Origin: Actinomyces sp. ph3
GTDB lineage: Bacteria > Actinomycetota > Actinomycetes > Actinomycetales > Actinomycetaceae
Reading direction: 5' to 3'
Assembly: GCF_000308055.1 (NCBI RefSeq)
Contig: NZ_CAGY01000001.1
Span: 186,001-250,000 of the forward strand
Length of the DNA: 64,000 bases
In this document: positions 1 to 64,000 of the stretch, piece after piece
Numbering within the stretch: position 1 is the stretch's first letter
Layout of the letters: each line of letters opens with the position of its first letter
Notes under the pieces: generated by a model
What the model was told of the DNA's origin: nothing
Database searches by the model: none
Seen by the model: only the letters and a program-made list of their open reading frames with translations
Position numbers and translations under genes: made by a program

Positions 1-2054
1 CAGCCTTGGACTTGGTCGCATCCCTTGATGAAGACACCGTCAACTTTGTTCCCAACTACGACAATCAATTCATGCAGCCGGAGGTCCTCCCTGCCGGTTT
101 CCCTCAGCTTCTCGTCAATGGCGCTTCAGGTATCGCTGTGGGTATGGCAACGAATATCGCACCCCACAATCTTTCAGAGACAATTGCAGCAGCGCAGTAT
201 CTTCTCAAGCATCCCGATGCTTCCGTTGCTGACCTCATGCGTTATGTACCCGGCCCAGACTTACCAGAAGGCGGCGTAATCGTTGGCCTTGAGGGGATCA
301 AGGATGCCTACGAAACTGGCCGCGGCGCGTTCAAGACTCGCGCAAAGGTTCAGGTTGAACGTGTCACCGCACGAAAGATGGGCCTTGTCGTCACTGAGCT
401 GCCCTATATGGTCGGACCCGAGAAGGTCATTGAGAAGATCAAAGAAAATGTTTCTGCAGGTCGTTTGAAGGGAATTTCGGCAGTACAGAACCTCACCGAC
501 CGCATTCACGGCCTGCGCTTGGTCATCGAGATCAAAAACGGCTTCAACCCCGAAGCAGTACTCCAACAGCTCTATGCTCGCACCCCTTTAGAAGATTCCT
601 TCTCGATCAACGCAGTTGCATTGGTTGATGGCCAACCAAGGACGCTGGGGCTCAAAGATATGCTCCGAGTTTTCCTTGACCATCGAATCGATGTCACGAC
701 TCGTCGGTGCAACTTCCGCCTTGGAAAGTGTCGTGATCGCATGCATCTGGTTGAGGGCTTGCTCATTGCGGTTCTCGATATCGATGACGTTATTGCCATC
801 ATCCGTTCTTCCGATGACGTCGAAACCGCCCGCGAACGCCTCCAGACTGCTTTCGATCTCTCTGAAGTCCAGGCAAACCACATTCTTGAATTGCGCCTGC
901 GTCGACTCACAAAGTTCTCTCGTATCGAACTCGAAACTGAACGCGATGAGCTCAATGCAAAGATCGCAGAGTTGGAAGAGATCTTGGCCTCTCAAGATCG
1001 TCTCTACGCGCTCATCAGCCAGGAACTTTCAGAAGTTGCAGCACGCTTGGGAACGCCTCGTCGGACCCTTCTTCTTTCAGCAACCGGCACCCAGGTTGAC
1101 CAAGCGCAGCCCGGCGCAGCACTCGCTGCGATCCCAGCTGCAACTGGAAAAGCGACGACAATGTCGCTCGAAGTTCCCGATGATCCGTGTGTTGTTGTCC
1201 TCTCAGCGGCAGGATCGCTCGCCAGAGTAGAAGGTGCAGATCCAATCGAAGCTGGCCCTCGCGCATCGCACGATGGAATCCGCGCACAGCTTTCGACCTC
1301 CGCTCGTTCGCAGATCGCAGTCGTCACCTCCGATGGCCTTGCACACCGCATTGACGTCGTTGATCTTCCTGCGCTTCCGCGCTTTGAAACTGGATTGTCC
1401 TTCGCGGCTGCAACTCCCAGTGCTCTGCTCATCCATACCGATGCGCCTGCAGTCGGTCTGCTTGATCCCGAAGCAGATACCGTCATGGCAATGGGTACAC
1501 GTATGGGCGTCGTCAAGCGATTGAAGCCCGATGTACTTCAGCGCGATGAATGGGAAGTTATTTCACTTGAAAAGGGAGATGAACTGGTTGGATTCGGCCC
1601 CAGCAGCGACACCTCCGACCTTGTTTTCATCACCTCCGACGCTCAGCTTCTTCGCACTCCGGCCGAGAAGGTCCGCCCACAGGGACGCACGGCCTCGGGA
1701 ATGGCAGGGATGAAGCTTTCAGATGAGGCGAACGTGCTGGGCTTCTGGTCGGTGAGTAGCCCCGACGAGGCCGTGGTCGTTACCGTGGCCGGTGCCGCTG
1801 GAGCGCTCCCGGGGACGGGACAAACAACCGCGAAGGTCACTCCCCTAGCCGCGTACCCCTACAAGGGACGAGGCACCCAAGGTGTACGCGTCCAGCGTTT
1901 CCTTCGTGGAGAGGACCGCTTGGATATCGCCTGGGTTGGGGATAACCCACGCGCAGCCTCGGCCGATGGAACTCCGGTGGAGCTTCCCGCGCTCGACGAG
2001 CGCCGCGACGCCTCGGGAACCCCGATTACGCACGCAATCGCCACTATCGGTTGA
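1..2054 (+). CDS. parC: DNA topoisomerase IV / gyrase-type subunit A, 3' part (5' end outside window)
   Basis: Breakage-reunion subunit of a type II topoisomerase. The reading frame is open from the first base. It begins in the conserved block ending DTVNFVPNYD and LLVNGASGIAVGMATNI, so the catalytic tyrosine and the winged-helix region lie upstream of the window. A coiled-coil segment (about residues 290-350 of the visible part) is followed by a beta-pinwheel C-terminal domain. No canonical GyrA box (QRRGGKG) is seen; the nearest match is YKGRGTQGVRV near the end, which favours the second actinobacterial type II enzyme rather than gyrase proper. The likely partner B subunit is at 28972-31080. 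It converges on the ABC-F gene with only about 30 bases between. Family assignment is firm; gyrase versus topoisomerase IV is inferred. Confidence 0.93.
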   Translation, partial: ALDLVASLDEDTVNFVPNYDNQFMQPEVLPAGFPQLLVNGASGIAVGMATNIAPHNLSETIAAAQYLLKHPDASVADLMRYVPGPDLPEGGVIVGLEGIKDAYETGRGAFKTRAKVQVERVTARKMGLVVTELPYMVGPEKVIEKIKENVSAGRLKGISAVQNLTDRIHGLRLVIEIKNGFNPEAVLQQLYARTPLEDSFSINAVALVDGQPRTLGLKDMLRVFLDHRIDVTTRRCNFRLGKCRDRMHLVEGLLIAVLDIDDVIAIIRSSDDVETARERLQTAFDLSEVQANHILELRLRRLTKFSRIELETERDELNAKIAELEEILASQDRLYALISQELSEVAARLGTPRRTLLLSATGTQVDQAQPGAALAAIPAATGKATTMSLEVPDDPCVVVLSAAGSLARVEGADPIEAGPRASHDGIRAQLSTSARSQIAVVTSDGLAHRIDVVDLPALPRFETGLSFAAATPSALLIHTDAPAVGLLDPEADTVMAMGTRMGVVKRLKPDVLQRDEWEVISLEKGDELVGFGPSSDTSDLVFITSDAQLLRTPAEKVRPQGRTASGMAGMKLSDEANVLGFWSVSSPDEAVVVTVAGAAGALPGTGQTTAKVTPLAAYPYKGRGTQGVRVQRFLRGEDRLDIAWVGDNPRAASADGTPVELPALDERRDASGTPITHAIATIG

Positions 2055-2085
2055 GATAGCGGCCTCGTGTTTGTTCTATCTGGGC

Positions 2086-3696
2086 TTAGGTGAGTGTCAC
2101 CAAGTCCAGATAGGAATCATCCCAAAGATCTTCATCGGCATCGGGAAGAACCAGTACGCGCTCGGGGGCAAGGGCTGTCACTGCACCCGGATCGTGGGTA
2201 ACCAGAACTACGGCACCCTCGTAGGAATGGAGCGCGTGCAAAATTTCTTCACGCGAGGCGGGGTCCAAGTTGTTCGTCGGTTCATCCAAAAGAAGAACGT
2301 TTGCACCCGAGACAACCAAGGTTGCCAGCGCTAGGCGAGTCTTTTCTCCACCCGAAAGTACGTGTGTCGGCTTATCGACGTCATCTCCACTGAATAGGAA
2401 CTGACCCAAGACGTTGCGAACATGCGTATCGTCAAACCCCGGGGCGCTATGAGCCATGTTTTCCTTAACAGTGGCATTCATATCCAAGGTGTCGTGTTCC
2501 TGAGCGTAGTAGCCAAGCTTGAGGCCATGGCCGTCTTCAACAATTCCGCTATCAGGTTCTTCAACGCGGGCAAGTAGGCGAAGAAGAGTTGTTTTACCAG
2601 CACCATTAAGCCCCAGGACGACAACTTTCGAACCGCGGTCGATGGCAAGATCAACACCGGTAAAAACTTCCAAAGAGCCGTAGCTCTTCGACAGCCCCTG
2701 TGCACTCAGCGGCACTTTTCCGCAGGGAAGAGGTTCGGGGAAACGCAGCCGCGCAACCTTTTCTTGGACCTCTTCGCTTCCAACAGAGGCGACCAGCTCT
2801 TCAGCACGGCGAAGCATCTGTTGAGCAGCGACGGCTTTGGTGGCCTTTGCGCGCATTTTTTCACCCTGTGCGCGCAATTGTTCGGCTTTCTTTAGCGCGA
2901 CAGCGCGTTCTTTTCGGCGTCGCCTCTCATCTTCCTCACGCTGTTTGAGGTATGCAGCCCATCCCAAATGATAAATATCGACATGCGCGCGATTAGCGTC
3001 CAGGTAGAACACCTGATTCACAGTGTCACCCAGAAGTTTGACGTCGTGGGAGATCACTAAGACACCGCCGGGGAAAGTCTTGATCCAATCGCGAAGCCAC
3101 AGAATCGAGTCGTGATCAAGGTGGTTTGTCGGTTCGTCAAGCAAAAGGGTATCCGCACCCGAGAAAAGCACGCGAGCAAGTTCAACTCGTCGACGCTGAC
3201 CACCCGACAGTGTTGAGAGAGTCTGTCCCAATACGCGATCATCTAAGCCTAAGGAGTGGGCAATTTGCGCGGCTTCCGCATTCGCCGCCCAACCTCCAGC
3301 CTGAGTAAATTCATGGTCCAGACGAACGTAACGCTCCATGGCTTTTTGCTGGCGTGTACCTTCGGTCGTCGACATTTCGTGTTCGGCACGCTTGATTTTC
3401 TTAATGATCGCGTCAATACCGCGAATCGAAATAATTCGGTCGCGTGCAAGCTGATCGGGATCACCTTCGCGCGGATCTTGGGGAAGATATCCGACCGTTC
3501 CGTTACGTGTAATCGTGCCTTCATATTGGGCAGCGCCGTGGTCTTCTTCTCCGGCCAGAAGCCGCATTGTCGTTGTTTTACCCGCACCATTGCGACCAAC
3601 TAATCCAATGCACATGCCCTTATCAATCCTGAAAGAGACATCTGAAATGAGCTCGCGCGGACCGATCCGCAAGGAAAAGTGAGAAACGTTGATCAC
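2086..3696 (-). CDS. ABC-F family ATP-binding protein
   Basis: A 536-residue protein with two ABC nucleotide-binding domains and no membrane segment, the ABC-F layout (ribosome-associated translation factors, some giving antibiotic resistance). Domain 1 has Walker A GRNGAGKTT near residue 35, signature LSGGQRRRVELAR and Walker B LLLDEPTNHLD. Domain 2 has GLNGAGKTT near residue 360, signature LSGGEKTRLALAT and LLLDEPTNNLD. Between them lies a strongly charged helical linker (about residues 245-310, many K, R and E) that would reach into the ribosomal E site. The short N-terminus before the first Walker A does not look like EttA. It is divergent from the queuosine transporter, with about 90 bases between the two starts. 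The subgroup is not resolved. Confidence 0.9.
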   Translation of the reverse strand: MINVSHFSLRIGPRELISDVSFRIDKGMCIGLVGRNGAGKTTTMRLLAGEEDHGAAQYEGTITRNGTVGYLPQDPREGDPDQLARDRIISIRGIDAIIKKIKRAEHEMSTTEGTRQQKAMERYVRLDHEFTQAGGWAANAEAAQIAHSLGLDDRVLGQTLSTLSGGQRRRVELARVLFSGADTLLLDEPTNHLDHDSILWLRDWIKTFPGGVLVISHDVKLLGDTVNQVFYLDANRAHVDIYHLGWAAYLKQREEDERRRRKERAVALKKAEQLRAQGEKMRAKATKAVAAQQMLRRAEELVASVGSEEVQEKVARLRFPEPLPCGKVPLSAQGLSKSYGSLEVFTGVDLAIDRGSKVVVLGLNGAGKTTLLRLLARVEEPDSGIVEDGHGLKLGYYAQEHDTLDMNATVKENMAHSAPGFDDTHVRNVLGQFLFSGDDVDKPTHVLSGGEKTRLALATLVVSGANVLLLDEPTNNLDPASREEILHALHSYEGAVVLVTHDPGAVTALAPERVLVLPDADEDLWDDSYLDLVTLT

Positions 3697-3789
3697 TCTG
3701 TCATTCTAACGGGGTGCCCAGCGCGCGTGCTCACGCACCAAGCAGGCACAATAGAAGGGTTAACTTACGCGCATAGAAAGTTGAGATTG

Positions 3790-4467
3790 ATGACCGAGCA
3801 CGCCGAACGCAGCGCACAGCCTCGTGTGTACGACATTGTTGCTGTTAGCTTCGTTGCTTTCCTTTTGATTTCGAATATCGCAGCAACGAAAGTCACGGCG
3901 CTTGATGCGGGTCCAATCCATCTGGTTTTCGATGGCGGTGCCGTCCTCTTCCCGCTCACCTACATTCTTGGTGACGTCCTCTCTGAGGTTTATGGCTTTG
4001 CACGGGCGCGTAGGGTCATCATCATGGGCTTCGCCGCGTCTCTCTTGGCTTCGCTGACCTTCTGGGTCGTCCAGTCAATTCCAGCTGGTCCTGGATACGA
4101 GAATCAGGAAGCATTCGTCGCAGTCCTCGGCTTTGTCCCGCGCATCGTTGCCGCATCAATCGGTGGATATTTGGTCGGCCAGCTCATGAACTCGCTCGTT
4201 TTGGTGAAAATCAGGCAGCGTTGGGGTGCCAAGCACCTGTGGGCGCGTCTAATCGGCTCAACCTTGGTTGGTGAAGCTTTCGATACCGTAATTTTCTGCA
4301 CGATCGCTTTTGCGGGCATCATCCCCGGAATGGAATTCGTGAACTACATCGTTACCGGCTATGTCTACAAGGTCGGTATTGAAGTTGTCTTCCTACCCAT
4401 TACCTACCGCGTGATTGCATTGGTGCGCCGCGTCGAGCACCTGAAGAGTGATGAGGTCTTGGCATGA
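3790..4467 (+). CDS. yhhQ: Queuosine precursor transporter (YhhQ/QueT family)
   Basis: A 225-residue integral membrane protein with about six hydrophobic segments. It carries the family hallmark FPLTYILGDVLSEVYGF near residue 55 and a conserved acidic region around GEAFDTVIF. YhhQ proteins import queuine or preQ0/preQ1 for tRNA modification. The ATG at 3790 is chosen because the membrane domain follows closely; an in-frame start at 3679 lies inside the divergent gene. Its last four bases overlap the start of tgt, so the two are translationally coupled and form a salvage unit: import of base, then insertion into tRNA. No de novo queuosine genes are in the window. I looked for a preQ1 riboswitch in 3697-3789 and saw none. 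Confidence 0.9.
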   Translation: MTEHAERSAQPRVYDIVAVSFVAFLLISNIAATKVTALDAGPIHLVFDGGAVLFPLTYILGDVLSEVYGFARARRVIIMGFAASLLASLTFWVVQSIPAGPGYENQEAFVAVLGFVPRIVAASIGGYLVGQLMNSLVLVKIRQRWGAKHLWARLIGSTLVGEAFDTVIFCTIAFAGIIPGMEFVNYIVTGYVYKVGIEVVFLPITYRVIALVRRVEHLKSDEVLA

Positions 4468-5783
4468 GCGCTTCCTCAAATTGGCTCAGTAAACCAGCCG
4501 AGTTCACTGGTCCGTTCCCGACATCAGATCGCGACCGCGGTTTCGATTGCCGAACGCATCTTGACTACGCTTCAGGCTTGGGTCGAACGGGCAGGATTCA
4601 CACCGCGCACGGCACTATTTCAACTCCTGCCTTCATCCCTGTCGGGACAAAAGCGAATGTCAAGGCCCTGACCCCTGAGATGGTGCGTGATCTTGGTGCA
4701 CAGGCTGTACTTGCCAATGCTTACCACCTTTATTTGCAGCCGGGTTCAGACATTGTTGACGAGGCCGGTGGCGTCGGTTCCTTCATGAACTGGGATGGCC
4801 CGACCTACACGGATTCCGGCGGCTTCCAGGTTCTTTCTTTGGGCGCAGGGTTTAAGAAAGTGCTTTCAGCCGAGTTCAGCGGTCAAGCAAGTTTCGATGA
4901 TCCCAAGCTCAATAAGCAGGCTGTCAAAGCTTCACGTGCTGTTGTCGATGAAGAGGGAGTAATTTTCTCTAGCCACATCGATGGTTCGAAGCACCGTTTC
5001 TCCCCCGAAGTCTCGATGAGTATTCAGCACGAATTGGGCTCAGACATCATGTTCGCCTTCGATGAGCTGACCTCACTGCTTCACCCTCGTTTCTATCAAG
5101 AAGAGTCCCTTGAACGTACCCATGAATGGGCCCGTCAGTGTTTGGCGATTCATCAGCGTCTCACCAACGAGCGCGTCGGAAAGCCCTACCAACAGCTCTG
5201 GGGCGTTGTGCAGGGAGCGCAATACGAGGATCTTCGCCGACATGCCGCGCGCACCTTGGCTGAGATGGACGTTAACGGTCAGATCTTCGATGGTTTCGGT
5301 ATTGGCGGCGCACTGCAGAAGGAAAATCTGGGAACAATCGTTTCTTGGGTGAGTTCTGAGCTCCCCGAGGATCGCCCTCGCCACCTTCTGGGGATTTCCG
5401 AACCCGACGATCTTTTCCGTGGCGTCGAGGCCGGCGCAGACACCTTTGATTGCGTGAACCCTTCTCGCGTTGCGCGAAATGCAGCAATCTACTCCCCCGA
5501 CGGTCGTTTCAATATTACAAACGCCCGCTTCAAGCGTGACTTCACTCCCCTGGTCGATGGCTGCGGTTGCTATACCTGCACTCATTACACCCGCGCATAC
5601 GTCCACCACCTGTTTAAGGCGAAGGAAATCTTGGCCTCGACGCTGACAACGATTCATAACGAGTGGTTTACCGTCCGCTTGGTTGATGCCATTCGAGAGT
5701 CCATTGACAACGGCGAATACTCAGCATTTAAAGAGGAAATGCTTGGGCGTTTTTCAGGCGCCACGCGCGCTAACCTACGCTAA
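4464..5783 (+). CDS. tgt: tRNA-guanine transglycosylase
   Basis: A 439-residue enzyme that exchanges guanine 34 of GUN-anticodon tRNAs for a 7-deazaguanine base. Visible are the base-recognition Asp in TYTDSGGFQV (about D117), D200 in FDE, the nucleophile D329 in TFDCVNPSR, and zinc ligands C367, C369, C372 and H398. It is longer than E. coli Tgt (375 residues), with a leader of about 25 residues and an expanded loop at about 128-165. The bacterial pocket motif GGLAVGE is replaced by GGALQKE at 281-287, which covers positions known to decide preQ1 versus queuine. It is coupled to the transporter by an ATGA overlap. Function is secure; which base it uses is open. Confidence 0.95.
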   Translation: MSASSNWLSKPAEFTGPFPTSDRDRGFDCRTHLDYASGLGRTGRIHTAHGTISTPAFIPVGTKANVKALTPEMVRDLGAQAVLANAYHLYLQPGSDIVDEAGGVGSFMNWDGPTYTDSGGFQVLSLGAGFKKVLSAEFSGQASFDDPKLNKQAVKASRAVVDEEGVIFSSHIDGSKHRFSPEVSMSIQHELGSDIMFAFDELTSLLHPRFYQEESLERTHEWARQCLAIHQRLTNERVGKPYQQLWGVVQGAQYEDLRRHAARTLAEMDVNGQIFDGFGIGGALQKENLGTIVSWVSSELPEDRPRHLLGISEPDDLFRGVEAGADTFDCVNPSRVARNAAIYSPDGRFNITNARFKRDFTPLVDGCGCYTCTHYTRAYVHHLFKAKEILASTLTTIHNEWFTVRLVDAIRESIDNGEYSAFKEEMLGRFSGATRANLR

Positions 5784-5814
5784 CGTAAGTAGTAGTTTTC
5801 TACTAGGAGTGGAC

Positions 5815-7617
5815 ATGGTTTCAGACCTCACATTGCAATCCCGCAGGCAGTACGACCCGGGAACGCCACTAGAGGTACCCGTGCCGGATACATCGTTGAT
5901 CACTCTTCTGGAGACCTCCGCGCGGCTCTACCCCGAGCGCATTGCAGTCGACTACTTTGGCGCTACGCTGACTTACGCTCAGCTCTATGCTCAGGTGCTT
6001 CGGGCCGCACAAGTACTCATTGAGACAGGCCTGCGCCGTGGCGATGTCTGTGCCATCTGTCTTCCCAACTGCCCACAGGCATTAGTTGCTTTCTATGCCT
6101 GCATGCGTATTGGTGTCGTCGCTGCCGAGCACAATCCACTGGCACCCGCTGAAGAAATCCACCAGCAACTCGATCGCCACCGCGGGAAAGTTGCAATCGT
6201 TTGGGAAAAATCGGTTGACGCATTTATTCGCGAGGGTGATAAATCGCTGGATACGATTTTCACTGTCGATATCTCAGCCGGGATGCCGCGCTCACAGCGA
6301 ATGCTCTTAAGCCTTCCAATTGAACGAGCACGACAGACCCGCGAACAAATGCGTGCCGCGCGCCCTAAAGATGCCCGTTCATGGGATCAGGCAGTCGCTC
6401 ACGCACGACTGGTTCATCCTGATACTCCCCAAGCAACCGGTGATGATTTAGCGGTCATCCTTCATACCGGTGGCACGAATGGCGTTCCCAAGTCAGTTCC
6501 TCTCACCCACCGCAATATTGGAACAAATGTCAATCAATGCCGCATGTGGGTATGGAAGCTTCACGAAGGTGCTGAAACCTTCTACTCACTATTGCCCTAC
6601 TTCCACGCCTACGGATTGACCTTCTTCATGTGCGCGGCAGTTCATCTTGCTGCCACGCAATTGCTCCTTCCAAAGTTCGACGTCGATTTGGCATTGGAAG
6701 CGCATAAGCGCCGACCTGTAACGTTCTTTGTCGGAGTTCCCCCGATGTTCGAACGCGTAATGACTCGCGCTGCTGAAAAGAACGTCTCTCTGAAGACGAT
6801 CAAGTGGTCGATTTGCGGCGCGATGCCCCTCTCGAAGACCTTGGCTCAGCAATGGGAAGAGGCAACCGATGGGATGATTATCGAGGGATACGGGATGTCC
6901 GAAACCTCTCCCGTTATCGCCGGCTCACCCCTTGCCGATAACCGGTACCACGGCGCTTTAGGAGTCGTATTTCCCTCGACCGATGTCCGCTTGGTCGACC
7001 TTGAAGACCCCAGCATCGATGTTGAAGACGGCACTCCCGGTGAGATCATCGTTAAAGGCCCTCAGGTCTTCAGCGGCTACCTTGATGCCCCCGAAGAGAC
7101 TGCTCGTGTTTTCACTGAAGACGGATGGCTACGTACCGGCGACGTTGCGATCAATAGGGATGGTTTCCTTGTGATGTCCGATCGCAAGAAAGAGCTGATC
7201 CTTTCGGGTGGCTTCAACGTCTACCCCTCACAGGTCGAAGCAGCAATTCGCTCGATGCCCGGCGTCAAGGATGTTGCAGTGGTTGGACTTCCCGCAGGTG
7301 AAGCACGCGAAGAGGTCACCGCAGCGTTGATCTTAGAAGATGACGCGCCGATGATCACTCTTGCACAAGTCCGTGCATGGGCCGAGAAATATGTCTCTCA
7401 CTACGCCCTTCCGCGTCAGATTGCGATCATCACTGACCTCCCCCGAAATCCACTGGGTAAAGTCATGCGCCGCAAGGTCAAGGAACAGCTGCTTGACCCA
7501 GCAAACCGAATGATTGAAAGCGCTCAAAGAGCAATCGGCGAGGCCGCGGCAGCAGTAAGTGAGCGCCTTTCCCCTGGCGATACTGCAACAGAGCAGAAGA
7601 GCGACGAGAATGACTGA
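5815..7617 (+). CDS. AMP-dependent acyl-CoA synthetase (long-chain fatty acid-CoA ligase type)
   Basis: A 600-residue ANL-superfamily ligase that activates a carboxylic acid through an acyl-adenylate and transfers it to CoA. The P-loop is HTGGTNGVPKSV near residue 218 (TGGTTG is more usual). The A5 motif is GYGMSETSP near 358, A7/A8 are WLRTGDVAINRDGFLVMSDRKKE, and the acyl-AMP-forming lysine is in PLGKVMRRK near 547. The ATG at 5815 follows AGGAG at 5804-5808, so earlier in-frame starts inside tgt are rejected. It overlaps the next gene by eight bases. FadD-like, probably long-chain substrate; this is inferred from overall pattern only. Confidence 0.88.
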   Translation: MVSDLTLQSRRQYDPGTPLEVPVPDTSLITLLETSARLYPERIAVDYFGATLTYAQLYAQVLRAAQVLIETGLRRGDVCAICLPNCPQALVAFYACMRIGVVAAEHNPLAPAEEIHQQLDRHRGKVAIVWEKSVDAFIREGDKSLDTIFTVDISAGMPRSQRMLLSLPIERARQTREQMRAARPKDARSWDQAVAHARLVHPDTPQATGDDLAVILHTGGTNGVPKSVPLTHRNIGTNVNQCRMWVWKLHEGAETFYSLLPYFHAYGLTFFMCAAVHLAATQLLLPKFDVDLALEAHKRRPVTFFVGVPPMFERVMTRAAEKNVSLKTIKWSICGAMPLSKTLAQQWEEATDGMIIEGYGMSETSPVIAGSPLADNRYHGALGVVFPSTDVRLVDLEDPSIDVEDGTPGEIIVKGPQVFSGYLDAPEETARVFTEDGWLRTGDVAINRDGFLVMSDRKKELILSGGFNVYPSQVEAAIRSMPGVKDVAVVGLPAGEAREEVTAALILEDDAPMITLAQVRAWAEKYVSHYALPRQIAIITDLPRNPLGKVMRRKVKEQLLDPANRMIESAQRAIGEAAAAVSERLSPGDTATEQKSDEND

Positions 7618-8905
7618 GAAGCCTCAGCGCCAGAGCACGCGCCTGATTCGTCATTCACGGGCGCTTGTCACTTCTCTCTCCCAAGGAGCCCAACGACTGG
7701 GATCGCATACTGCTGCACGTCTCAAGGCGCGCAGCGGAACTCAGGCGACGCCTCGACACCACCAGGCTCCGCCGAGAGTCCAGTGGACCCCGCCTACGCG
7801 CACCCCCTCAAGTAGCCGCCGAGTTCTCAACGGCACGACCCGTAAGCCTCTTGTACCCCGCTGGCTTGCCCAAGCGGGAGTAGGCTCGTGGGCAATTATC
7901 GGCGTCATCATCGTCATTTCTGCAGTGGTTTTCGCAATTGCTCAGGCCACCCCTGTCTTCGTGGCGATCTTTATTGCACTTCTTCTAACCGCAATATTGA
8001 ATCCCCTGACAAATTTCCTCAGCCGCTGGTTGAATCGATGGCTAGCTGTCTTTGCCTCTCTTCTGGCTTTTATCGGCACTTTTGTCGCACTCATGACACT
8101 GGTGATTACCTCGATCGCTGGCCAATGGCCAAACCTTCTTGTCGAGGTCGAAAACGGGCTTGTTAAGGTCTCTGATCTGGTTTCCCATCTCAAACTCCCT
8201 TTCCAAATCCCCATCAACGATCTCACTCATCTGAATGAAACCCTGATGAACCAAGGCAAGCAATTCCTTGCCTCTAATTGGTCGGGATTGCTCAGCGAGA
8301 CTGTGGCGAATGTATCGAGTGCGGCTGTCGTTGCTTCGGTCCTCGTCCTTGCCTTCTTCATCACAATCTTCTTCTTGCACTCCGGCAACCAGATGTGGTC
8401 ATGGTTTGTCGCGCTTCTTCCCTATCACCGGCGAGCGGTGACAAACCGTGCAGCGCAAGCAGGATGGGCAACCTTCTCCGGCTATGCACGTGGAACCATG
8501 CTGGTAGCTGGAACAGATGGTCTATTTGCAGCCATCTTCTTGCAGATACTGGGAGTCCCCGTAGCTCCTGCGCTGGGAATTTTGGTTTTCATCGGTGCCT
8601 TCATTCCGCTTATTGGTGCTCCAACAGCGATGATCCTTGCCATGATCGTTGCTCTCGCAGCCAAGGGCATTGTTACCGCTGCAATTGTTGGTTTGGGTAT
8701 CGCGTTGATTGGCCAGATCGAAGGCCATATTCTTCAACCACTCATCATGGGGCACCAGGTATCCTTGCACCCCGTTGTCGTGGGTATTGGTGTCATGGTG
8801 GGAACCTTCACCGCTGGACTGCTGGGAGCAATCATTGCAATCCCGATCATTTCGGTGATTTGGTCAATCTTCTCTGAACTCTACGTGCCTCGTGAGCGCG
8901 CATAA
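7610..8905 (+). CDS. AI-2E family transporter (PerM-like membrane protein)
   Basis: A 431-residue membrane protein. A basic, Arg/Ser/Thr/Pro-rich N-terminus of about 85 residues is presumably cytoplasmic. It is followed by two hydrophobic segments, a soluble middle with amphipathic helices (about 160-230), and then a cluster of five or more segments with the family patterns GILVFIGAFIPLIGAPTA and GHILQPLIMGHQVSLHPVVVGIGV. Members include exporters of AI-2 and Na+/H+ antiporters, so the substrate is unknown. The ATG at 7610 overlaps the end of the acyl-CoA ligase gene. It converges on dnaE2 with six bases between and no obvious hairpin. Confidence 0.87.
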   Translation: MTEKPQRQSTRLIRHSRALVTSLSQGAQRLGSHTAARLKARSGTQATPRHHQAPPRVQWTPPTRTPSSSRRVLNGTTRKPLVPRWLAQAGVGSWAIIGVIIVISAVVFAIAQATPVFVAIFIALLLTAILNPLTNFLSRWLNRWLAVFASLLAFIGTFVALMTLVITSIAGQWPNLLVEVENGLVKVSDLVSHLKLPFQIPINDLTHLNETLMNQGKQFLASNWSGLLSETVANVSSAAVVASVLVLAFFITIFFLHSGNQMWSWFVALLPYHRRAVTNRAAQAGWATFSGYARGTMLVAGTDGLFAAIFLQILGVPVAPALGILVFIGAFIPLIGAPTAMILAMIVALAAKGIVTAAIVGLGIALIGQIEGHILQPLIMGHQVSLHPVVVGIGVMVGTFTAGLLGAIIAIPIISVIWSIFSELYVPRERA

Positions 8906-8911
8906 CCCCGC

Positions 8912-11900
8912 CTAGCGAAAATCGCGTGAGCGCACGCATAGCTCCGTATTCATCGGATAGATACGGAAGGCGCGTACGCTTCGTGTCCCATACAGGTTTT
9001 CACAGTAGCCGTCGACAATAACCGCCGGAGCCATCACCTCTTGGCGAAATTGTCGCCACGTGTTTTCAGTGACCGTAACGTTCACGCTTCCGGTTTCATC
9101 TTCTACGCTCAGGAAAAGGACTCCTCCGCCACTACTGGGACGCTGACGATGGGTAATAATTCCTCCTACTCTGATGCGAGCACGGTTCTCACACGCGGTA
9201 ACCCGACAGGCAGGCGTCACCCCCTGAGTATTCATCTCGGGGCGAAGAAGCTCAAGAGGATGCTGTTTTGGCGACATCCCCATGGACTCATAGTCCAGAT
9301 TGATACGGGCAAAATCATCCAAAGACGGAAGCTCGGGAAGATGGTATTCCAAGCCAAAACCATCGAGCATTGGTTGATATTCCTCAGAATCTCCTCCGTC
9401 TTGTCCCAAGCTACCGCTTGCCCAGATTCCTTCGCGTCGCTCATATCCCAAAGAATCTAGGGCTCCCGCTTGGGCGATCTTTTCCAGATCAACGCTGCGG
9501 AGCCTAGCTCTAGATGCCAGCTGTTCGAAACTTGCATACAAGCCATCCTGGCGTTCGCGTACAATCCTCTGGATACGAGACCGATCAAGCCCTTTAATAG
9601 CATCAAGCCCTATCACGATCCCCCACTGCGCATGAGAATCAACCAATCCCTCTTTTCCGGGGACTACCTCTCCACGCGCCTCGGCAAGCGCCTGCGCACC
9701 AATGACACGCTCAATTTCATTGACGGGGAGAACCCGGGTTTTCTCAGCCGAAAGGTTAACGTCAGGCGGGCACACAAGCAGGCCATGGCCTCGTGCATCA
9801 TGAATGAGTGAGGAAGGCGAATAAAAGCCCATCGGTTGATGAGACAAAATCCCCGCATAGAAATGCTCGGGGTAGTGAACCTTCAGCCAGGCCGATGCGT
9901 ACACGATGTAGGCAAAAGAAAAGGCATGCGATTCGGGAAAACCAAAATCGGCAAATCCTTGAACCTGAGTAAAAATTTCCTCGCAGACATTTTGAGGAAT
10001 ACCGCGCTGCTGCAGACCCTTCATGAAAGGCTCACGAAGCTTCTGCATTTTTTGGATACTGCGCGAAGAACCCATGGCACGCCTGAGCTCATCCGCCTGC
10101 GTAGCGCTAAAGCCTGCAACATCCATAGCAATATGCATCATCTGTTCTTGGAACAGGGGAACTCCCAAGGTCTTTTCCAAAGCAGGACGAAGAAGTGGAT
10201 GCAGATAGCTCACTTTCTCTTCCCCCCGGCGACGACGCAGGTAGGGATGGACGGCCTCTCCTTGAATCGGCCCCGGACGCACCAAAGCAACCTCAATGAC
10301 AATGTCATAAAAACACCGAGGGCGAAGCCGGGGAAGCACATTCATCTGTGCCCGTGATTCCACTTGGAAAACCCCTACTGTATCGGCGGCACACAGGAGG
10401 TCATACACTCGAGGATCTTCATCTTCGAGCTCGTATAAAGAAAGAACTTTCCCCCGAGAATTTCTCACGCCCGATTCTTGAAGAGAATCAAAGATTCCTC
10501 CGAGAGCCCCCAACATCCCCAGACCTAAAAGATCAAACTTCACCAGTCCGGCATCAGCGCAATCTTCTTTATCCCACTGAATAACGCTGCGCCCGCTTGT
10601 TCGAGCCCAACGGATTGGACACACCTCGCTCACAGGTTGCTTCGTCAAAATCATGCCCCCCGAATGAATGCCCATATGACGCGGAAGACCGCTCAGAAGC
10701 TGCGCACAGGTTCCAAGCATCTCTTGTGAAGCAGGCGAGTCACTGCTTTGGGAGCGCTCACGACGCTGAGCGCGAGTAGGCACGCTATCAGACGCAATCC
10801 CCAAAGCTCGAGCGGCATCCTTGTAGGCCAGTTGCGAACGATAGGTAATCACGGTCGCGACCTGCGCGGCACGTCTTCGCCCATAGCGGCGATACACATA
10901 TTGAATGACTTCTTCACGACGTGCGCTATCAATGTCAATATCGATATCGGGAGCCCCCGATCGCCCCGGAGAAAGGAATCGTTCGAAAAGCATATGATGC
11001 ATGATCGCATCAACAGCGGTGATACCCAAGCAGTAGCAGACAGCAGAATTTGCAGCTGATCCCCTACCCTGACACATGATCCCAGAGCAACGACAAAAAT
11101 CGACGATGTCATGAACAATCAGGAAATAGCCCGCAAAATCTAGTTTTTCGATAATTGCCAGCTCATGATCGATAACCTGCCACGCCTGCGGATGAGCGCT
11201 GCGCTCACCGTAAATTTCCACTGCCCGAGAATAGGTGAGCTCCCTAAGCCAAGAAATCGTTGTATGCCCCGGAGGAACTTCCGTATCAGGAAGATCCAAA
11301 GAATCGAAAGATAAGGGGTAATAACACTCATTTGCGCATTCGAAGGCATTGTTCACTGCCTGAGGTGCACTACGATGCAGAGCCAGCATTTCTTCGGCAC
11401 TTCGCAGGAAGGCGTACTGTGCGGGAATTCGATACTGAAGATCATCAAGACTGCGCCCCTGCCTCAATGAGCACAAAAGATCTGCTCGATATTTCGATTG
11501 CGGATAGGCCATGACAGGAGCAGCACTTGCGACAAGAGTCAGGCAATTAGCTTGCGCAAGTTCAGCAAGCTCGCGGCCAAGATCGTCTTGTCCAGGCATC
11601 AACACACTCTCAAGAAGAATACGTTCACGCCCAAATAGAGCGATGAGATCCTTAAGGAAACGATCGGCCTGCGTATGCCCCTGCGCATGCAAAATCCGTC
11701 GCAGAGGCCCCCTGCTTCCTCCCGTCAAAATACGTATATCCCCCATCTGAGCAATATTGCCGAGGCCGTGGGCCGGGCTTTCCTGGGCATCGTGCGTCAG
11801 CGTGTACTCGCTCATAAGATGACACAGATCCCGATATCCCTGCGCCGAGGTCGTAAGGATAGGAAGGCGAATTCCACGATCTTCCCACCCCTTGGGTAAA

Positions 11901-12172
11901 CCCCATCCCTGAGCGACTTCTTTTGATGAGCTATATCGGGAGAATTGCCCCGCATCTAGAGTCAATTCACTGCCAATAAGAAGGGGAAAAGAAGATTCTT
12001 TTGCTGCCTGTAAAGCCCGAATAAGGGAATACATTCCATCTACTTCCAGCAGAGCAAGAGCACTAAGATCCAGATTTTGCGCCGAAGAAACATAGTCCTC
12101 TGGCGCATCTGCCCCTTCAAGAAAAGTGAAGTACGAATGCGCGTGTAGCTCAGCGAAGTGATGGGATCCCAC
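8912..12172 (-). CDS. dnaE2: Error-prone DNA polymerase III alpha subunit DnaE2
   Basis: A 1086-residue C-family polymerase, the catalytic subunit of the ImuA/ImuB/DnaE2 mutasome that bypasses lesions during the SOS response. It has an N-terminal PHP domain beginning ELHAHSYFTFLEGAD, the catalytic aspartates in PDIDIDID near residue 410, RGSAANSAV before them, a helix-hairpin-helix/clamp region, and a C-terminal OB fold with GGIITHRQR and VEDETGSVNVTV. The GTG at 12172 is the first possible start in frame (TGA upstream at 12218-12220). It lies 13 bases from a perfect LexA-type palindrome and has no Shine-Dalgarno sequence, so a leaderless or nearly leaderless transcript is likely. It sits downstream of imuA-imuB-helicase on the same strand. 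Confidence 0.95.
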   Translation of the reverse strand: MGSHHFAELHAHSYFTFLEGADAPEDYVSSAQNLDLSALALLEVDGMYSLIRALQAAKESSFPLLIGSELTLDAGQFSRYSSSKEVAQGWGLPKGWEDRGIRLPILTTSAQGYRDLCHLMSEYTLTHDAQESPAHGLGNIAQMGDIRILTGGSRGPLRRILHAQGHTQADRFLKDLIALFGRERILLESVLMPGQDDLGRELAELAQANCLTLVASAAPVMAYPQSKYRADLLCSLRQGRSLDDLQYRIPAQYAFLRSAEEMLALHRSAPQAVNNAFECANECYYPLSFDSLDLPDTEVPPGHTTISWLRELTYSRAVEIYGERSAHPQAWQVIDHELAIIEKLDFAGYFLIVHDIVDFCRCSGIMCQGRGSAANSAVCYCLGITAVDAIMHHMLFERFLSPGRSGAPDIDIDIDSARREEVIQYVYRRYGRRRAAQVATVITYRSQLAYKDAARALGIASDSVPTRAQRRERSQSSDSPASQEMLGTCAQLLSGLPRHMGIHSGGMILTKQPVSEVCPIRWARTSGRSVIQWDKEDCADAGLVKFDLLGLGMLGALGGIFDSLQESGVRNSRGKVLSLYELEDEDPRVYDLLCAADTVGVFQVESRAQMNVLPRLRPRCFYDIVIEVALVRPGPIQGEAVHPYLRRRRGEEKVSYLHPLLRPALEKTLGVPLFQEQMMHIAMDVAGFSATQADELRRAMGSSRSIQKMQKLREPFMKGLQQRGIPQNVCEEIFTQVQGFADFGFPESHAFSFAYIVYASAWLKVHYPEHFYAGILSHQPMGFYSPSSLIHDARGHGLLVCPPDVNLSAEKTRVLPVNEIERVIGAQALAEARGEVVPGKEGLVDSHAQWGIVIGLDAIKGLDRSRIQRIVRERQDGLYASFEQLASRARLRSVDLEKIAQAGALDSLGYERREGIWASGSLGQDGGDSEEYQPMLDGFGLEYHLPELPSLDDFARINLDYESMGMSPKQHPLELLRPEMNTQGVTPACRVTACENRARIRVGGIITHRQRPSSGGGVLFLSVEDETGSVNVTVTENTWRQFRQEVMAPAVIVDGYCENLYGTRSVRAFRIYPMNTELCVRSRDFR

Positions 12173-12181
12173 CCAATCAGC

Positions 12182-12203
12182 ATATCGAACATATGTTCGA
12201 TAT
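12182..12203. promoter_or_regulatory. LexA-type SOS box upstream of dnaE2
   Basis: The core CGAACATATGTTCG (12186-12199) matches the actinobacterial LexA consensus CGAAC-N4-GTTCG exactly. The palindrome extends perfectly for four more bases on each side (ATAT flanks), 22 bases in all. It ends ten bases before the dnaE2 start codon, so bound LexA would cover the promoter or transcription start. No other gene is close enough to be the target. LexA itself is not in the window. Confidence 0.9.
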
Positions 12204-12233
12204 GCAGTGAATTTACCTCAAGAAAAGATCGAG

Positions 12234-15200
12234 CTAAACGCGCCCATCCCGCTCTTCTTGGATGAGCTTAAGTAGCTGCTGAATATCAGTGGAACTACGC
12301 CCTTCTCCTAAGTTTTGCCCCACAACACTGTCAACAAGCAGCTGTTTGTGGGCCTGAAGCTGACACACCTTTTCTTCAATAGTGTCTTGAGCAACCAAGC
12401 GATAGACATTTACCCTACGATCCTGACCAATACGGTGCGCACGATTCACCGCCTGCGCCTCAACTGAAGGATTCCACCACGGGTCCATCATGTAGACATA
12501 ATCCGCCTGAGTCAGGGTAAGCCCCACTCCCCCAGCCTTGAGGGAAATTAAGAACACCTGCACGTCTCCATGCTGGAATTCATCGATCACTGCATGACGG
12601 TTACGCGTTTTCCCTTCAAGAAGAAGGGAGACAATCCCACGTTGATCCAAGGAACGACGAATCCGCTCCAAGAAAGCAACAAATTGACTGAAAACCAAGA
12701 CTTTATGCCCCAGCGGGAGAATCTGCTCCAAGTGCTCGCATAGCAGATCAATCTTTGCCGAGCCGACAGAGTCATACCGCTGATCAACCAGGGCAGGATC
12801 CAAAGATAATTGACGAAGGCGCGTAAGTGCAGCCAAAACCTCAAATCGTTCACGAGTGTCATTTTCGAGCTCAAGATGAAGAAGGCGTGCGCGCTCGCGG
12901 GTCAAATAGCGGTCATAAATTTGTCGCTGTTTGCGCCCCAGCGGCACAGGAAGAAGAGTTTCAACACGCTCAGGCAGTTCGGGCGCGACCTCTTCCTTCG
13001 TTCGCCGGAGAACAAACGGAGCAATCAGTGAGTGTAGAAGATTGAGAAGATCAGGCGAACGTCCTGCTTCAATCGGACGCCGGAATTTCTCATTGAAAGA
13101 AGAATGACTTGAGAGGAGTCCCGGGACTGCTAAAGACATGAGTGACCAGAGATCTTCAAGAGAGTTTTCAATTGGAGTTCCACTGATGCACACACGCCAG
13201 GCAACAGGTAGATCTTTCAGGTATCGATACAGTTGCGTGCGAGGGTTTTTGGCGGCTTGAGCTTCGTCGATGACGACGCCCGCTAATTCTCTATTTTTCC
13301 AATGCTCACAGTCGATACGAAAGAGCGTATGCGAGGTGACAACAACATCCGCACGATCCAAGCCATTCCATCCCTGTGGGTCACGCGCATAGGTTGATTG
13401 AATGAGACAGAGCGCCATTTCCGGGAAGCAACTTTCAGCTTCATCCCGCCAGCTCGACATGACACTGGTGGGGACGACAACCAGAACGGGATGGCTGGTA
13501 TGACGTCGAAACTTTTCAATTGCCCCCAGGATCTGCCTGGTCTTTCCAAGTCCCATATCATCGGCAAGGACACAACCGAAACCTGCCCGAATTCTATTGA
13601 GAACCCAATGCATGCCCATCGCCTGATAAGGACGCATTCCTGGCTCATCCTCGATGGGCGCTTTTATTTCTTCCTTGGCCAAGTCTCTGAGACCGTCAAT
13701 GCGTGTTCGCCATTGCCGATCCGCTTCACGCGTATCGACGAACTCACTCAGGTTTTCCCAGAGTCCAAATTGGGAGGTTGTCAGCGAAATATTATCGAGA
13801 GAACGCGATCGGTGAAGTTGCGCCGCCTGCCGGAGAAGTAGGCGTAAGCGATCGATATCGACGCCCTCAAGATGGAGCCAACGACCATTATCGAGGCGAA
13901 TATAGTCCCGGTCCTCAGAGAGCGCACTGAGGACGCGAGAGATCGGTAGTTCTTCATCTCCGACGCGAACAGTAACGCGCAAATTCCACCAGTCCGGAGA
14001 ATCCGTTGCCTGAATCTGTGCGTTAATCTGCAGCTTCTCGTCAACGATGCGAGTCTCTTCAAGATGCTGATCAATATCCCAGGTCACCGAATCCAGCGGC
14101 CAGCTATTTTTTAATGCACGAAGCAGCTCGGGGACTTGCGGAAGCGGGATGAGCAGTTCGTGAAGGGTTGGCGCCAGCGAGGCCGCAGGAAAGTAAGCGC
14201 GTAATGCTGCGTGGGCAGCATCAAAGTCACGAGCAAGAGAATCGCTCAGATGACTAATTTTTGTCTGCGGAGGCAAATAAGAGCGGAACCGCTTCTTTTC
14301 TAAGCTGTAATCCACCGCCCAGCATACATAGGCAAACTGCGAATTCCGCTCTCGCAGGCACAGTCGCAACTGTGGCAGGAGTTCATCAAAGGGGAAAGTC
14401 CTCATCGAGGATATACATCGGTAGTGTGCACGAAGTGCGGCAAGTTCATTCCTGATGAAATCTCCAATTGCAGACATTGGAATGCGAACACAAACCTCAT
14501 TGAGGGGGGCCAGCTCTTGTTGATCGATGGGATCTGCAACTGCACCTTCTCCTCCATTAATGAAGGTCAGTCCCATCTCATCAGCACGTCGCGGAAAAGG
14601 CAGCGTTGTACCAGTCCGGTCAATTTGTTCGTCTTTATAGCAGACTTCAAGTCCTTTTCTGCTTAGGTTCATATCAATCGCAGCAGCAAAAGAATTCATC
14701 TGAAAGTCGAATCGATGGAGTTGTGGTGTCAGAAGCACAACCCCCGATTTTTGAAGCTCATAGAGCCAGATGGGTGCGCTGCGACCCAGTGATTCCAGCG
14801 AGACGTCATAGCTGCCAGGAGAATATTCACTCGATTTTCTACTGCTTTGGTAGAGACGTCGCAAGCTTGTGAGGTGATGCGGCGAAAGCGTATCTAAGAG
14901 ACCACTCCAGTGAGACTGTGCAAGTTCAGACCAACTGAGACGACGAGCTTCTTGATTGCGCACAAGGACCAACGGAGTCAGCCATACCGGTTGAGCAGGA
15001 TCGTGAGCGTCAACAATAAGCCCCATAGCTTGAGCGCCATCTGTGGATAACAAGCTTTCAAACTCGCCCATCCACACCACGCCTGCCGGATTTTGAGTTG
15101 CAGGATCTTCGCCGCATTCACGCCGAGCACGTCGAAGCAAGGCCGCTGCATGGACACAAGCACCTGAAAGATAACAAGAGCACGTCAAATGAAGATGCGT

Positions 15201-15431
15201 CTTTGAGGAATCTACGTAACGAATGACGCTTCGGTACATGACGCCCGGTGCGCGGACGCGGGCCGAAGCCTCGGTATCGCTCCAAGCTATTTCCTGAACA
15301 TCACCGCGCCCATCTGCAAGAGCCGCCTGCGCCCATAAGGCGTGCCCAAGAAGTGCAACTGCATCTTCTTCACTGCAGGCGCGAAGAGCTTGACGAATCG
15401 GTGACGTACCCATCCCTTCAGGATAATCCAT
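12234..15431 (-). CDS. SNF2-family DEAD/DEAH helicase with SWIM zinc finger
   Basis: A 1065-residue SWI2/SNF2 ATPase. A SWIM motif lies near residues 80-100 (TCSCYLSGACVHAA: C-x-C then C-x-H). A long middle region of unknown fold follows. The two RecA-like lobes carry Walker A DDMGLGKT near 625, box II DEAQ near 721, ISGTPIENSLEDLWS, and motifs V/VI in GGVGLTLTQA and AVNRAHRIGQ near 1000. Such enzymes translocate on dsDNA and remodel protein-DNA complexes. The gene starts eight bases after imuB stops, with no good Shine-Dalgarno of its own, so it is probably coupled to imuB and SOS-induced with it. It is not a recognised mutasome part. The start could also be the in-frame ATG at 15413. Confidence 0.9.
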   Translation of the reverse strand: MDYPEGMGTSPIRQALRACSEEDAVALLGHALWAQAALADGRGDVQEIAWSDTEASARVRAPGVMYRSVIRYVDSSKTHLHLTCSCYLSGACVHAAALLRRARRECGEDPATQNPAGVVWMGEFESLLSTDGAQAMGLIVDAHDPAQPVWLTPLVLVRNQEARRLSWSELAQSHWSGLLDTLSPHHLTSLRRLYQSSRKSSEYSPGSYDVSLESLGRSAPIWLYELQKSGVVLLTPQLHRFDFQMNSFAAAIDMNLSRKGLEVCYKDEQIDRTGTTLPFPRRADEMGLTFINGGEGAVADPIDQQELAPLNEVCVRIPMSAIGDFIRNELAALRAHYRCISSMRTFPFDELLPQLRLCLRERNSQFAYVCWAVDYSLEKKRFRSYLPPQTKISHLSDSLARDFDAAHAALRAYFPAASLAPTLHELLIPLPQVPELLRALKNSWPLDSVTWDIDQHLEETRIVDEKLQINAQIQATDSPDWWNLRVTVRVGDEELPISRVLSALSEDRDYIRLDNGRWLHLEGVDIDRLRLLLRQAAQLHRSRSLDNISLTTSQFGLWENLSEFVDTREADRQWRTRIDGLRDLAKEEIKAPIEDEPGMRPYQAMGMHWVLNRIRAGFGCVLADDMGLGKTRQILGAIEKFRRHTSHPVLVVVPTSVMSSWRDEAESCFPEMALCLIQSTYARDPQGWNGLDRADVVVTSHTLFRIDCEHWKNRELAGVVIDEAQAAKNPRTQLYRYLKDLPVAWRVCISGTPIENSLEDLWSLMSLAVPGLLSSHSSFNEKFRRPIEAGRSPDLLNLLHSLIAPFVLRRTKEEVAPELPERVETLLPVPLGRKQRQIYDRYLTRERARLLHLELENDTRERFEVLAALTRLRQLSLDPALVDQRYDSVGSAKIDLLCEHLEQILPLGHKVLVFSQFVAFLERIRRSLDQRGIVSLLLEGKTRNRHAVIDEFQHGDVQVFLISLKAGGVGLTLTQADYVYMMDPWWNPSVEAQAVNRAHRIGQDRRVNVYRLVAQDTIEEKVCQLQAHKQLLVDSVVGQNLGEGRSSTDIQQLLKLIQEERDGRV

Positions 15432-15439
15432 CTGAATGA

Positions 15440-17014
15440 TTAGCCTTGACGATCTTCATACATTCCAGCAACGCTCCAAGAGCCTTGTTCCCACATCAGC
15501 AGAAGATCCGAGGAATTTTCACAACTCACTCTGAGGTAGTGCGTACAGGGGGCATGGGCAATAGCCTCGGCCGTCTCTTGCCACCACGAGTGCGGCATAC
15601 TCCATGGACCTTTCCAGGAAAGCACCCCGTATCGGTGTTGCCGCCCCGAAATTACTGCAACAATTTCTTTGGGATTATGCGTGAGCGTAGAACGATCACT
15701 AACTGCCACTTGCACATGCTCTTGCAAAGAAGACTGAGCGTAAAGAAAAGCCGGAAGAGGCGTGGGGTACACCTTCGAGGGAGCCTCTTCCACTGCGCCT
15801 TCAGGATAAAGGAGATCACCGGAGCTCGTCACCCTTTGATCAATACAGGTAAATCCTGCTCTTTGCATGGGGGTATACCCCGGAATTAGACATGGAACAC
15901 GAACAGCATCTTCGCCTTTATAAGCGCAAATTTTACGAAGGGCCGAATCGCGTTTTGGTGAGCGATGTGTTCTCCATAGAGTGCTCACTCCTGCTGAAGG
16001 GATGCAATGCAAGGCTTGAACGCTGATGCGAATCAGCCCCTCCTCGGTAGTGGAAGTAGAAAGCCAAGCTACAAGCTGCCAGCGAATACGATCTGCAATT
16101 TCTTCTTCATCCCCATCGATTCCCCACCATTGTCTTTCGTAAGTTTCATAGCTCTGATCGTGCGCAGTGATCACGATACTCGAGCAACGCAGCTGCTCTC
16201 TTTCAAGCTTTTCGCAGATTTGACGCGCTAAACGGCGCGAACAGAAAGCAGCCTGTTCTTCATTCTCAATACTTTCCTCACACTCCTCATCCACTTGCAC
16301 TTCACGTACAGGAATTTCATGTTTCGGAATCCAAAGATCTTTCCCGCTAAATAATTCGTAGAGCTGCTGACCGATATCCCCAAAACGTGTATACAGAGCA
16401 CGTTCTCCCATGCGCATCAAATCACGCCCATGCATCACTCCCACTGAGCGGCACGTATCAATGACCTGTTGGAGCTGTTCGTGCTGTTTTTGGGGAAATA
16501 ATGGAAGACACTGAGCAAGATCAATATGGTCAAGAAACTCTTGAGTCCGCTCTGGGGGCACAATAATTCCGCGCCTTGCCGCCGCATAACTTGCAAGGGG
16601 GCCGGACGCTATCCCCACATTGCTTTCTGATCCACTCCATCGAGAAATCGAATCAACAATATTTTCAGCCAGCTGTTCTTCACTGCCGCTCCACCGAGCC
16701 GCTCCAGCGGCAGGGGCCCATCCCAGCCCCGGACGCACACAGGCGATACCTGCAACCCATTGCTCGCAAGCTTGGACAATTACTTCGAAAGAGTTCAATT
16801 CTCTACGCGGATCACTTGGAACAATAAGGAGATCTGGACATAGGTAACGCGCCATCGACACGCGCATCCCCTGTCGCACACCGCATTTCCATGCAGAGGG
16901 AGTCACTGTCTTAAGAAATCCACGCTCTTCAATTGCTCCATGAGTCCCCGGAGGAATATCGACTACCAAAGCATTAATTTCCCAGTTGGGAATCCACACC
17001 ATGAGACAGCGCAT
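15440..17014 (-). CDS. imuB: ImuB-like Y-family DNA polymerase homologue (mutasome adaptor)
   Basis: A 524-residue protein of the ImuB type, which resembles a Y-family polymerase but acts as a scaffold linking DnaE2 to the beta clamp. It opens MRCLMVWIPNWEINALVVDI, with no DxD-type catalytic pair. It has the ImuB-typical VRPGLGWAPAAGAARW near residue 95, GIASGPLASYAAARRG near 140, and ADRIRWQLVAWL in the little-finger region. I see no clear QLxLF clamp-binding motif. The start at 17014 is one base after the imuA stop. An earlier in-frame start at 17071 would lie inside imuA and is rejected. Confidence 0.88.
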   Translation of the reverse strand: MRCLMVWIPNWEINALVVDIPPGTHGAIEERGFLKTVTPSAWKCGVRQGMRVSMARYLCPDLLIVPSDPRRELNSFEVIVQACEQWVAGIACVRPGLGWAPAAGAARWSGSEEQLAENIVDSISRWSGSESNVGIASGPLASYAAARRGIIVPPERTQEFLDHIDLAQCLPLFPQKQHEQLQQVIDTCRSVGVMHGRDLMRMGERALYTRFGDIGQQLYELFSGKDLWIPKHEIPVREVQVDEECEESIENEEQAAFCSRRLARQICEKLEREQLRCSSIVITAHDQSYETYERQWWGIDGDEEEIADRIRWQLVAWLSTSTTEEGLIRISVQALHCIPSAGVSTLWRTHRSPKRDSALRKICAYKGEDAVRVPCLIPGYTPMQRAGFTCIDQRVTSSGDLLYPEGAVEEAPSKVYPTPLPAFLYAQSSLQEHVQVAVSDRSTLTHNPKEIVAVISGRQHRYGVLSWKGPWSMPHSWWQETAEAIAHAPCTHYLRVSCENSSDLLLMWEQGSWSVAGMYEDRQG

Positions 17015-17015
17015 A

Positions 17016-17486
17016 TCATCCCGCCTTTTGATAAATATCAAAGTCTTCTCCCCACGGGCGACTGAAGCCAACCCATGGGTACTTAGTCAGCAAAATTGTT
17101 TCTTCTTTTCGCACCTGGGCACCCAAACGCCGCATATCACGAAGGGCTAATGAGCAACGGTCCACATAGACCAATCGACAATGCGGAAGAAGAAGTGAGA
17201 TTACCTGCGCATCCGCACAGGAGGAGGGAACGTAGAGGCAACGCGCCAGATTCAATCCCTGTTTAAAGGCATATTCCCAGCCAAAATCATCACTTCCAAT
17301 GAAAGCGCAGCAAGCCTCTTCGATGCCAAGAGAAAGAATGACACGAATCAATTGCGGGTAAGTCCCGCCGTATTCCCAGACCCCCACACAGCGCGATGAA
17401 AGATCTGAAAAAGCCTGACTTTTCTCAAGTCCCAGGCGATTTTCGGTATCACGTAGAACTTGACGAGCAAGGTCTAAACGCTTCAT
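17016..17486 (-). CDS. imuA: ImuA-like protein (short form without P-loop)
   Basis: A 156-residue protein in the position of imuA, first gene of the SOS operon. It resembles actinobacterial ImuA-prime: a strand then G-x-Y region near residue 40, the pattern CAFIGSDDFGWEYAFKQG near 60, and LARCLYVPS then LVYVD near 90-110. There is no GxxGxGK[ST] Walker A, so it cannot be a RecA-type ATPase; it is also shorter than the usual 200 residues or more. Its start follows AGGTGA, with a LexA-type box just upstream. The call rests more on position and pattern than on a strong motif. Confidence 0.72.
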   Translation of the reverse strand: MKRLDLARQVLRDTENRLGLEKSQAFSDLSSRCVGVWEYGGTYPQLIRVILSLGIEEACCAFIGSDDFGWEYAFKQGLNLARCLYVPSSCADAQVISLLLPHCRLVYVDRCSLALRDMRRLGAQVRKEETILLTKYPWVGFSRPWGEDFDIYQKAG

Positions 17487-17500
17487 AAAATCACCTCAAT

Positions 17501-17514
17501 CGAACAAGTGTTCT
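17501..17514. promoter_or_regulatory. LexA-type SOS box upstream of imuA
   Basis: CGAACAAGTGTTCT has one mismatch from CGAAC-N4-GTTCG (last base T for G). It lies 14 bases upstream of the imuA start codon, and the Shine-Dalgarno AGGTGA sits in the gap. It would control imuA-imuB-helicase as one unit. It lies between imuA and the divergent PEBP gene at 17579, and could affect both. Confidence 0.82.
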
Positions 17515-17578
17515 ATTAGTGTATGCACCCCTCCATCATCTGCGTCCACTTTGGTTCCTTCTGAAGAAGTGAAAGAAT

Positions 17579-18124
17579 ATGAGCATGCGCCTCTTTGATC
17601 GTCCTCTTGCCCCCAACCCGTACGAAGGGCTTCCCCCCAGCGCAACATTTACCGTGGTGTCGCAAGATCTAAGCAATGGCCTCCCCATGCCAAAGCTGCA
17701 CACAGCAGAAGGTGGCAGCATCTCACCACACTTAGAGTGGAGCGGCTTCCCCGATCAGACGGAAAGCTTCTTTGTTTCCTGTTTTGATCCAGATGCCCCC
17801 ACACCATCAGGCTTTTGGCACTGGATGGTGATCGACATCCCCGTCTCATGCACATCTCTTGCGCGCGGAGCTGGCAGTTCCGATCTTGAACTTGATGGAA
17901 GCGCTTTCCACCTTCGAGGGGATCACGGCGATCATTCATACTTCGGCGCCGCACCGCCAGCAGGTGACCGTCCCCACCGCTATATCTTTTCCGTTCACGC
18001 CCTAGATATTCCAACCTTAGGCTGCGATGACGACACCTCATTGGCGATGTATTCATTCGAGGCCCTAGAACACACCATCGCCCGCGCAACCTTGACCGCA
18101 ACGTACCAAACACCATCGAACTGA
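17579..18124 (+). CDS. YbhB/YbcL family PEBP-like protein
   Basis: A 181-residue phosphatidylethanolamine-binding-protein fold, related to E. coli YbhB/YbcL. Markers are GGSISPHLEWSGFP near residue 45, the ligand-pocket motif DPDAPTPSGFWHWMV near 68, HLRGDHGDHSYFGAAPPAGDRPHRYIFSVHAL and the closing TATYQ. It has no signal peptide and is probably cytoplasmic. The biochemical role of bacterial PEBPs is not settled. Its stop is followed after one base by trmL, so the two are co-transcribed. Confidence 0.88.
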   Translation: MSMRLFDRPLAPNPYEGLPPSATFTVVSQDLSNGLPMPKLHTAEGGSISPHLEWSGFPDQTESFFVSCFDPDAPTPSGFWHWMVIDIPVSCTSLARGAGSSDLELDGSAFHLRGDHGDHSYFGAAPPAGDRPHRYIFSVHALDIPTLGCDDDTSLAMYSFEALEHTIARATLTATYQTPSN

Positions 18125-18125
18125 C

Positions 18126-18587
18126 ATGCTTCACATTATTTTTCTTGAACCTGAAATCCCAGGAAATAGCGGCGCCGCAATTCGCCTCGCTGCGTGCACC
18201 GGAGCTTTTCTTCACTTAGTTGAACCACTGGGATTCGACATGTCCGACACCAAGCTCAAGCGCGCAGGATTGGACTACCACGATCTGGCACACGTCAAGG
18301 TCCACTCCAATTTTGAAGACGCGCTAGCCGAAATTCCCGGGCACATCTGGGCATTTACCGGACATGCTTCAGATCATTACAGCGAGGTTCACTACGCCGA
18401 TGGAGATGGCTTACTGTTCGGCCGCGAATCGGTCGGTCTTCCTGAATGGGCAATGACTCATCCACGCGTCACTCAATGGGTGCGCATTCAGATGCTCCCG
18501 GGAGTGCGTTCACTCAATCTTGCAAATTCCGCATCGATTGCTCTTTACGAGGCTTGGCGCCAGTTGGGGTTCCCGAAGGGAATCTAG
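18126..18587 (+). CDS. trmL: tRNA (cytidine(34)-2'-O)-methyltransferase
   Basis: A 153-residue single-domain SPOUT methyltransferase that 2'-O-methylates the wobble base of tRNA-Leu isoacceptors, using S-adenosylmethionine. The N-terminus is IIFLEPEIPGNSGAAIRLA. The knot has LLFGRESVGLPEW near residue 97, RIQMLPGVRSLNLANSASI near 120 and ALYEAWRQLGF at the end. The length is typical (about 155). It directly follows the PEBP gene and overlaps the end of the convergent membrane-protein gene by four bases. Confidence 0.92.
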   Translation: MLHIIFLEPEIPGNSGAAIRLAACTGAFLHLVEPLGFDMSDTKLKRAGLDYHDLAHVKVHSNFEDALAEIPGHIWAFTGHASDHYSEVHYADGDGLLFGRESVGLPEWAMTHPRVTQWVRIQMLPGVRSLNLANSASIALYEAWRQLGFPKGI

Positions 18588-19114
18588 CCGCGGGCTGCTT
18601 CCGCCTCATCCACCTCTTCTGGGGCCTCTGATTTTTTCGAGGAAAGAATGCCCTTACCGGGTCGCTCTACCTGCTCGGCAATTTCGACAATCCTGCGCGG
18701 ATTCGATAGCCACATCCATATGGCACCGATAGCGGCAACGACCAGTGGGAGATAGGCGAAGTCGGCGCCGAAAGCATTCCAAGCATTCGGCATCAGCCTC
18801 ATTGAGGGCAAGGAAGCTCCAGCTACGCCGCATGCAAAAGGTCCGATAAGGCACAGAGCGATCATGCACCACCCAAGGATGCGCATACGCCTTCCATTGT
18901 GCGTCAAGCTAATAGCAGCAACTACATAAATCGCACCGATAAGCACTGCAACGATGCGCGCCCACAACGGTATCTCCCGCAGATAATAGGAATCAGCAAG
19001 AGCTCGAAGAGTGACAGTGACGCTAAAAATCCAGTACAGGGCAATAATCAGTCGTCCCGATCCGCGTGCGGGTGGGCGATTATCCTGAGATTGCTCGTGA
19101 ACCGCTTCGCTCAC
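18584..19114 (-). CDS. Hypothetical four-segment membrane protein
   Basis: A 176-residue protein of unknown function. A polar N-terminus of about 20 residues is followed by four hydrophobic stretches: about 22-42 (LIIALYWIFSVTVTLRAL), 52-70 (IVAVLIGAIYVVAAISL), 78-100 (ILGWCMIALCLIGPFACG) and 115-138 (YLPLVVAAIGAIWMWL). A charged C-terminal tail is rich in Glu and Lys. It converges on trmL with a four-base overlap and is divergent from lpdA. I do not recognise a family. Confidence 0.72.
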   Translation of the reverse strand: MSEAVHEQSQDNRPPARGSGRLIIALYWIFSVTVTLRALADSYYLREIPLWARIVAVLIGAIYVVAAISLTHNGRRMRILGWCMIALCLIGPFACGVAGASLPSMRLMPNAWNAFGADFAYLPLVVAAIGAIWMWLSNPRRIVEIAEQVERPGKGILSSKKSEAPEEVDEAEAARG

Positions 19115-19305
19115 CTTTCCTCCTTAATCCACTGCCATACTAGTTGCTCCGCGCCGCTCCCCACGACTTTTTGCATGAAAACATGTGTGCTGTCTAACCG
19201 CCAAGTAGACGATTTTGTGACGGACAAAAGCAGTGAGTAGTGGAAGAATGGGACCTAAGTCGGACATTGAAGGTCCGTTCTCTTCATTATCAAGGAGTGG
19301 AACAC

Positions 19306-20679
19306 GTGAGCGAGTCTGTATACGACCTCGTGATTCTGGGTGCGGGTTCAGGTGGCTATGCCGCGGCTTTACGCGCCTCCCAGCTGGGATTGAAAGTAGC
19401 CCTTATCGAAGGTGACAAGGTTGGTGGAACCTGCCTCCACCGTGGCTGCATCCCGACCAAGGCTTACCTGCACGCAGCAGAGACTGCTGACACCGTCCGT
19501 GAATCCGACGCTTTCGGAATCCAGGCGAGCTTCCAGGGAATCGATATGGCAAAGGTCGGCCAGTATCGCGATTCCATTGTTAATAAGTTGTACCGAGGCG
19601 TACAGGGCCTGCTTTCGTCTCGCGGCGTAGACGTCATCCAGGGATGGGGTCGCTTGGCCTCTCCTGACACCATCGAGGTAGGCGGACAGCGCATCGTTGG
19701 CCGCAACATCATTCTTGCGACAGGTTCTTATTCTCGCTCAATCCCGGGTTTGGATATTTCAGGTCGCATCATCACTTCTGATCAGGCAGTCCAAATGGAA
19801 TGGGTCCCTCAGAAGGCTGTCGTATTGGGCGGCGGTGTCATTGGCCTAGAGTTAGCCTCCGTCTGGCGTTCCTTCGGTGCGGAAGTCACAATCATCGAAG
19901 CGCTCCCCCACCTTGCAAATAACGAAGACGAGGCCGTTTCCAAGCACCTCGAGCGTTCGTTCCGTAAGCGCGGCATTGCTTTCCACACCAATACCCGCTT
20001 CGCCAGCGCGACACAGGATGACTCCGGCGTTCACGTCGCAACAGAAGATGGCAAGACCTTCGATGCCGATGTTCTCCTGGTTGCAGTTGGACGCGGTCCC
20101 GTCACCGAAGGCTTGGGCTACGAAGAAGCCGGTATCAAGATGGAGCGCGGCTTCGTTCTCACCAACGAGCGACTGCACACCGGTGTGGGCAACATCTACG
20201 CAGTCGGAGACATCGTTCCCGGACTTCAACTTGCACACCGCGGCTTCCTGCAGGGCATCTTCGTAGCGGAAGAAATCGCCGGTCTCTCCCCCACGATGAT
20301 GGACGAGTCTGGAATTCCTCGAGTAACCTTCTGCGAACCCGAAATCGCCTCTGTTGGTCTGACCGAGAAGCAGGCACGCGAAAAATACGGCGACAAGGTA
20401 CGCACGGTCGAATACAACCTTGCGGGCAACGGAAAGTCGAATATCCTTGGAGCAACGGGCTTTATTAAGCTCGTTTCCGTAGAAGATGGACCCATCGTCG
20501 GATTCCACGGAATTGGCACGCGCATTGGCGAGCAGGTTGGCGAAGGAGAGCTCATGGTCAACTGGGAAGCCTACCCAGAGGATCTTGCAGCACTCATCCA
20601 CGCTCACCCGACGCAAAATGAAGCTATCGGCGAGGCAGCCATGGCTCTGGCCGGCAAGCCTCTCCACGCACACAACTAA
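19306..20679 (+). CDS. lpdA: Dihydrolipoyl dehydrogenase (E3)
   Basis: A 457-residue flavoenzyme that reoxidises dihydrolipoamide of the 2-oxoacid dehydrogenases with NAD+. It has the N-terminal FAD Rossmann motif LGAGSGG, the redox pair C43 and C48 in GGTCLHRGCIP, the NAD motif VLGGGVIGLELAS near residue 172, FAD-binding YAVGDIV near 305 and the catalytic C-terminal HAHPTQNEA. The GTG at 19306 follows AAGGAG at 19292-19297; in-frame starts upstream have no such signal. The E2 gene follows after 25 bases with its own AAGGAG. Confidence 0.95.
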   Translation: MSESVYDLVILGAGSGGYAAALRASQLGLKVALIEGDKVGGTCLHRGCIPTKAYLHAAETADTVRESDAFGIQASFQGIDMAKVGQYRDSIVNKLYRGVQGLLSSRGVDVIQGWGRLASPDTIEVGGQRIVGRNIILATGSYSRSIPGLDISGRIITSDQAVQMEWVPQKAVVLGGGVIGLELASVWRSFGAEVTIIEALPHLANNEDEAVSKHLERSFRKRGIAFHTNTRFASATQDDSGVHVATEDGKTFDADVLLVAVGRGPVTEGLGYEEAGIKMERGFVLTNERLHTGVGNIYAVGDIVPGLQLAHRGFLQGIFVAEEIAGLSPTMMDESGIPRVTFCEPEIASVGLTEKQAREKYGDKVRTVEYNLAGNGKSNILGATGFIKLVSVEDGPIVGFHGIGTRIGEQVGEGELMVNWEAYPEDLAALIHAHPTQNEAIGEAAMALAGKPLHAHN

Positions 20680-20704
20680 CCTGTCACCGACAAGGAGATT
20701 GAAC

Positions 20705-22477
20705 ATGGCAACCGCAGTGATCATGCCCGCTCTGGGCGAGTCGGTGACCGAAGGCACCGTGACCACCTGGCTCAAATCAGTGGGCGACACCGTCGCACTC
20801 GATGAGCCCTTGGTCGAAGTTTCCACCGACAAGGTCGACTCTGAAGTTCCCTCCCCCGTGGCAGGCGTCCTTCTTCAGATTCTTGTTCCCGAAGACGAAA
20901 CCGTCGAGGTCGGTACTCAGCTGGCTCTCATCGGTGATGCTTCCGAGGCCCCGCAAGACGCTCCTGCCCCCGCACAGGAAAGCGCACCCACCCCGGCGCC
21001 CGCTCCCGAGGCACAATCCGCACCCGCTGCTTCCGCTCCTGCGCCGGCCTCGGCACCGGTAAGTGGAACCGAGGTCGTCATGCCTGCGCTCGGCGAATCG
21101 GTAACAGAAGGCACCGTCACCACTTGGCTGAAGTCTGTTGGCGACGCAGTTGAAACCGATGAACCGCTGGTTGAGGTTTCGACCGATAAGGTGGACTCCG
21201 AAGTTCCCGCTCCCGCTTCAGGCTTCCTCGCAGAAATTCGCGTACCGGAAGACGAAACGGTTGAGGTTGGCACTGTCCTTGCAGTGATTACTGCTCAGGC
21301 TCCCTCGGCTGCCCCCAGTGAACCTGCGGCACCCGCTGCTCCGGCAGCAGCACCTGCGGCTCCGGCTCAGCAAGCACCTGTTCCTGCTTCCCCGGCACCT
21401 CAGGCTCCTGCACCGGCTCCCGCAGCACCGGTAAATCCCTTCCCGACTCCCGCCTCCTTGGCTCAGACTGCAGAAACTGGCCAGCTGGCCCAGTCTTCTG
21501 CATCTACTCCCGCACAGGTTTCCCAAACCGGCTATGTGACGCCTATTGTCCGCAAGCTTGCGCGCGAGGCAGGAATTGAGCTTGCAGAGGTGACCGGCAC
21601 CGGGATCGGTGGCCGAATTCGTCGCGAAGACGTCGAGGCCGCAATCAAGGCACGTCAGGCAGTACAAACTCCTGCAGCTCCTGCAGCGAGCGCAGCACCT
21701 CAGACCACCGCCGCCGCAGCCTCTGGCGACAATGTCTTCTCCGGCCGTGAGGCATCACCGCTTCGCGGAACCACTGAGAAGATGTCGCGTTTGCGCCAGA
21801 CCATCGCCCGCCGCATGGTTGAGTCACTAGCGACCGCTGCCCAGCTCACCACCGTCATTGAAGTCGACGTTACGAAGATTGCCGCCCTGCGCGCGCGCGC
21901 AAAGGACGCATTTGTTCAGCGTGAGAACACCAAGCTGACTTTCCTGCCCTTCTTCGTTAAGGCTGCGACCGAAGCACTGCGCTTCCACCCCAAGGTCAAC
22001 GCAACGATTAATGACAAGGAAGTAACGTACTTCGATCACGAGAATATCGGCATCGCGGTAGATACGGAACGCGGCCTGCTCGTCCCGGTCATCAAGAACG
22101 CCCAGGGAATGTCGATCGCCGACGTTTCGCGTTCAATCAACGATCTTGCTGCACGTACACGTTCGGCAACGATCGGTGCTGATGAGCTTTCGGGCTCAAC
22201 CTTCACCATCACGAACACAGGTTCGGGTGGCGCGCTCTTCGATACTCCAGTGCTCAACATGCCGGAAACCGCAATCATGGGCGTGGGCACAATCGTGAAG
22301 CGCCCCGTGGTTGTTAAGGACGAACTCGGCAACGATTCGATCGCAATCCGTTCGATGGTTTACCTCTCACTGTCCTACGATCACCGTCTAGTTGATGGTG
22401 CAGACGCCTCCCGTTTCCTCATGGATGTGAAGCGTCGACTTGAGGAAGCTGCATTCGAGTCAGAACTCGGACTGTAG
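20705..22477 (+). CDS. sucB: Dihydrolipoamide acyltransferase (E2) with two lipoyl domains
   Basis: A 590-residue E2 component. Two nearly identical lipoyl domains carry the lipoylated lysines K43 and K162 in TDKVDSEVP. They are joined by long Ala/Pro linkers. A peripheral-subunit-binding domain follows (YVTPIVRKLAREAGIEL to RIRREDVEAAI), then the catalytic domain ending SYDHRLVDGADASRF with H560 and D564. In actinobacteria this E2 commonly serves pyruvate dehydrogenase; succinyl versus acetyl specificity is not decided here. The ATG at 20705 follows AAGGAG. A strong hairpin follows the stop. Confidence 0.94.
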   Translation: MATAVIMPALGESVTEGTVTTWLKSVGDTVALDEPLVEVSTDKVDSEVPSPVAGVLLQILVPEDETVEVGTQLALIGDASEAPQDAPAPAQESAPTPAPAPEAQSAPAASAPAPASAPVSGTEVVMPALGESVTEGTVTTWLKSVGDAVETDEPLVEVSTDKVDSEVPAPASGFLAEIRVPEDETVEVGTVLAVITAQAPSAAPSEPAAPAAPAAAPAAPAQQAPVPASPAPQAPAPAPAAPVNPFPTPASLAQTAETGQLAQSSASTPAQVSQTGYVTPIVRKLAREAGIELAEVTGTGIGGRIRREDVEAAIKARQAVQTPAAPAASAAPQTTAAAASGDNVFSGREASPLRGTTEKMSRLRQTIARRMVESLATAAQLTTVIEVDVTKIAALRARAKDAFVQRENTKLTFLPFFVKAATEALRFHPKVNATINDKEVTYFDHENIGIAVDTERGLLVPVIKNAQGMSIADVSRSINDLAARTRSATIGADELSGSTFTITNTGSGGALFDTPVLNMPETAIMGVGTIVKRPVVVKDELGNDSIAIRSMVYLSLSYDHRLVDGADASRFLMDVKRRLEEAAFESELGL

Positions 22478-22497
22478 ACTTCACTGATCTAACTACT

Positions 22498-22527
22498 GTG
22501 GTGGGCAAGCCTTGGCTTGCCCACCAC
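22498..22527 (+). terminator. Hairpin terminator after lpdA-sucB
   Basis: A perfect 14-bp stem (GTGGTGGGCAAGCC at 22498-22511, complement at 22514-22527) with a TT loop, followed by ACTTTAATTT. It lies 20 bases after the sucB stop and before yagU. Confidence 0.85.
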
Positions 22528-22671
22528 TTTAATTTCACCTTGCCATCAACAAGCCCACTACCTAGCGATCTACGTTCAAAGGTGGGAGACTGTCAACCGG
22601 TACGCGAGGTTGCGTCGCCTCGCGACGTCCTCGGTATCCATACTCTGCAGTATCGACAGAAATGCCTGAAG

Positions 22672-23250
22672 ATGTTCAAAAACCTTTTCAAAAAGACTGA
22701 TCCCAAGCGCCGTCGTATTGGTACAGCGGCAGTCGCCGGCCTCATCGGCGGTCTTTTTTCCGCAATCGTTAAGTTCGGATGGGAAGTTCCATTCCCGCCT
22801 CGCACCCCCGAGCGCAACGCAACAAACCCGCCACAGATGCTCCTCGAGCAGCTCGGGATGACCCCCGATCAGGTTCATACGACAGTTTCTTTCAACGGAA
22901 ACGATAACCTGCCGATTTATTCTTTCATCATCCACTTCTCTTTCGCGATTGTCTTTGCGCTCTTCTACTGCATTGTCGCGGAATATTTCCCTGGAATTAA
23001 GCTCTGGCAAGGTGCCGCATTCGGTCTGCTTGTCTGGATTGGATTCCACCTTGTCCTGATGCCTCTGATGGGCACAGTCCCATCCCCCTTCCCCTGGGTT
23101 GAAGGTGGACAGAGTTGGGCTGAGCATTTCTCAGAAGCACTGGGACACATTGTGTGGATGTGGTCGATCGAAATCGTTCGCCGCGACCTACGTAACCGCA
23201 TCACTCACGAACCCGATGCAGAAGTCCCCTTGGCCGCAGCAACTCGTTGA
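22672..23250 (+). CDS. yagU: YagU family inner membrane protein
   Basis: A 192-residue membrane protein resembling YagU (DUF1440). Basic N-terminus, then a first hydrophobic helix (TAAVAGLIGGLFSAIVKFGWE) leading into FPPRTPERNATNPP, then further membrane segments near residues 80-100 (FIIHFSFAIVFALFYCIVAEYF) and 107-127 (GAAFGLLVWIGFHLVLMPL), and a last one near HIVWMWSIEIVRRDLRNR. YagU has been linked to acid resistance in E. coli; the role here is unknown. ATG at 22672 is chosen because the residues before it are poorly protein-like and overlap the terminator hairpin. Confidence 0.78.
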   Translation: MFKNLFKKTDPKRRRIGTAAVAGLIGGLFSAIVKFGWEVPFPPRTPERNATNPPQMLLEQLGMTPDQVHTTVSFNGNDNLPIYSFIIHFSFAIVFALFYCIVAEYFPGIKLWQGAAFGLLVWIGFHLVLMPLMGTVPSPFPWVEGGQSWAEHFSEALGHIVWMWSIEIVRRDLRNRITHEPDAEVPLAAATR

Positions 23251-23266
23251 GATAGCTAAGCGAATC

Positions 23267-23302
23267 GGGGTGTGGAGATCAAAAGATCCCCACACCCCCT
23301 TT
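23267..23302 (+). terminator. Hairpin terminator after yagU
   Basis: Stem GGGGTGTGG-A-GATC (23267-23280), AAAA loop, then GATC-C-CCACACCCC, with a single A/C mismatch. It is followed by CTTT. It separates yagU from the DUF4191 gene. Confidence 0.75.
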
Positions 23303-23345
23303 CACATTCTGTGACAGACGAAAAAACCGCTAAGATGGACCCGTT

Positions 23346-24041
23346 ATGAGCGAAAACAGCACACCCCAGAAAAAACGGCGCTTCTATCACAATCTGATGG
23401 ATGCTTACCGAATTGCCGCACGCACCTACCCTTGGATCGGCTGGCTGATGATCGGCGTTACGGTCGTCGCAACCGCACTTGGAGTTCTAGCTGCGGCGCT
23501 TATCCACGGTAGCTGGTTCTCACTCATCCTCTTGGGCCTGCTCATCGGTGTTTTGATCTCGACCATCATCTTGTCGACTCTTACCGAACGCGCAACATAT
23601 GCCCAGGTCGAGGGGACTGTTGGCCAGGTGTACATGGTGATTAGCCGCATCCGCAGTGGCTGGATTGCCAATCAACAGCCAATCGCCGCAAACCCCGAAC
23701 AGGATCTTGTTTGGCGTCTTATCGGCCGTCCTGGCATTGTGCTCATTTCCGAAGGCCCCAGTTCCCGTGTTCGTTCTCTACTTGAACAGGAACGCAAGAA
23801 GGCGCAGCGAATCATGCGCAACGTCACCGTAACCACCATTCAGGTTGGTACCGAAGAGGGACAGGTTCGTTTAGCAAAGCTTCAACGCGAACTTCGCTCA
23901 CTCAAAAAGACGCTTACTCGCGATGAAGTACCTCTGGTCAACCAGCGCCTGAGCGCTTTGGACCGCACGTCTGCACCAATCCCCAAGGGAATTGATCCGA
24001 CCCGGATGCGTCCTAACCGACGCGCACTGCGCGGACGCTGA
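23346..24041 (+). CDS. DUF4191 domain-containing membrane protein
   Basis: A 231-residue actinobacteria-restricted protein of unknown function. After a basic N-terminus, two membrane helices (about residues 32-55 and 60-80, WLMIGVTVVATALGVLAAALI and FSLILLGLLIGVLISTIIL) are followed by a cytoplasmic domain. This contains LTERATYAQVEGTVGQVYMV, WRLIGRPGIVLISEG, and a basic tail ending RTRPNRRALRGR-like. DUF4191 genes are often found near lipoate and 2-oxoacid dehydrogenase genes in actinobacteria, as here. It is followed by a strong terminator. Confidence 0.85.
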   Translation: MSENSTPQKKRRFYHNLMDAYRIAARTYPWIGWLMIGVTVVATALGVLAAALIHGSWFSLILLGLLIGVLISTIILSTLTERATYAQVEGTVGQVYMVISRIRSGWIANQQPIAANPEQDLVWRLIGRPGIVLISEGPSSRVRSLLEQERKKAQRIMRNVTVTTIQVGTEEGQVRLAKLQRELRSLKKTLTRDEVPLVNQRLSALDRTSAPIPKGIDPTRMRPNRRALRGR

Positions 24042-24049
24042 TCTTTCAT

Positions 24050-24090
24050 TTGAGGCCTGTGAACCAAGTTGTTCACAGGCCTCAATTTTT
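24050..24090 (+). terminator. Rho-independent terminator after DUF4191 gene
   Basis: Perfect 15-bp stem (TTGAGGCCTGTGAAC at 24050-24064, complement 24071-24085) with a six-base loop and a run of five T at the 3' side. Textbook form. Confidence 0.93.
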
Positions 24091-24117
24091 GTGTGAGGGC
24101 TCACCCAGTTCCAATTT

Positions 24118-24132
24118 ATGCATAATATGCAT
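24118..24132. promoter_or_regulatory. ArgR-like palindrome upstream of amino-acid ABC operon
   Basis: ATGCATA-A-TATGCAT is a perfect 7-1-7 palindrome. A second partial copy (AATGTATGC) follows at 24136-24144. It resembles ARG boxes of actinobacteria (TGCAT-N-ATGCA half-sites) and lies 43 bases before the start of an amino-acid importer. The regulator is inferred. Confidence 0.5.
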
Positions 24133-24174
24133 TCTAATGTATGCTTATTTCATCAGAACTCAAGGAGAGACATC

Positions 24175-25104
24175 ATGAACACAAAACTTATTGCAATTCC
24201 ATCCATTCTGGTGCTGAGCGCAGCAGGTATCGCAGCTTGCTCAAACCCCGACGAAAAGCCTTCAGCAGATGGTTCAGCATCCACCTCTCAGACAGCGAAT
24301 CTCAGTTTCGATACCTCATCGATCCAAGCTGTCCCTGAAATTGAGGCATTGGTTCCCGATTCCATCAAGAAAGCTGGGGTGCTGAAGAACGGCGCATCAA
24401 TCGACTATGCACCGGCAGAGTTCTTCAAGTCAGATGGCACCACCCCCACCGGTTATGACGTCAATATGGCCGATGCGATCGCGCATGTCATGGGCCTGAA
24501 GGGCGCGACCACAGAGCACGCTGAATTTGCGACAATCATTCCTTCGCTTGGCTCGAAGTTCGATATCGGTATTTCCGGCTTCACGATCACTGCTGACCGC
24601 GAGAAGGAAGTCAACATGGTCAGCTTCATCGAAACTGGTACTGCTTTCGCAGTTGCAAAGGGCAATCCCAAGAACTTTGATCCAAAGCACGTATGTGGAA
24701 CAACTGTTGGTGTCCAGAATGGAACCTTCCAATTCGACTACATCACTCAGCTGTCTAATGACTGCACCGCTAAGGGTGAAAAGGCTGTGAAGATCATGCC
24801 TCACGACCTTCAAACTGACATTGCAGTGCGTGTCGCCAGCGGTCAGTACGATGCAACCCTTGCTGACTCCCCCGTTATTGGCTACACCATTGAGCAATCT
24901 AATGGTTCGCTCGAGCAGGTCGGAGATGTCGTCGAATCTGCACCTCAGGGAATCATCGTCCCTAAGGACAACGAGCAACTCACGAAGGCCATCCAGGCAG
25001 CTGTCCAGTACCTGATGGACAACGGATACGTCGAGAAGATCCTCGCAACCTACGGATCGAACCAAGGCGCACTCAAGACCGCAGAAATTAACCCTCAGGT
25101 CTGA
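24175..25104 (+). CDS. Amino-acid ABC transporter substrate-binding lipoprotein
   Basis: A 309-residue solute-binding protein of the polar amino-acid (PAAT) family. A lipoprotein signal peptide ends LSAAGIAAC (Cys about residue 20). After a Ser/Thr-rich linker, the two-lobe fold shows KKAGVLKNGASIDYAPAEF, GYDVNMADAIAHVMGLK, IGISGFTITADREKEVNMVSF, and CGTTVGVQNGTFQFDYI. The ATG at 24175 follows AAGGAG; upstream ATGs lie in the operator. First gene of a three-gene operon with permease and ATPase. Substrate not determined; the ArgR-like site suggests a basic amino acid (inference). Confidence 0.92.
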   Translation: MNTKLIAIPSILVLSAAGIAACSNPDEKPSADGSASTSQTANLSFDTSSIQAVPEIEALVPDSIKKAGVLKNGASIDYAPAEFFKSDGTTPTGYDVNMADAIAHVMGLKGATTEHAEFATIIPSLGSKFDIGISGFTITADREKEVNMVSFIETGTAFAVAKGNPKNFDPKHVCGTTVGVQNGTFQFDYITQLSNDCTAKGEKAVKIMPHDLQTDIAVRVASGQYDATLADSPVIGYTIEQSNGSLEQVGDVVESAPQGIIVPKDNEQLTKAIQAAVQYLMDNGYVEKILATYGSNQGALKTAEINPQV

Positions 25105-25139
25105 TATTCCCTCGCTAGTATCTCTAAGGAATTCACGTT

Positions 25140-26036
25140 ATGCCCGAAAAGACCAAAGACGGGGTGGAGTTGATCCAATCCCGACCTGTCTTTCACCTAG
25201 GTCGTTGGATCAGCGCAATTATCGTTGGACTCTTGGCATTGGGATTGGCCTACATCCTTGTCACAAACCCGCAATTTAGGTGGGATGTGGTGTGGAAATG
25301 GCTCTTTTCAAAAATGATCATCACCGGCCTGATGATGACGATCGTCTTGACGGTTTTATCCATGGCACTTGGTACGGTACTTGCCATCACCATGGCGATC
25401 ATGCGTCAGTCGATAAACCCTGTTTTGCGCGGTGTAGCTTCTGCTTACATTTGGTTCTTCCGTGGAACGCCTATTTATACACAGCTAATTTTCTGGTCAC
25501 TACTACCTACTCTCTACCGGACAATTAGCTTGGGAATTCCCGGAACCGAATTCGGTTTCTCTTTCGAGACTCGCGAGTGGTTCACACCATTTTGGATGGC
25601 ATTTATCGGGCTCGGCCTCAACGAAGGTGCCTACCTTGCCGAAATTATCCGTGCGGGGCTGCTCTCGGTGGATAAAGGGCAATGGGAAGCCGCAACGGCA
25701 CTGGGAATGTCACGTGGGAAGATTTTCCGTCGGATTATCTTGCCTCAAGCTATGAGAGTGATTGTCCCACCCATTGGTAACGAGACGATCTCGATGCTCA
25801 AGACCACTTCTCTGGTCAGCGCAATCCCCTACACCCTTGAGCTAACCTTCGTTGCGAACCAAAAGGGACAAGAACTATTCCAGCCAATTCCTTTGCTTAT
25901 TGCAGCTGCAATTTGGTACTTGGTTGTCACCAGTATCCTCATGTGGATCCAAAGCCACATCGAAGCTTACTTCGGCAAAGGATTTGATCCTGACACTCAG
26001 TCTGTAGATACGACTTTCATTGAGGTAACACCATGA
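25140..26036 (+). CDS. Amino-acid ABC transporter permease
   Basis: A 298-residue inner-membrane permease of the HisM/GlnP type. Hydrophobic segments start near residues 22, 60 and 98, with three more to the C-terminus. The EAA loop is seen as [29 protein letters not shown] near residue 182, the contact site for the ATPase. [19 protein letters not shown] is the usual PAAT permease motif. It follows the binding-protein gene by 35 bases and overlaps the ATPase start by four. Confidence 0.93.
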
Positions 26037-26809
26037 CAGATCAGTCTGCGCTTATTCGAATCCGCGGAGTCCATAAGTTTTTCGGCGACCTCCACGTCCT
26101 GCGCGGGATAGACCTCGATATTGCCAACGGCGAGGTCTGCGTGATCATGGGTCCGTCAGGCTCAGGTAAGTCAACGCTGCTACGTTGTCTCAACCAGCTA
26201 GAGACAATCTCTGCGGGGGAAATCTTCATTGATGGCGAGCTCTTGGGATACCGAAAAGACCCCTCAACGGGGGTACTGCACGACCTAACAGACAAGCAAA
26301 TCGCTAGTCAGCGCTCACAAATCGGTATGGTTTTCCAACGTTTCAATCTCTTCCCGCACATGACTGCTCTAGAGAATGTTATGGAAGGCCCGATTCAGGT
26401 CCTGGGGCGCTCTAAGGAGGAAGTTGCACGGGAAGCCCGGGAGTACTTGGAATTAGTTGGTTTGGGAGATCGCCTCAACCACTATCCCTCGCAGCTTTCT
26501 GGTGGCCAGCAGCAGCGCGTGGCAATTGCTCGCGCCTTGGCGATGAAACCCGAACTCATGCTCTTTGACGAACCCACTTCTGCCCTAGACCCCGAACTCG
26601 TTGGCGAAGTCCTGAGCGTCATGCAGGATCTCGCGAAGGCAGGAATGACCATGGTTGTCGTCACCCATGAGGTCGGTTTTGCGCGTGAGGTAGCTGACCA
26701 CGTCGTCTTCATGGATGGCGGAACAATCGTTGAAGAAGGAAGCCCCGAGGACGTAATCGTCAATCCACAAAATCCCCGTACTCAGGAGTTCTTCTCAAAG
26801 GTCCTCTAA
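26033..26809 (+). CDS. Amino-acid ABC transporter ATP-binding protein
   Basis: A 258-residue PAAT-type ATPase (GlnQ/HisP-like). It has Walker [10 protein letters not shown] near residue 41, Q-loop [11 protein letters not shown], signature [15 protein letters not shown], Walker [15 protein letters not shown] and the switch His in VVTHEVGFA. It has an ATGA overlap with the permease and ends the operon. A hairpin 20 bases downstream may terminate it. Confidence 0.95.
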
Positions 26810-26828
26810 CAATAGAGTTCCGAGCGAT

Positions 26829-26868
26829 CCCGGATATCTCAAAGGTTCAGGCTTAGGAGATATCCGGG
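26829..26868. terminator. Inverted repeat between convergent amino-acid ABC and GNAT genes
   Basis: A perfect 12-bp stem (CCCGGATATCTC at 26829-26840, complement 26857-26868) with a 16-base loop. The right arm lies inside the 3' end of the minus-strand GNAT gene. No clear T-run on either side, so terminator function is likely but not certain. Confidence 0.55.
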
Positions 26869-27881
26869 ATATCTATTGCGTAAAGTCGCTGCTGACCAAC
26901 GACTCGAAAACCCAGATATTCAAAAACCGATAGCGTTGCAGAACCTTCAGTTTGAGCAATTCCCGTTGCGATAAGGTCCATACCGTCTTGCGCCTGTGCG
27001 TGCATCGAGGCAACCACTAAGGCATCAAGAACCGGGGTATTCCTCCACTCGTCTCCAACACCGATGTGGTCGATATACCCTTCTTTCCACCCCAGTGCAG
27101 ACCAATCTTGCTCGTACTTTGAAACAAGCGTAAAACCAGCAATCCGAGGGCGATCAGAGCGGCGATCCACCGCGATATAGGACCAATCGGGAGCAAAAGA
27201 ACTACGTCCCATCGTCCATTGCTCTTCGGTAAGAGCGGCTCGGCCTTGCTGTTGCGCAATAAGGTTTGCTGCGCGTCGCAGCTCATCATCCCATGAAGGG
27301 CTCCACTGCTCGATCGTCATATACGAACCGAGCGAAGGCGCTTGCGGCAGTGGGTCGAGTTTCGCCCGTAGGTCGTAATAGGTGCGTTCCCAATGGAAGC
27401 CTCGAGCCTTGAGCGCGTTCTCAAGTTCATCCTGCCAATTTTCGACGAAGCTCACGATCGCGCGCTGGCCATTATCTTCATTTCGCTCAAGCATTGAACG
27501 AGCAGCTGCAATTTGCCATTCAAGCAAAGAACTGCCTAAACCGATCCTACGAAAATCGGGGTCAACTCCGCCTTGACAGACACATTCAATACGCTCTGAA
27601 AAGCGCAATCGCGTCTGAGCGAAAGCGACCATTCTCCCCTGCGCGATTCCTTTCGTCGCAAAAGCCGCGATCCCCCACCATAACGAGGCCGGGGAAAGCA
27701 TTTCCTCTACTTCCGCTAAGGCTGTGCGATAGGGAGGATTATCCCTTGCCTCCATTCGTGCAAAAAGAGCGCTCAGTGCATGCAGGTCACGAGCGTCCAG
27801 CTGACACCAGACGATTCCGTGGTGTTCCTGGGGGAAAGGAGGATATGCCTCGACTCCCCTATCTACGTGATATGAAGCCAT
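26853..27881 (-). CDS. GNAT family N-acetyltransferase, two-domain
   Basis: A 342-residue protein with two GNAT folds in tandem. The first shows the acetyl-CoA loop CVCQGGVDPDFRRIGLGSSLLEW near residue 105-127. The second is around residues 240-340: FTLVSKYEQDW, IDHIGVGDEWRNTPVLDALVVASM, and the closing SVFEYLGFRVVGQQRLY. The second acetyl-CoA loop lacks the usual RGxG/A, so that domain may be degenerate. It lies 15 bases after another double-GNAT gene; the pair look like an old duplication. MshD (mycothiol synthase) has a similar two-domain size, but I see no strong reason to assign it. Confidence 0.82.
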   Translation of the reverse strand: MASYHVDRGVEAYPPFPQEHHGIVWCQLDARDLHALSALFARMEARDNPPYRTALAEVEEMLSPASLWWGIAAFATKGIAQGRMVAFAQTRLRFSERIECVCQGGVDPDFRRIGLGSSLLEWQIAAARSMLERNEDNGQRAIVSFVENWQDELENALKARGFHWERTYYDLRAKLDPLPQAPSLGSYMTIEQWSPSWDDELRRAANLIAQQQGRAALTEEQWTMGRSSFAPDWSYIAVDRRSDRPRIAGFTLVSKYEQDWSALGWKEGYIDHIGVGDEWRNTPVLDALVVASMHAQAQDGMDLIATGIAQTEGSATLSVFEYLGFRVVGQQRLYAIDIPDIS

Positions 27882-27896
27882 TGACGAGTACGCGCC

Positions 27897-28916
27897 CTAC
27901 TGATCAATACTGTAAAAGACACGTGTACGGTCATTGAGGAAGCCCAGATGTTCATATACGGCTTGCGCATGTGTTGGGCTCTTAATATCTGCATCAATCC
28001 CAATACGGCTCATCCCGTCTTGAGCAGCAGCGTGCGTCGCGGCAGAGACCATTGCCGAGGCCACGCCTTTTCCGCGATATGCCGGCGCAACACCAATGGT
28101 GTTGATATAAGCCTCAAGACGACCGTGGGCAATCCAGCTCTCTGCTGGGCGACCAGACATGCAGTAGCCAGCTATTTCACCATCATCACTCAGGGCAACA
28201 AAAGACCAGCGATCCTCGTAATCTTCGAGTGCACGCTCCCACCAAAAATCTCGAGCCTCGGTGAGAGGATGATCCGCAAAAACTTCGGAATGTACGTGAT
28301 GAAGCTTAGAGAAAGAAACCTCACTCATAGGCACAACATGCAGTCCCTCAGGTACCGGTCCGCGGCTCTCTGAGCCCTCTAGATCGCGATACATCACTTG
28401 GAACATATGCTTAGCGTAAAAACCTGCAGCAATATACAGACGACGACGATCTGTCATATGACCGTCAACCCAGTTAGCAATAGAGGCTGGGAGTTCACAG
28501 TCGGCACCGAAATACTCAACGAGCATTTGGCGTGCACGCCCGTCCTGCCAGTGGAGCAGAGAACGGCCAACACCACGGCCTCGCCATGATGGGTGAATCA
28601 CCGCGTTAACAATCGCTACCGCGGCCTCGGTTAGGCTGGCCAGAATCTTCACAGAACCAAGAGCGACAATACCTTGGTCCTGGGCAATCCCCACGATTAC
28701 TTCGAGGGGTGCAGCACCGCACTGTCCTAATGCCAGGTCAGCGATTTCTTTCGACGAGGTCCTGAAAATCGCGTCATCTTCTTTCTCAACCTGACGAATC
28801 AGCTCAGCGACAGCCCCAAGATCCGAAGGAATCAGAGACCGCCAACGCAGACCAAGATGAGAACCTGGAAAAGAGACGAGCGCGGGCGGTTTTAAACGCT
28901 CCGCAAGTCCAGTCAT
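27897..28916 (-). CDS. GNAT family N-acetyltransferase, two-domain
   Basis: A 339-residue double-GNAT protein. The first acetyl-CoA loop is VIHPSWRGRGVGRSLLHWQ near residue 108. The second is INTIGVAPAYRGKGVASAMVSAATHA near 286, followed by GIDADIKSPTHAQAVYEHLGF. Both loops are intact here, unlike the downstream paralogue. The ATG at 28916 is preferred to one at 28922, because a -10-like TAGAAT at 28923-28928 places the transcription start on it; the choice is tentative. The substrate is unknown. Confidence 0.83.
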   Translation of the reverse strand: MTGLAERLKPPALVSFPGSHLGLRWRSLIPSDLGAVAELIRQVEKEDDAIFRTSSKEIADLALGQCGAAPLEVIVGIAQDQGIVALGSVKILASLTEAAVAIVNAVIHPSWRGRGVGRSLLHWQDGRARQMLVEYFGADCELPASIANWVDGHMTDRRRLYIAAGFYAKHMFQVMYRDLEGSESRGPVPEGLHVVPMSEVSFSKLHHVHSEVFADHPLTEARDFWWERALEDYEDRWSFVALSDDGEIAGYCMSGRPAESWIAHGRLEAYINTIGVAPAYRGKGVASAMVSAATHAAAQDGMSRIGIDADIKSPTHAQAVYEHLGFLNDRTRVFYSIDQ

Positions 28917-28971
28917 GCACATATTCTACGGGATTACGGGCCTTCAGTCCCACTTGAGTGGGACCTCGCCC

Positions 28972-31080
28972 CTATGCGTCAATGCGCTCGCGATCAATTC
29001 CTGCTGCTTCCTCAACAATAAAGTCGCGTCGAGGACCAACAACTTGTCCCATGAGGAGCTCAAAAACATCTTCAGCCTGACGCAAAGCAGCCTCATCAGC
29101 CAAAGTGATTCGACGAAGCGCACGATGGGCCCGATCCATAGTCGTTTCAGCTAGCTGATCGGCATCCATTTCACCGAGGCCCTTGTAACGCTGGATAGGT
29201 TCTTTCCAGGTTCGACCTGCCTTCCGAAGAGCGGCAAGCTGACGGTGAAGTTCCTCTTCTGAATACGTATAAATAAACTCGCGAGATTTGCGTCCTTTAC
29301 CCGCTACCTCAATGCGGTGCAAGGGAGGCACAGCAGCATAGACCCGACCAGCTTCAACCATCGGTCGCATATAGCGGAAGAACAAGGTGAGGAGCAGCGT
29401 GCGAATGTGCGCCCCATCGACGTCAGCATCAGTCATCAAAATAACCTTGCCGTACCGCGCCTGTTCGATATCGAAGGTCCGCCCAGAGCCCGCTCCAATC
29501 ACCTGGATAATATTCGCGCATTCAGCGTTCGCCAACATATCCGCAGTTGAAGCCTTCTGGACATTCAAAATCTTTCCTCGAATGGGGAAAAGAGCCTGAT
29601 ATTGCGAGTTTCTGGCAGCTTTCGCGGTGCCAAGGGCAGAATCGCCCTCCACGATAAAGAGCTCGGTCTGTTCAACGTCCTCAGAACGGCAATCCGCGAG
29701 TTTTGCAGGAAGAGAAGACGTCTCAAGTGCATTCTTCCGCCGGGAAATTTCTTTGTGCATGCGCGCAGAGACGCGCGCCTTCATCTCACCGACAACCTTC
29801 TCGAGGAGTGCGCTGGTCTGCTGCTTATCGTCACGCTTGGACGAAGCAAACTTACTCTCGAGCCAATCCCCCACAACGCGTGCAACAACCGTACGAATCT
29901 GCGGTGTTCCCAAGATTTCCTTGGTTTGTCCTTCGAACTGTGGTTCTGGGAAACGAACTGTCACAACCGCTGTCATCCCAGCAAGAACATCGTCCTTTTC
30001 TGGGCGTCCATCTTTTGCGCTAACCTTGAGCTTCCGCGCGTTCTTATCAACTTGGCTTCTCAGAACCTTCAAAACGGCCTGTTCAAAGCCCGCGACATGC
30101 GTTCCGCCCTTCGGGGTAGCGATGATATTAACGAAGGATTCCAGCTGCGCATCGTAGCCAATCCCCCAGCGAAGGGCACAATCAACTTCGCAGATACGCT
30201 CGGTTTCAACAGCACGAAGATGCCCGCTTTCAGGATCCAACGCTTGAACAGTCTCAGTGAATGTTCCTTCACCCTGAATATGCCAGGTGTCAGTAACAGC
30301 GCCGTCGTTAGAGAGCCAATCAACGAAGTCAACCACGCCGCCATCAAAGCGGAATGATTCGTGGACAACTTCTTCCCCGCGCTCATCGAAGCAATTAATC
30401 GTTAGGCCGGGTACCAAGAAGGCCGTCTGGCGCGCACGCGCGAGCAAGGTTTCCCAGGTAAATCCCTCATCGGATGGGAAAATTTGGAAATCTGCCCAGA
30501 AACGGACGCGGGTACCAGTCTTCTTTTTCGCAACTTTCCCGACGGTCTTCAAACGAGATTCATCGGTAAAGGGTGTGAATGGGGAATTTGGAGTGCGCTG
30601 GCGAGAATCGTCAAATTCACCAGGTTCACCACGCCTGAAACACATCTGCCAGGTCTTCCCACCACGATCAACCTCGACATCCATTCGGGCAGAAAGAGCG
30701 TTGACAACAGACGCGCCAACACCATGAAGGCCACCTGAAGCAGCATACGAGCCGCTACCGAATTTTCCGCCAGCATGCAGCTTCGTGAAGACAACCTCTA
30801 CGCCCGACAGTCCGACCCCCGGCACCTCATCGACGGGAATACCTCGACCGTTATCAGCAACCGAAGCCGAATGATCCGGGTGCAGTCGAACATCAATTGT
30901 GTCGCAGAAACCCTCAAGGGCCTCATCAACGGCATTATCAATAATTTCCCACAGGCAGTGCATAAGGCCACGGTGGTCCGTCGAACCGATGTACATACCG
31001 GGGCGCTTGCGGACAGCTTCCAGACCTTCAAGAACTGAAAGGTGGCGCGCAGAATAGTCTGAGGCTTGGGTTTCACTCAC
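28972..31080 (-). CDS. parE: DNA topoisomerase IV / gyrase-type subunit B
   Basis: A 702-residue ATPase subunit of a type II topoisomerase. It has the GHKL ATPase fold with VRKRPGMYIGSTDHRGL and EIIDNAVDEAL, then GGLHGVGASVVNALSA near residue 110. The Toprim domain has FIVEGDSALGTAKAARN near 480 and the DADVDGAHIRTLLL triad near 550, and the tail has RYKGLGEMDADQLAETTMD. The length is shorter than most GyrB. It is near sigA, the usual place of the second actinobacterial topoisomerase B gene, and would partner the A subunit at the window start. The GTG at 31080 has a -10-like TACACT seven bases before it (possibly leaderless). Confidence 0.94.
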   Translation of the reverse strand: MSETQASDYSARHLSVLEGLEAVRKRPGMYIGSTDHRGLMHCLWEIIDNAVDEALEGFCDTIDVRLHPDHSASVADNGRGIPVDEVPGVGLSGVEVVFTKLHAGGKFGSGSYAASGGLHGVGASVVNALSARMDVEVDRGGKTWQMCFRRGEPGEFDDSRQRTPNSPFTPFTDESRLKTVGKVAKKKTGTRVRFWADFQIFPSDEGFTWETLLARARQTAFLVPGLTINCFDERGEEVVHESFRFDGGVVDFVDWLSNDGAVTDTWHIQGEGTFTETVQALDPESGHLRAVETERICEVDCALRWGIGYDAQLESFVNIIATPKGGTHVAGFEQAVLKVLRSQVDKNARKLKVSAKDGRPEKDDVLAGMTAVVTVRFPEPQFEGQTKEILGTPQIRTVVARVVGDWLESKFASSKRDDKQQTSALLEKVVGEMKARVSARMHKEISRRKNALETSSLPAKLADCRSEDVEQTELFIVEGDSALGTAKAARNSQYQALFPIRGKILNVQKASTADMLANAECANIIQVIGAGSGRTFDIEQARYGKVILMTDADVDGAHIRTLLLTLFFRYMRPMVEAGRVYAAVPPLHRIEVAGKGRKSREFIYTYSEEELHRQLAALRKAGRTWKEPIQRYKGLGEMDADQLAETTMDRAHRALRRITLADEAALRQAEDVFELLMGQVVGPRRDFIVEEAAGIDRERIDA

Positions 31081-31230
31081 CCCGATAGTGTACGAAGGAC
31101 AATCAATTTATCGCGTATTTACGCACCGAAAGCGCAAAATTGTGACCCTTTCCAGAGAAATTTTCGGCCATTGGCGGAAAAGACGGAAAAGCTCGGCAAA
31201 ATACAGCACCGGCATGGTCTTATAGATTCT

Positions 31231-31452
31231 ATGAATACCGTAACTACTGAGAATTCACGCCAGACCCTTCCCCCTATCCTTACCGCTCAAGACCGTTGTG
31301 ATCAATGCGGTGCTCGTGCGTGGGTTCGCGTGACCTTAGCTACGGGGACGCTCAACTTCTGCGCTCATCATGCGAACCAGCACCTCGAGGCAATTACCCC
31401 AAAGGCTCTGGACATCATTGATGAGCGCGAGTTTGCCACCCAGCAGAGCTGA
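31231..31452 (+). CDS. DUF7455 domain-containing small protein
   Basis: A 73-residue protein with DRCDQCGARAWVRVTL and NFCAHHANQH, a likely CxxC...CxxH zinc site. It is a small conserved actinobacterial family found between the second topoisomerase B gene and the primary sigma factor gene, as here. Function unknown. The ATG at 31231 is preceded by TATAGATTCT, a possible -10, rather than a Shine-Dalgarno sequence. A longer in-frame reading from 31066 overlaps parE and lacks protein-like sequence. Confidence 0.85.
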   Translation: MNTVTTENSRQTLPPILTAQDRCDQCGARAWVRVTLATGTLNFCAHHANQHLEAITPKALDIIDEREFATQQS

Positions 31453-31512
31453 CTTTTAGATCACATTCGTTTACCATTGTGGTGAAATTTCCCTTCCAAG
31501 GAGGACATACAC

Positions 31513-31968
31513 ATGGGTCTGTTTTCACGGCCAAAACCGGAAGAGAGCGCTCCGCTGACTCCGGCGATCTCTCAGGAAAGGCTCATCGCTCTTTTCAAAG
31601 AACGCGGATGGCACTACTTCGTCGATTCGGATAATGATCTCGGCGGCACCTGGGATGATGACACCTACTACTTCATGCTTCGTGGCAAGGACCAGGAGAT
31701 TCTCCACATTCAGTCCATGTGGCACCTCTCGATTCCGATCGAGCGTCTTGAGGAGGTCCGCGCGTTCATCCGCGAGTGGCACCGCCAAAAGCTCTGGCCA
31801 AAGGCCTACCATCGCATCAATGACGAAGGCGAGATTCGCATTTTCTGCGAGAACTCGGTCGATTGGGAACACGGCGCAACTGACGCACAGCTGAACCAAC
31901 AGATCGCATGCGCACTGGGAACTGGCCAAGAGTTCTATAACGAACTTGCCAAGGCACTGGGACTCTGA
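31513..31968 (+). CDS. YbjN domain-containing protein (copy 1)
   Basis: A 151-residue protein of the YbjN family (type III secretion chaperone-like fold, roles in stress regulation elsewhere). Seen are SQERLIALFKERGWHYFVDSD, GTWDDDTYYFMLRGKDQEIL, VRAFIREWHRQKLWPKAY and the end VDWEHGATDAQLNQQI. A strong AAGGAGG lies ahead of the ATG. It is followed after 16 bases by a paralogue of the same architecture. Function here unknown. Confidence 0.88.
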   Translation: MGLFSRPKPEESAPLTPAISQERLIALFKERGWHYFVDSDNDLGGTWDDDTYYFMLRGKDQEILHIQSMWHLSIPIERLEEVRAFIREWHRQKLWPKAYHRINDEGEIRIFCENSVDWEHGATDAQLNQQIACALGTGQEFYNELAKALGL

Positions 31969-31984
31969 GAGGAAGGACGTCACT

Positions 31985-32452
31985 ATGGGTTGGTTTGATT
32001 CCGCTGAAACGGGCGACTCAGTACGCCCCATCTCCAAGGAACGCATCGAAAAGATCTTCGACGGCCAGGGTTGGTACTACGGCCGCGATGATGATGACGA
32101 CGTTTGCGGCCGCTGGGACGGCGCGCCGTTCTTCTTCCTCTTCATGGGGCAGGATCAGGAAATCTTGCAGGTCACCGCACGTATGGCCGAAGAGGTTCCC
32201 GCTGAACGCGAAGATGAACTCGCAAGCGTCATCGAAGATTGGCACCGTGACCGCATCTGGCCGAAGGCATTCTATGCCCCCAGCGAGGCAGGACCTCTTC
32301 GCATCATGACCGAGGTCAATGTTGATTACGAGCACGGCGCAACCGATGCGCAGCTTCTCCAGCATGTCAATTGCGCAATCGCAACATCGCTGTCGCTCTT
32401 CGATCACATTCGCGAGACCCTCGGTATTCCAAAGGAAAGCGACGAAGACTGA
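31985..32452 (+). CDS. YbjN domain-containing protein (copy 2)
   Basis: A 155-residue paralogue of the upstream protein, with the same blocks: SKERIEKIFDGQGWYYGRDDDDDVCGRWDG, FLFMGQDQEILQ, ASVIEDWHRDRIWPKAFY and VDYEHGATDAQLLQHV. The acidic run DDDDD near residue 34 replaces DSDNDLGG of copy 1. The ATG at 31985 follows AGGAAGGA; an earlier frame start overlaps copy 1. The gene ends before a 24-bp hairpin. Confidence 0.88.
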   Translation: MGWFDSAETGDSVRPISKERIEKIFDGQGWYYGRDDDDDVCGRWDGAPFFFLFMGQDQEILQVTARMAEEVPAEREDELASVIEDWHRDRIWPKAFYAPSEAGPLRIMTEVNVDYEHGATDAQLLQHVNCAIATSLSLFDHIRETLGIPKESDED

Positions 32453-32472
32453 TACTTGACATCAGTTGAAAC

Positions 32473-32524
32473 ACATGTGAGTGTGGGCCGGAAACCTGAA
32501 GGTTTCCGGCCCACACTCACATGT
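32473..32524. terminator. Long perfect hairpin between convergent ybjN and sigA genes
   Basis: Two 24-base perfectly complementary arms (32473-32496 and 32501-32524) with a TGAA loop; core CCGGAAACC-TGAA-GGTTTCCGG. It lies in the gap between the convergent YbjN copy 2 and sigA genes, so it probably terminates both. It lacks a long T-run on either side. Confidence 0.85.
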
Positions 32525-32533
32525 ATCTAGTTC

Positions 32534-34162
32534 TCAGTCGAGATAGTCACGCAAGACTTGCGAACGAGAGGGATGGCGAAGCTTCGACATCGTCTTAGAT
32601 TCAATCTGACGGATACGCTCTCGCGTCACTCCGTAGACCTTGCCAATTTCATCAAGAGTCTTAGGCTGTCCATCTCCAAGACCGAAACGCATCGAAACGA
32701 CGCCTGCTTCGCGTTCGGAGAGTGTGTCGAGAACTCGGTGCAACTGCTCTTGAAGCAGAGTGAAAGACACAGCATCTGCAGGAACAATAGCTTCAGAATC
32801 CTCGATCAGATCTCCGAACTCGCTATCGCCATCCTCACCAAGAGGGGTGTGCAGAGAAATCGGCTCACGTCCGTACTTTTGAACCTCGACAACCTTTTCA
32901 GGAGTCATATCCAGTTCTTTAGCGAGCTCTTCAGGAGTGGGTTCGCGACCGAGATCTTGAAGCATTTGACGCTGAACACGCGCAAGCTTATTAATCACTT
33001 CGACCATGTGGACGGGGATGCGGATAGTACGCGCTTGGTCTGCCATCGCACGCGTAATCGCCTGACGAATCCACCAAGTCGCGTAGGTTGAGAACTTATA
33101 GCCCTTCGTGTAGTCGAACTTTTCAACCGCACGAATAAGGCCAAGGTTGCCTTCCTGAATCAAATCCAGGAATTGCATTCCGCGTCCGGTGTAGCGCTTT
33201 GCCAGCGAGACAACAAGACGGAGGTTCGCCTCGAGAAGGTGGTTCTTTGCCTGCTGACCATCCTGGGCAAGGATATGAAGCTCGCGGCGCTGGCGAGAAG
33301 TCAAATCGTTGGAAGTAGTCTTCAGCAATTCTTCGGCATACAGACCAGCTTCGATTCGACGGGCAAGGTCAACTTCTTGCTCTGCGTTAAGAAGCGAGAC
33401 CTTACCGATCTGCTTGAGATAGTCCTTAACAGGGTCAGCTGTTGCACCCGCGACAGTAACCTGTTGAACAGGTTCATCGGTTTCATCAGAATCAGAAACG
33501 ACGAAACCACCCTTTGAACGGACAGCTGCTACCGCCTGAGGCTTTGAATCCTGGTCCTGCGACGAAGCCTCATCTTCGGAGTCCTTGTCCTCTGAGTCAT
33601 CTTCATCCTCGTCATCGGCATCTACTTCAATGTCGTTGACATCGGCATCAATATCTTCAACATCTTCAAGTTGTGCTTCTTCGACGATGTCCTCTTCGAG
33701 ATCCTCGACCTCTTCAGACTGAGAATCTTGAGGAACCTCTTCGACCTTTTCAGCCTTCTTCTTCCGCGTCCGCTTCGCAGGCTTTGCGGTAGCTTCCTGA
33801 GCGGAAGTGCTTTCTTCAGCCTTCTTTGCCGTCTTACGTGTCCGCGGCTTCTTTTCAGGTTTTACCTCTGCAGCGCCCTCATCCTTTGCGCTCTTTGAAG
33901 CAGTGGCCTTCTTGGCCGCGCGCTTTTTAGCAGGAACCTTCTCTTCCGTTGCGGCGGCAGAATCGGTGGCGGTAGATGCGGTCTTCTTAGTCTTCTTCGC
34001 CTTCGCAGCCTTCTTTGGCGCTTCAGCCTCTTCCGCTTGGGCTTCTACCGATGTAGTCTTTGACGAGCGACGCGTACGCGTCGCCTTCTTGACCTCAGGG
34101 GCTTCATCTTCAGTATCGCGGGCGCTGGTAGCGCGAGATGGAGACACTCGAATCCCTTTCAT
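32534..34162 (-). CDS. sigA: RNA polymerase primary sigma factor
   Basis: A 542-residue group 1 sigma factor. The N-terminal 140 residues are Lys/Ala-rich, with repeated KKA/AKK like a histone H1 tail; about residues 145-210 are highly acidic. Region 1.2 begins [13 protein letters not shown] near 243. Region 2 has [30 protein letters not shown] and [10 protein letters not shown]. Region 4 ends [26 protein letters not shown] at 34162 is chosen, with GTG at 34189 as alternative; neither has a good Shine-Dalgarno. The neighbours (topoisomerase B and DUF7455) match the usual hrdB context. Confidence 0.96.
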
Positions 34163-34269
34163 GGGTTGACAAATGAGCCGCCAATCCACTGGACGGCGAC
34201 AGACTGCCTACAATTATAACTATCCCTTTGTCACTCGCGCAGCTTGAAGCTGCGAAAATAAGGGTGAAA

Positions 34270-34671
34270 CTAGGCGTTCACATCCTCAAAACGCCACGAA
34301 GATGTCATCACCGGACAGGGCGCATCAAGCAGAATCTGAGTCGCTGTATTTCCGATTGTTGCGTTCTTCGAACCACCAGGTCGCAAACCGATGACGATCA
34401 TATCCGCGTCGATCCTACGCGCCCAATCAAGCACGGTTTCCGCCATTGACATGTCACGTCGGCACCGCATGACCTCAAAAGAGACTTCGCTTCCATCTAG
34501 GCGCTCCCATAAATGCGCTTCAGCTGAATTCTCGTCAGCAAAGGTGCCCCCACACTCGTGAGATGCGACAACAATCATCAATGATGTCCGCATCCAGGAA
34601 GCCAAACGTACTGCCTGATCCAGCGCAGCATCAGACTCGCGATTCCCGTAGTAGCTCAAAACAATTGCCAC
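34270..34671 (-). CDS. Universal stress protein (UspA family)
   Basis: A 133-residue single USP domain. It starts MAIVLSYYGNRESDAALDQAVRLA and ends with the ATP-binding pattern IVIGLRPGGSKNATIGNTATQILLDAPCPVM (G-2x-G-9x-G-[ST]-like), although the central G-S is modified. The GTG start at 34671 follows AAGGAGG. It is divergent from idsA and separate from sigA. Confidence 0.87.
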   Translation of the reverse strand: MAIVLSYYGNRESDAALDQAVRLASWMRTSLMIVVASHECGGTFADENSAEAHLWERLDGSEVSFEVMRCRRDMSMAETVLDWARRIDADMIVIGLRPGGSKNATIGNTATQILLDAPCPVMTSSWRFEDVNA

Positions 34672-34745
34672 GAAACCTCCTTGATTGCATTTTCATCATA
34701 AGAGCAGGGACTTAAAGACGTCTAATTGTTCTATAGACTGGTCAC

Positions 34746-35837
34746 ATGACTTCATTGAGCGAGCAGCTTCAGGCCTTAGCACCACGGATCGAGGAGCGTG
34801 CCCACACCGTTCTCCAAGACCTTGCTGACACAATCGCGCCAGCCGCTCAGATCTCCTCACTTCTTCAGGTAGCCCATTCAAGTCTTGAGGAAGGCAAACG
34901 TTTCCGGGCATTCCTTGCTTTTGTCGGCGGCAGTATTGCGAATCATTCACCTCTGCAGACGCTCAATCTAGACGATCTTGGCGCAGCATTGGAGCTCTAC
35001 CAAGCCAGCGCTCTGGTCCATGACGACATCATTGATCACGCACCCACGCGTCGTGGTCGCCCCTCCGCGCATGCGGCGTTCACGGCGCATCACCGCTGCG
35101 CTTTGTCCCGAGGCGATAGCGAAGATTTCGGGGTTAGTTCCGCAATCCTCGCTGGCGATTTCCTATTCTCCGCAGCTGAACTGGCAATGATTCGCCAATG
35201 CGAGGCAATCCCCCACTACCGCGATGGTGTTATGGAGCTCTATGCGCAGATGCATGCCGAAGTCGCAATTGGGCAATTCCTTGATATCGCCGCTGAACAA
35301 CGACCACTGGATGTTAATGACCCGCAGGCAATTAACGCACAGACTGCACTGACAATCGTCTCTCACAAAGCCGCTAACTACTCGGTCGTCATCCCGGCAA
35401 CCCTTGGGGCCCTCGCATTGGGCGCATCCCGATCAGATACCGATTCACTGCGAATGATCCTTAGCCCCTGGGGTCATGCCTTCCAGCTGCGTGATGATGA
35501 CCTTGGAATTTTTGGAGATCCACGAGTTACGGGTAAGAGCGCAGGAGATGACTTACGCGAAGGAAAACGTACCTATCTCCTTGCCCTCACCTGGCAAGAA
35601 GCAAATGCGAGCGAGCGGGCAAAGCTTGCCCACGGCCTCGGCAATCCTGAGCTCGGCGAGGAGGAACTCGAAGAACTTCGCGCGATTGTGAAGCGTCGGG
35701 GTCGTCGTCGCCACGAAGAAGTCATTTCGACTTTCGAGGCAGAGGGCTTCCTTGCGTTGGAATCCAGTAATTTCAATGCCGATCAGCGCCAGCTGTTGAG
35801 CGAGGTTGCGGCAATGCTCATCAAGCGCTCGAAATAA
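34746..35837 (+). CDS. idsA: Polyprenyl diphosphate synthase (IdsA-like)
   Basis: A 363-residue trans-prenyltransferase that extends allylic diphosphates with isopentenyl diphosphate. The first Asp-rich motif is LVHDDIIDHAPTRRGRP near residue 95. The second is FQLRDDDLGIFGDPRVTGKSAGDD near 245. Most likely it makes geranylgeranyl diphosphate or a longer chain for quinone or lipid carriers; chain length cannot be read here. A -10-like TATAGA at 34732-34737 lies close to the ATG. It matches M. tuberculosis idsA2 (Rv2173) by neighbourhood. Confidence 0.92.
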   Translation: MTSLSEQLQALAPRIEERAHTVLQDLADTIAPAAQISSLLQVAHSSLEEGKRFRAFLAFVGGSIANHSPLQTLNLDDLGAALELYQASALVHDDIIDHAPTRRGRPSAHAAFTAHHRCALSRGDSEDFGVSSAILAGDFLFSAAELAMIRQCEAIPHYRDGVMELYAQMHAEVAIGQFLDIAAEQRPLDVNDPQAINAQTALTIVSHKAANYSVVIPATLGALALGASRSDTDSLRMILSPWGHAFQLRDDDLGIFGDPRVTGKSAGDDLREGKRTYLLALTWQEANASERAKLAHGLGNPELGEEELEELRAIVKRRGRRRHEEVISTFEAEGFLALESSNFNADQRQLLSEVAAMLIKRSK

Positions 35838-35888
35838 GCGCAAGTTCCAAGAGCACTCAGAACTTCAAATCGGGATTACCCGTAAAGG

Positions 35889-36239
35889 TCAGAATCCCAG
35901 AACAGAGGCAATGCGATTCACGCGGTGGTGGCGCCCACCTAGAAGAGCAGACATTGGTGTCTCCCCTAGTTCTTCATGCTCGGTGTAGAGCCAGCGAGCA
36001 GCCTCTTCGGGGCTAAAACCACCGTCTGCAAGCAAAGTGAGCGTTCCGGGAAGATTGAAAAGGGGTTCGTATCCGTTATCAGTCTTGACCAGAATTTCTT
36101 CGGGAATCCCAGAGTTTCCTGCTCCATCGGTATAGGTAAAGAGGATATGGTCGCGGACCAACTGCTTAACTCGGCGAGGCTCGATACCAAGCCTGCGTGC
36201 AACCTCTTGAACGGACAGAAGGGAAACAGCTTCACTCAT
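35889..36239 (-). CDS. Rv2175c family DNA-binding protein
   Basis: A 116-residue winged-helix DNA-binding protein. It has the HTH LSVQEVARRLGIEPRRVKQLVRDH at about residues 8-30 and the C-terminal ETPMSALLGGRHHRVNRIASVLGF. In mycobacteria Rv2175c is a substrate of the kinase PknL, encoded next door; here too a PASTA kinase gene is divergent from it. The ATG at 36239 is preferred over an upstream in-frame GTG because the family starts just before the HTH. Confidence 0.88.
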   Translation of the reverse strand: MSEAVSLLSVQEVARRLGIEPRRVKQLVRDHILFTYTDGAGNSGIPEEILVKTDNGYEPLFNLPGTLTLLADGGFSPEEAARWLYTEHEELGETPMSALLGGRHHRVNRIASVLGF

Positions 36240-36335
36240 GGGACAATGATATAGCGCGGGAAGGGATTCGCGCCCCAGCACGGCTCGCGGGCTTTCCTGC
36301 GCGCATCACCTGAAATCTCCAGTAAAATCCTAACG

Positions 36336-38318
36336 ATGACTTCTGAGACAGAATTTGACCCCGAGGACCGCAGCGATGCCGAAAATGGCACTGCCGGCCA
36401 GGGTTCATCTGCGCCTTCTGACCCATTGATCGGCCTGCTCGTCGATGAGCGATATCGGATCCAAGCCCGCCTTGCGCGCGGTGGTATGGCTACCGTCTAC
36501 GTTGCGCACGATGAGCGTTTGGACCGTCCAGTTGCGCTCAAGGTCATGCACCCACACTTGGCAGAATCTGCTGATTTCGTTGCGCGTTTTAGGCGCGAGG
36601 CCCGGGCAGCCGCGCGAATCGTTTCGCCGGGAGTCGTTTCGGTTTTTGATCAGGGAGTAATTCACGGCCAGGGCTTCCTGGTGATGGAGCTTATCGACGG
36701 AACCAACCTCCGTGCGCTCTTGCAGGCACAGGGCGCCTTTACCCTCGCTCAGGCCCTTCAGTACACGCAAGATGTTCTTGAGGCACTTCGTTCTGCGCAT
36801 CGAGTTGGCGTGATCCATCGCGATATCAAGCCCGAAAATGTTTTGGTGCCCAGTGAAGGCCCTGTTCGCGTTACCGATTTCGGTCTTGCACGTGCGGCCT
36901 CAGAAGTATCAATGTCTACGACCGGTTCGATGCTTGGAACGGTCGCATACATGGCGCCAGAGATCGCGACTACTGGAACCTGCGATGCGCGAAGTGACAT
37001 CTATGCCGTTGGGATCATGCTCTACGAAATGCTCACGGGCTCAGTTCCGTGGCAGGGCGAAAATCCCATGCAGATGGCTTATCACCATGTGAACGACTCT
37101 GTCCCGCTTCCTTCTGAAGTTGAGCCGTGGATCCCACGCGAAATTGATGACCTTGTTGCATCGCTTGCCGCTAAGGACCCCGAGGACCGCCCAGTTGATG
37201 CTCAAGAGGCCCTTGATTTGGTGATGCGGGCACGCACCTCACTGCCAGCAGAGCTAATGAATCGGCGTGCAGCTATTGATGCCACTGAGGACAACGAACA
37301 GCGCACGACCGCGCTGGGGCTTGTCGAGTTGACTTCTCCCCTTCCGGCACAAAAGCTCCCAGCGACCTCGCAAGCTATCGTTCATGTCTCTGGCGGCATT
37401 GCCCACGCTGCGCCACAGGCACGCACCCGGAAGCGCTTTGGCAAAGTTCTCGCCCTGATTGTTTCCCTGCTCATTGTTGGTGTCATCGGAGGCTTTTGGT
37501 GGTGGCATGAATACGGGCCGGGTTCGTACTTAACTATGCCCGTCACCGATGGACGCGCTGTTTCTGATGTCGAGAATGATCTGCGTTCACTGCATCTCAA
37601 TTTCCAAGAACGTGAAGATTTCTCGGATATCGTTTCTCAAGGAAATGTCATCTCATCGACACCGGGAAGCGGCGAAGCTGTCCACAAACGTGCTGAGGTC
37701 CTTTTGGTCGTCTCAAAGGGCGTTGACATGCGTAACGCACCAAACCTCAGTGGCATGGAAACAGACGCAGCGAAGAATGCGCTGACGACCGCGGGACTGG
37801 CAGTCGGCGATGTTCGCGAAGACTGGTCCGAAGATGTTGAGAAGGGCAAGGTCATCTCGCAATCTGTCCCAGCGGGAGCATCGGTTCGTCACGATACAAA
37901 GGTTGATATTGTCGTCTCCAAGGGCCGCGAGCCCTTGACGGTTCCCGATATTAAAGGCAAGAGTGCCGGTGAAGTCCGCCAAACACTTGAATCGATGGGA
38001 CTGAGCGCAGAGGAAACTGAGGCATTCTCATCGACAGTTGCTCAGGGAACCGTCATTTCCCAAGAAACTGCTGCGGGCACAACTCTTCATCGCGGAGATA
38101 AAGTCCAATACACGGTCTCCAAGGGTCCTGAAACGGTAGAGATCCCCACTGTTCAAGGACTTCAAGAAAGTCAGGCTCGTGCGGCCCTCGAGCGCGTCGG
38201 CCTTCAGGTCCGTGTTGAACGTTTTATGGGTGGACTATTCGGAACTGTGCGTTCTTCCGATCCCGCCGCTGGAACGGTCGTTCCTCGAGGAACCACAGTG
38301 ACACTGACGATTGTCTAG
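36336..38318 (+). CDS. pknL: PASTA-domain serine/threonine kinase (PknL-like)
   Basis: A 660-residue Hanks-type kinase. The kinase domain (about residues 33-300) has ARGGMATVY, catalytic ALKVM lysine, VIHRDIKPENVLV, TDFGLAR and the Thr-rich activation loop STTGSMLGTVAYMAPEI. A membrane helix lies near 370-388 (VLALIVSLLIVGVIGGFWWW). Four extracellular PASTA repeats follow (about 398-660), with the last ending at the C-terminus, so it may sense cell-wall fragments. Beside an Rv2175c homologue. The ATG has no Shine-Dalgarno but a TAAAAT at 36323-36328, seven bases before it, as in leaderless genes. Confidence 0.94.
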   Translation: MTSETEFDPEDRSDAENGTAGQGSSAPSDPLIGLLVDERYRIQARLARGGMATVYVAHDERLDRPVALKVMHPHLAESADFVARFRREARAAARIVSPGVVSVFDQGVIHGQGFLVMELIDGTNLRALLQAQGAFTLAQALQYTQDVLEALRSAHRVGVIHRDIKPENVLVPSEGPVRVTDFGLARAASEVSMSTTGSMLGTVAYMAPEIATTGTCDARSDIYAVGIMLYEMLTGSVPWQGENPMQMAYHHVNDSVPLPSEVEPWIPREIDDLVASLAAKDPEDRPVDAQEALDLVMRARTSLPAELMNRRAAIDATEDNEQRTTALGLVELTSPLPAQKLPATSQAIVHVSGGIAHAAPQARTRKRFGKVLALIVSLLIVGVIGGFWWWHEYGPGSYLTMPVTDGRAVSDVENDLRSLHLNFQEREDFSDIVSQGNVISSTPGSGEAVHKRAEVLLVVSKGVDMRNAPNLSGMETDAAKNALTTAGLAVGDVREDWSEDVEKGKVISQSVPAGASVRHDTKVDIVVSKGREPLTVPDIKGKSAGEVRQTLESMGLSAEETEAFSSTVAQGTVISQETAAGTTLHRGDKVQYTVSKGPETVEIPTVQGLQESQARAALERVGLQVRVERFMGGLFGTVRSSDPAAGTVVPRGTTVTLTIV

Positions 38319-38357
38319 TCTGTTCACGGCCGGGAAGTATTAAAGCCTAGTTTTACC

Positions 38358-38403
38358 TATGGGTGAGGGGTGAAGAACATTCGTTCTTCACCCCTCACCC
38401 ATA
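38358..38403. terminator. Long perfect hairpin between convergent pknL and aroG
   Basis: Two 21-base perfectly complementary arms (38358-38378 and 38383-38403), loop ATTC. Core GGGTGAGGGGTGAAGAAC and complement. Probably a bidirectional terminator. Confidence 0.85.
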
Positions 38404-38445
38404 ATCTCTTTGCAGAAATTCAAGCGGAATAGCGATCAGATTCAG

Positions 38446-39861
38446 CTACTCTTTCTTTAAGTACTCCGCGACTTGGAATGCCATCTCCAAAGACTGCTGG
38501 TGGTTCAAACGCGGATCCACTAGCGTCTCATAGCGATCACGCAAAGCTTCTTCATCAAGCTGCTCAGAGCCACCAAGAACCTCTGTAACGTCATCCCCTG
38601 TGAGCTCGACATGGATCCCGCCGGGGACCGTTCCAGCTTCGCGATGGGCCTCAAAGAAACCAGTGACCTCATCCATGATCGTCTCAAAGCGTCGTGTCTT
38701 GTAACCCGTCGATGAGGTGATCGTATTTCCATGCATCGGATCGGTCACCCAGGTAACAGGGCGTCCATCACGCGCTTGTGCCTCCAAGAGAGGAGGTAAT
38801 GCATCGCGAATTTTATCCGCCCCCATACGCGTGATGAAGGTCAAGCGCCCTTCTTCGCCCTCCGGATTCAGACGGTCAACCAGACGGCGCATATCATCAA
38901 TCGATGTCGTCGGTCCAAGTTTGACGCCGATCGGATTACGCACATGCGCAAGCAATTCAACATGCGCATCGTCAACGCCACGAGTACGTTCACCAATCCA
39001 CAAGAAGTGACCGGAAGTATTGTAAGGATCCCCGGTGCGTGAATCGATTCGGGTCATCGCGGACTCATAATCCAGAAGCAAAGCTTCATGCGAGGAGAAG
39101 AGATCAACGCTACGCATCTGGGCAGCACTGGACACACCTGCTGCCTCAAGGAACTTCACTGCACGGTGAATCTCCTCAGCAAGAGACTCATAACGCGCAT
39201 AAGCCGGATTAGCAGTAAAACCACGATTCCAGTGATGCACCAGCCGCAAGTCAGCATAGCCACCGCGAGTGAAGGCACGAATCAAATTCAGCGTCGATGC
39301 GGCATGATGATACAAATCCAACAAGCGCGTGGGATCTGGAATGCGCGACTCGGGAGTGAATTCGAAGGAATTGACAGCATCTCCGCGGTATGAGGGAAGC
39401 GTGACGTCTCCACGGGTCTCCATATCTGAAGAGCGCGGCTTCGCATACTGGCCCGCAATGCGCCCAATCTTGATCACAGGCAAAGACGCGCCATAGGTCA
39501 AGACGACGGCCATCTGAAGAAGAGTTTGGATCTTCAAACGCAGATGGTCAGCTGTTGCCTCGGAAAAAGTCTCAGCGCAATCGCCACCCGTGAGGACGAA
39601 GGCCTCACCGCGAGAGGCGGCAGCGAGATTCGTTCGCAGGTCGTCTACCTCGCCGGCGAAAACCAAGGGGGGTTGACGACGCAACTCAGCCAATACGGAG
39701 TCGAGGGCCTCGGGATCTGGGTAGCTCGGCTGTTGAAGCGCGCGCTTGGAACGCCAAGATTCCCAGGGAGCAGATTCTTCACTAGCGGCAGGGGCGAAGA
39801 GTTCAGGTGCGCCGGGGCGCAGCGAAAAATCGCCACGCCCCGGGAAAGAAGATGAAGCCAT
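38446..39861 (-). CDS. aroG: Class II 3-deoxy-7-phosphoheptulonate synthase
   Basis: A 471-residue DAHP synthase of the plant-like class II, joining phosphoenolpyruvate and erythrose 4-phosphate to enter the shikimate pathway. Markers are PPLVFAGEVDDLRTNLAAASRGEAFVL, GGDCAETF, GRIAGQYAKPRS, HEALLLDYESAMTR, WIGERTRGVDDAHVELL and TWVTDPMHGNT, with GGIHVELTGDDVTEVLGG near the end. The ATG at 39861 is two bases after the pfp stop; a GTG upstream (39918) is inside pfp. In mycobacteria aroG (Rv2178c) sits in the same cluster, near pknL. Confidence 0.95.
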   Translation of the reverse strand: MASSSFPGRGDFSLRPGAPELFAPAASEESAPWESWRSKRALQQPSYPDPEALDSVLAELRRQPPLVFAGEVDDLRTNLAAASRGEAFVLTGGDCAETFSEATADHLRLKIQTLLQMAVVLTYGASLPVIKIGRIAGQYAKPRSSDMETRGDVTLPSYRGDAVNSFEFTPESRIPDPTRLLDLYHHAASTLNLIRAFTRGGYADLRLVHHWNRGFTANPAYARYESLAEEIHRAVKFLEAAGVSSAAQMRSVDLFSSHEALLLDYESAMTRIDSRTGDPYNTSGHFLWIGERTRGVDDAHVELLAHVRNPIGVKLGPTTSIDDMRRLVDRLNPEGEEGRLTFITRMGADKIRDALPPLLEAQARDGRPVTWVTDPMHGNTITSSTGYKTRRFETIMDEVTGFFEAHREAGTVPGGIHVELTGDDVTEVLGGSEQLDEEALRDRYETLVDPRLNHQQSLEMAFQVAEYLKKE

Positions 39862-39863
39862 CG

Positions 39864-41078
39864 TCACTGCGCTGCAGACACAGGCTGGCCAATCTGCGAG
39901 AGCAGATCGGTGAACCACGGCTGTGTAATGTCGAAAGGCTTGCCACCGGCGATGCGCGGGAAGGCAATCGCAGAAAGCTGGTCGCCATTCTCTTCATCCT
40001 GACCGATAACACCGCTTTCACCGCGAAGTGCACACTCGACGGCAAGATCACACATTTGCTTGATCAGTGCAAGATCTTCCTCGTGTGCTGCTGCCGCGCG
40101 TGAGTAGTAACCGGACTTCTGAACCATCACCTTTTCGGCGCCAATAAGCGCTGCAAACTTGCGCGCAAACCACTGGCCGGGGTTGATGGTGTCAAGCTTG
40201 ACGTGGCCGAAGGGATCACGCTGAACCTCTTCGCCATTGGCTTCCATCTCGGCGATAATTTCGGGAAGGCCTGCACCTTCTGACAGGAAGATGTTGACGT
40301 TACCCTGCTCGTCCATGATCGCCTTGAGGCGCTCAGCTTCACCGGCAATGTCAAGAGCGGCCTCGGGAACGTAAACGCCGTGGACATCCCAACGCTCACG
40401 GGTCAAGCCCAAGGAAGGCGCCCAGTTCTTGGTGCCGAGCAGCTCGTGGTAGCGGCGAGCGGTCTCTGCCGTCAGGTAGCCACAGTTACGTCCCATGCAC
40501 TCATGAACAATGAGCATGCGGGGGTTCGAGCGGTGTTCGCCGATCACATTAAATGCGAAACGTGCGCCTTCGTCCGCCGCGGTCCAAGCGCCCAGAGACT
40601 GACGGATCGGAACAACGTCATTATCGATGGTCTTAGGAAGGCCAACCACGGTGAGTTCGTAGTTGTGCTCGTGCAGGTAAGCTGCAAGATCTGCTGCGGT
40701 CGTGTTTGTGTCGTCACCGCCGATGGTGTGCAGAACATCAACGCCATCCTTGCGCAGCTGCTCGGCAGCAAATGCAAGCGGGTCAACGCCTTCTTCAACC
40801 AAGCCTCGGTCGACAAGGTTCTTTGCATTGGTCAGCTTGACGCGAGAGTTACCGATGGGCGAACCACCAAACTCGCGAAGAATACCTGCGTTACGGCGTC
40901 CTTCTTCGTCGACGACAACATAGTTGCCGGTCAGAAGGCCGTGGTAGCCGTACTGGTAAAGGATGATTTCTACCTCGGGAGCAACCTGGGTGTAGCGCTC
41001 GATGAGATCACCAACAGCAGCCGAAAGACAGGGGGCAAAGCCACCAGCGGTCAAGAGAGCAACACGACGAACCGTCAT
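39864..41078 (-). CDS. pfp: Pyrophosphate-type 6-phosphofructokinase
   Basis: A 404-residue phosphofructokinase. The active site has GGDDT at 120-124 and PKTIDNDV at 148-155. Asp in GGDD and Lys in PKTIDND mark PPi-dependent enzymes, whereas ATP enzymes have GGDG and PGTIDND. It would carry out a reversible step in glycolysis and gluconeogenesis. Other family blocks are IGEHRSNPRMLIVHECMGRNCGYL and FLSEGAGLPEI. It is directly upstream of aroG, with a two-base gap. PPi use is inferred from these residues. Confidence 0.92.
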   Translation of the reverse strand: MTVRRVALLTAGGFAPCLSAAVGDLIERYTQVAPEVEIILYQYGYHGLLTGNYVVVDEEGRRNAGILREFGGSPIGNSRVKLTNAKNLVDRGLVEEGVDPLAFAAEQLRKDGVDVLHTIGGDDTNTTAADLAAYLHEHNYELTVVGLPKTIDNDVVPIRQSLGAWTAADEGARFAFNVIGEHRSNPRMLIVHECMGRNCGYLTAETARRYHELLGTKNWAPSLGLTRERWDVHGVYVPEAALDIAGEAERLKAIMDEQGNVNIFLSEGAGLPEIIAEMEANGEEVQRDPFGHVKLDTINPGQWFARKFAALIGAEKVMVQKSGYYSRAAAAHEEDLALIKQMCDLAVECALRGESGVIGQDEENGDQLSAIAFPRIAGGKPFDITQPWFTDLLSQIGQPVSAAQ

Positions 41079-41197
41079 GAGTCAACCTTTCAGTTTTCTT
41101 CACGCGCAGCAAGAGAAGCGCGCCAGATACTTATCTTATCGAGAGTGTAGGTCCTTCGCCGCACCTGGCCTTTTTCTGGGACACGGCGATATCGCTA

Positions 41198-42022
41198 TTA
41201 GTCTTGATCCCCAGACTCATCTGTTTCTTCGGGGATCTGTTCAAGGTCTTCTTCGGGCGCGGTTGGAACCTGAACCTCAGGGGCCTCACGCCCACCGGGC
41301 GCGCTCTTCCCGTTCGAGGGTACCGGGCCGTCAAAAGCGCCTTCCTGGGCAAGCTGCGCTTTCACATCAGCAGCATAGAGATCGACGTACTCCTGACCAG
41401 AGAGGAGCATCAGGTTATACATAATTTCATCGGTGATCGCACGAAGAACGTAGCGGTCTTTATCCAGTCCCTTGTAGCGACTGAAATCCAAGGGCTCCCC
41501 GATGACCATTCCGATATTGGTTCTCGAAGGAATTTTCTGCCCGATTGGCTGGGCCGCATGTGTGCCGATCATCGCCACAGGAATAACGGGAGCGCCGGAT
41601 AAGAGTGCTAAACGCGCAACACCAGTCTTCCCGCGATACAGACGTCCATCGGGGCTACGAGTTCCCTCGGGGTAAATTCCAAAAAGTTCACCTTCACCCA
41701 GGCGCTTAAGTCCGGCTTTCAATGCGGCCTCGGATGCACGACCACCACTGCGATCGACGGGAATTGTGCCAACAGCACGCATGAATTCCTTGGTTGCCCA
41801 ACCCTTAAGACCGGTACCCGTGAAGTAATCGGCTTTACCCATGAACACAACCTCACGGTCAATCATCATGGGTAGAAAAACGGAGTCCCAGACAGCGTTG
41901 TGGTTAGAAGCGAGGATCGCCGGACCGCTTTCTGGGATGTTTTCTTTCCCGCGGATCCACGGACGATACGCAGCCTTGAGAATCGGAGTGCCCGTAAGCT
42001 TCAGTGCTTGATACAGACCCAT
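41198..42022 (-). CDS. 1-acyl-sn-glycerol-3-phosphate acyltransferase
   Basis: A 274-residue PlsC-type acyltransferase making phosphatidic acid. The catalytic H-x4-D is in SNHNAVWDSVFLP near residue 55. The glycerol-phosphate site is YPEGTRSPDGRLYRGKTGVARLAL near 125. The C-terminal 50 residues are a disordered acidic tail with many E and P. ATG at 42022 follows GGAGG; an earlier start at 42067 would overlap the divergent exonuclease gene. Compare Rv2182c in the mycobacterial cluster. Confidence 0.9.
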   Translation of the reverse strand: MGLYQALKLTGTPILKAAYRPWIRGKENIPESGPAILASNHNAVWDSVFLPMMIDREVVFMGKADYFTGTGLKGWATKEFMRAVGTIPVDRSGGRASEAALKAGLKRLGEGELFGIYPEGTRSPDGRLYRGKTGVARLALLSGAPVIPVAMIGTHAAQPIGQKIPSRTNIGMVIGEPLDFSRYKGLDKDRYVLRAITDEIMYNLMLLSGQEYVDLYAADVKAQLAQEGAFDGPVPSNGKSAPGGREAPEVQVPTAPEEDLEQIPEETDESGDQD

Positions 42023-42059
42023 GTTTCCTCCACCCGGATCAACCGCTAGCATCGTGGTT

Positions 42060-42701
42060 ATGACCAATGGTTCTACTGTACAGCCCGAGCGGCCAAAAAC
42101 CGCAATGATCCCAGCTTGGAATCAAGCTAAATGGCTGGTAGTAGACCTAGAAACAACTGGACTTAGTTCTCGCGACACCATCATTGAAATCGGGGCAGCA
42201 GTCTACGAAAACCGTGAGCTTGTCGATAGTTTTTCAGCACTTATCAACCCCGGAAGCCCCTTGCCTTCGTTCATCACTGCGTTGACGGGACTCGACGATG
42301 AAACGCTCGCCCACGCTCCGGACCTTCACACGGTGTTTTCGCATTTTTGCCAGTGGGCAGAGCATCTATGCGATCAGGAACAGATCGCAGGCCTCATCGC
42401 ACACAATGTCGCCTTCGATTGGGGGTTCCTTGAGCGAGCTCAACGGACCTGCGGTATGCCACTGCCCCATTTTCAGCCTATCGACACACTGTCAATGGCT
42501 CGTGCCTTGCTTCCAACTGAGGTACCCAATCACAAGCTCACGACACTACGCGAGCACTTTGAGTTAGGTGGCGGTCAGCATCGTGCATTGGACGACGCAT
42601 TGGCCACGGGCATGTTGTTCTTCAAATTGTGTGAATACGCAGAAAGTCTTGAGAAAGACCCACTCGCCTACTGCTCCCCTGCGTATCCTCTATCCTCATA
42701 A
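42060..42701 (+). CDS. DEDDh 3'-5' exonuclease (DNA polymerase III epsilon-like)
   Basis: A 213-residue exonuclease. ExoI VVDLETTGLSSRDTIIEIGA near residue 22 supplies D and E, ExoII HNVAFDWGFLERA near 113, and ExoIII HRALDDALATGMLF near 177 supplies His and Asp, so all DEDDh residues are present. It may serve proofreading or repair. It is divergent from the acyltransferase gene. The ATG at 42060 is tentative; an earlier in-frame start overlaps the neighbour's start. Confidence 0.9.
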   Translation: MTNGSTVQPERPKTAMIPAWNQAKWLVVDLETTGLSSRDTIIEIGAAVYENRELVDSFSALINPGSPLPSFITALTGLDDETLAHAPDLHTVFSHFCQWAEHLCDQEQIAGLIAHNVAFDWGFLERAQRTCGMPLPHFQPIDTLSMARALLPTEVPNHKLTTLREHFELGGGQHRALDDALATGMLFFKLCEYAESLEKDPLAYCSPAYPLSS

Positions 42702-42768
42702 TTCCCGAGGCCGCGTGTGCTTTGCGTTGAAAAGGGACGAGTTTCGCGCTTATTTGTTTTCAGTATGT

Positions 42769-42957
42769 TCAGCGCCAGAAGCGGGTGTAGTCAGCTTTCT
42801 GAGCAATGTTGAGCTGAATCATCTCGCGCAGAAGATCGTAAGGAATCTCTTGCTGAAAACCGATTCTCCAGAGTTTCTTTGCACGCGTGTATCCACGAGC
42901 TTGAATCCGCTCAGAGCAGGTCATTTCCTTCACTTCTTCGTCCGAGCGCACTGCCAC
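42769..42957 (-). CDS. Small hypothetical protein
   Basis: A 62-residue reading frame, GTG at 42957, starting six bases after the receiver gene stops on the same strand. Ordinary composition (SERIQARGYTRAKKLWRIGF, EIPYDLLREMIQLNIA), partly basic, and could be helical. No family recognised and no clear Shine-Dalgarno. It fills an otherwise empty 260-base gap, so it may be real, but evidence is weak. Confidence 0.4.
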   Translation of the reverse strand: MAVRSDEEVKEMTCSERIQARGYTRAKKLWRIGFQQEIPYDLLREMIQLNIAQKADYTRFWR

Positions 42958-42962
42958 CAGCT

Positions 42963-43358
42963 TCAGCGACGCTGACGCAGAAGTTCCGCGAGGGCTTCTT
43001 GAAGCTCCTGTGAATCAAATGGTGCGCTGACAATACGGCTGGCACCTGCCCATGTGGCCAGCCAGTCGTCTTGAGGACGAGCCGTGAGCATCAGGATAGG
43101 AGGAACATCCTGGCGGGTACCAGCGAGCTCCTTCGCGACAGACATGCCGCCTTCCTTTTGAGTTTCTCCATCGAGAACAAGGACTGCAATATCCGAGTTA
43201 TTGTCCACCAACTCAAGAACACCGAACTTCGTGGCAGCTTGAAGCCATTCAATGGGAGCCGTATCCTTCGATGCTTTGAAACCGACACCTGTGATCACTG
43301 CCTGGCGAGTGGACGAGTTATCACTGAAGACCAGAACTTTCACGGGTGTTTCACTCAC
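42963..43358 (-). CDS. Pseudo-receiver domain protein (response regulator-like)
   Basis: A 131-residue single CheY-like domain: KVLVFSDNSSTRQAV at the start, D63 in VLVLDGE at the phosphorylation position, T92 in LMLTARP, and SAPFDSQELQEALAELL at the end. The Lys of the KPF motif is replaced by A112, and only one Asp of the usual acidic pair (D13) remains, so phosphorylation is doubtful. Resembles the actinobacterial Rv3143-type stand-alone receivers. No output domain and no kinase nearby. Confidence 0.75.
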   Translation of the reverse strand: MSETPVKVLVFSDNSSTRQAVITGVGFKASKDTAPIEWLQAATKFGVLELVDNNSDIAVLVLDGETQKEGGMSVAKELAGTRQDVPPILMLTARPQDDWLATWAGASRIVSAPFDSQELQEALAELLRQRR

Positions 43359-43415
43359 GATGCGCTCCTCAACGTTAAGAGATCGTTACTCTGGGTATTC
43401 TAACCGCTTTTGGAT

Positions 43416-43455
43416 ACACGTGTGGGGAGCTGAAACCTCAGCTCCCCACACGTGT
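43416..43455. terminator. Perfect hairpin after FKBP gene
   Basis: 18-bp perfect stem (ACACGTGTGGGGAGCTGA at 43416-43433, complement 43438-43455), loop AACC. It lies after the stop of the FKBP lipoprotein gene and upstream of the receiver gene, both on the minus strand. Confidence 0.8.
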
Positions 43456-43490
43456 TGTTTGCTCTATCGCCAGTAGTTCAGATCTTCAAA

Positions 43491-44462
43491 CTACTTCTCG
43501 GGGATGACAGCAAGAATGTCAACGAGAATCGCCTGCGGCGGCTGCCCTTGTGCCTCATTGCCAGCAGCTACGAGGAGGACCCGCGAGCCCGCGGTAAAGC
43601 CGATTAGCTGATTACCGTCCTTCACGCTGACAACCTGGGCACCTTGTTGTCCCCACGTCGACTGTGTTTGAGCTTCGTTACCAAAAACGGTTCCGACACC
43701 CTGATAAAGAATTGTCGAACCAACAGCGACCTTGTCGCCATGTCCCTCAGCAATGACGACCTTCGAGGTCTCTGTGGGCGCACTCTGTCCCCAGGTAATC
43801 GTGGGCTGGCTACCTAGATCACCACTGACAGTAATGCCTGCTGGAAGTTCATTTCCGGTCAGCGTTGCGCTTGTGAGCTGAGAGGTATCCTTCGGGTTAA
43901 CAGTTCCCAAAATATCGACAACGAAGACGAGGTCGGCATTTGCAGGGATTGAAGAACCTGAACCTTGAGCGCCGTAACCCCACTTTGATGGGATGACGAG
44001 TTCAACACGATCGCCGACATGTGCGTCCGCAAGACCGTACTTCCATCCCTTAATCACCTGGTTGAGGCTGAACGCGATGGGAGTGCGACCCTCTTGGAAA
44101 GAAGAATCAAAAACCTTGGCATCGCTGAAGAGCGCACCTGCATAGTTGACCTGAACGATGTCATCGAGGCCGACGCTTGCCCCATCGCCCTTGTGGAGGG
44201 TTTTCACCAAAATCGCATCGCCCACGCTGCCAGATCCGGCTTTAATTTCGGGCTTCTGACCGAAATCACCACTTACCTCGGGGAAATTACCCTGGCCGCT
44301 TCGATCAACCTGAGGTGTCTCCTCGGAGCTTGAAGGCGACTGGGTTGCACTTGCCGAGGCCGAAGGTGATGCCGATTGAGAGTCCTTTGACTGGCCCGAG
44401 CAGGCACCAAGAGCAAGAGTGCAGGTCAGCAGGATGGCACCAATAGCAGGTAGCTTCTTCAC
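43491..44462 (-). CDS. FKBP-type peptidyl-prolyl isomerase lipoprotein
   Basis: A 323-residue lipoprotein. Signal peptide KKLPAIGAILLTCTLALGAC, lipid-modified Cys near residue 20, then a Ser/Ala/Gln-rich spacer. Domain 1 (about 95-195) is a complete FKBP fold: DDIVQVNYAG, FDSSFQEGRTPIAFSL, VIKGWKYGLADAHVGDRVELVIP and WGYGAQGSGSSIPANADLVFVVDI. Domain 2 (about 225-323) has the same outline but lost most catalytic residues. It would aid folding outside the membrane. The GTG at 44462 follows GGAGA and is 11 bases from the erpA stop. Confidence 0.9.
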   Translation of the reverse strand: MKKLPAIGAILLTCTLALGACSGQSKDSQSASPSASASATQSPSSSEETPQVDRSGQGNFPEVSGDFGQKPEIKAGSGSVGDAILVKTLHKGDGASVGLDDIVQVNYAGALFSDAKVFDSSFQEGRTPIAFSLNQVIKGWKYGLADAHVGDRVELVIPSKWGYGAQGSGSSIPANADLVFVVDILGTVNPKDTSQLTSATLTGNELPAGITVSGDLGSQPTITWGQSAPTETSKVVIAEGHGDKVAVGSTILYQGVGTVFGNEAQTQSTWGQQGAQVVSVKDGNQLIGFTAGSRVLLVAAGNEAQGQPPQAILVDILAVIPEK

Positions 44463-44472
44463 AATTCTCCGA

Positions 44473-44826
44473 TCAGGCGAAAGACTCACCGCATGCACAG
44501 GTGTTCTGCGCATTGGGGTTATCGATCGTGAATCCCTGGCGCTCAATGGTGTCAGAGAAGTCAATGGTTGCGCCTGCGAGGTAGGGAACGCTCATGCGAT
44601 CGACAACAACCTCAACGCCATCGAAATCACGGACAGCGTCACCATCGAGCAAACGATCGTCGAAGTACAGCTGGTAGATCAGGCCAGAGCAGCCTCCGGG
44701 CTGAACGGCGACACGCAGACGCAGATCGTCGCGGCCTTCCTGCTCAAGAAGGCTCTTGACCTTCTGTGCTGCGACATCAGTCAGGATGACGTCGTGGGTT
44801 GCAGTCTCAGTCGTGTTCTCAGACAT
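44473..44826 (-). CDS. erpA: Iron-sulfur cluster insertion protein ErpA (HesB/IscA family)
   Basis: A 117-residue A-type carrier. The three Fe-S ligand cysteines are seen in QPGGCSGLIY and NTCACGESF. Typical blocks ILTDVAAQKVKSLL and DFSDTIERQGFTIDNPNA are present. The start follows AAAGGAG, and a -10-like TATAAG lies at 44847-44852. It sits between a glycerate-kinase-like gene and the FKBP gene. In M. tuberculosis the erpA homologue Rv2204c also neighbours a glycerate kinase (Rv2205c). Confidence 0.94.
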   Translation of the reverse strand: MSENTTETATHDVILTDVAAQKVKSLLEQEGRDDLRLRVAVQPGGCSGLIYQLYFDDRLLDGDAVRDFDGVEVVVDRMSVPYLAGATIDFSDTIERQGFTIDNPNAQNTCACGESFA

Positions 44827-44916
44827 GCTGCTCCTTTAATACTTTTCTTATAGGAATAATCTCTAGCCTAAGGCTACTCACGCACGAGCGCCATCTTCAA
44901 AGCTGAGAGCGAATTG

Positions 44917-45873
44917 TCACTGCCTAGCCCATGTACGAGCAGCACGACGTCCCAGAGCATCAAGGTTTCCGGTTTCGTCAACGAGAATCCCATGAATCCC
45001 CCACTGGGCCCGTTCATGTGCCGATAGTGTGGAATGCAGGCCAATAGCAAGAACGGGAATGGCCGATTCTGATGCTATTTCAGTTAATAGATCAAGGCTC
45101 GATTCGGCCAAGGCCGGTGAATGCAGCTCAGGTTCACAAATGATCAGTAGGTCAGATGCCTCGATCTTGGTTTTGCAGTCGGTGTGGTGGAGCAAAAAAT
45201 CACCATCAGACACTAGACGACCACCAAGAATGCCGATAATCGTCGCAGCGCCCCCACTGGCCCCTGAACCCGGAAGCCTTCCGGGTTCCACTACCGAGGC
45301 CGATTGTCCATTGATTGCAAGTTGCGGGCGCATTGTCTTGTGAAGCAGCTCGGCCCACAGCCGATGAAAATCTGTATTGCTAGTGCCTCGAAGACTCAAA
45401 TCTGGCTCGAGAGCCAATGTCGAAGAAGGACCAAAGAGCGGACGTGACGTCGAGTAGGCGGCGTAAAACTCCTGACCTAATACGACGTTTTGTGCACGCT
45501 CAATTGCACGCGTAAACCACGTCTCTACTGGTTCATTCGCTCCTCGCATGGCTCCAGAAACGCCTTCAAGAAAGCTCATCCCACCGTCAGTTGCTTGAAG
45601 GTGGCCACCTTCAAGGACCGGGACTTTGCCCTCTTCTAGTAGCTCGCGAAAGCGCTGCCCGGCCTCGTGAAGGGAATCCCCATCCCCCACACTTAGGACA
45701 CAAAAACGCGGATTACTTGCCATGGCCTCGGCAAAGGCTTGACCGGGCCCAAAGGGTGCAAAGGAAACTTCCCACGAAGGTGCACCAGCAGAAAAGCTCT
45801 GAGCGAGCGTACGAAGCGCGGGGGCAGGATCATTCTCCTGCCCCCAGTGCCCCGTGATGAACGCGCGTCCCAC
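44917..45873 (-). CDS. Glycerate kinase-like protein (divergent)
   Basis: A 318-residue protein of glycerate kinase (GlxK) shape. The match is PGSGASGGAATIIGILGG near residue 200 and ASDLLIICEPELHSPALAESS near 255, where active enzymes have ADLVITGEGxxDxQ. The loss of the T-G-E-G core and of the conserved Asp suggests weak or changed activity. The N-terminus (FITGHWGQENDPAPALRTLAQ, FGPGQAFAEAM) also fits. It starts with GTG one base after the M20 gene's stop and lies upstream of erpA, like the Rv2205c neighbourhood, which supports the call. Confidence 0.68.
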   Translation of the reverse strand: MGRAFITGHWGQENDPAPALRTLAQSFSAGAPSWEVSFAPFGPGQAFAEAMASNPRFCVLSVGDGDSLHEAGQRFRELLEEGKVPVLEGGHLQATDGGMSFLEGVSGAMRGANEPVETWFTRAIERAQNVVLGQEFYAAYSTSRPLFGPSSTLALEPDLSLRGTSNTDFHRLWAELLHKTMRPQLAINGQSASVVEPGRLPGSGASGGAATIIGILGGRLVSDGDFLLHHTDCKTKIEASDLLIICEPELHSPALAESSLDLLTEIASESAIPVLAIGLHSTLSAHERAQWGIHGILVDETGNLDALGRRAARTWARQ

Positions 45874-47226
45874 TTACTTTTCGGCCAGGCGAGACAGCAC
45901 CAGTGCCTCGGCCAAGACAGCGTTCTTCAGATCGGGAAGTGACTGAGATTCATCCTCAGAGTGAGCATTCGTCAGCGGATCTTCAACGCCGGTGACGACG
46001 ACCTGAGCGTGAGGGAAGGTCTCTTGGAACTCGGAAATGAAGGGAATAGAACCGCCAACACCGATATTGACCGCTTGAACGCCCCAAGCATCAGTGAGGG
46101 CCTGCTTGACCAGATGCGAAACCGGGGAATCGACATCGGCAAGGTATCCGGGGCCAAGATCTCGATCAGAAATTTCGATACGTGCACCGAAGGGGGCGTG
46201 CTCACGAAGGTGCTTCTCAATCGCATCCATCGCCTGACGCGGGTCGACACCGGGAACCGTGCGCATCGACAGACGGAAGCGAACGTGAGGAATGATCGTA
46301 TTCGATGAATTCGCAACGCTGGTCGTATCAAAGCCAATCAGCGACACGGAAGGCTTCGTCCAGGTACGCGCTGCGAGATCTCCGCTACCAGCAAGTCGAA
46401 CCTGATCGAGCATTCCGCTTGCCGCGCGGAATTCGTCTTCGGGCCAATCAACCTCTGCGTGGTCATCTCCACCCAAACCTTCAACGACGATGTTGCCGTC
46501 TTGGTCATAGAGCGAAGCAATCAGCAGAGCCGCACAGGTGGGAGCATCGATCATCGGGCCGCCAAACATACCTGAGTGAACAGCATGATCAGCCACAGTC
46601 AGATCAACAGTGAAAGCGCAGTTACCACGCAAGCTTGTCGTGACAGCAGGCTCGCCAGGCTTCCAGTTATCCGAGTCGGTCACGATAATGACGTCGGCCT
46701 CGAGCTGGTCGCGGTAGGTCTCAAGGAAGTGAGTAAAAGAGGGTGAGCCGATTTCTTCTTCGCCTTCGATGTAGACAACAACATTCGCGCCCAGATCCTT
46801 ACCAAGAAGGCTCAAAGACCCGAGGTGAACAATGATGCCCGCGCCATCGTCAGAAGTTCCGCGTCCATAGATGCGATCACCCTTAACAACGGTTGTCCAA
46901 GGGTCTGAGTGCCAACGTGCGAGATCTCCAGTTGGCTGGACATCGTGGTGAGCGTAAAGAAGGACCGTCGGCGCGCCCTCAATATGAGGGGAACGAGCAA
47001 GGATTGCCGGCTTGCCTTGAACTCCTTCAGGAGTCGTCACTGAGTGAATCTGAGCGTCCAGGCCAAGGGCTTCAAAGCGAGAACGAATATGCTCAGCGGA
47101 ACGGTCAACATCCACAGCGTGAGACGGATCCGAAGAGACGGAAGGAATGGCCACGAGCTGAGACAGCTCATCAACCAATTGCGGGAAGAGAGCGTCAAGG
47201 CGCTCGCGAAGTTCATCGATATTCAT
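45874..47226 (-). CDS. M20 family dipeptidase
   Basis: A 450-residue metallopeptidase of the M20 family with two metal ions. Metal ligands are seen in LLYAHHDVQPTGD, YGRGTSDDGAGI, the catalytic EGEEEIGSP, TDSDNWKPG and NAHSEDES. A dimerisation domain sits near residues 215-330. It likely cleaves dipeptides. Its stop is followed directly by the glycerate-kinase-like gene, the first unit of a run also holding erpA and FKBP. Confidence 0.92.
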   Translation of the reverse strand: MNIDELRERLDALFPQLVDELSQLVAIPSVSSDPSHAVDVDRSAEHIRSRFEALGLDAQIHSVTTPEGVQGKPAILARSPHIEGAPTVLLYAHHDVQPTGDLARWHSDPWTTVVKGDRIYGRGTSDDGAGIIVHLGSLSLLGKDLGANVVVYIEGEEEIGSPSFTHFLETYRDQLEADVIIVTDSDNWKPGEPAVTTSLRGNCAFTVDLTVADHAVHSGMFGGPMIDAPTCAALLIASLYDQDGNIVVEGLGGDDHAEVDWPEDEFRAASGMLDQVRLAGSGDLAARTWTKPSVSLIGFDTTSVANSSNTIIPHVRFRLSMRTVPGVDPRQAMDAIEKHLREHAPFGARIEISDRDLGPGYLADVDSPVSHLVKQALTDAWGVQAVNIGVGGSIPFISEFQETFPHAQVVVTGVEDPLTNAHSEDESQSLPDLKNAVLAEALVLSRLAEK

Positions 47227-47326
47227 AAGACAAGAGTATCTCTTCTACAGGTATCTGCTCGCATGAATCCATTCTTAGCGGGCAAGAATGTGCCGATCGC
47301 GCTATCGATCTATTACCCTTAGAGAC

Positions 47327-47944
47327 GTGTTGAGCTCAAAGAAGTCAGAATCCGAAGAAACTCCTCAGCCTCAGACGGCGAACGATCGTTCGAAGAGCGG
47401 TCCGACGCCTTCGCGTAAGCAGGCGCAGGCGCGTAATGATCATTCCTTGATTGTTGCGGATCGTAAGGCTGCCAAGAAGGCTGCGCGTGAGCGCGCTCGC
47501 GCAATGCGTCTTGAACAAGACCGCCTCCAGCAAGAAGCACTGATCACCGGCGACGAGCGCTATATGCCGCTGCGTGACAAGGGCAAGATCAGGCGCTTTA
47601 CTCGCGACTGGCTCGATGCTCGCTGGTCCTTCTCAGAGTTCGTCTTCCCAGTGATGATTCTGTTCTTCGTCGTTTTCTTCGGCGTCTCTTTCTTCGCCTC
47701 CACATCGGCTGCCGGACAGCGCGCGCTCTTCATTGTCATGGTGATTATGTACGGCCTGTTCTTCGTCGCGATCGTCGAGACCAGCATCGTGTGGCAGCGC
47801 ATCAAGCGTCAGCTTCGTAAGGTTTACCCGCGCGAGCCCATGCCTCGCCGCATGTGGTTCTACGCATTCTCGCGCGCAATCATGCTGCGTCCATGGCGTT
47901 CGCCTCGTCCTCAGGTCGAGCGCGGGCAGTTCCCAAAGAGATAA
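47327..47944 (+). CDS. DUF3043 domain-containing membrane protein
   Basis: A 205-residue actinobacterial protein of unknown function. A long charged, Lys/Arg-rich N-terminus (about 85 residues) carries KKAARERARAMRLEQDRLQQEALITGDERYMPLRDKG. Two membrane helices follow (about residues 107-127 and 135-155), and a basic tail ends RPWRSPRPQVERGQFPKR. In mycobacteria the same family (Rv2206) lies beside the erpA and glycerate kinase genes, as here. The GTG at 47327 or TTG at 47330 are the plausible starts. Confidence 0.85.
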   Translation: MLSSKKSESEETPQPQTANDRSKSGPTPSRKQAQARNDHSLIVADRKAAKKAARERARAMRLEQDRLQQEALITGDERYMPLRDKGKIRRFTRDWLDARWSFSEFVFPVMILFFVVFFGVSFFASTSAAGQRALFIVMVIMYGLFFVAIVETSIVWQRIKRQLRKVYPREPMPRRMWFYAFSRAIMLRPWRSPRPQVERGQFPKR

Positions 47945-47961
47945 CTTCATAATCTCGTTTT

Positions 47962-47999
47962 AGAGGGGTGCAGGTTATTTGCCTGTACCCCTCTTTTTA
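47962..47999 (+). terminator. Rho-independent terminator after DUF3043 gene
   Basis: A 13-bp stem (AGAGGGGTGCAGG at 47962-47974, complement 47982-47994 with one G-T pair), a seven-base loop and TTTTT after it. It sits 20 bases past the stop. Confidence 0.93.
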
Positions 48000-48107
48000 T
48001 CCACAAGGCAGCCATCTACTCGGCGTTTTCCACAGATTTCTTAAGGGCCACACTCCGGCATCAATGCAGCGGGAGACTCGTGATGCAAAAAGCTTATGAA
48101 AGGAACA

Positions 48108-48623
48108 ATGATGGCGCATCACTCGTCGGCCCTTGAAAGTATTCCTCCGCTCTACGGAGAACCCGGATGGGTTGAAAACAGTGGACTGGTTAAAATTCTC
48201 TGGCCGCTCACCGATACCCAGGTCACCTCTGATTTCTTCAGATTCTCGGGGTTAGATCGCCCGCGAATCGAAAAGATCCGTCCGCTTCTTCCTCCGGATA
48301 ACCTGCAGGATCGGCAGAATAACGCTCCCCCACTGGAGCTCTTTTTTACGGCGGCACTTCACAATCCTCGTATCTCTTTGGGAGGCTACCTCGTTCTTGC
48401 ACCACGATGGGATGAGAGGATGAGCATCGATTCTCTCTTCATTGAAGACGAATCAGCGCTGAGCTACCGTGAAAGCCCGTGGGCGCTGATTTATGAAGAC
48501 GGAATCTGGGAAAAACTCCAGGAACAACTGGGGTTCGACGGTTACTGCCGCCCCGATGAGTGCGAGCCCATCACATGTCTCGATGAGACCAGAGGCCCTG
48601 GCTGGTGGCTCTGGTGGGACTGA
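48108..48623 (+). CDS. Hypothetical protein, acidic, no known family
   Basis: A 171-residue protein I cannot assign. It has no signal peptide or membrane span. It begins MMAHHSSALESIPPLYGEPGWVE, holds a repeated pattern of W and P, and ends CLDETRGPGWWLWWD, an unusual Trp-rich tail. The ATG at 48108 follows AAAGGAAC. It lies 31 bases upstream of the RNA methyltransferase gene, so they are likely co-transcribed. Possibly lineage-restricted. Confidence 0.65.
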   Translation: MMAHHSSALESIPPLYGEPGWVENSGLVKILWPLTDTQVTSDFFRFSGLDRPRIEKIRPLLPPDNLQDRQNNAPPLELFFTAALHNPRISLGGYLVLAPRWDERMSIDSLFIEDESALSYRESPWALIYEDGIWEKLQEQLGFDGYCRPDECEPITCLDETRGPGWWLWWD

Positions 48624-48654
48624 GCGCCCAACGAGAGAGTGGCACAATAAAGGA

Positions 48655-49515
48655 ATGCTCATTCATCTGACATCCGCCTCGCTAGAAGAGGATCCGCGCC
48701 TGGCCGACTACACGTCAATGACCGATGTCCACCTTCGTAAGAGTTTGGAAGTCGAACGCGGCCTATACATGGCGGAGTCAACGAATGTCATTATCCGTGC
48801 TCTCGAGGCCGGACATCGCCCACGCTCACTCATCATGGCTCCGCGCTGGCTTCCTGACCTAGAACCACTCCTGGAGCGTTTCCTAGGAGCCAAGGAAGGC
48901 GGCGAGGTACCCGTCTTCATCGCTCCTGAACCGATTCTGGAGAGCATCACAGGATTCCATCTTCATCGTGGTGCGCTCGCTTCAATGCAACGACCTGTTT
49001 TGCCTTCGGTGGCTGATCTTCTATCCTCTTTGGGAGATGGCCCCAAGCGTATTCTGATCCTTGAAAATCTGGTCGACCATACGAATGTGGGTGCTGCATT
49101 CAGAAGCGCCGCCGCGCTTGGGGCGGATGCAGTTCTTGTCACTCCAGAATGTGCAGACCCTCTGTATCGGCGCTCCGTTCGAGTCTCAATGGGAACGGTC
49201 TTCCAGGTCCCATGGACCAGATTGGAAGACTGGCCAGCAAACGATGATCTGCACGCAGCAGGATTTTCTCTGGCAGCTCTAGCCCTGAGTGATAACTCCG
49301 TCAGCCTTGATGAGTTCGTGACGATGCCCGTGATGACAGCCAAAGATTCACGTATTGCCTTGGTCATGGGAACAGAAGGGGATGGTCTTAGGAAGAGCAC
49401 CCTGTCACGCACCGATTACGTTGTTCGTATCCCCATGATGGGTGGCGTCGATTCGCTCAATGTTGCTGCAGCAAGTGCGGTTGCCCTGTGGGCAACGCGA
49501 CTACCTCGTGCGTAG
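48655..49515 (+). CDS. SpoU/TrmH family RNA 2'-O-methyltransferase
   Basis: A 286-residue SPOUT methyltransferase. N-terminal RNA-binding half (RKSLEVERGLYMAESTNVIIRALE) followed by the knotted domain: LENLVDHTNVGAAFRSAAALGADAVLV near residue 140 (motif 1), VMGTEGDGL near 237 (motif 2) and VRIPMMGGVDSLNVAAASAVALWA (motif 3). The exact rRNA or tRNA target is unknown. ATG at 48655 follows AAAGGA; an earlier frame start lies within the neighbour and is rejected. Confidence 0.9.
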   Translation: MLIHLTSASLEEDPRLADYTSMTDVHLRKSLEVERGLYMAESTNVIIRALEAGHRPRSLIMAPRWLPDLEPLLERFLGAKEGGEVPVFIAPEPILESITGFHLHRGALASMQRPVLPSVADLLSSLGDGPKRILILENLVDHTNVGAAFRSAAALGADAVLVTPECADPLYRRSVRVSMGTVFQVPWTRLEDWPANDDLHAAGFSLAALALSDNSVSLDEFVTMPVMTAKDSRIALVMGTEGDGLRKSTLSRTDYVVRIPMMGGVDSLNVAAASAVALWATRLPRA

Positions 49516-50259
49516 TTCCTTCACGATATCCGCAATCACATCAACGCATTCTTCCCAACCACTCACGGCGAGGGTCGGGTATCCGGCAGCTTTCACTGGA
49601 TAATCATTACCAGCCTCGTCTAGGCGATCCCCAATGAAGAGCATATCTTCTGGTGCGATTCCAGTGATCTCAACTAGCTTGCCCATCCCGTATGCCTTAT
49701 CGATTCCGTGACGAGTGATATCAACCGAAGTTGATCCTCCCCCACGCACCTCAAGGTCTGGAAGATCCTCTGCGACCGCGTCACGAAGAGCCCGCTTCTT
49801 GTCGCCTGTCGGGTCCCACGCGCGCTTCGCCTCTAGTGGAGCTTGCTGCCCCAACGCTGAGAAGGTAATCTGCGAGCCTCGGTCCTCAATGATTTCACCC
49901 CAAGGATGGGCTTCCCAGACTCCTTGCTCACGCGCATGGCGTTCGAGCGAGGCAATCGCGCGCTCACGCTGCTCTGTAGTCAGGTCATTGGCATAGACCT
50001 GCTCCCACTGAGCATCCTGCTCATTCCAACGGTAGTAGCGTGTCCCGCAGGTGGGCATGAGATGCAAGTTCTTCAATTCAGAAGAAGAAGCGCCGAGGTT
50101 GTCCAATAACTGGGTGCGAAACTGCCCAAACTCTCCGCCAGAGATCACACACACTGGGACACACTCGAGCAGTGCGCGAAGTTGATTGGCCATCGGCTCC
50201 GGAAGCGCAGACTTCGACGGTGCCAGGGTGTCATCAAGGTCGAAAGCTACGAGGCGCAT
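49501..50259 (-). CDS. HAD-IIB family hydrolase (phosphomannomutase-like/Cof-type)
   Basis: A 252-residue HAD phosphatase. Motif I is FDLDDTLAPSKSALP near residue 5, with the two catalytic Asp. Motif II Ser is in VCVISGGEFGQF. The cap holds residues near 90-180, with STSVDITRHGIDKAYG. Motif IV is IGDRLDEAGNDYP near 215. Related to Cof/YidA and eukaryotic phosphomannomutase in outline. It has AAGGAG ahead and follows metS closely, so it may be the third gene of the metP-metS operon. Its substrate is unknown. Confidence 0.85.
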   Translation of the reverse strand: MRLVAFDLDDTLAPSKSALPEPMANQLRALLECVPVCVISGGEFGQFRTQLLDNLGASSSELKNLHLMPTCGTRYYRWNEQDAQWEQVYANDLTTEQRERAIASLERHAREQGVWEAHPWGEIIEDRGSQITFSALGQQAPLEAKRAWDPTGDKKRALRDAVAEDLPDLEVRGGGSTSVDITRHGIDKAYGMGKLVEITGIAPEDMLFIGDRLDEAGNDYPVKAAGYPTLAVSGWEECVDVIADIVKELRTR

Positions 50260-50268
50260 GCTATCTCC

Positions 50269-50421
50269 TTATCGCGAGTGGGGCTCCGCAACAGGAGCAG
50301 TCGTTTCAGCCTCGTCCTCGCCAGGAGTCGGCAGGAGTCGAAGCATCACGAGTGAAGCAACAAGCCCTCCCCATACCAGAAGGATCGTCACAATCATCAT
50401 GATGATAGCAGCGGGGGTCAT
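50269..50421 (-). CDS. metS: MetS, small subunit of NSS methionine/alanine transporter
   Basis: A 50-residue protein translated from ATG 50421: MTPAAIIMMIVTILLVWGGL, with the membrane helix followed by VASLVMLRLLPTPGED and an acidic tail. This fits the MetS small subunit that stabilises MetP in Corynebacterium. It has AAGGAG ahead, and its ATG overlaps the metP TGA by four bases. The next gene (HAD) starts after nine bases with AAGGAG. Confidence 0.9.
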   Translation of the reverse strand: MTPAAIIMMIVTILLVWGGLVASLVMLRLLPTPGEDEAETTAPVAEPHSR

Positions 50422-51962
50422 GCGATCTCCTTAGATGTTGACGACGTGCTTGAACGATGAGGATGCGACCAGGGCATCAGGGTAAGGATTGCGGATGCGA
50501 GGAGCGCGAAACCAACAGATCCCCACCCGAAGATGTTCACAAGATATCCGGCGTAGCCACCGTAGCCCTCACTGATGCTTGAAATCACAGAGGTCACCAG
50601 CATGAACGCCAGCACCAAGGGAATGACGATACCAACGAGGTAGTCCCATACGGGAGGAATCGAAGGTGCTGAAACAGAGTTAAGGTGCCTACGCAGCCCC
50701 CGAAGCCTGGGGCGCACAAGTGCGGTGTAGAGCGCCATGGCAATCGCACAACCAACAACTCCCACATTGTTGATGAAGTTATCAATGATATCCAAGGTAT
50801 TCAGACCCGAACGTGTCGCGAAGAACGCCAAAGAAATAATCGTTGTTGGGATTCCCATGACGAGCGAAGCTTTCGCAGGAGTCAAGGCAAACTTATCTTG
50901 AATTGCACCAGAAACCACCTGCAAGAGCGAGAGCAGAGAGGTGATGCCTGCAAGGACAAGCGAAGAGAAGAACAGGACTCCAAAAAGCGGACCGCCCGGC
51001 ATCATCGAAATAATCTTCGGGAAGGTAACAAAGGAAAGAATCGGACCGGTCAGTCCCTTCAACTCAGAAACCGTAACTCCCTGCGAATGAGCCATGAATC
51101 CCAGGGCCGAGAACACTCCGATACCAGCAAGAATTTCGAAGGATGAATTAGCAAAACCAGCGACCAAAGCAGTTCCGGTAACGTTCGACTTCTTCTGGAG
51201 ATACGAGGCGTAGGTCAGCATGATTCCAAAGCCAACCGAGAGCGAGAAGAAAATCTGAGCAAATGCGGCGAGCCACACCTTGGGTTGAGTCAGAGAACTC
51301 CAATTGGGTGTGAAGAAAGCACTCAGGCCTTCCAGTGCACCCGGCAGGAAGAGGGCACGCACAACAAGAGCAAGGAAGAGGACAACCAAAAGAGGAAGGA
51401 AAATCTTATTGGCTTTCTCAAGCCCTCGTGCGACACCAAAAGAAGCGATGAGCAAGATGCATGCCCATACCAAGACAAGCGGGATTGCAACTGCCGCTAC
51501 TGGAGTCCATGAGAATTCATCAGAACCGACGGTTCCCAGGAAAGAAGAAAGGAAGAACGTCTGCGAATCCTCACCCCAGGCCTCGGTAATCGAATAGAAG
51601 ACGTAGCTTCCAGACCACGCAACAACCGCGGCGTAGTAGGTAATAATCACGAAGCAGATGAACACGCACAACCAGCCGAGGAACTCTCCTTTAGCGTTCA
51701 TGCGGCGGAAAGCCCACGGAGGGGTTCCACGGAACTTATGGCCAACGGCGTACTCGAGCCAAAGGATCGGAATACCAGCGAAAAGCAAAGCGACGAGGTA
51801 GGGAACAAGGAACGCTCCCCCGCCATTGGTGTACGCAACACCTGGGAATCGCCAGATATTACCCAAGCCGATCGCGGAACCGATAGCCGCCATTAAAAAG
51901 CCAGTTTGGCTGGTCCATGTGTCGCGCGTGCGACGTTTCGCAGGAGATGCTGCCGTGCTCAT
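50418..51962 (-). CDS. metP: Sodium-dependent methionine/alanine transporter (NSS family)
   Basis: A 514-residue neurotransmitter:sodium symporter homologue. It starts WTSQTGFLMAAIGSAIGLGNIWRFPGVAYTNGGGAFLVPY, the NSS hallmark with unwound TM1. About twelve membrane segments follow, with SVGFGIMLTYASYLQKKSN near residue 240. It is directly coupled to metS by an ATGA overlap, the known gene pair for methionine and alanine uptake. Start ATG 51962 follows AAGGAAGG. Confidence 0.92.
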   Translation of the reverse strand: MSTAASPAKRRTRDTWTSQTGFLMAAIGSAIGLGNIWRFPGVAYTNGGGAFLVPYLVALLFAGIPILWLEYAVGHKFRGTPPWAFRRMNAKGEFLGWLCVFICFVIITYYAAVVAWSGSYVFYSITEAWGEDSQTFFLSSFLGTVGSDEFSWTPVAAVAIPLVLVWACILLIASFGVARGLEKANKIFLPLLVVLFLALVVRALFLPGALEGLSAFFTPNWSSLTQPKVWLAAFAQIFFSLSVGFGIMLTYASYLQKKSNVTGTALVAGFANSSFEILAGIGVFSALGFMAHSQGVTVSELKGLTGPILSFVTFPKIISMMPGGPLFGVLFFSSLVLAGITSLLSLLQVVSGAIQDKFALTPAKASLVMGIPTTIISLAFFATRSGLNTLDIIDNFINNVGVVGCAIAMALYTALVRPRLRGLRRHLNSVSAPSIPPVWDYLVGIVIPLVLAFMLVTSVISSISEGYGGYAGYLVNIFGWGSVGFALLASAILTLMPWSHPHRSSTSSTSKEIA

Positions 51963-52031
51963 GTAGACGTTTCCTTCCTTAATACAGGCCCAAACCTAGT
52001 GACGTCTCAGGAGCCGAGCAATACTTTTCCA

Positions 52032-52871
52032 CTATGCGAAACGAGACCGGCAGGATCGATAAACCCACGCAGCAATAAAAACGAGCGTAACAACGCAGAC
52101 AATTGATGCTCCCGCCGGAAGATCCAAGGACCAGGAGAGGTAAATACCACACAGAGAACTGAGCACACCGATGACAAGAGCAGTTCTGATCATCGCACCC
52201 AGTGAATTTGTTAGAAGCCGAGCACTTGCCGCCGGGGTAATGAGTAGGGCAAGAACCAAGATATTGCCAATGATCTGGACGGAGATCACGACTGCACCGG
52301 CAACACTGATATAGACCAAAAGATCCAGAGCCATTACCGGCAATCCGGCGACTCGAGCGCTCTCTCGATCAAGACTGACGGCAACAACCTCTTTGTGAAA
52401 GAAAGCAAAAACTCCCACTATCAATGCAGATGCAACCAGTACGAAAGGTACTTCAGAAGCCGGAATGCCTGTCAGCGAGCCAAAAAGGAAATCTTGGAGA
52501 GACCCCGCATATCCCGGAGCCCAAGAAATGATGACCAATCCCAAACCAAAGGCGCCAACGAAAAGAACACCAATGATTGAATCTTCCTTCAAACGCCTAT
52601 TTTGGGAAAGAAGTGCAACGAGCACAGCGGTACCCACACCAGCAAGCGTTCCTCCCAAGACCAGGGATCCTGAGCAGACAAAAGCGATTGCAAGACCGGG
52701 GAAAACCGAGTGAGCGACGGCGTCTCCAATGAAAGACATCCCGCGCAAAACAACATGACACCCGACTACTGCGCATACACAGGCTGCAACGCAGGTGACA
52801 AGAATGGCACGGGGTAAGAAAGCCAATGCTGGATTCGTCAGATCGTGAAGAAAGTCAATGATACTCAGCAC
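52032..52871 (-). CDS. Anchored-repeat-type metal ABC transporter permease
   Basis: A 279-residue permease of the ZnuB/MntB type, matching the anchored-repeat ABC family (TIGR03770). Eight or so hydrophobic segments are visible. VLRGMSFIGDAVAHSVFPGLAIAF near residue 41 and VAGLPVMALDLLVYISVAGAVVISVQIIG near 168 are typical of zinc/manganese permeases. GTG at 52871 immediately follows the ATPase gene stop. Last gene of a five-gene operon that begins at 58610. Confidence 0.88.
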   Translation of the reverse strand: MLSIIDFLHDLTNPALAFLPRAILVTCVAACVCAVVGCHVVLRGMSFIGDAVAHSVFPGLAIAFVCSGSLVLGGTLAGVGTAVLVALLSQNRRLKEDSIIGVLFVGAFGLGLVIISWAPGYAGSLQDFLFGSLTGIPASEVPFVLVASALIVGVFAFFHKEVVAVSLDRESARVAGLPVMALDLLVYISVAGAVVISVQIIGNILVLALLITPAASARLLTNSLGAMIRTALVIGVLSSLCGIYLSWSLDLPAGASIVCVVTLVFIAAWVYRSCRSRFA

Positions 52872-53627
52872 TCAGATCACCCCCAGGACCTTGAGCAGAG
52901 GATTTGATGGGCGAATGTCAAAGGTGCGCATCCACACCTGAGGATCGCGAATTTCTTCTGGTTTCCCCGAGGCAACAACGGTCGAGTTCAACAAGAAAAG
53001 CCGATCACAGGCATCAATAGCCCCAAGAATGTCGTGGGTTGTCATGAGGATGGCACAACCGCTGAGTGCGAGCCTGCGGAATACGTCCATCAGGCTTTCT
53101 TGAGTCGGCATATCCAGTCCAGTAAAGGGTTCATCCAATAGAAGCAATTGCGGGCGTAATGCAAGAGCCCTAGCAACCAGCACTCGCTGACGTTGGCCAC
53201 CCGAAAGTTCCCCAATCACTCGATCTCCGAGCTGCGCCAGTCCAACCTGATGCAGTGCCTCTTCGACGGCGCGATGGTCGTCGATCTTTGCCCGGCCTCC
53301 CCATCCAATCCGGCGAGCTCGCGCACTGAGAACCGCCTGACGAATGCTGATAGGAAAATCCCAGGCAAACTCATGACGCTGCGGAACATAGCCCACTGAA
53401 CGGGGCTGAAGCGGGACGCCCATTGAGGTGATGTGAGTCGAGCGGGAAGGAATCACGCCGAGTATTGCGCGCAAAAGAGTCGTCTTTCCGGCACCGTTGG
53501 GACCAATGAGCGCACAAAACTCCCCGGGAGCAACGGTGAGTGAGACCGATTTGAGTACCTCACGTCCGGGATAGGACACGTCCAAGTTGCAGATATCGAG
53601 TGCTGAAACCGAATTCTCAGTACCCAT
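52872..53627 (-). CDS. Anchored-repeat-type metal ABC transporter ATP-binding protein
   Basis: A 251-residue ATPase of the ZnuC/MntA group (TIGR03771-like). It has Walker A GPNGAGKTT near residue 40, Q-loop GYVPQRHEFAWDFPISIRQAV, signature LSGGQRQRVLVARAL, Walker B LLLDEPFTGLD and the His in LMTTHDILGA. It starts at the TGATG junction with the upstream gene, so translation is coupled. Confidence 0.93.
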   Translation of the reverse strand: MGTENSVSALDICNLDVSYPGREVLKSVSLTVAPGEFCALIGPNGAGKTTLLRAILGVIPSRSTHITSMGVPLQPRSVGYVPQRHEFAWDFPISIRQAVLSARARRIGWGGRAKIDDHRAVEEALHQVGLAQLGDRVIGELSGGQRQRVLVARALALRPQLLLLDEPFTGLDMPTQESLMDVFRRLALSGCAILMTTHDILGAIDACDRLFLLNSTVVASGKPEEIRDPQVWMRTFDIRPSNPLLKVLGVI

Positions 53628-54592
53628 CAGACGTCACTTTCCGCCCCGAAGTCACGAGAAACATCCTCGCGAGCTTTCTCAATCTGTTTTTGAGACTTCT
53701 TCGTCCGATGCGCAACGACGATAAAAGCAATCACGCCCAAGGCCAGACAGATCGCTCCATAGATCAGATACTCGCTATTTCCGCCTTGTTCACGCGGTGC
53801 CTGCGGCTTGGCAGTGTGCGTCCCCTCTTTCGTCGAGGCCGCGAGCGCACTTGGCGCGAGTGCACGGGCTTCTTCAACCTTTGCCTCATCGCCAACGACA
53901 AACCGAAGAGTATCTGCCACGCATTGCGGTGTCTCTTTGTCCCCAAAGCACCAGCGCACGCTGAGTGCGTAAGCCCCCGGAGCAGAAAACGCCCAGTTCG
54001 CGTGAACGTGTGTATTTGCCTCGACCCAGATATCTGATTGGGAGGAAGTAGAAGAGTCATATAAGACTGTCGGTGCCCCGAAAGCCCCATCTTGCAGGAA
54101 AAGCCAGGCTTGACCGGGGCCCTGAAGGTTGCCCAGTGTCATTGTTGCGCCACTGCCCATAACCTTAATGAGTTCTGGGTCTTGAGTGTTCCATCCCAGC
54201 CAAACGACCTTGGGGTTTTGAGTCTGGGGAATGACCCAGTACGACTCTCCCTCATGCGCGTGCAGGAATGCATAGCTGGGGTCTGAGGGGACCTGAAGCC
54301 GGCCCGAATCGCTCACGCGAAATACAAGAGTGTCCAAAGGACGCCAGATCGGTGTTTCTCCTGAGTCATCACGTGCCAGAATCTCAGGTTTCGAATCAAC
54401 AATCTTTGGGCCCAAGTCAACGTGACCGCGTTCAATCGTCGCTTCTTCGCGCACCACTTGTTCTGAGGAATCTACGTGCTGAGTGAGAGGATCATCCGCT
54501 GCCGCTGGCAGTACGACACTGGCGCTCACAGCAATACTGACAAAGAGCGCCGATATCACCCGCGCTAAATTTTTCGCGCCATTCCTTTTCAT
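53627..54592 (-). CDS. Surface-anchored repeat protein associated with metal ABC transporter
   Basis: A 321-residue exported protein. Signal peptide ending SVVLPAAA, then one actinobacterial surface-anchored domain (TIGR03769): RGHVDLGPKIVDSKPEI near residue 55, IWRPLDTLVFRVSD, YWVIPQTQNPKVVWLGWNTQDPELI, LQGPGQAWLF and the closing HVHANWAFSAPGAYALSVRW near 205. Ala/Thr-rich spacer, a membrane helix (YLIYGAICLALGVIAFIVVA) and a Lys/Arg/Glu-rich cytoplasmic tail end it; no LPxTG. ATG 54592 overlaps the upstream stop (ATGA) and follows AAAGGAT. Possibly a metal or ligand capture partner. Confidence 0.85.
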   Translation of the reverse strand: MKRNGAKNLARVISALFVSIAVSASVVLPAAADDPLTQHVDSSEQVVREEATIERGHVDLGPKIVDSKPEILARDDSGETPIWRPLDTLVFRVSDSGRLQVPSDPSYAFLHAHEGESYWVIPQTQNPKVVWLGWNTQDPELIKVMGSGATMTLGNLQGPGQAWLFLQDGAFGAPTVLYDSSTSSQSDIWVEANTHVHANWAFSAPGAYALSVRWCFGDKETPQCVADTLRFVVGDEAKVEEARALAPSALAASTKEGTHTAKPQAPREQGGNSEYLIYGAICLALGVIAFIVVAHRTKKSQKQIEKAREDVSRDFGAESDV

Positions 54593-56217
54593 GATGTGTG
54601 ATCCTTTCCTAAACACCGCGACAGTGAGCGTGCATTCGCTTTCATCATGTCGATATACGTCGGGGCGTCTTCATCCAAAGTGTCGCCATACAGCCCGCAG
54701 ACTCGAACACCGTTTTCTTCCGCAACTTGCGCAATCACAGGGTGACGCTTACGCTTTTGCGGTTCCAAGAAAACCGCGGATATTTTCATATTCTTCAAGG
54801 TCTCAGCGATGCGTTTGCGATCGGCAATTGAGGCCTCGGTCCCGTCCTGAGCACTCAGATAACCTGCGATTTCAAAGTCATAAGCACGTGCAAGATAGGC
54901 ATATGCATCGTGCGTAGTGACTAGCTTGCGATCAAGTGGATTGATGCCTGCAATCGTCTGTGAAACCTCGCGATCAGTCTCATCGAGTTTCGCAATATAG
55001 GCCGAGGCATTGGCTGCGTATTGCGCACTGTGCTCAGGATCGCGCGTTGATAGTGCATTCTCAATGACTCGTACATAAGCCTGCGCATTATGAATGTCAT
55101 GCCATGCATGTGGATCAATGTCACCGTGGACGTGTTTGCCCAGCACTGCTTGAGGCAGAACATAGGCCTGACCATCACCCGACCCGATGAACTCCCATCC
55201 CCGACCTTTGGGAATCTCGCGCAAAGTACGTGATGGAACATCAATCAGCACGCGCTCGATATCCAAAGAGGCCAGAGTTGAAGGTAAGCCGTTGCTTTCC
55301 TCAACGGCTTCGCGTAGTGGCGCCCCCTCAGGTACTCCACCGTCTTTTTCTCGGTCAACCATCAGGGTTAATGCGCGAGACTTCAGGTCCACGGTGATGT
55401 CGCTGTGGCCTCGTCGGAGAAGAAAGAGACCACGTTCCTGGGCAACTTTCTCTGAATCAATTCCCACCGCAAAAGTCACCTGCGAGGCAGGAAGCTCAAT
55501 GGGCTCCGCGTCAGCAGTTACCCGCAAGCGCGCTCGTAAATGCAGCGTGTAGACACCGGGCTGAGTAAAAACCCAGCTCATGTGTTGGTGTGCCCCAACG
55601 GGCAGAATCGAAGTATCGGTTGCCCAATGATTACCGGCATCAAAACCATCTCGAGAGGCAAAGGCAATCTCGGGACTTCCAAAACTTGTCGTGATGTAAG
55701 CACATGCGTACCCCGGCCCCTCAACATCAGTGACAGAGAGTTCAACTTGGGACGATCGCGTTGCCCCACTCTGGCTTCCGTCACCGTAGACTCGCATCCC
55801 AAGCCAGGGAGTGTCCAGGGAGCGATCTTCAACAAGAGGAATCAAGCTACCGCCAAACTTTGCGCTTTCTTCCGCCAAGGACAGTGAAAGAGCGTCCTTG
55901 GGAAGATTCGCATCGAGCGCGCGAATCACCGAGTGGTCTTCGAGCATCAGGTAATTCGTGACGGCAATATCCGCGTAGGCGATATCGCGGATTCCTCTCA
56001 GGCTCAGTTCCCAGGAATGTGGATCTGCACCGTTGGGAATCAGCTGATGAACATCGACATAGTCGCCACCGACATTTCGTGCTAAATCAGCCAAGATCCC
56101 AGTTGTGGCTACGATACTCAGTCGCTGTGATGAGGCATCGACATGCGGCGCGCATCCTCCAGTTACTGCAGCAAGTACGCATGTAAGAGCTACTACTGCA
56201 ATTCGCGCAATCTTCAC
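54589..56217 (-). CDS. Anchored-repeat ABC transporter substrate-binding protein
   Basis: A 542-residue lipoprotein: signal ending LAAVTGGC. The first lobe is ZnuA-like (IVATTGILADLARNVGG, metal His in NGADPHSWELS). A surface-anchored repeat is inserted at about residues 115-250 (RSLDTPWLGMRVYGD, GPGYACAYI, GAHQHMSWVFTQPGVYTL). The ZnuA fold resumes (HGDIDPHAWHDIHNAQAYV, TTHDAYAYLARAY, LEPQ, GLYGDTLDE). Metal-ligand His and Asp positions are kept. This split arrangement is the family TIGR03772. GTG 56217 overlaps the upstream TGA. The metal is probably Zn or Mn. Confidence 0.85.
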   Translation of the reverse strand: MKIARIAVVALTCVLAAVTGGCAPHVDASSQRLSIVATTGILADLARNVGGDYVDVHQLIPNGADPHSWELSLRGIRDIAYADIAVTNYLMLEDHSVIRALDANLPKDALSLSLAEESAKFGGSLIPLVEDRSLDTPWLGMRVYGDGSQSGATRSSQVELSVTDVEGPGYACAYITTSFGSPEIAFASRDGFDAGNHWATDTSILPVGAHQHMSWVFTQPGVYTLHLRARLRVTADAEPIELPASQVTFAVGIDSEKVAQERGLFLLRRGHSDITVDLKSRALTLMVDREKDGGVPEGAPLREAVEESNGLPSTLASLDIERVLIDVPSRTLREIPKGRGWEFIGSGDGQAYVLPQAVLGKHVHGDIDPHAWHDIHNAQAYVRVIENALSTRDPEHSAQYAANASAYIAKLDETDREVSQTIAGINPLDRKLVTTHDAYAYLARAYDFEIAGYLSAQDGTEASIADRKRIAETLKNMKISAVFLEPQKRKRHPVIAQVAEENGVRVCGLYGDTLDEDAPTYIDMMKANARSLSRCLGKDHTS

Positions 56218-58610
56218 TGCCTCACCCGCATGCGAGTTGAGACCATGACGCACCCGCATCCCATGAGGAGGGCCGCGAGGATTATGGGAGCAAGCTCTGC
56301 CGCGCCCACACCCGTTGATGCTAGGCTGCACGGTTGTCCCGAGGCCGTGCGGCCGACGATTGCGTAAACCAGAGGACGTCCGTGCTCCCCTGTTCCACCG
56401 GCTGCGATCAAGGACCCAGCCGCTCCACTCCCGCTTCCACGCAAGTCCTCGCCACGAGGGGTGACATTCATAGCGATCGTGAGTTGGTAGGAGCCTGGCT
56501 CGGTAAAGACCCAGTTTTGGTGAGCATGAGTGTTGGCAGGCAGGGTGTAGCTCGTTCCTGCACCGTCGAAAACGTGAGTGCCAATTCCTGCCCCCAGGCT
56601 TCCCGATTCAAAGACTGCAACATTTCCGGGGCCTTGAACATCAAGAAGAGAGAAACGGACCTGCCCACTGGTCTCAGTCACGATTTCTTCACGCTGTGAA
56701 TTCATCCCGAGCCACGGGACCCCTCGAATCTGGGTAGCGGGAATCATCCACACGTCCTGCCCGGGATCCGCGGCATAGCTCAGAGCTTCAGGAGCCTTGA
56801 TCTTTGCCTTCTCTCCCAGCGCGAAGGTCATTGATGCGGGGTCTTTCCACACCGCAGGGACAGATCGGTCATCTTTAATTCGCGCGACTAATTGACCGTT
56901 TTCAATGGCCGGTCCCAGATCAAAGTGCCCATCAGTAATTCCGCCTTCACTACCAACCTGAACATTCAGGGTCGTAATTGCCTGATTGGGAGTTTCGCTA
57001 TCGCTGCGGATACGTGAGACTTCATCTTCATCTGCTTCACGGGTAATACGAGTTGCAATACAGCGCTCAGACCCAACGCGCTGTGGTGCATCACGCGTGA
57101 GTGATTCTTCCTCGCCGCCTGCAGCGCTTTCTTCAACCGCTGGGGGAAGTACCCCGCCGCTTTGAACAGCTGAGTTCTGCGGCGTCGACACCCCTTGGGT
57201 GCCTCCTACCTCAATGAGGTACGCAGCGCTACGTGTCGTTTCAAAAGAACCGTCATTTCGATATGCACGCGCTTGAACGCTCAGTTCATAGATTCCTGCT
57301 TGAGAAAAGACCCAATTGGCATGCGTGTGCGAAAGATAATCTTGAGCAATTGTTGAGCCATGTGGATCTAGCTCAAATCCTCCCGAACGCAGTCGCGAAC
57401 TACGACCCGAAAGGAAGTCTTCGGTCCACAGTGAAATACGTCCACCGTTGGGATGGGTGTAGCTGACATCAAATTCAACGCGTTCAAATCCTGCTGGTGC
57501 AAGAGAGAGAACATCCCATCCGGGCCACGGCAAAGTTGGATCTTGAGTTTGCGGAAGGAAATATCCAGTGCCACCGGCGACAATGTCTTGAGGAAGCGAG
57601 TGCGTCAGAGCAGAGGAAGGAACGATCAAGCGGAGTTCTTCAGCTTCGTGTTGAACCCCCGATCCGGTGACGTCTTCCACCACCTTCAATACGGGCAGTC
57701 CCGAATCATCAAGTGTCATGTAGAAGAGGTCAATATGCCCGTGGTCAAGAACAAGACGACGCTCGCTAGAGTTCACGCGAGGAGCCGCTTGGGTGTGCGC
57801 ACTCATTGACGAGGCCAGTGAAGCGTCGCGAGCTTCTCTTGCCTCAGGGAGCGGGGCTCCCCCACTTTGTACAGATTCTTGCTCTTCACTGCTCTTCGAG
57901 GACGAGACGTCAGTGCTCTGTTCGGGCTCTTGCGTCTGGGCCTGGAGAGCTTCAATGCTCGCGCTGAACTCGGCCTCGGCGATAAGACGAGGCTCCTGCC
58001 CCGGGATTACTTCCTGAATGCGAAGACGCAGCGAGCGAATACCAAGCTCAGCAAAACGTGCATGCAGGGGGCCAGCTGCGAAGTCCTCTCCCCTGGCCTC
58101 GAGAACAAATCCTCGAAAGAGTTCCTCGGTGCCGTCGATCTCTTCTTCAAACGCGCTTCCACGACCGAGATGCTCCGGGGAATCAAAACTCAGTGAGTGC
58201 GGAGCAATTTTATCCAGATCTGCAGCACCTGCTCGTGCGCTTAATTCAACGGAATACTGCGAATCCGCTGTAAACACAGAAGGGTTGAAATGAACAGCGA
58301 GTTCATAACCCCCATCAATTTCGCGATCAGTGTCGCGAGGAACTTGGGTGGTTCGAAGTCGAAGTGCGCCATCATGAAGGGGAGACTCTTCGCCCTTTTC
58401 TCCAGTAGTACACAGAGACTTCGGTGCCTCGTTGTTATCTTCAAGGCACGTCGAGACTTGAAGACTATCGCTTAAAAGGTGCTCGTCTTGGGAGGAGGAT
58501 AGAGCCTCCGCTTGAGTCGGGGCTGGAAGAAGAATCCACGCACTCATCACTGCAATAGTGATCAATAGCGAAAACAGGGCACGTGTTGTCCTGCGGCATA
58601 ATGATGACAT
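56214..58610 (-). CDS. Choice-of-anchor M / anchored-repeat cell-surface protein
   Basis: A 798-residue surface protein, first of the operon. Signal peptide ends LLPAPTQAEA. About residues 60-240 form an unassigned domain; then a Ser/Glu-rich spacer; two surface-anchored repeats follow (LVLDHGHIDLFYMTLDDSG near 285 and ITDGHFDLGPAIENGQLVARI near 570), each closing with THANWVFSQAGIYELSV- or HAHQNWVFTEPGSYQLTI-type motifs. The C-terminus is SLASTGVGAAELAPIILAALL and a basic tail, a degenerate sortase-like signal (LASTG) with membrane anchor. The start 58610 has GAGAGATGG ahead; 58616 is an alternative. Function is likely metal capture, not proven. Confidence 0.82.
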   Translation of the reverse strand: MSSLCRRTTRALFSLLITIAVMSAWILLPAPTQAEALSSSQDEHLLSDSLQVSTCLEDNNEAPKSLCTTGEKGEESPLHDGALRLRTTQVPRDTDREIDGGYELAVHFNPSVFTADSQYSVELSARAGAADLDKIAPHSLSFDSPEHLGRGSAFEEEIDGTEELFRGFVLEARGEDFAAGPLHARFAELGIRSLRLRIQEVIPGQEPRLIAEAEFSASIEALQAQTQEPEQSTDVSSSKSSEEQESVQSGGAPLPEAREARDASLASSMSAHTQAAPRVNSSERRLVLDHGHIDLFYMTLDDSGLPVLKVVEDVTGSGVQHEAEELRLIVPSSALTHSLPQDIVAGGTGYFLPQTQDPTLPWPGWDVLSLAPAGFERVEFDVSYTHPNGGRISLWTEDFLSGRSSRLRSGGFELDPHGSTIAQDYLSHTHANWVFSQAGIYELSVQARAYRNDGSFETTRSAAYLIEVGGTQGVSTPQNSAVQSGGVLPPAVEESAAGGEEESLTRDAPQRVGSERCIATRITREADEDEVSRIRSDSETPNQAITTLNVQVGSEGGITDGHFDLGPAIENGQLVARIKDDRSVPAVWKDPASMTFALGEKAKIKAPEALSYAADPGQDVWMIPATQIRGVPWLGMNSQREEIVTETSGQVRFSLLDVQGPGNVAVFESGSLGAGIGTHVFDGAGTSYTLPANTHAHQNWVFTEPGSYQLTIAMNVTPRGEDLRGSGSGAAGSLIAAGGTGEHGRPLVYAIVGRTASGQPCSLASTGVGAAELAPIILAALLMGCGCVMVSTRMRVRQ

Positions 58611-58623
58611 GACCATCTCTCTA

Positions 58624-58644
58624 GAATGATAATCGTTCTCATTC
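58624..58644. promoter_or_regulatory. Zur/Fur-like operator of anchored-repeat metal operon
   Basis: An inverted repeat GAATGATAA-N3-TTCTCATTC with one mismatch between the arms. The inner 7-1-7 form TGATAAT-C-GTTCTCA matches the Zur box pattern TGATAATnATTATCA. It overlaps the expected transcription start and lies 14 bases before the first gene of a metal importer operon. Which Fur-family regulator binds is inferred; zinc is the best guess. Confidence 0.72.
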
Positions 58645-58646
58645 CC

Positions 58647-58676
58647 ATTAAAGAGGGTAGTCACGCCTCAAGTCAA
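58647..58676 (-). promoter_or_regulatory. Promoter of anchored-repeat operon
   Basis: On the minus strand TTGACT (58676-58671) and TTTAAT (58652-58647) are separated by 18 bases, close to the sigma-A consensus. The start would fall within the Zur/Fur-like operator. Confidence 0.6.
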
Positions 58677-58691
58677 ATGGAGTGCGTAGCT

Positions 58692-59714
58692 CTAGTTAAA
58701 TCCCAACACCCATTGAGAAATGTGATAACCAGCCATAATCACGGCGCGTCCCGGCTTTGAGCGCATCGCAATCAGGCGCCCAAGCAGATCCTTGCGTACC
58801 GCGTCGTAAGCTTCCGGCTTTTTCATCTGAAGCTGCGCCCAAAGCTCGTCCTTACGAGCGAGATTCTCCTCAGTTCCCGAGCGCAAAAGCATCACCGTGC
58901 AGATGACACAGTTGATACGCAGATAGTGCACAAGATAGCGGTACAGATGAGGTGGAACCTCATCAGGAGCTGGAATAGCATCGACCATCGCCGAATTCAC
59001 TCGCAGCAATTGATCAACACGCGAAATCATGACCTGCTCGTTGACCGATTGATCGTCACGCCCAATGAAATAGCGGTAGAGATCGACATCGAGATACTCA
59101 AAAGTACGAACATCAATGACCGGAACAAAAGAGTAAATGAAATCAACATAGAAGGTGTGCTCAGGGAGGACCAGACCAGAGCGACGAACCAAATCTGTCC
59201 GCAAGATTAAGGCGTGCATCATCAGATACTGGTCGTACCGACAACGACGAATCTGATCCCATGAGATTACGCGATCCCTAGGCATCACATTTCCGTAGCG
59301 GATGACTGCTTTATGGCTCTTTCCTTGCTTCTCATACACGTAATTGGCAAGCAAAAGATCTAATGGTTCACCCTGCGCTTCGCGAAGCTCCAAGCGTTCA
59401 AGGGCGCGCTTAAGCGCCAAGCGATCCAACCAGTCATCTGCATCGAGGATTTTAAGGTAGCGCCCACGAGCACCTGCAATACCAGCATTAACAGCGCCGC
59501 CGTGGCCAGCATTCTTCTGATGGATAACTCGGATATGATCTGGATCCGATTGGACCAATCCATCAGCAATCGCAGCAGTGGCGTCGGTTGATCCATCATC
59601 AACGATGAGCACCTCAACCTGGTCAAATCCACGCACTGAGGAGACTGCACGATCAAGGTAATCCTGAGCGTTATACGAAGGAATGACAACGGTGAGCACA
59701 AAACTTGGTTCCAC
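58692..59714 (-). CDS. Glycosyltransferase family 2
   Basis: A 340-residue GT-A enzyme: LTVVIPSYNAQDYLDRAVSSV at the start, VEVLIVDDGSTDATAAIADG near residue 30, GAVNAGIAGARGRYLKILDADDWLD near 70-95 with the metal-binding DDD/DxD region. The rest has no membrane spans but amphipathic parts. It would transfer a sugar to a wall or surface acceptor. Start GTG 59714 (alternative GTG 59699): no ATG precedes the fold, and a TATCAT lies just upstream. It is divergent from the PTS EIIB gene. Confidence 0.85.
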   Translation of the reverse strand: MEPSFVLTVVIPSYNAQDYLDRAVSSVRGFDQVEVLIVDDGSTDATAAIADGLVQSDPDHIRVIHQKNAGHGGAVNAGIAGARGRYLKILDADDWLDRLALKRALERLELREAQGEPLDLLLANYVYEKQGKSHKAVIRYGNVMPRDRVISWDQIRRCRYDQYLMMHALILRTDLVRRSGLVLPEHTFYVDFIYSFVPVIDVRTFEYLDVDLYRYFIGRDDQSVNEQVMISRVDQLLRVNSAMVDAIPAPDEVPPHLYRYLVHYLRINCVICTVMLLRSGTEENLARKDELWAQLQMKKPEAYDAVRKDLLGRLIAMRSKPGRAVIMAGYHISQWVLGFN

Positions 59715-59824
59715 CTGTTGAATGATAGTGCATGAAGCGCTCTTTCTTAGCGAAATATTATGAAAACATGGTGCTTTTCGGGCTATCCTTGATGGAAGGG
59801 CTAATTCGCAATGGGGAGGCAATT

Positions 59825-60055
59825 ATGAGCCAAGCACAAGAAATCCTGAATGCACTGGGTGGCTGGGATAACCTGACCGACCTTCAGCATTGCATCACCC
59901 GAATCCGCGTTGATTTTAAAGATGATTCGAAGATCGACGAGGCCGCATTGCGCAAGGCAGGCGCCTTCGGTGTCGTCGTCGTTGGCTCGCACGCACAGAT
60001 CGTCATGGGTCCACAGGCAGAGGAAATCGCAGAGGAAATTAACACACTGAAGTGA
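59825..60055 (+). CDS. PTS EIIB component, glucose/sucrose family (free-standing)
   Basis: A 76-residue EIIB protein. The phospho-cysteine is C23 in LQHCITRIRVDF, within ALGGWDNLTDL before it and GVVVVGSHAQIVMGPQAEEI after it. ATG 59825 follows GGGAGG. Its stop overlaps the GTG start of the EIIA gene by four bases. No EIIC gene is next to it, which is unusual for this fused family. Confidence 0.88.
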   Translation: MSQAQEILNALGGWDNLTDLQHCITRIRVDFKDDSKIDEAALRKAGAFGVVVVGSHAQIVMGPQAEEIAEEINTLK

Positions 60056-60528
60056 GTCTTCAGCTCCTCTCCCCCATCCCTGGAACCCTGCGAAACCTCG
60101 CCGAGCTCTCAGATCCAGTTTTCGCCCAAGAAATCATGGGGCCGGGTTTCGCAATTATCCCCGACGAGGTTGACACCCTCGAGATACTCGCGCCCACAGC
60201 TGGGAAACTCAGTCACCAGCTTCCTCATGCATGCGCTCTGACAACGCCCGACGGCCTCAACATTTTGATTCATGCGGGGATTGACACTGTACAGCTCAAA
60301 GGCGAAGGCTTTTCAGCACTCCATCAATTAGGACAGCAGGTCGCTGCTGGAGAGCCACTCATTACGTGGGATCTTCGTCCAGCGCAGCAAGCAGGATACG
60401 CGCTTGACGTCGTTATCATCGCTATGCAACCGCCACAGACACTGTGCGAACTCTTAACCGCGTCTGGTTCACGCCTAGATGCTTTGGTGCCCTGCGCAGA
60501 TGTACGCAGGGCACCAAAGAGCAGCTAA
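60052..60528 (+). CDS. PTS EIIA component, glucose family (Crr-like)
   Basis: A 158-residue EIIA of the glucose type. The active-site His are H59 in PHACALTTPDG and H74 in ILIHAGIDTVQLKGEGF. Typical elements PIPGTLRNLAELSDPVFAQEIMGPGFAI and AAGEPLITWD are visible. It is coupled to EIIB. The last codons form one arm of a hairpin shared with the convergent malQ. It may phosphorylate EIIB and act as a regulator. Confidence 0.92.
   Translation: MSLQLLSPIPGTLRNLAELSDPVFAQEIMGPGFAIIPDEVDTLEILAPTAGKLSHQLPHACALTTPDGLNILIHAGIDTVQLKGEGFSALHQLGQQVAAGEPLITWDLRPAQQAGYALDVVIIAMQPPQTLCELLTASGSRLDALVPCADVRRAPKSS
60482..60519. terminator. Hairpin at the 3' end of the EIIA gene
   Basis: A perfect 15-bp stem (CTTTGGTGCCCTGCG at 60482-60496, complement 60505-60519), eight-base loop, wholly inside the last codons of the EIIA gene and just before the convergent malQ end. 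Likely a bidirectional terminator using coding sequence. Confidence 0.7.
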
Positions 60529-60531
60529 ATC

Positions 60532-62655
60532 CTAGCGAATATAGCGGTCCACGCTGGTCAAGAATCGCTTGACACGGTCACAATGCGCCATGTCATCAAT
60601 CAAGACTTCTTTGCCATTAAAGGCATGAAGTGGAACGCACCAATTCGGATACTCAGCATTCGTACCAGGAAGGTTCTGCGGTAATTTCTCACCAACAACA
60701 TCCACCAAAGAGACAGCCAAAAGAAGTGCAGGAGAGGCAGCAAGGTAAGCGTGCATCGCAAGAACAAGTTCTTCCTCACTGGGGTCATCTTCGTGAATGA
60801 AGCCGCCTTCTTTCAGGCGCGAGACCATTCGTTCGCGCTCGATGCGATCCGCATCGCGAACCTGGTCAAGGTCTTCGACCAAGAGTCCCAACTCATTGCG
60901 CAGTTCGGTGTGAGCACCTTCTAGGTAGCCCAATGTCGGAGGCAAATCATGCGTTGTTACTGCCGCAAGGCAAGAGCGGCGGTAGTGATCCGGCCATAGT
61001 GGCCATCCACTGCCGTCCTTCTCAAACCACAGAACGGAAGTACCCAAGATTCCACGATCATTGAGATAACCGCGAACCCAGGGCTCAACGGTTCCCAAAT
61101 CTTCGCCAATGACAACCGCACCGGCCCGCTGGGCCTCGAGCAGTACAATGCCCACCATGGCCTCGTGATCATAGGACACGTAGGCACCAGCCTGAGCACC
61201 CATCCCTTCAGGGATCCACCACAAGCGGAAGAGACCGAGGATATGGTCAATACGCACTGCTCCCGCGTACGAGAGCACAGAGCGCAACATATCCCGAAGC
61301 GGTGCATATCCCATTTGTGCAAGGGAGCGAGGTGACCACGGAGGCTGCGCCCAATTTTGCCCCTGCTGAGAGTACATATCCGGAGGCGCACCAACGCTCA
61401 TACCAGGGGCGAAGGCATCCGGCATCGACCAAATTTCCGAGCCCTTCGAATGCACCCCCACCGCTAGGTCAGACATGATCCCCATGTCCATTCCCAAACG
61501 GCGAGCACCTTCTTGAGCGCGGATCAACTGGTCGAAAACAATCCACTGGCACCACTGCCAAAACTCGATCTCAGAGGCGAGACGCTGACGCGCTTGCTCG
61601 ACACCCGGAGCATCAATGGAGGCATAGCGCTCGGGAAGGTTAATATCGCCATTTTCAAAGACCAAAGCAGACCACAGAGCAAAATTCTCTAAGGATTCTC
61701 CGCCTTGAGCACAGAAACGTTCAAACTGCGCCTGACGGCTAATCGAACGAGGGAGTTCAAAAATTTTACGCAGCGCTTTGAGCTTTGATTTCCATGAGAG
61801 GTCGCGGTCGACAATATCCTCATGGCTACGGGAGGCATGCAAATAGCGCGTAACAACCCCGCGTTCCTTACTGTCCATGTGCACATACTCATCGATGGCT
61901 TCAGGACGAATGTAGAGGGGGCTTGCCCAACGACGCGACACGGGAAGGTAAGGCGAATTCTCCTGCGGGAATCCGGGCTGCGGAGCATGAAGGGGGTTGA
62001 TTTGCAGGAAGTTTGCACCATTACGCGCAACGATCGCGGCTAGATCCGCCAGATCCTGCGTATCTCCCATTCCCCAGGAGCCGCTAGAGCGGGTCGAATA
62101 CAGTTGAGCCGCAACTCCCCAGCGCTTATGACCATCATCGAGACGGCTAGAAAGTCGCTGAGGAACAACCACCAAGGTTGACGAGCATTCGCTTCCATCT
62201 TCATGGCGTGCAACAATTCGATGCCACCCAAGAGGCAACCAATTCGGAATTTTAAAGGTGGCACGCCCAATCAGATTTCCATCGACCATACGCGGCGGAA
62301 TCCAACGATCAAGCTGCTGAAGCTCGTGATGCTGCCCATCTTCGGTCTCAACGTGGCACCAAACGCCCATCCCGTGAGGAACGTGAACAGGGATCTCCGC
62401 CTCGTTCCCCTGGCGACACACCGTAGTGGGAGGGAGGGGTGCCAACCAGACAAGATCCTCATTGTGGCGGAAAGCTTCATCAATCTCACCATGCGAAGGC
62501 TCTGAAGAAAGCGAGAAACCCAACGAATTCAACACTGCGACGAGGGAGGCATCTTCAACGTGCTTCCAGTTTCCATACCAATCCCAGAAACCGGTAGAGA
62601 CCCCAACAGTCTCAGCGAGTTCACGCAGGCGCTCTGTTACCGTCTGACTTGCCAT
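60532..62655 (-). CDS. malQ: 4-alpha-glucanotransferase (amylomaltase)
   Basis: A 707-residue GH77 enzyme that rearranges maltodextrins. N-terminal extension of about 150 residues, then the barrel: WGVAAQLYSTRSSGSWGMGDTQDLADLA near 165, NFLQINPLHAP, ENSPYLPVSRRW, MGIMSDLAVGVHSKGSEIW (with nucleophile-region Asp), VRIDHILGLFRLWWIPEG, VIGEDLGTVEPWVRGYLND and TTHDLPPTLGYLEG. The catalytic Asp, Glu and Asp positions appear intact. ATG 62655 follows AGAGGGGAC. Confidence 0.93.
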   Translation of the reverse strand: MASQTVTERLRELAETVGVSTGFWDWYGNWKHVEDASLVAVLNSLGFSLSSEPSHGEIDEAFRHNEDLVWLAPLPPTTVCRQGNEAEIPVHVPHGMGVWCHVETEDGQHHELQQLDRWIPPRMVDGNLIGRATFKIPNWLPLGWHRIVARHEDGSECSSTLVVVPQRLSSRLDDGHKRWGVAAQLYSTRSSGSWGMGDTQDLADLAAIVARNGANFLQINPLHAPQPGFPQENSPYLPVSRRWASPLYIRPEAIDEYVHMDSKERGVVTRYLHASRSHEDIVDRDLSWKSKLKALRKIFELPRSISRQAQFERFCAQGGESLENFALWSALVFENGDINLPERYASIDAPGVEQARQRLASEIEFWQWCQWIVFDQLIRAQEGARRLGMDMGIMSDLAVGVHSKGSEIWSMPDAFAPGMSVGAPPDMYSQQGQNWAQPPWSPRSLAQMGYAPLRDMLRSVLSYAGAVRIDHILGLFRLWWIPEGMGAQAGAYVSYDHEAMVGIVLLEAQRAGAVVIGEDLGTVEPWVRGYLNDRGILGTSVLWFEKDGSGWPLWPDHYRRSCLAAVTTHDLPPTLGYLEGAHTELRNELGLLVEDLDQVRDADRIERERMVSRLKEGGFIHEDDPSEEELVLAMHAYLAASPALLLAVSLVDVVGEKLPQNLPGTNAEYPNWCVPLHAFNGKEVLIDDMAHCDRVKRFLTSVDRYIR

Positions 62656-62698
62656 AAGGTCCCCTCTGAAATACAGCAATGCCCCTCTATTTTATGGG

Positions 62699-62983
62699 CT
62701 AGAGAAGAGCAGGTGAGACCGATCTTTGTGTGCCAGCAGACACACCTTGCGGTAGACACAGGTGAAGCATCTGCAAGGCGATCTTTCCAGCCCCTGCTCC
62801 GAGAACAATTTGGATCACATGCCCCGAACGCACAACTGCTAGGACCTCTGGTAGACGAAGGCCCATGTCATCAACCTTTTCAGGAGACTTCACTTCAATC
62901 CGAATACGCAGCATGCACGGTTCAATATCTTGGATATTTGATGCTCCCCCCAGAGACTGGAGAAGAAGCGATGCCGTTTCCAC
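62699..62983 (-). CDS. Second free-standing PTS EIIB-like protein
   Basis: A 94-residue EIIB relative. With GTG 62983 (preceded by AAAGGGG) its Cys is at position 23 (QDIEPCMLRIRIEV), the same position as in the EIIB at 59825, which supports this start over upstream ATGs. It continues VLAVVRSGHVIQIVLGAGAGKIA. The HCxxRxR context is changed to PCMLRIR. The C-terminal tail of about 25 residues is extra. It lies 43 bases upstream of malQ on the same strand, so both may be transcribed together. Confidence 0.72.
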   Translation of the reverse strand: METASLLLQSLGGASNIQDIEPCMLRIRIEVKSPEKVDDMGLRLPEVLAVVRSGHVIQIVLGAGAGKIALQMLHLCLPQGVSAGTQRSVSPALL

Positions 62984-63124
62984 GCCTAATCCCCTTTCAG
63001 AAACAAGTGACCTACCCCTCATAATATATATGAGCGACACAATTTGGTGCAATACGTCACTTTCTGCAACTTGTGATACAGAAATGCACTGCTTTTTAGA
63101 CGAAAAGTTAGAGACAATATAGCC

Positions 63125-64000
63125 ATGACTACGCCGCTGCCTATTCCCACAATTTCGACTGAACCGGTCGCTTCAGTCTTAAGAATTCTTAGCCTGAAGG
63201 AAAACGGCGATGATTCGTTTATTGCGCGTTCACTCCCTCAGGTGCGCAGGGTTTACGGCGGTCAGGTTTTAGCCCAAGGACTGCTGGCAGCAAGTGCGAC
63301 TGTCCCCATTGAGAGGCTTCCCCATTCTCTCCATGCTTATTTTGTCCGCGGTGGAGATCCTGAAAAGACCTTCAGCCTCGACGTCACACGCGTTCTTGAT
63401 GGTCGTTCGTTTTCCAACCGTTCCGTATCTTGCTTCCAAGACACTCGAGAGATTCTCACAATGAGTGTCTCTTTCCAAGGTCCCGAGGCAGCGCCCTCCT
63501 ATTCCCCCGAGGCGCCCGATGTACCCGCAGCAAGTGAGTGTCGATCAGCCTTGGAGATCTTCCGTCTCATGGATCATCCCGTTGGGAAGTTCCTTGGGAA
63601 AACTGCCGCCTTCGACGTGCGTCATATCGGCCAAAGTCTCTACACAAAAGCGGACCCGCAGAAACTGCCGGCGCAAAGACTGTGGATGAAGCCCCGAGCC
63701 GAGATTCCCTCTGAAACGACTCAGCACGTTCATCGCGCTCTTCTGACCTATGTCGTCGACCAAGTAATGCTCGAACCTGCACTACGCGTTCTGGGAATGT
63801 CATGGATGACCCCCGGATTGGTTGCAGCATCTTTAGATCATGCGATGTGGTTCCATCACGATGTTGACATCAATGACTGGCTTCTCTTTGACCAGCGCTG
63901 CACTCAAGTCGTAAACGGCCGAGTGCTGGTCGAATGCTCAATCTTCACCGAGGCGGGGGTCCTTGTCGCTCACGCCACTCAAGAGGCAATGCTACGAGTT
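63125..64000 (+). CDS. tesB: Acyl-CoA thioesterase II (TesB), 3' end outside window
   Basis: The open frame runs from ATG 63125 to the last base, 292 codons, without a stop. It reads as a TesB double hot-dog thioesterase: RVYGGQVLAQGLLAASATV near residue 43, HSLHAYFVRGGDPEKTFSLDV near 67 and LDGRSFSNRSVSCF near 92. The second hot-dog includes AASLDHAMWFHHDV with the catalytic Asp and VAHATQEAMLRV with the catalytic Gln. It hydrolyses acyl-CoA to free acid and CoA. An AT-rich stretch, GACAATATAG, directly precedes the ATG and may be the promoter -10. Confidence 0.92.
   Translation, partial: MTTPLPIPTISTEPVASVLRILSLKENGDDSFIARSLPQVRRVYGGQVLAQGLLAASATVPIERLPHSLHAYFVRGGDPEKTFSLDVTRVLDGRSFSNRSVSCFQDTREILTMSVSFQGPEAAPSYSPEAPDVPAASECRSALEIFRLMDHPVGKFLGKTAAFDVRHIGQSLYTKADPQKLPAQRLWMKPRAEIPSETTQHVHRALLTYVVDQVMLEPALRVLGMSWMTPGLVAASLDHAMWFHHDVDINDWLLFDQRCTQVVNGRVLVECSIFTEAGVLVAHATQEAMLRV

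Follow-up and report, generated by a model that had tools for sequence, protein, structure and literature searches.

An SNF2-type ATPase gene inside the imuA'-imuB-dnaE2 cassette of an Actinomyces genome and its relatives

How translesion polymerases gain access to damaged DNA when RNA polymerase, RecA and nucleoid proteins crowd it is, to our knowledge, an open question. A stretch of 64,000 nucleotides from Actinomyces sp. ph3 (the window) bears on it, as here a gene for an SNF2 ATPase lies among the mutasome genes. An earlier note on this DNA took the encoded protein for an SOS-induced partner of the mutasome. We asked whether the protein belongs to the mutasome or works beside it.

The four-gene cassette and its proteins

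The layout given in the earlier note was borne out, including gaps of one base between imuA' and imuB (17015) and of eight bases between imuB and the SNF2 gene (15432-15439): the minus strand carries, in this order, LexA box, imuA', imuB, SWIM-SNF2 gene, LexA box and dnaE2 (Table 1). The longest open reading frame of imuB begins at TTG 17071, but we set its start at ATG 17014, since this ATG fits the neighbouring gene.

Table 1. Features of the cassette and their positions in the window
Feature	Position	Strand	Basis or remark
LexA-type box AGAACACTTGTTCG	17501..17514	-	One mismatch; 14 bases upstream of imuA'; position conserved
imuA' (156 aa)	17016..17486	-	NF058630, 39.8 bits (cut-off 65); alignment
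imuB (524 aa), inactive Y-family polymerase homologue	15440..17014	-	Catalytic acids absent
ImuB Leu-Trp, residues 346-347	15974..15979	-	Aligned with the mycobacterial clamp motif QLPLWG
SWIM-SNF2 ATPase (1065 aa), probable dsDNA translocase	12234..15431	-	Domains, residues, motifs, nearest structures
SWIM zinc-finger ligands C84, C86, C92, H94	15150..15182	-	Finger pattern in 44/44 SNF2 rows
Walker A motif DDMGLGKT, SNF2 residues 624-631	13539..13562	-	Pattern in 44/44 rows
DEAQ box, SNF2 residues 722-725	13257..13268	-	Pattern in 44/44 rows
LexA-type box CGAACATATGTTCG, palindrome	12186..12199	-	Perfect match; 13 bases upstream of dnaE2
dnaE2 (1086 aa, GTG start), error-prone C-family polymerase	8912..12172	-	PRK05672 match

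DnaE2 is a member of the cassette by its match to PRK05672 in a profile search (1177 bits, cut-off 939). ImuB belongs to the Y family according to the domain search and has lost the catalytic acids, with WIP and RPGL aligned to DMD and SVDE of the DinB encoded in its own genome. The score of ImuA' against the Rv3395c model is below the cut-off (Table 1), and its position and alignment agree with ImuA'. In the available text of PMC10421592, the clamp motif of mycobacterial ImuB is QLPLWG; the window's ImuB has VSTLWR at this column, keeping the LW and missing the Gln and the Gly. The cassette has a putative ImuA', an inactive ImuB, DnaE2, LexA-type boxes and the LW of the clamp column in common with the mycobacterial imuA'-imuB plus dnaE2 mutasome as described there, but differs from it in having an SNF2 gene inside. 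In contrast to the mycobacterial motif, the Gln is found in only 2 of the 40 SNF2-linked ImuB rows. The corresponding count in unlinked rows is 14 of 50, but we do not claim loss of the Gln as a mark of SNF2 linkage, because the rows share ancestry and some of them come from the same genomes.

The SNF2 protein is a member of the SNF2 superfamily, with SNF2-rel_dom and Helicase_C above and SNF2_assoc below the cut-off in the domain search, and of its SWIM-bearing subfamily, since the CxC...CxH finger is present in all 44 SNF2 rows; the Pfam domain search reported no SWIM hit for the window's protein. Motifs I, II and III are likewise present in all 44 rows, motif IV in 40, and motifs V and VI in 43, and dN/dS ranges from 0.08 to 0.22 in seven of eight pairs (those computable). 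The ATPase motifs are kept, and these values indicate purifying selection. By sequence, the nearest relative of the ATPase core is Sulfolobus SNF2, a dsDNA-bound SNF2/Rad54 ATPase of solved structure, so the word helicase in the earlier note is loose; by fold, the nearest are Mot1, CSB, INO80 and SRCAP, in a ranking where VIA-align re-ranked Foldseek hits only and the hits cover the ATPase core. The nearest relatives of the core are dsDNA-bound or protein-removing SNF2 enzymes; the fold match is limited to the core, is common to the whole SNF2 superfamily and is silent on the target. For residues 1-575, the model is of low confidence (pLDDT 69.4), matched nothing in the PDB up to E 0.001 and is uninformative.

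Among NCBIfam models, the best match is the SCO1167/SCO6262 family helicase (NF058637, residues 480-1039), and with 380 bits against a cut-off of 1200 the protein is not assigned to it. Actinobacterial SWIM-SNF2 proteins share the SWIM finger and SNF2 core with the window's protein, and a relative from a Mycobacterium MAG aligns with it over nearly its whole length; unlike the window's gene, the other sampled genes of this kind are not beside imu genes. Bacillus YqhH, which resembles the window's protein, by description only, in its SNF2 type, is not known to have a SWIM domain and is smaller. Deletion of yqhH lowers UV survival at 30 min but not at 60, according to PMC10054049. HelZ (Rv2101), counted here by description among the actinobacterial SWIM-SNF2 proteins, appears in PMC2587704 as a zinc-finger Snf2/Rad54 helicase.

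The protein is very improbably a piece of an anti-phage system of the DpdE or ZorD type. The PADLOC models of DpdE and ZorD do match its ATPase part, with 488 and 305 bits, but the best stretches begin at residue 432 or later among the 25 matches listed, so the N-terminal part lies outside them; moreover, the nearby Tgt is an ordinary Q_tRNA_tgt, and six further neighbouring proteins scanned gave no PADLOC hit. With matches to the core only and no partner genes among the neighbours scanned, we rejected this reading, and the protein is not counted as a Dpd member.

Predicted SOS control

LexA-type boxes with at most one mismatch occur five times in the window against 2.6 expected, and 10 of 100 shuffles reach five; box counts alone are therefore not above chance, but the box positions are conserved. 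In a scripted count over 40 loci, 39 had a box at imuA' and 36 had one at dnaE2, where the background density is 0.073 per kb. Of the four dnaE2 misses, three (L146, L147 and L150) carry a box just upstream of the gene where the script did not reach, and the fourth, G195 (L149, L185), has neither box at one mismatch or fewer; in L175, the imuA' miss, the box is located within an overlong ORF. The window's genome encodes LexA (225 bits), with three one-mismatch boxes 104 to 180 bases upstream of the match; at two mismatches or fewer, the lexA locus has four sites against 2.5 expected.

With no LexA box of its own (such a box was seen in just one of 44 loci), the SNF2 gene is most likely transcribed by read-through from the imuA' promoter; between imuB and SNF2, no terminator-like site was found. 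Sharing of the imuA' box by SNF2 supports its co-induction with the mutasome genes, and DNA damage most likely induces it together with ImuA', ImuB and DnaE2, as far as can be judged from the sequence.

Distribution of the imuB-SNF2 linkage

The earlier note proposed a survey of helicase and imuB co-occurrence. Of 213 Actinomycetaceae genomes, at least 39, from four genera, have imuB and SNF2 on the same strand and no more than about 1.1 kb apart. By genus, these are 30 of the 35 genomes of g1, to which the window belongs, 6 of 11 in g23, 2 of 3 in g27 and 1 of 2 in g28. The two genes are adjacent in 0 of the 52 other genomes of the order-wide sample that have both, and SNF2 is absent from the imuB loci sampled elsewhere. 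The arrangement is thus conserved yet lineage-specific, and its conservation in four genera rules out chance adjacency. A literature search found, in the texts it reached, no description of the imuB-SNF2 or tdk arrangement, nor of the helicase as a mutasome part, in line with the earlier note; the SNF2-bearing form of the imuA'-imuB-dnaE2 cassette is new. SNF2 branches are long in the tree, which includes 90 of 107 rows after duplicates, fragments, near-copies and split genes were left out, and drift has to be allowed for.

The junction also holds other genes. A thymidine kinase gene (tdk) directly precedes SNF2 in 14 of 45 loci and follows imuB without SNF2 in five genomes, and in G195 a CRISPR-Cas block lies between imuB and dnaE2; a tdk query gave no match in the window's genome, in a search without a positive control genome. 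Such inserts fit the view that the junction takes up extra genes and that SNF2 is a housekeeping enzyme, for instance in RNA polymerase recycling, with incidental SOS induction, as does the persistence of SNF2 where dnaE2 or the LexA box is missing (below). However, this order of genes is maintained in four genera, loci with inserts usually keep a separate box for dnaE2, so that SNF2 and tdk stay between two SOS elements, and the SNF2 and ImuB distances show no sign of reshuffling; we hold this view to be rather unlikely. It is possible, if doubtful, that in this branch of the family the mutasome has grown into a larger SOS translesion module, equipped with a chromatin-remodeller-like DNA motor (SNF2) and, in many members, with a thymidine kinase as its source of thymidine; protein clearance, the supply of precursors and error-prone synthesis would then be induced as one unit.

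A proposed motor beside the mutasome

Genomes with one half only serve as built-in controls. Three of them, G192, G193 and G049, have a full-length SNF2 and no dnaE2, and they are without a full-strength imuB, as the best match to the ImuB profile is 2.5e-33 in G192 and 1.5e-26 in G049, with none at 1e-20 in G193. Neither the 400 bp preceding SNF2 in G192 and G193 nor the DNA upstream of tdk-SNF2 in G049 contains a LexA box with two mismatches or fewer, which means that the SNF2 function kept there does not require induction by damage. Four g20 genomes have an SNF2 match and no ImuB match at 1e-20. Conversely, G057, G023, G154 and G053, from genera with linked members, have a strong imuB and no SNF2 match at 1e-100.

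The first three and the last four of these genomes weigh against the idea that SNF2 is a true fourth component of the mutasome, which would bind ImuB or DnaE2 and on which damage-induced mutagenesis would depend, for instance through removal of RecA or RNA polymerase in front of DnaE2. Its conserved position within the cassette and shared LexA control speak for it, as do its presence throughout the window's genus (35 of 35 genomes) and distances that track those of ImuB (Mantel r 0.97 over 32 loci, with no unlinked gene as control). However, each half persists without the other in those seven genomes, the adjacency is not seen in the 52 other genomes of the order-wide sample that have both genes, and SNF2 has no recognisable clamp motif, the consensus patterns turning up in one to three of the 44 rows and not in the window's protein, although they are strict, since the same patterns miss ImuB in 39 of 39. 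A fourth component is therefore unlikely, and SNF2 as an obligate mutasome subunit is not supported. What stands of the proposed SOS-induced partner is a conserved member of an SOS-boxed cassette in four genera, with the shared imuA' box, kept motifs and signs of purifying selection.

We lean towards a lineage-specific extended SOS cassette, in which damage would co-induce a dsDNA translocase that works alongside the mutasome and also has a task independent of it. The SWIM-SNF2 gene between imuB and dnaE2 is of a type that occurs in other actinobacteria too. Its product most likely moves along double-stranded DNA using ATP and displaces or remodels bound proteins at damaged sites, with stalled RNA polymerase, RecA, nucleoid proteins and parts of stalled replisomes as candidate targets. 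It would thus aid damage tolerance both beside the mutasome and outside it, the latter in view of its retention in genomes that lack the mutasome. These results suggest that, in one branch of the Actinomycetaceae, DNA clearing or remodelling may be induced together with mutagenic repair, and the conserved linkage of mutasome and SNF2 motor in one SOS unit, often joined by a thymidine kinase, makes the question of how translesion polymerases reach crowded DNA directly testable.

Gene order and conservation of the imuB-SNF2 linkage

The gene and box coordinates bear out the gene order, strand, gaps and two LexA-type boxes described in the earlier note for this 1.86-Mb genome (10 contigs). The imuA' and imuB genes are separated by 1 base, and imuB and the SWIM-SNF2 ATPase gene (hereafter SNF2) by 8 bases, with a LexA-type box carrying one mismatch 14 bases ahead of imuA' and a perfect box 13 bases ahead of dnaE2. 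LexA is encoded in the genome, and three near-boxes lie upstream of its match. No terminator-like site was found between imuB and SNF2, and such sites show no excess in the region (10 vs 9.6 by chance).

Genes of the mutasome locus in the window
Gene	Position	Strand	Remark
imuA'	17486-17016	minus	scores below its own model's cut-off
imuB	17014-15440	minus	product without catalytic acids
SWIM-SNF2 ATPase, 1065 residues	15431-12234	minus	complete ATPase motifs and CxC...CxH finger
dnaE2	12172-8912	minus	scores above the cut-off of the error-prone polymerase model

At window positions 15974-15979, ImuB keeps the LW part of the mycobacterial clamp motif, as do the aligned ImuBs of the family; the Gln of this motif is mostly missing in the family, being present in 2 of the 40 linked rows (those with SNF2 beside imuB) and in 14 of the 50 remaining ones.

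We took Actinomycetaceae in a wide sense, including Actinomyces gerencseriae (L124, which shares its ImuB place with G074) and a Georgenia relative judged by its near-identical SNF2 (L015, L082). The two genes were adjacent in 5 of 61 family genomes in the first sample. The survey of their co-occurrence that had been proposed found adjacency conserved in four genera, with both genes on one strand within ~1.1 kb in at least 39 of 213 family genomes (38 loci read directly, and G180 judged from match coordinates). Linkage was seen in at least 30 of 35 genomes of the window's genus; its exceptions are G178 and G195, where imuB and SNF2 are separated by 4.8 kb and ~13 kb, respectively, G194, whose locus runs into the end of its contig, and the pair G192 and G193, which have no imu genes at the locus. 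Elsewhere it occurs in at least 6 of 11 genomes of genus g23 (in a further one, G151, imuB is broken), at least 2 of 3 of g27 and at least 1 of 2 of g28. The gene order is confirmed, and its conservation in four genera, together with the SOS boxes, makes the case stronger than first reported.

LexA boxes and inserts in the cassette

When at most one mismatch is allowed, 39 of 40 loci have a box at imuA' and 36 of 40 have one at dnaE2, the background density being 0.073 per kb; on reading, three dnaE2 misses (L146, L147 and L150) and one imuA' miss (L175) do have boxes. A separate box for SNF2 occurs in 1 of 44 loci; the gene therefore sits between two SOS elements, and its expression most likely depends on the first one, at imuA'. 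The proposed SOS control of SNF2 is accordingly favored, as far as sequence can indicate, by a conserved box pattern shared with imuA'. G195 has neither box; its block (L149 8193-19500, L185) holds a CRISPR-like repeat array between SNF2 and imuB, together with a Cas4-Cas1 fusion, a Cas3-like gene and further genes.

No match to the thymidine kinase gene tdk was found in the window's genome. In many relatives, tdk follows imuB and precedes SNF2 or dnaE2, and dnaE2 there often has its own LexA box. The tdk gene is directly upstream of SNF2 in 14 of 45 loci from 44 genomes (L148, L150-L158, L164, L182-L184; the contig of L164 ends before imuB), and Pfam calls two of these copies thymidine kinase. 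Among 21 further imuB loci (20 plus L058), none of which contains SNF2, imuB is followed directly by dnaE2 in 13, three are arranged otherwise, four have tdk between imuB and dnaE2 (G015, G202 and G203 of genus g15, and G043 of g10), and in one more, G204, tdk and a box come before the contig end; the tdk loci without SNF2 are L058, L188-L190 and L196. No description of thymidine kinase with imuB and SOS was found in the open-access literature.

Loci without linkage and SNF2 without the mutasome

The earlier note held that absence of SNF2 from related imuB loci would count against a partnership; SNF2 is present at the linked loci and absent from the 21 further ones. No SNF2 match at 1e-100 was found in G057 (g28), G023, G154 and G053 (g23), though their imuB is strong and their genera have linked members; completeness is 80% for G057 and 89% for G154. 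G057 (L204) still carries a LexA box in the imuB-dnaE2 interval, which may mark where an insert has been lost.

Among 178 genomes sampled across the order (ImuB E <=1e-60, SNF2 E <=1e-150), 52 genomes besides the window's have both genes, and coordinates place them adjacent in none; counting the window, the genes share a contig in 22 of 53 and lie on different contigs in 31, including G252 and G331, where one gene is at a contig start and adjacency is thus not strictly excluded. Likewise, no imuA', imuB or dnaE2 was found near related SNF2 genes in 79 loci (L061-L139, some with short flanks); the only match, in L099, is a DinB-like one of 424 aa and 82 bits. L073, from a record titled Vibrio cholerae, carries an actinobacterial-like SNF2 fragment, perhaps through assembly contamination.

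A quick tree with several long branches sets a 45-row clade (SH-aLRT 99) apart from other actinobacterial SWIM-SNF2 proteins; it comprises 37 rows labelled linked (including G195, with a distant imuB, and G194, with none in view), six unlinked family rows and the imu-less G192 and G193 (the latter Actinomyces sp. B33). These two have only dnaE1-like matches in place of dnaE2, and the 400 bp upstream of their full-length SNF2 hold no box even with two mismatches allowed. The ImuB-profile match in G193 (1.2e-18) falls short of the 1e-20 threshold, and the best in G192 (2.5e-33, position not listed) may be DinB or a remnant, full imuB genes of the genus having far lower E-values. Because each pairs with a linked row (support 100 and 90), they look like separate losses. 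G049, which stands apart in the tree, has a tdk-SNF2 pair (L059 4389-9040) neighbored, as in the window, by PEBP, TrmL and lpdA-like genes. This genome lacks dnaE2, its ImuB-profile match is weak (1.5e-26), and no box precedes its tdk. The persistence of SNF2 in these three genomes argues against an obligate mutasome subunit. Therefore, of the claim that SNF2 is a mutasome partner, conserved cassette membership stands, and SNF2 as a part of the mutasome is not established.

Predicted role of the SNF2 ATPase

When its alignment profile was compared with solved structures, a Sulfolobus SNF2/Rad54 ATPase ranked first, and the well-predicted core of its AlphaFold model (pLDDT 73.7) resembles Mot1, CSB/ERCC6, INO80 and SRCAP. 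Proteins of these kinds are double-stranded DNA translocases or remove bound proteins. Owing to this resemblance, the modeled core, which by itself does not single out a target, favors the clearing or remodelling of bound proteins over the opening of strands. SNF2 is under constraint, its dN/dS ratio lying at 0.08-0.22 in the seven pairs (of eight) for which it was computable; ImuB gives 0.10-0.49 in seven of eight. In one study, deletion of the Bacillus SNF2-type helicase YqhH lowers UV survival at 30 minutes and not at 60 (PMC10054049).

The earlier note knew of no description of this ATPase as a mutasome part, and we found none in the open-access literature, where we likewise found no account of an imuB- or dnaE2-SNF2 arrangement, also when looking at SNF2 with LexA and SOS in Actinobacteria, although one may exist elsewhere. 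A 2026 survey of DnaE2 systems mentions no SNF2 partner in the portions available, and the word helicase is missing from its main text (PMC12926913). We regard the locus as a new form of the imuA'-imuB-dnaE2 cassette, with an added SNF2 gene.
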